Below are positions 1 to 13,590 of a stretch of 13,590 nt of DNA, piece by piece. Origin of the DNA: Desulfuromonas sp. SDB (lineage in GTDB: Bacteria; SDB-A). The position numbers were made by a program, and so were the translations under genes. The stretch is taken from positions 1-13,590 of the forward strand of contig LKUE01000318.1 in assembly GCA_001412365.1 (NCBI GenBank). Direction: 5' to 3'. Each line of letters opens with the position of its first letter. Position 1 is the stretch's first letter. Under the pieces are notes generated by a model. It saw only the letters and a list, made by a program, of their open reading frames with translations, had not been told where the DNA came from and did not search any database.

Positions 1-461
1 AAATATGCTTTATGCTTTTTTAGACCAATTATGCCCCATTCAACTTCTCCCCGGGACAGACCAATTTTTACATGTAAATTGAACTTACCGAATTTTGTGT
101 TAAATGTTTTATTTTCCTTAAACAATTTTTCAATTTTTTTGCTGCAAATAAATATACTTAGGTGATCACTACAATCAACAAATAGAGCGGTAAAAGCGTC
201 TCCGGCAAAAGAAGAAATAAAACCACCGTGAGCATAGACAGTGTCGATAACCGGATCGAAAACTTCATTAATAACCGAGGATAAAATTTCTGCTCCTTCT
301 TTACCCTTTTTCATCATTTTCTCGGTCATAGAGGTGAAACCGGATATATCCAAAAATAACGTAGATGCGTTAAAAGCTCCTGAATATATTTTCCGGTTTA
401 AATTTTCCTCAATAAAATTAGGGATTAAATTTTTTATATAGGTAGTTTGTTTGATTGCCAT
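1..461 (-). CDS. Class III adenylate/guanylate cyclase, N-terminal part (cut by window edge)
   Basis: The frame reads leftwards from an ATG at 461 and stays open to the window edge, giving about 153 residues. Near residues 33-40 it reads LFLDISGFTSM, the metal-binding aspartate segment of class III cyclase catalytic domains. This is followed by EILSSVINEVFDPVID and GGFISSFAGDAFTALF, which holds the second metal aspartate, and later by a VKIGLSRGEVEWG strand. The family makes cAMP or cGMP from ATP or GTP. The domain starts almost at the N-terminus, as in large soluble cyclases that carry a second cyclase domain or AAA/TPR regions downstream, but that part lies outside the window. Substrate choice cannot be read because the specificity residues are missing. 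No clear ribosome binding site precedes the ATG, so the start is only probable. Confidence 0.82.
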   Translation of the reverse strand, partial: MAIKQTTYIKNLIPNFIEENLNRKIYSGAFNASTLFLDISGFTSMTEKMMKKGKEGAEILSSVINEVFDPVIDTVYAHGGFISSFAGDAFTALFVDCSDHLSIFICSKKIEKLFKENKTFNTKFGKFNLHVKIGLSRGEVEWGIIGLKKHKAY

Positions 462-736
462 AATTTACTAATCAAAAAAATCATCGATATTAAAATACAA
501 CAGTATAGCTTATTCCATAAAGTTTATCTGTTATTTTTTTGAAAATTAGTATGGTGGTCAGTATTTTGTTATAAAAGTAATATTATCCCGGAGGAAGGTC
601 AATTTTCAATTTTTTCTTCATATCTGGCAGTTATCAGCATAGAAGATGCTGGATTAAGTATAGCTTAAAATTTTCTTCTGTTTAAGTCAATCCAATAATA
701 ATACTTACATTATTTTCTCTTACTATTAATTAAAGG
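462..736. other. Intergenic region upstream of the cyclase gene
   Basis: This AT-rich stretch lies between the cyclase start and the end of the flavoprotein gene. On the minus strand it holds a TATACT hexamer at 502-507 that could be a -10 box for the cyclase, but no convincing -35 lies at the right distance. No reading frame of note, and no T-tracted hairpin terminator for the upstream gene, was seen. Confidence 0.4.
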
Positions 737-1501
737 CTAATACTTAATTTTAATAAACAGTTTAACCATTAATTCCATACCCCAGCCGATTAAATGTTTG
801 AAAAAATTCATCTTCACCGGAATATGATAAGACTGATCTTTCAGCTTGGTGTAATGCTGATAATCTTTAGGTGAAATATCTTTGGTCACCTTGCTAGCCA
901 GGAAAACTTTTATCACTCTGAACTGAATTAACTGGTTGATTGAGGGGGACCATTTCTGACTGGTCAATTTTTTATAAAACTTCCGGGCTGCTTTTTCAAT
1001 CTTTTTATCATTTTCAATTTCCTCTTTTTTCTTATCGGGTGGAGTAACTATGCCCAAGGTGGTAGCTGATCTGATTCCCCACATGAAGGCAACCTCGGTC
1101 AAATATTTTAATACCTTCTTTAAATCCATAACTCCGGTAGTGGAGATCACCATGGCATGCTGATAATAAAGCTGGGGGCGGTGGCATAGAAAAGCCATGC
1201 GGTCAATGAAATTTTTCATCAGCGAGGTCACCTGGGAAACATATACCGGGGAAACAAATACAATGCCCTGAGAAGTCAGCATTTTTTCAGTTAGCATTTC
1301 CCGGTCATCCTTCAATGGACAATTTTCCTCTCCCCGGAAAAGGCACTGGTGACAGCCAATACAGGTTTTCAGATTTATTTCATTTAAAAAGAAATATTCA
1401 AAATTGAAATCACCTAATTTCTTTAGTTCTCTTTCAAATGCTTCAGTAAGAATAAAACTGTTTTTCTTCCGGGGACTGCCAAATATAACCACTATGTTCA
1501 T
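737..1501 (-). CDS. NADPH-dependent FMN reductase-like / iron-sulfur flavoprotein family protein
   Basis: This 254-residue protein begins with a beta strand and a phosphate-binding loop (MNIVVIFGSPRKKNS, residues 1-15) typical of flavodoxin-fold FMN reductases. Residues 78-101 (GIVFVSPVYVSQVTSLMKNF) are the second FMN-contacting segment with the SPVY motif. Between them sits C47-x2-C50-x2-C53-x7-C61, a compact cysteine cluster like that of iron-sulfur flavoproteins, so a [4Fe-4S] centre beside FMN is likely. Such proteins are soluble electron carriers or reductases in anaerobes; the physiological substrate is unknown. The C-terminal 100 residues are basic and not recognised. The ATG directly follows the stop of the GrpB-family gene (TAAATG), and the AGGAGAAG ribosome binding site lies inside that gene, so the two are translated from one message. 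Family assignment is firm, role is not. Confidence 0.85.
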   Translation of the reverse strand: MNIVVIFGSPRKKNSFILTEAFERELKKLGDFNFEYFFLNEINLKTCIGCHQCLFRGEENCPLKDDREMLTEKMLTSQGIVFVSPVYVSQVTSLMKNFIDRMAFLCHRPQLYYQHAMVISTTGVMDLKKVLKYLTEVAFMWGIRSATTLGIVTPPDKKKEEIENDKKIEKAARKFYKKLTSQKWSPSINQLIQFRVIKVFLASKVTKDISPKDYQHYTKLKDQSYHIPVKMNFFKHLIGWGMELMVKLFIKIKY

Positions 1502-2095
1502 TTAATTCTTCTCCTCATTTTTATCCTTTTGCATTTTTTCTTTTCTGGCTATTTCTGAAATACGTTTTATAAAATCAGTTTTAGCCTCGGTGTAACCATC
1601 CCGGTCATTTCTGTACTTCTTTGCCAGTTTAAGTTTTAATTCAGCATATTGTCCAGCTGCCTCCGGATGATCTCTTAAGTAATCCCTGAAATAAACCTCA
1701 TCCCAATCTCCCGGATAGCGGACATGGATATGAAATGCCTGCCCTTTAAAACCTTGCTCGGTGTAGCCCTTGACAAACATCATGTGAGGTGGGGGTTTAT
1801 CCGGTTGGGGAAGAAAATGATATTCCATGCTTCTTATTTTTTCAATAATATATTGATTATCTGCATTTACCGGTACTTCCAACAGGATATCAATGGTGGG
1901 TTTGCTGATCAAATGTTTTACCGCAGTACTGCCGATGTGTACAATTCTTACCACCTGGTTTTTCCCTAGCGCTTTTTCCAGGATTATCTTTTCTTTCCGG
2001 TAATCTTCACTCCAGTCGGGATTATGTTTGGTAAGAATAATTGGAAATAATTTACCCAGCTGTGGGGAGGTTAACTGCTCAAGTTTTTTATTCAT
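1502..2095 (-). CDS. GrpB family protein (UPF0157)
   Basis: The 197-residue product matches the GrpB/UPF0157 family along its whole length: an N-terminal region with LFPIILTKHNPDW, then HIGSTAVKHLISKPTIDILL at residues 53-72, which resembles the G-S...D core of nucleotidyltransferase folds, then HVRYPGDWDEVYFRDYLRDHP and the basic helix ending KTDFIKRI. The biochemical role of the family is not settled; some members are fused to dephospho-CoA kinase. I chose the ATG at 2095 because the family consensus starts here. A TTG 39 bases upstream at 2134 is in frame, but neither start has a good ribosome binding site. The start codon sits inside the loop of a perfect 15-bp inverted repeat (arms 2073-2087 and 2145-2159), which may affect translation. 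The stop abuts the start of the flavoprotein gene. Confidence 0.85.
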   Translation of the reverse strand: MNKKLEQLTSPQLGKLFPIILTKHNPDWSEDYRKEKIILEKALGKNQVVRIVHIGSTAVKHLISKPTIDILLEVPVNADNQYIIEKIRSMEYHFLPQPDKPPPHMMFVKGYTEQGFKGQAFHIHVRYPGDWDEVYFRDYLRDHPEAAGQYAELKLKLAKKYRNDRDGYTEAKTDFIKRISEIARKEKMQKDKNEEKN

Positions 2096-2159
2096 ACAAT
2101 TAAATAGATTCAATTTTTTAATTAAATTAACCAAACAATATCATAAAACTTGAGCAGTT
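2073..2159. repeat. Perfect 15-bp inverted repeat around the grpB-family start codon
   Basis: AACTGCTCAAGTTTT at 2073-2087 and AAAACTTGAGCAGTT at 2145-2159 are exact reverse complements separated by 57 bases. The left arm is coding (codons for K-L-E-Q-L of the GrpB-family protein) and the right arm is upstream of the gene. The start codon at 2093-2095 lies in the loop. Such a long perfect match is very unlikely by chance at this distance. It could be a long-range mRNA stem that hides the start, a protein-binding dyad, or the trace of a local duplication and inversion. Confidence 0.8.
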
Positions 2160-2200
2160 TTAATCAATATTCAAATTCTATAATTTCTTTTTCCTGATTT

Positions 2201-3367
2201 TCATTTTTCGGATAAGTCAACATCTCCTTCTGTATTTTCTAAAACGATTTCTAACAATCCATCCAGAATAGGAAAAGCGTTATCGGTATCGCTGTTGTAA
2301 AGGATTACCAAGGTAACATTATAATCCGCCAGATGTCCCAGAAAAGAACGATAACCGTAAATACTGCCAAAATGTCCCCAAGTCCTGCAACCTTTGACCA
2401 ATTGTGGATTAACTAACCCTACTCCTAATCCGTAATCTGAAAATAAGGGCTTATCCATTTCCTCCGGCTTAGGATGAACAAAGGTCAACATATCTTCCAG
2501 GGACGATTGCTCTAAAATATTGCCATTAAACAATTCATGCGCCCACACTGCAAAATCCATTGCCCGGGTATAGATGAGGATGCGGGACAATGAGGCTATC
2601 CAGTTCCTGGACCAGGAATCCACATCTTCAGGAACTCCATCTGAATCAACATCCACCCAGGGATGGGCAACTTCATATCCCTGGGGAACCGGTCTGGTAA
2701 AATCAAGCATCATTCCGTCAATTCCCAAAGGATCCAGTAAGCGTTTTTGAATTTGATCTGCTAAAGAAGAGTGGGTCACCGACTGTACAATCAAGCTGGC
2801 CAGCTGATATCCGGCTTGGGTGTAGTGAAAACCTTCCCCCGGAGTAAAATAAGGCTCTCCCCCCAGTTCAGTGAATATCTCCTGCATGGTCCAGCACTTT
2901 TCAAATTTTATTTCATGGTAAGGTTTGTTAAATGGACCATTTGGATGAGAAACCATATCATACAAACCGCAAGTATGATTTAACAGCTGTCTAATGGTAA
3001 TGGAACCATTTACATTGGGATAATCGGGTAAATACATACTAATCGGATCATCCAATGAAATTAAACCATCTTCACAAAGATCCAGAATTAAGGCAGCTGT
3101 AATTGTTTTACTGGCACTGGCCATATCAAATAGCATATCCGGATTTACCGGTTGTCCGGGATAAGATTCTCCGCTTACTCCAGCCCAAGGTTTGTAACCG
3201 GGAATAATTATAGCCACGGATACCCCTCTTACTCCGGTTAACTGGCAAGTGCTGTCCAGGACCGCTTGCAGATTATCAGCGTAAGGAAGCTCTGACTCTG
3301 CATAACCGGATAAACCAGACAATGCCCCCATCAATAGCAGAATCATTAGCAAATTATTTGCCTTCAT
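2201..3367 (-). CDS. Secreted serine hydrolase, beta-lactamase / D-Ala-D-Ala carboxypeptidase-like family
   Basis: The 388-residue protein has a hydrophobic signal peptide (about residues 4-22, with possible cleavage after GYA). The penicillin-binding-protein catalytic set follows: S84-A-S-K87 as the SxxK nucleophile motif, Y182-T-Q in place of YxN, and H332-F-G334 in place of KTG/HxG. This points to the broad class C beta-lactamase/esterase/DD-peptidase family acting outside the cytoplasm; the substrate cannot be assigned. A stretch D239-V-D-S-D-G-V-P-E-D resembles a calcium-binding DxDxDG loop between the second and third motifs. The ATG at 3367 is chosen over a GTG at 3406 because AAGGGGTG precedes it by a few bases and the signal peptide then starts correctly. 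A strong promoter lies upstream at 3457-3484, so the gene is probably transcribed on its own account. Confidence 0.88.
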   Translation of the reverse strand: MKANNLLMILLLMGALSGLSGYAESELPYADNLQAVLDSTCQLTGVRGVSVAIIIPGYKPWAGVSGESYPGQPVNPDMLFDMASASKTITAALILDLCEDGLISLDDPISMYLPDYPNVNGSITIRQLLNHTCGLYDMVSHPNGPFNKPYHEIKFEKCWTMQEIFTELGGEPYFTPGEGFHYTQAGYQLASLIVQSVTHSSLADQIQKRLLDPLGIDGMMLDFTRPVPQGYEVAHPWVDVDSDGVPEDVDSWSRNWIASLSRILIYTRAMDFAVWAHELFNGNILEQSSLEDMLTFVHPKPEEMDKPLFSDYGLGVGLVNPQLVKGCRTWGHFGSIYGYRSFLGHLADYNVTLVILYNSDTDNAFPILDGLLEIVLENTEGDVDLSEK

Positions 3368-3456
3368 TTCACACCCCTTTTCAATAATGTTAGTACTTCT
3401 AATCACACATTTTATAGAAAAGAATTAATCTATAATATATGTAACTATATACGTAT

Positions 3457-3484
3457 CTTATAACATAATAAAATTAAATGTCAA
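3457..3484 (-). promoter_or_regulatory. Sigma70-type promoter for the serine hydrolase gene
   Basis: On the minus strand a perfect TTGACA (3479-3484) is followed after 16 bases by TATAAG (3457-3462). The predicted transcript would start near 3450 and leave about 80 untranslated bases before the ATG at 3367. That leader is AT-rich and holds an ATACGTAT palindrome but no recognised riboswitch. Confidence 0.6.
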
Positions 3485-3518
3485 CTAATAATCTAAAAAA
3501 TATTGGGGAAATTTGCTT

Positions 3519-3791
3519 TTATTTTATCATTACCAGGTATATTCGTTTGTCATCAATAAAATCAATTTCGGTAAGATGATTGGTATCGGTAAGTTTAATT
3601 CCGTAATCTGCCATTAACTCCACCGCAGCATAGACAAAAGGTTCTTCCGGCCATTTTTCAACACCGTGTATATGAACTTTAAGATTTGATCTCCAAAGAA
3701 ATTCTGGATGACGATGTTTAAATATATTATAAATATGCCCCTGATCCCCTCCCCCTTCTATGTACAGATGCACTTCTTTTACTGATTCCAA
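3519..3791 (-). CDS. Short LMW protein-tyrosine-phosphatase-like protein lacking the catalytic P-loop (possibly degenerate)
   Basis: This 90-residue product is not a standard family member, but residues about 22-88 resemble low-molecular-weight tyrosine phosphatases. It has an IFKHRHPEF helix, HGVEKWPEEP at 42-51 where the family has an AGVxAWPGxP-like turn, then AAVELMADYGIKL, HLTEIDFIDD and a YLVMIK strand. Where active members carry the C-x5-R-S phosphate loop, this protein reads EGGGDQGH, shorter and without cysteine or arginine. It also stops after the LVM strand, about 60 residues short of a normal enzyme, so the catalytic Asp-Pro loop is missing too. Either it is a decayed gene or a non-catalytic offshoot. 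The start is a TTG with a GAGGT ribosome binding site nine bases upstream. It lies 50 bases after the broken 2H phosphoesterase gene, on the same strand. The family link is an inference from pattern alone. Confidence 0.5.
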   Translation of the reverse strand: MESVKEVHLYIEGGGDQGHIYNIFKHRHPEFLWRSNLKVHIHGVEKWPEEPFVYAAVELMADYGIKLTDTNHLTEIDFIDDKRIYLVMIK

Positions 3792-3841
3792 ATTAAAAAA
3801 ACCTCAAATAAACCGAACACTTTTGAAATTAACTGACTGTC

Positions 3842-4410
3842 TCATTGTTGCTTTTTACCAACCTTTAGAATTTTATAAGTAGTGAAAGTCCCTGCTTTAG
3901 TATCACCAGTAAAATATAACAATGCTAATTCCCGGGCAGTAAATTTCAGATTTACTGTCTTAGGTTCTAATTTTTCATAATAATCCTCACACATATCAAA
4001 TGGTTCCGCCTTATTCATCTCCACAGTCATGTGAAAATGATATTTTCCCCGTCATATGGAGAAGAAGGATCTTTAAATAATTTGTTTAACTCTTTATCAA
4101 TCTGGTAGTGTAATTTTCTCAATTTACTTATTCTTTTTACATTAAGAGCTAAAATTCCAAAATCACCCCACAAACTGTGGTAGAACTTGTCCAATTCGAT
4201 TTCCACTGGATTGATTTCAGCGGCAAGATAATTAAAGTAATTTTCCAATTTTTCCAAGTCTTCAAATTCAAATGGTTGTTTCAAGCTAACATGGGCGGGA
4301 AGAAGCGATGCAAAAAAACGGATGCTGTATTTCCGGTGAAGATCAAGAACAACTTTTCTTACAAAATTCTGGGTTCTGTAATCAGCCAAAAAGGCAATAG
4401 ATGCTTGCAT
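3842..4410 (-). pseudogene. 2'-5' RNA ligase family (2H phosphoesterase) gene with a -1 frameshift
   Basis: Two overlapping minus-strand frames (4410 to 4027, 127 residues, and 4030 to 3842) together encode one protein of about 189 residues. The first contains H40-V-S42, the first HxS/T catalytic motif of 2H phosphoesterases, and ends in PYDGENIIFT and a stop. In the other frame the bases just before the second part read Y-H-F-H-M-T-V-E-M, which supplies the second motif (H-M-T). Adding one base near 4042 restores PYDGENYHFHMTVEM. So a single base has been lost, either in the genome or in the sequencing or assembly. The first frame has a clear AAAAGGA ribosome binding site and an upstream promoter candidate, so it is still expressible, but the product would miss the second catalytic histidine. 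Intact family members hydrolyse or ligate 2',5' or cyclic phosphate bonds. Confidence 0.8.
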
Positions 4411-4670
4411 TTAAATTCCTTTTCAACTTTATTAATAATTATTAGTATTATTGATTATTTAGACAGAGTCAAGGCACTTTATATCAGGAAAATACTAATT
4501 TATTCAATATTATTTATGTTTAATTCCATAGGTAAAAATTTCACATATTTAAAAATTATTTTTTAATTATCATGCAATTAGCTTTTTATCAGATCTCTTT
4601 ACCTTTATCATTTTACACCGGACAGGTTCTTATTAGTTTTCCAACTTCCTTTATATTTCAGATGATTCAT
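4411..4670. other. AT-rich intergenic region
   Basis: This stretch separates the broken 2H phosphoesterase gene from the membrane-protein operon; both neighbours read leftwards. Its left end carries the candidate promoter described separately. The rest shows no convincing gene and no GC-rich hairpin with a T-tract. A plus-strand frame runs through it but has no ribosome binding site and overlaps the 2H gene in antisense. Confidence 0.5.
4445..4472 (-). promoter_or_regulatory. Candidate promoter for the 2H phosphoesterase gene
   Basis: On the minus strand TTGACT (4467-4472) is followed after 16 bases by TAATAC (4445-4450), about 35 bases before the ATG at 4410. The -35 is good and the -10 only fair. 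It would drive the frameshifted gene and probably the phosphatase-like gene behind it. Confidence 0.4.
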
Positions 4671-5129
4671 CTATTTATCAATCATCTTGGGTCTATAAAC
4701 AATCAACTGGTAAAAAATTAATATATCATAGATTATCTGAATAAATAGAAATAAATATAAAATAATCCATTCTCCAGTTACTTCCCAACCCAATCTAATT
4801 TCCCTGGCAATTTCATCTACCAAAGCTTTATCCCCCCAAAATAGAAAGATACATAAGATACTTAAAATTAATACTGCTTTATCCAATATCTTATTTTGAT
4901 TGGATTTTCTAAGCTTTATGTATCCATTAATAAAACTGACCAGGTTAAAGATTAAGATTAAACCAAATCCGACGATCATTAAAATTTCCACCCCGGATAA
5001 ATTCGCCTGATCAATGAAAACTTCTTGTTTAAAGAACCATATCCCCACTAGGATAAATAATATGGAAAAAAAAGATAATATACCTAAAAACAGCAAAGAA
5101 TAATGTCGTATTTTACCCTTATTATTCAT
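4671..5129 (-). CDS. Hypothetical four-helix integral membrane protein
   Basis: I do not recognise this 152-residue protein. Four hydrophobic segments are visible at about residues 11-33, 47-70, 83-98 and 120-145, joined by short charged loops (KLRKSNQNK at 72-80 and EIAREIRLGWE at 106-116). The charged N-terminus (NNKGKIRH) and the position of basic loops suggest that the N- and C-termini face the cytoplasm. No catalytic or ligand motif was seen. The start lies six bases after the stop of the toroid gene, and an AGAAG ribosome binding site overlaps that stop, so it is the last gene of a three-gene operon. Its job is probably tied to the preceding toroid protein, but nothing in the sequence says how. 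Confidence 0.75.
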   Translation of the reverse strand: MNNKGKIRHYSLLFLGILSFFSILFILVGIWFFKQEVFIDQANLSGVEILMIVGFGLILIFNLVSFINGYIKLRKSNQNKILDKAVLILSILCIFLFWGDKALVDEIAREIRLGWEVTGEWIILYLFLFIQIIYDILIFYQLIVYRPKMIDK

Positions 5130-5135
5130 TTTCTT

Positions 5136-6050
5136 CTAAGTTCTTTCAATTCTTCTGAATTCAGCTAAAATCTGGTAGTATTTTATAGTCAGTATTGCAG
5201 TCCAGTTCTTCTTTGATTTCTTCCAGTCATTTTCGTAAGTATTCCATTTCCAGTTAGGCTGCCATATTCCGTCTTCATTTTTATCCACCAGATAATTACA
5301 GTTTAGATCAACAAAATCTTCAATTTCACTAAATAGAGGGTGTATTTTTGACTGTATGAAATCAAATGGTCTGGGCACATAGTTATTCCATTTTTCAGGA
5401 TCCAAACATATTAGTTGTTTTATACCCTCCGATATTTTTTTTCTTATCTTTAACTGACCTTGATGAGATATTTGAGGATACATTCTAATATAACAGTACA
5501 GTTCATGTTCGGATTTGAATTTTTTTATATTTAATAAATACTCTACTGCAAAATCCAATATTTTCTCTAAATTTAAAACTTTGTACTTTCGATATTTAAA
5601 CAGTATCCCTAGTATTTCAGCAGAGGGATTTCCCCAGCTATGATCTATCACTGTACATTTTTCATTTAGATCATAATTCCACCAGGGAGCATGGGGATAA
5701 TCGTTAACTTCCTGAGGAACCGACCACCAACCCGGGCGGTTTTCATCAAATGACTTATCCAGGTAATTTACTGCTTTTTCAATTATCTCACTATCTCCAA
5801 CTTCCAGATCATTTAAGATCTGAAAGGCAATGGTAGTTGACATGGGAGAAGATAAAGGAAGCAGGAAATCCGGCTCCAATCCATGACCGAATCCCCCGTC
5901 TTCATTTTGATACTTCTTCAACTCCTCTAAAACATTACTAGAACTTCCATTGAAAAAATAATATCTAAATAAACATTTATACAAATCCTCACAATTTCCT
6001 TTAATGTACTGATAGGCTTGATCTAGATTATCTCTTTTAATTTTTTTCAT
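5136..6050 (-). CDS. Prenyltransferase/squalene-cyclase-like alpha/alpha-toroid protein of unknown function
   Basis: The 304-residue product has the look of an alpha/alpha toroid. Near its N-terminus YQNEDGGFGHGLEPDF (residues 47-62) resembles the glycine/aromatic turn between helices in terpene cyclases and prenyltransferase beta subunits, and near the C-terminus NEDGIWQPNW repeats the pattern. Many tryptophans lie in between (W108-W109, W123-W124, W139). The catalytic DxDD of squalene-hopene cyclases and the zinc ligands of prenyltransferases were not found, so enzymatic activity of those kinds is not supported. No signal peptide is visible, so it is likely cytoplasmic. It is sandwiched between two membrane-protein genes, one base after the first and six bases before the second. 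Similar uncharacterised proteins occur in low-GC Gram-positives (recalled, not searched). Confidence 0.7.
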   Translation of the reverse strand: MKKIKRDNLDQAYQYIKGNCEDLYKCLFRYYFFNGSSSNVLEELKKYQNEDGGFGHGLEPDFLLPLSSPMSTTIAFQILNDLEVGDSEIIEKAVNYLDKSFDENRPGWWSVPQEVNDYPHAPWWNYDLNEKCTVIDHSWGNPSAEILGILFKYRKYKVLNLEKILDFAVEYLLNIKKFKSEHELYCYIRMYPQISHQGQLKIRKKISEGIKQLICLDPEKWNNYVPRPFDFIQSKIHPLFSEIEDFVDLNCNYLVDKNEDGIWQPNWKWNTYENDWKKSKKNWTAILTIKYYQILAEFRRIERT

Positions 6051-6051
6051 T

Positions 6052-6279
6052 TTATTGATTGTTTTTCTTAAAACCTATTACTGTTCTAACTACTGCATGA
6101 AACAAAAAACCAATCCCAAGTATTACCAACAGCGGCTGTAAAAATCTTACAAACTGATCAGCAAATGAATCCGGAACCACCGAAATAATTGAAGTTAAAA
6201 ACAATAATATCAACGCCAGGACAAATAACATCCAGGGAACTAAAATACTTTTATCAACTTTCTTCACCTTTTTCTCCAT
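6052..6279 (-). CDS. Small two-helix membrane protein
   Basis: This 75-residue protein has a lysine-rich N-terminus (MEKKVKKVDKS) followed by two hydrophobic helices at about residues 12-35 and 47-66, and a basic tail (GFKKNNQ). The pattern predicts both ends in the cytoplasm and a short external loop (VPDSFADQFVR). I recognise no family. It is the first gene of a three-gene operon; the next start follows its stop after one base. Its ribosome binding site is weak (CAGG very close to the ATG), so an alternative start a few codons later cannot be excluded. The message would begin in the AT-rich stretch at 6290-6360. Confidence 0.65.
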   Translation of the reverse strand: MEKKVKKVDKSILVPWMLFVLALILLFLTSIISVVPDSFADQFVRFLQPLLVILGIGFLFHAVVRTVIGFKKNNQ

Positions 6280-6406
6280 ACCTGAAATTCAATTTTATTA
6301 AGTTTATTAATCTCCCTGTAATAATATTAATTTAATTTTAAAATATTATCATCTATCATCCGAATCTGTCTTCCCAATATTCACCTGCCCTGTAGCACCT
6401 GCCACA

Positions 6407-6471
6407 ATCCGCGTTCAATGCCTTAGGGGTGGAGTTGACTTCCTGTGTTTTACTGTGTTTATCCGTGGTTA
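6407..6471. repeat. 65-bp direct repeat, copy 1
   Basis: This block recurs at 6590-6654, offset by 183 bases, with a single difference (A at 6438, G at 6621). Its ends contain short near-repeats of about ten bases, CTGTGTTTTA, CTGTGTTTA and TCCGTGGTTA. That texture resembles a family of intergenic repeats built from TCCGTG/TCTGTG units that I recall from other anaerobe genomes; the link was not tested. It is richer in GC than its surroundings. Confidence 0.9.
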
Positions 6472-6518
6472 ACAGCTGTTTAAAAAAATAGTATTCCCCA
6501 ATCTTTTAAATCAATATT

Positions 6519-6550
6519 TGATGAAAGCATTTAAAAAAATGCTTTCATCA
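6519..6550. repeat. Perfect 14-bp-stem hairpin between the two direct repeats
   Basis: TGATGAAAGCATTT (6519-6532) pairs without error with AAATGCTTTCATCA (6537-6550) across a four-A loop. It lies centrally between the two 65-bp repeats. It lacks a GC-rich stem and a clear T-tract on either strand, so it is not a classical terminator. It may be part of a small mobile or repeat element, or a bidirectional transcript boundary. Confidence 0.85.
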
Positions 6551-6589
6551 TCTATATATTTTATCCGTAAATCCATTAAAATCCTGTCC

Positions 6590-6654
6590 ATCCGCGTTCA
6601 ATGCCTTAGGGGTGGAGTTGGCTTCCTGTGTTTTACTGTGTTTATCCGTGGTTA
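6590..6654. repeat. 65-bp direct repeat, copy 2
   Basis: This is the second copy of the block at 6407-6471, 64 of 65 bases identical. Just to its left (6561-6589) lie further fragments of the same texture (TTATCCGTAAATCC, ATCCTGTCC) that are not found before copy 1, so copy 2 may be the fuller version. It ends about 35 bases before the candidate promoter of the methionine region. Confidence 0.9.
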
Positions 6655-6689
6655 CAAAAATTAGGGGAGACAGGGTGGCAAAAAAACAC

Positions 6690-6717
6690 TTGTATTTTCA
6701 CCACAATATGATAAATA
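6690..6717 (+). promoter_or_regulatory. Candidate promoter for the short Met-rich frame and methionine operon
   Basis: TTGTAT at 6690-6695 is followed after 16 bases by TAAATA at 6712-6717, with an overlapping TATGAT at 6707. The match is moderate. It is the best candidate directly upstream of the strong ribosome binding site at 6731-6737. Confidence 0.35.
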
Positions 6718-6742
6718 AAACAAAATTAATAAGGAGGTTGTT

Positions 6743-6901
6743 ATGTTTCGAACATCACTGAAGCTGGGATCAACAGGCTTAAAAGCCGGTTCATCATCTC
6801 TTGAAAACACCCTGTTTTCATCTTTTTCCTCTAAATCTCTTATTAATATCATTCTCTTCAACATGCACATGTGCGCCATGCCCATGGGTATGTGGAACTA
6901 A
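6743..6901 (+). CDS. 52-residue Ser-rich peptide with Met/Cys-rich C-terminus; possible leader peptide
   Basis: An ATG at 6743 follows a textbook AAGGAGGT (6731-6738) at ideal distance and opens a frame of 52 codons ending at 6899-6901. I recognise no family. Residues 1-30 are rich in serine and glycine (GSTGLKAGSSSLEN), 31-39 are hydrophobic (KSLINIILF), and the last 12 residues read NMHMCAMPMGMWN, with five methionines, one cysteine and one histidine. It stops 143 bases before a methionine biosynthesis operon, and dyads lie in that gap, so it could be a leader peptide whose translation senses Met-tRNA supply; a small metal-binding peptide or modified-peptide precursor is also possible. A caution: the Met codons lie in DNA rich in CATG, including the palindromes GCACATGTGC (6865-6874) and CCCATGGG (6881-6888), so part of the pattern may come from DNA symmetry rather than protein selection. 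Confidence 0.5.
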   Translation: MFRTSLKLGSTGLKAGSSSLENTLFSSFSSKSLINIILFNMHMCAMPMGMWN

Positions 6902-6929
6902 GTAATTCCCTTTTTCACATACAGCATAA

Positions 6930-6963
6930 CTGAAATTTAAGCATTATTACGCTTAAATCTCAG
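6930..6963 (+). promoter_or_regulatory. Imperfect hairpin downstream of the short Met-rich frame
   Basis: CTGA-A-ATTTAAGC (6930-6942) pairs with GCTTAAAT-C-TCAG (6951-6963) across an eight-base loop: 12 pairs with one A/C mismatch. No T-tract follows, so it is not an obvious terminator; it may be an operator dyad or part of a leader RNA fold. Confidence 0.5.
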
Positions 6964-6990
6964 AATCATGCCGTTTACCCGTCATCAAAA

Positions 6991-7004
6991 GCAGGTTTAC
7001 CTGC
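6991..7004 (+). promoter_or_regulatory. Short GC-containing dyad before the methionine operon
   Basis: GCAGGT and ACCTGC flank two bases and could form a small hairpin or a repressor half-site pair. GTTTACC occurs twice here (6973-6979 and 6995-7001). A further near-palindrome ATAACCAGTTAT lies at 7017-7028, just before the AAAAGGAG ribosome binding site of the first structural gene. Confidence 0.4.
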
Positions 7005-7044
7005 AATAGTGGCAATATAACCAGTTATTTAAAAGGAGAAAAAC

Positions 7045-8457
7045 ATGCGTTTTAAAAGTTTCGATGAAATAAACCGTAAAATAAGATCAGGTTCGGCAGT
7101 AGTATTAACTGCCAGAGAAGTGACCAAATTGGCTCGTACTAAATCGGCATCGGAGATTGCTAAAACCGTGGATGTGGTCACTACTGCCACATTTTCACCG
7201 ATGTGCTCCAGCGGGGTATTTTTAAATTTCGGTAACTGCCATCCTCCTATCAGGATGGAGAATGTCAGATTAAATAATGTCTCCGCCTATGCCGGTCTAG
7301 CCGCTGTAGATGCTTATATCGGAGCAACTCAGCTATCCGAAAACAAACCGGATTACGGAGGAGCCCATGTAATTGAGGAGTTAATTGCAGGGAAAGACAT
7401 TTTGCTGGAGGCAGAATCTTCGGGAACTGACTGCTATCCCCGCAGAAAGATAAAGGCATTGATCAACAAGCATAGTATCAATGAAGCAATTATGTTCAAT
7501 CCCCGGAACTGTTATCAGAATTATCCGGTGGCGGTGAACAGCAGCAATCAAAAGAAATATACCTATATGGGTATCCTGGAGCCAAATTTATCCAATGCCA
7601 ATTACTGCACATCGGGAGAGTTAAGTCCTCTTATCAACGATCCCTACCTGCAGACTATCGGCATCGGCACCAGAATATTTCTGGGAGGAGCGCAGGGATT
7701 CATCAGCTGGAACGGAACCCAGTTCTGCTCCGGTCACCAAAGGAATAAGTTCGGAATTCCCTTGATGAATGCAGCTACTTTGGCGGTAACCGCAGATCTG
7801 AAGAATATGAGCGCTGAATTCATTCAGGCTGCTTATTTTAAACATTACGGAGTCAGCCTTTATGTGGGGTTGGGCATACCTATTCCTATCCTGGATGAGG
7901 AGATTGCCGCTCAGGTCATAATCTCCAACCAGCAAATCCCTGTACCGGTGGTAGATTTCGGTCAGCCAGATCATCCGGTTATCGCTTATGTCAGCTACAA
8001 GGAGTTAACCGCAGGAACAATCAAGCTCAACGGAATTAACATCCCCACCTCTTCAATTTCCAGCAGTTACATAGCCGGATACATCGCCGGAGTGCTTAAA
8101 CATCAAATTTTAGAGAATAAATTTACTCTGAGCAGACCGGTACAGCTGTTGCCCCCAAAGGAATCTTTGAACAGCTTAAACCCGATTGTTGAAATGCCTG
8201 AACAGATTTTTGAAACTGAACAGGAGATTTTATTAAATGAAAATCTCAGCTTTAACTTTTCCAAATGCATCCACTGCGGACTATGCATAAATGTCTGTCC
8301 CTCTGCAGTTTTCCAGTTCAATTCAGAGGGGATATTAAGTTACGACCAAACCAGATGCACCTGCTGTTTTAAATGTGTAGAAATCTGCCCTTTGAAATTG
8401 TTCCGGTCAGTCAAGGTGAACTATGAAAAATTCAAGACAGTACCGCTATCAGGTTAA
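7045..8457 (+). CDS. Homocysteine biosynthesis protein (DUF39/COG1900) with C-terminal 2x[4Fe-4S] ferredoxin domain
   Basis: The 470-residue product is a DUF39 (COG1900) protein. Conserved segments are TTATFSPMCSSGVFLNFGNC with C54, and ESSGTDCYPRRK with C130, the two cysteines I recall as conserved in the family, where the first is thought to carry sulfur. Residues 400-455 form a diferredoxin: C408-x2-C411-x2-C414-x3-C418-P, then C438-x2-C441-x2-C444-x3-C448-P, with an extra C440. In Methanosarcina acetivorans the COG1900 and COG2122 pair is genetically linked to making homocysteine from aspartate semialdehyde and sulfide; the ferredoxin part would deliver the electrons. The ATG follows AAAAGGAG. 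The gene overlaps the COG2122 gene by 35 bases and heads a five-gene methionine operon, which supports the assigned role. It is cytoplasmic, with no membrane segments. Confidence 0.9.
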   Translation: MRFKSFDEINRKIRSGSAVVLTAREVTKLARTKSASEIAKTVDVVTTATFSPMCSSGVFLNFGNCHPPIRMENVRLNNVSAYAGLAAVDAYIGATQLSENKPDYGGAHVIEELIAGKDILLEAESSGTDCYPRRKIKALINKHSINEAIMFNPRNCYQNYPVAVNSSNQKKYTYMGILEPNLSNANYCTSGELSPLINDPYLQTIGIGTRIFLGGAQGFISWNGTQFCSGHQRNKFGIPLMNAATLAVTADLKNMSAEFIQAAYFKHYGVSLYVGLGIPIPILDEEIAAQVIISNQQIPVPVVDFGQPDHPVIAYVSYKELTAGTIKLNGINIPTSSISSSYIAGYIAGVLKHQILENKFTLSRPVQLLPPKESLNSLNPIVEMPEQIFETEQEILLNENLSFNFSKCIHCGLCINVCPSAVFQFNSEGILSYDQTRCTCCFKCVEICPLKLFRSVKVNYEKFKTVPLSG

Positions 8458-9193
8458 ATCAGAGAATCTGGTAAAATTTCTGGTCTGCTATAAACAGTCC
8501 GATCTGTGGATCGGAATAGATAAACAGAGTTACCAATTAATCTATCCGGATTTAATTTACCGAAAATTGGTAAAGTTAAGACATCTTTTTGAAACTCATG
8601 TTGCTAAATATCCTGATTTCAAGTCATCTCTTACTCCTATTATTCCTCCAGCAGATGCAGAACCGATGATAACCCATCTCTACCAGCTATCTGAAAAAGT
8701 CGGAGTAGGACCTTTGGCCGGTATTGCCGGATGCTTTGCCCAACAAATCGGAGAATTCATTATAAAAAAGCTGGGCGGAAAACAACTAATTGTTGAAAAC
8801 GGAGGAGATATCTACATCAACGGTCAACAAACATCCCAGGTTTTGATATTTTCACAGAAATCAAAATTAACCCATGCGTTCAGTATTGAAATCACTCCGG
8901 ATATCACCCCCTGCGGAGTTTGCACTTCTTCGGGTAAATACGGACATTCCAAGAATTTGGGTAAAGCTGACAGTGTCACTGTAATTTGCGGGGATGCGGT
9001 GATGGCTGATTTACTGGCAACTGCATTGAGCAATGAAATTAAATCAGCCCGGGATATTGAAAAAGTTCTGGAGTGGTCGGAGAAAATTGATGAAATCATA
9101 TTTATTGCCATAATATTCAACCAACACATTGGGTTCAGGGGTAAATGTAATATTTACCCCATTGCCCAGGAGGGAACAAGCTATGCGGATTGA
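8423..9193 (+). CDS. UPF0280/COG2122 family protein (ApbE-like fold), partner in homocysteine formation
   Basis: The 256-residue protein shows the UPF0280 signatures. VGVGPLAGIAGCFAQQIGEF (residues 93-112) precedes VENGGDIYING, and TPCGVCTSSGKYGHS precedes KADSVTV and a late ADLLATALSNEI. The GG-D-I-Y and TSSG...GHS blocks recall the flavin transferase ApbE, to whose fold the family is related, though the ApbE activity itself is not implied. In methanogens this family is found beside COG1900 and is required with it for sulfide incorporation into homocysteine; the precise step is not established. The ATG is preceded by AAGGTGAA and lies inside the upstream gene, so the two are translationally coupled and probably form a complex. 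Its 3' end carries a perfect hairpin (9138-9160) and the metF ribosome binding site. Confidence 0.88.
   Translation: MKNSRQYRYQVKSENLVKFLVCYKQSDLWIGIDKQSYQLIYPDLIYRKLVKLRHLFETHVAKYPDFKSSLTPIIPPADAEPMITHLYQLSEKVGVGPLAGIAGCFAQQIGEFIIKKLGGKQLIVENGGDIYINGQQTSQVLIFSQKSKLTHAFSIEITPDITPCGVCTSSGKYGHSKNLGKADSVTVICGDAVMADLLATALSNEIKSARDIEKVLEWSEKIDEIIFIAIIFNQHIGFRGKCNIYPIAQEGTSYAD
9138..9160 (+). promoter_or_regulatory. Perfect 9-bp-stem hairpin just upstream of the metF ribosome binding site
   Basis: GGGGTAAAT (9138-9146) pairs exactly with ATTTACCCC (9152-9160) across the five-base loop GTAAT. It lies within the UPF0280 coding region, seven bases before AGGAGGG (9168-9174). It is followed by no T-run, so it is not a terminator. 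It could set message cleavage, stability or the relative translation of metF. Confidence 0.65.
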
Positions 9194-10145
9194 TCAATAT
9201 ATTGCTTGTCAACAACAACCCTTCCTTTCCTTGGAATTAGTACCTCCCAGGAGAGGCGGCTCTGTAAATGATATTTTTAAAACCATAGATCAGTTAATTT
9301 CCTATTCACCAAAATTCATTAATGTCACCAACAGGTGCAACTCCGTGATTTTTAAAAATTGCAAGGGCAAACCGGTCAAAACCCCACTCAACAATAAACC
9401 GGGGACATTAGGAGTATCGGTGGCAATAAATCAGAAGTTTAATATACCCACTGTTCCTCATCTGGTAGTCAGTGGTATGGATAAATTTGAATTAGAGGAC
9501 TTATTGATTAATCTGAATTATCTTGGATTTAAAAATATATTTGTTATCAGAGGGGATCAAGCCGAACCGGATACTTTTCTTGATCAAAATCCTGATCAGT
9601 ACCAATACGCCAGCAGTTTAGTAGAACAAATCAACCTGATGAATCAGGGGATTTATTCAACTTCTGCTTTGAACAACACTCCCACTGAGTTCTGCATAGG
9701 AGTTGCCGGTTATCCGGAGAAGCATTATCAGGCAGTAAATTTTGACTACGACTTGAATTACTTAAAACAAAAAGTTAACCGGGGTGCTTCCTACATTATT
9801 ACCCAGATATTTTACAGCTTTTCCACCTATGTAAATTTTCTGAAAAAAGCCAGGGACATTGGAATTGATGTCCCCATAATTCCCGGACTTAAACCAATTA
9901 CCAGCTGCAGTCAGCTATACTCCCTTCCCCCCAGATTTTTCATTTCCATTCCCACGGAGCTTGCCAAAAATCTGGAATCGGCGAAATCTCCTCAGCAGGA
10001 ATGGGAAGCGGGAATAGCCTATATGAACGATCTTATAAATCAACTTTTGGATTTCGGGGTTCCCGCCATCCATCTTTTTACCATGGGCAAAAACCGATCA
10101 ATTAAAGCATTACTTGATCAAATAAACCCAAGATTAGTAAAATAG
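9183..10145 (+). CDS. metF: 5,10-methylenetetrahydrofolate reductase
   Basis: The 320-residue enzyme reduces methylene-THF to 5-methyl-THF, the methyl donor for methionine synthase encoded next. It shows the MTHFR TIM-barrel pattern: FLSLELVPPRRGG with E18 in the position of the family's catalytic glutamate, PHLVVSGMD at 92-100, the IFVIRGD flavin-binding strand at 119-125, a GVAGYPEKH segment, YIITQIFYSF, and PGLKPITS followed by a C-terminal HLFTMGKN. An upstream in-frame start at 9129 would add 18 residues, but AGGAGGG eight bases before the ATG at 9183 and the family N-terminus favour 9183. It overlaps the UPF0280 gene by 11 bases. No MetV-like partner gene, known with some clostridial enzymes, is adjacent, so its electron donor is open. 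Confidence 0.92.
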   Translation: MRIDQYIACQQQPFLSLELVPPRRGGSVNDIFKTIDQLISYSPKFINVTNRCNSVIFKNCKGKPVKTPLNNKPGTLGVSVAINQKFNIPTVPHLVVSGMDKFELEDLLINLNYLGFKNIFVIRGDQAEPDTFLDQNPDQYQYASSLVEQINLMNQGIYSTSALNNTPTEFCIGVAGYPEKHYQAVNFDYDLNYLKQKVNRGASYIITQIFYSFSTYVNFLKKARDIGIDVPIIPGLKPITSCSQLYSLPPRFFISIPTELAKNLESAKSPQQEWEAGIAYMNDLINQLLDFGVPAIHLFTMGKNRSIKALLDQINPRLVK

Positions 10146-10161
10146 GATAGGAGAGCAGATT

Positions 10162-12690
10162 ATGTACAAGATAGACAAATTGGTTCAAGATAAAGTCTTA
10201 ATTACCGATGGGGGGATGGGAACTTCCATTCAAAGTTATCAACTAAATCAAACTCACTACCAGGATTATCCCGGCTGTTATGAATACCTGAACATCTCCG
10301 CCCCCCGGATTATACAAGAAATCCATTATCATTTCATCCAGGCTGGAGCGGATATAATTGAAACTAACACCTTCGGAGCAAATCAGCTTTCTCTGGAAGA
10401 AAAAAAATTAGCGGATAGAACTGCCGAAATCAACTTCCGGGCAGTTCAAATCGCAAAACAAGCGGTAAAACTCTCAAACAAAGATGACATTATGATTTCC
10501 GGTTCAGTTGGACCGGGAACCAAACTGCCTTCTTTAAATCAGGTAAGTTTTAAGAGACTTCATCAATCCTATCTACCCCAGTTCCAGGGTCTATTGCAGG
10601 GAGGAGTTGATTTAATTCAAATTGAAACCTGCCAGGATCCCCTTCAGATCAAAGCAGCAGTTCTTGCTGCAGTAGATAAGATGAATGAACTGAATACTAA
10701 AGTTCCCCTAATAGTTCAGGTTACTGTGGATAAATTTGGAAAATTATTGGTGGGAACCTCATTGCAAGCAGTGGTGTCAATTTTCCAGTCCTTTGATCTA
10801 TGGGCATTGGGAATAAATTGCGGTTTTGGTCCCGTTCAGCTGGAGGATTCACTGGAAGAGTTGGTCAGAATAAATCCTTTTCCTACCAGTTTCATCCCCA
10901 ATGCGGGTATTCCAAAAACAGTTAATGGGAAATTGCATTATGATTTAAACAGTGATGACTTCGCCGATCAGGTGTCGGAGTTGGTAAAAAGGCATTCGGT
11001 AGCTATCACCGGGGGATGCTGCGGAACCACTCCTGAATACATTCAAAAATTAAAACGGAATATGGAAAACTACGTTCCTTCTATCCGTAAAAAAGAGAGA
11101 AAACCTTCGGTTTGCTCACTGTACAAATCAATGCCCTTATCCCAACATCCTAAACCGTTTATTATCAGCGAAAAGACCAATGTAACCGGCAGCAGAAAAT
11201 TTAAAAATGCACTGCTTGAAAATGACTACACTACCCTTTATAAAATTGCCGCAGAGCAGCAAAAAAATCAGATCCATGCCCTGGATTTATCATTAGGCTA
11301 TTCGGGGAGGGATGAGGTCAAAGATGCCCTGATCATGACATCTCATTTAAATCAGAGTTTAACTGTTCCCCTGTGCTTCGACTCCACTGATCCCGATGTG
11401 ATTCAAACCGTGCTGGAGAGGTATTCAGGTAAATGCATCATCAATTCAGTGAACCTGCAAAATCCACAAAAAGCTGAAAAAATATTTTCCTTAGCAACCC
11501 GGTTTAAAACAGCATTGATCTGTCTATTAATTGACCAGGAGGGAATGGCTTTAAGTTTAAATAAAAAAATGGAAATAACTCAAAGAATATATAATATAGC
11601 CACCGAGAAATACAATATAAAGCCTTATGATCTGATTTTTGATCCCCTAACCTTCACTCTGGGTTCAGGGAAGCAGGAATATGCAGACACGGCAGTCCAA
11701 TCTTTAGAATCAATTTCCAGGATAAAAAATAAATTCCCGGAAGTAAAAACCATTCTGGGGATAAGTAATATCTCCTATGGTTTAAATTCTAAATTACGCA
11801 AAATCTTGAATTCAGTATTTTTATATCATGCAGTGAAACAGGGTTTGGATATAGCCATTGTTGACCAAAATAAAATCATTCCTCTCAATAAGATTCCTTC
11901 AAAACTAGTTGCCCTGGCTGTAGATTTAATATTCAACCGGAGTTCCAGTCAGTACAATCCGCTGATGGAACTTATAAGATGCCACTCTGATTCTGATTTT
12001 TCAGATTATTCTGAAATAAAATTGTCTGAATCTGTTTCTGATCAATTAAGCTCTCAGCTGATCAATGGAGATTTGTCCATCTCCATAACCGTGGAAAAAG
12101 CATTAACCGATCTCAATCCCCATGATATCCTCAACCATATTCTTCTTCCATCCATGGATAAAGTAGGGAAATTATTCGAAGAAGGATTGATGCAGCTGCC
12201 CTTTGTATTAAAGTCTGCTGAAGCTATGCATTCGGCTATTGAAGTTTTAAAACCTCATCTATCCGCGAAAAATGATTTATCATCTGCTAAAATACTTCTG
12301 GCTACAGTTAGAGGAGATATTCACGATATTGGAAAAAATTTAGTCAACATCATTTTAACCAATAATGGAATTGAAGTTGAAGATATTGGAGTAGATCAAT
12401 CTGCACAGAAAATATTAGAAGCAGTAAATAGATATAAACCCGCCTTCATCGGGTTAAGCGGTTTGCTGGTGGAATCAGCTCTGGAGATGAAGCAGATAAT
12501 CAAGTTTTTAAATTCAAATCAGGTGAGTTTGCCCATTATCTGCGGAGGAGCAGGTTTAAATCCGGATTTCGTTCTAACTAATCTTCAGTCAATCTACTCA
12601 GGTCCTGTTTCCTACGGAAAAGATGGATTTCAGGCATTGCAGATAATTAAAAACCATATCCAGCAATCTAAAAAAAACTTCAATGAATAA
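10162..12690 (+). CDS. metH: Cobalamin-dependent methionine synthase lacking the activation domain
   Basis: The 842-residue enzyme transfers the methyl group from 5-methyl-THF through cobalamin to homocysteine. Domains in order: homocysteine-binding barrel (about 1-300) with DGGMGTS and the zinc ligands C220 (GINCGFGP) and C286-C287 (GGCCGTTPE); pterin-binding barrel (about 330-590) starting IISEKTNVTGSRKF; the B12 cap helices (about 620-705); and the Rossmann B12 domain with D719-I-H721-D-I-G724, where H721 is the lower cobalt ligand. The usual C-terminal SAM-dependent reactivation domain of full MetH (about 1,200 residues) is absent; the next gene encodes it. AGGAGAG precedes the ATG and metF ends 16 bases upstream. 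The two genes supply and use the same folate. All key metal and cobalamin residues are present, so it should be active. Confidence 0.95.
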   Translation: MYKIDKLVQDKVLITDGGMGTSIQSYQLNQTHYQDYPGCYEYLNISAPRIIQEIHYHFIQAGADIIETNTFGANQLSLEEKKLADRTAEINFRAVQIAKQAVKLSNKDDIMISGSVGPGTKLPSLNQVSFKRLHQSYLPQFQGLLQGGVDLIQIETCQDPLQIKAAVLAAVDKMNELNTKVPLIVQVTVDKFGKLLVGTSLQAVVSIFQSFDLWALGINCGFGPVQLEDSLEELVRINPFPTSFIPNAGIPKTVNGKLHYDLNSDDFADQVSELVKRHSVAITGGCCGTTPEYIQKLKRNMENYVPSIRKKERKPSVCSLYKSMPLSQHPKPFIISEKTNVTGSRKFKNALLENDYTTLYKIAAEQQKNQIHALDLSLGYSGRDEVKDALIMTSHLNQSLTVPLCFDSTDPDVIQTVLERYSGKCIINSVNLQNPQKAEKIFSLATRFKTALICLLIDQEGMALSLNKKMEITQRIYNIATEKYNIKPYDLIFDPLTFTLGSGKQEYADTAVQSLESISRIKNKFPEVKTILGISNISYGLNSKLRKILNSVFLYHAVKQGLDIAIVDQNKIIPLNKIPSKLVALAVDLIFNRSSSQYNPLMELIRCHSDSDFSDYSEIKLSESVSDQLSSQLINGDLSISITVEKALTDLNPHDILNHILLPSMDKVGKLFEEGLMQLPFVLKSAEAMHSAIEVLKPHLSAKNDLSSAKILLATVRGDIHDIGKNLVNIILTNNGIEVEDIGVDQSAQKILEAVNRYKPAFIGLSGLLVESALEMKQIIKFLNSNQVSLPIICGGAGLNPDFVLTNLQSIYSGPVSYGKDGFQALQIIKNHIQQSKKNFNE

Positions 12691-13420
12691 CCGAAGTCCG
12701 GATATTACTCCCCCTTTCTGGGGAATTAAACTGGTTCAGCCTGAAATAGAGGAGGTAACTGAATTTCTGGATAAGAAGGCGTTATTCCAGGCTAGATGGA
12801 AGATCAAAAAGCAACCGGAAAACAGGGCAGACAGCGAGAAAATTCTGGCAGAACTTTTAACCACGGTAAAATCGGAAAAACTGATTCAACTCAAAACTGT
12901 TTACGGTTACTTTAAATGCCATCGAGTTGGTGATACGGTAGTGATCAATAATGAAAAACAAGGCAGACCTTTTAACAAGCTTACTTTTCCCCGGCTACCC
13001 CAAAAACCAAATTTATGCATTTCCGATTATTTTAAAGATGCTCCTACCTTTTCCGATCTTATATCCATCTACGCGGTTACTGCTGGGTTATTAATATCCA
13101 AATACCTTCAACAACTTTATTCAGGTCACCATTATTCTCGATACTTTCTGCTTTCTGCTGTAGCTGGAGAATTAGCGGAAGCAGGTGCAAAGTATTTAAA
13201 TAACAAAATTGAACAGGAGTTAGAAGTTAATTTCAGCCGGAGATACAGTCTGGGTTATCCTTGTTGTCCCGATCTCAAATATCAGAAAATTTTATTGGAT
13301 ATAGTTCAGGCAGATAAGATTGGTTTAGGTTTAACTGAAAGTTTCCAGTTAAAACCGGAATACAGCACTAACGGTTTTCTAGTGTTCAGCCCCCGAGCTG
13401 TTTACTTTAAAATCAAATAA
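12683..13420 (+). CDS. Stand-alone methionine synthase activation domain protein
   Basis: This 245-residue protein resembles the SAM-binding reactivation domain that forms the C-terminus of large MetH. The best marker is R187-Y-S-L-G-Y-P-C-C-P-D near the C-terminus, corresponding to the RxxPGYPACP SAM-binding segment, followed by IGLGLTESFQLKPEYSTNGFLVF, as in the ELTESF..P..S block of the family. PPFWGIKLV at the start and LFQARWKI fit the family's N-terminal strands. It would reductively methylate inactive cob(II)alamin on the partner synthase, using SAM and an electron donor such as flavodoxin or ferredoxin. The ATG overlaps the end of metH by eight bases and has no strong ribosome binding site, so translation probably depends on metH. 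Splitting domain from enzyme is known in several anaerobic and thermophilic bacteria. Confidence 0.85.
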   Translation: MNNRSPDITPPFWGIKLVQPEIEEVTEFLDKKALFQARWKIKKQPENRADSEKILAELLTTVKSEKLIQLKTVYGYFKCHRVGDTVVINNEKQGRPFNKLTFPRLPQKPNLCISDYFKDAPTFSDLISIYAVTAGLLISKYLQQLYSGHHYSRYFLLSAVAGELAEAGAKYLNNKIEQELEVNFSRRYSLGYPCCPDLKYQKILLDIVQADKIGLGLTESFQLKPEYSTNGFLVFSPRAVYFKIK

Positions 13421-13486
13421 CAAATTCAAAACAGATTCATCAATACAAAAATATAAAAAGAATTAAAATAATTTAAAATTTATTTT

Positions 13487-13523
13487 TAACTCCGGTATAA
13501 TAAATTAATCCTAAATGGAGTTA
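13487..13523 (+). terminator. Weak candidate terminator after the methionine operon
   Basis: TAACTCC (13487-13493) and GGAGTTA (13517-13523) are inverted repeats separated by 23 AT-rich bases and followed by TTTTATT. The stem is short and the loop long, so it is a weak prediction. The rest of 13421-13590 is AT-rich without a visible gene. Confidence 0.3.
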
Positions 13524-13590
13524 TTTTATTAATATAAAAACACTTCACACTTGCAATTTTTCTCAAAAACATTCTGTTGATGTATTTTTT

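Follow-up and report, generated by a model that had tools for sequence, protein, structure and literature searches.

Short leader peptides serve the ribosome-mediated attenuators of amino acid operons, among them those of trp, his, leu, ilv and thr, and in pyrBI the leader frame overlaps the terminator itself. Methionine operons are usually governed by riboswitches, T-boxes or repressors. The only Met-codon attenuator that we found in the literature is metL of Streptomyces lividans TK24 (MSTTSDRTPATEATTTPGARCMCRRMCAF, followed by a stop codon), which has been proposed as a methionine leader of metNIQ (PMC8079986). Cysteine leader peptides have been described in Mycobacterium and relatives, with Rho-dependent attenuation suggested for them, and in the same survey of Actinobacteria methionine operons had no conserved RNA structure ahead of them (PMC1262725).

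The window analysed here is a stretch of 13,590 nucleotides of Desulfuromonas sp. SDB (contig LKUE01000318.1). A 52-codon frame in it rather likely encodes the leader peptide of a ribosome-mediated attenuator that serves the homocysteine/methionine operon behind it, and the leader would probably switch the operon on under methionine shortage. The features of the locus are as follows.

6730-6737, plus strand: Shine-Dalgarno sequence of the leader frame, TAAGGAGG; AGGAGG 6/6, of equal strength in both relatives
6743-6901, plus strand: candidate leader frame of 52 codons, MFRTSLKLGSTGLKAGSSSLENTLFSSFSSKSLINIILFNMHMCAMPMGMWN and stop, from the sequence; positional counterparts in G002 and G003
6863-6892, plus strand: methionine-codon cluster, ATG at codons -12, -10, -7, -5 and -3 from the stop
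6888-6922, plus strand: hairpin GUAUGUGGAA.../...UUUUUCACAUAC, 5' arm formed by the last leader codons, not U-tailed
6930-6963, plus strand: strong dyad/hairpin CTGAAATTTAAGC-N8-GCTTAAATCTCAG between leader and operon, z -6.8 as RNA
7031-7038, plus strand: Shine-Dalgarno sequence of the first operon gene, AAAAGGAG, from the sequence
7045-8457, plus strand: HcyBio (DUF39/COG1900, homocysteine synthesis) with a C-terminal 2x[4Fe-4S] ferredoxin domain (PF01837, E 1e-142; Fer4)
8423-9193, plus strand: ApbE-like protein, COG2122-like (PF02424, E 2e-5, just below the cut-off)
9129-10145, plus strand: MetF, methylenetetrahydrofolate reductase (PF02219)
10162-12690, plus strand: MetH core with homocysteine methyltransferase, pterin and B12 domains (PF02574, PF00809, PF02607, PF02310)
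12683-13420, plus strand: separate MetH reactivation domain protein (PF02965)

The coordinates and length of the frame, its Met-rich C-terminus (NMHMCAMPMGMWN), its perfect ribosome binding site and its 143-nt distance from the operon ATG at 7045 are all as the original prediction had described them. TAAGGAGGTT stands directly ahead of the frame, and within the Shine-Dalgarno context AAGGAGGT the AGGAGG lies 5 nt before the leader ATG. Five of the last 12 codons encode Met; in 2000 dinucleotide-preserving shuffles of region 6280-7044, no ORF of 15-80 codons carried even four or more Met among its last 12, and an ORF of this length with a 6/6 AGGAGG occurred in only 0.7% of shuffles.

Pfam assignments bore out the prediction that genes for homocysteine and methionine lie downstream: HcyBio, a COG2122-like protein, MetF, MetH and the MetH activation domain. 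Homocysteine synthesis in Desulfovibrio is genetically tied to DUF39 and COG2122, the latter being distantly related to ApbE (PMC5764234); by its position and weak similarity, the ApbE-like gene is what would be expected of the COG2122 member of the DUF39 pathway. The methionine synthase is split (10162-13420) into a core gene and an overlapping reactivation-domain gene, as it also is in G002 and, judged by ORF layout, in G003. The window HcyBio is fused to the 2x[4Fe-4S] domain and the G002 copy has no ferredoxin domain.

The original prediction had noted dyads between frame and operon, and three were found in this part of the window. The hairpin at 6888-6922 (arms 6888-6897/6913-6922) is of modest significance (z -1.7 by shuffling; 25% of synonymous recodings equally stable) and is in competition with a hairpin that spans the Met codons further upstream (about 6862-6893), neither of the two being clearly beyond chance. 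The dyad at 6930-6963 (arms 6930-6942/6951-6963) is followed by no U-tract, and a further dyad, GCAGGTTTACCTGC, lies at 6991-7004. No U-tailed terminator was found after the window leader on the plus strand, only weak or non-U-tailed hairpins.

The phylum was sampled through four genomes (G000-G003), that of the window included. HcyS and the five-gene order of the window recur in G002 and G003, with 54-55% identity in HcyS, and G001 is devoid of HcyS, so the leader comparison covers three species. In both relatives an SD-led frame (SD 6/6) occupies the corresponding position and ends about 75 nt before HcyS.

L063, 11251-11373: leader of G002, MIDIFNAEACGLSCTGISELTPGVLASERIMPSHYMRMRV and stop
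L065, 14744-14872, minus strand: leader of G003, MKNIFAQTSEAGVIFCGAVESPDFSTQSSKSIMPSHYMRMRV and stop

The frame, its position and its C-terminal Met codons thus recur in both operon-bearing relatives, as a conservation check proposed with the original prediction called for. Between G002 and G003 the last 11 residues, IMPSHYMRMRV, are identical (11/11) and the rest of the peptide is scarcely similar, its N-terminal part having diverged. The last 11 codons and the stop differ by three base changes (ATC/ATT, TCT/TCC, TAG/TAA), so that the proposed comparison of synonymous with nonsynonymous change yielded synonymous changes only; the operon proteins of the two species are 47-69% identical, and where their residues agree the codon is the same in 43% of cases. 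This pattern points to purifying selection on the leader C-terminus. Met at -3, -5 and -10 from the stop is common to all three species, the window adding -7 and -12. Apart from these Met positions, the window peptide has no detectable homology with the two relatives, whose leaders hold three Met among the last 12 codons; that all three positions should fall within the five of the window has a chance of about 4.5%.

In the relatives, the codons CAT TAC ATG CGA ATG CGC GTG TAR pair into a stem of 9-10 bp, capped by an AAUG loop and with 7-8 U behind it, a predicted intrinsic terminator inside the leader frame that overlaps its last codons. These hairpins have z values of -3.8 and -4.1 by shuffling. 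Among synonymous recodings of SHYMRMRV and the stop, only 1.0-1.7% are equally stable, which suggests that peptide and hairpin are retained jointly. A sigma-70-like promoter (TTGATT-18-TATCAT) precedes the G002 leader, a TATCATTCCGAA block before the leader is conserved in both relatives, and neither of them showed a promoter-like site between terminator and operon. This position makes the U-tailed hairpin look like a terminator of the leader and not like the close of an independent gene. The layout is compact, with Met codons, hairpin and stop codon sharing about 22 bases.

We ranked 76 HcyS upstream regions from 386 genomes by how many of the final 12 codons of an SD-led ORF encode Met, and the top three were exactly these species (5, 3 and 3 Met, all with 6/6 SD; the next had 2, then 1). 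An SD-led short ORF with at least three Met in the last 12 codons was accordingly present in three of the 76 regions. A peptide homologue search of 60 genomes returned the leader itself only, weak matches in G045 being interspersed repeats and not genes. The C-terminal pattern of the relatives was found in the two relatives alone among the 386 genomes, and in none of the viral contigs. Across the four phylum genomes, 14 other matches to M-x-M-x-x-stop with a T-run were examined, and not one belonged to an SD-led leader-like ORF; an MRMRY match in G001, considered as a further Met leader, is part of another gene and not in its reading frame.

The original prediction had found neither SAM riboswitch nor T-box in the window, and this stood: no Rfam family reached its gathering score in the window, none matched 6640-7060 up to E=1, and no leader region gave an Rfam match. 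SAM-I (RF00162) and T-box (RF00230) were absent from all four phylum genomes, with positives obtained in control genomes; other SAM riboswitch classes were covered by the window and locus scans. Elsewhere, SAM-I (L006, L018, L119, L125, L130) or a T-box (L074, L081) stands before some HcyS genes; these elements hold the same regulatory position but are RNA sensors that involve no leader translation. None of the four phylum genomes yielded HisG, which suggests that they lack the standard histidine pathway, though methionine synthesis is kept in three.

The conserved frame and Met codons, the synonymous-only change, the overlap with a terminator in the relatives and the absence of SAM-I and T-box support the idea, raised in the original prediction, of a methionine attenuator leader. 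We infer translation of the leader, stalling, read-through and a methionine signal, in the following order. The ribosome would translate the leader behind RNA polymerase; with ample charged tRNA-Met it would complete the leader and depart, the last-codon hairpin would form and, in the relatives, hairpin and U-tract would stop transcription ahead of the operon. With Met-tRNA scarce, the ribosome would pause on the ATG codons at -12, -10, -7, -5 and -3 and cover the 5' arm of the hairpin, whose formation would be blocked, and the operon would be transcribed; a separate antiterminator would be unneeded in the relatives if the ribosome is what keeps the hairpin from folding. The window's own hairpins may have the same effect with no canonical terminator: there, the claim draws on synteny, the SD, the Met codons and the shared Met positions, and the terminating step is one that we infer.

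The locus thus appears to work like the ribosome-mediated attenuators, a likeness of arrangement rather than proven membership in the class. As in the amino acid operon attenuators, a short SD-led frame heads a biosynthetic operon, with end-product codons clustered near the stop, and a predicted intrinsic terminator that a ribosome could control is present in the two relatives, none being recognised in the window. Unlike in those systems, methionine would be the amino acid sensed, and the terminator of the relatives lies within the final codons of the leader and takes in Met codons, instead of standing downstream with a separate antiterminator; this arrangement is closer to pyrBI. Like the present leader, metL has C-terminal Met codons, and also Cys, before a methionine gene cluster, but it differs in its leaderless transcript, transporter operon, lack of a clear terminator and unrelated sequence, and the accessible part of its source gives no comparative support (PMC8079986). 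The cysteine leaders of Mycobacterium likewise carry sulfur amino acid codons near the stop, with a terminator not found, as in the window, but they concern cysteine and Actinobacteria. If the reading is correct, methionine joins the amino acids sensed by leader translation, with comparative support, in a sparsely sampled phylum without SAM-I or T-box that uses the DUF39 route to homocysteine. Since Met shortage also slows initiation, how a leader that itself starts with Met can report that shortage is a puzzle.

Several points count against the attenuator reading: the window shows no U-tailed terminator, its coding-region hairpins barely stand out from chance, its peptide resembles the other two in Met positions alone, and the comparison spans three species. 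A further observation sits poorly with attenuation by Met supply: the relatives conserve the I, P and S residues ahead of the hairpin, which would be needless for it. Neither Met-codon supply nor the hairpin explains their conservation, and therefore we leave a minor but real share of the probability to a nascent-chain sensor. The nascent C-terminus (IMPSHYMRMRV and its window counterpart) would then act as an arrest peptide, with Met, SAM, homocysteine or some other signal as the trigger for ribosome stalling, and would control the same hairpins, its codons also building the controlled terminator. That I, P and S, outside the hairpin, are kept through synonymous changes while the N-terminal part diverges would fit such a sensor, as would the R-x-R end, which recalls stalling leaders such as the Erm leaders. 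The window peptide, however, has none of the relatives' non-Met residues at matching positions, the feature common across genera is the Met codons, and no bacterial Met or SAM arrest peptide was found in the literature. These points make an arrest peptide unlikely as a whole, and below attenuation by Met-codon supply in our ranking.

The leader RNA might instead hide the SD of the first gene, which a ribosome paused on the leader would free. Such translational attenuation works on paper in G002 only, in a folding exercise where GCCCUCU is predicted to pair with AGAGGGC and SD accessibility is predicted to rise from 0.02 to about 0.5-0.6 once a ribosome masks codons -12 to -3. Masking was without effect in G003 and inconsistent in the window (0.21-0.49 vs 0.28), and the U-tailed hairpin would be left unexplained; we regard this explanation as improbable.

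Poorer still is the fit of the alternatives named in the original prediction, a small Met/Cys metal-binding protein or a modified-peptide precursor with its own terminator, lying beside the operon by chance. The MHMC of the window could bind Cu(I), and TldD/TldE-type metallopeptidase genes are confirmed directly upstream of the leader in G002, a member of the sister genus (L063 8420-11150), but no Cys/His pattern is common to the three species, and conserved adjacent maturation genes, as expected of a RiPP, do not stand beside all three: no TldD/TldE or maturase genes occur among the window neighbours examined. What is conserved is very short and also serves as the terminator, and no promoter-like site separates ORF and operon. 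Both forms of this explanation are thus very doubtful. ORFs similar to the pair of G002 are seen in G003.

That the peptide frame is incidental and the dyad at 6930-6963, strong as it is (z -6.8), serves as a repressor operator is the least probable of all, since the dyad comes after the leader and has no promoter-like site next to it, and since what recurs in the relatives is the frame, SD and Met codons, the dyad not being seen in their aligned leader.

Two further structures were observed around the leaders. Just before the HcyS SD, both relatives have a further hairpin, rich in G+C and with UUUU as its loop (L063 11420-11445; L065, minus strand), of low significance by shuffling, whose stem is kept with different bases. 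Just upstream of the window leader lies a dispersed intergenic repeat, in which two 65-nt direct repeats, 98% identical (6407-6471 and 6590-6654), flank a 25-nt inverted repeat (6508-6561) that is terminator-like on both strands; five other contigs of this genome carry partial copies (72-93% identical).
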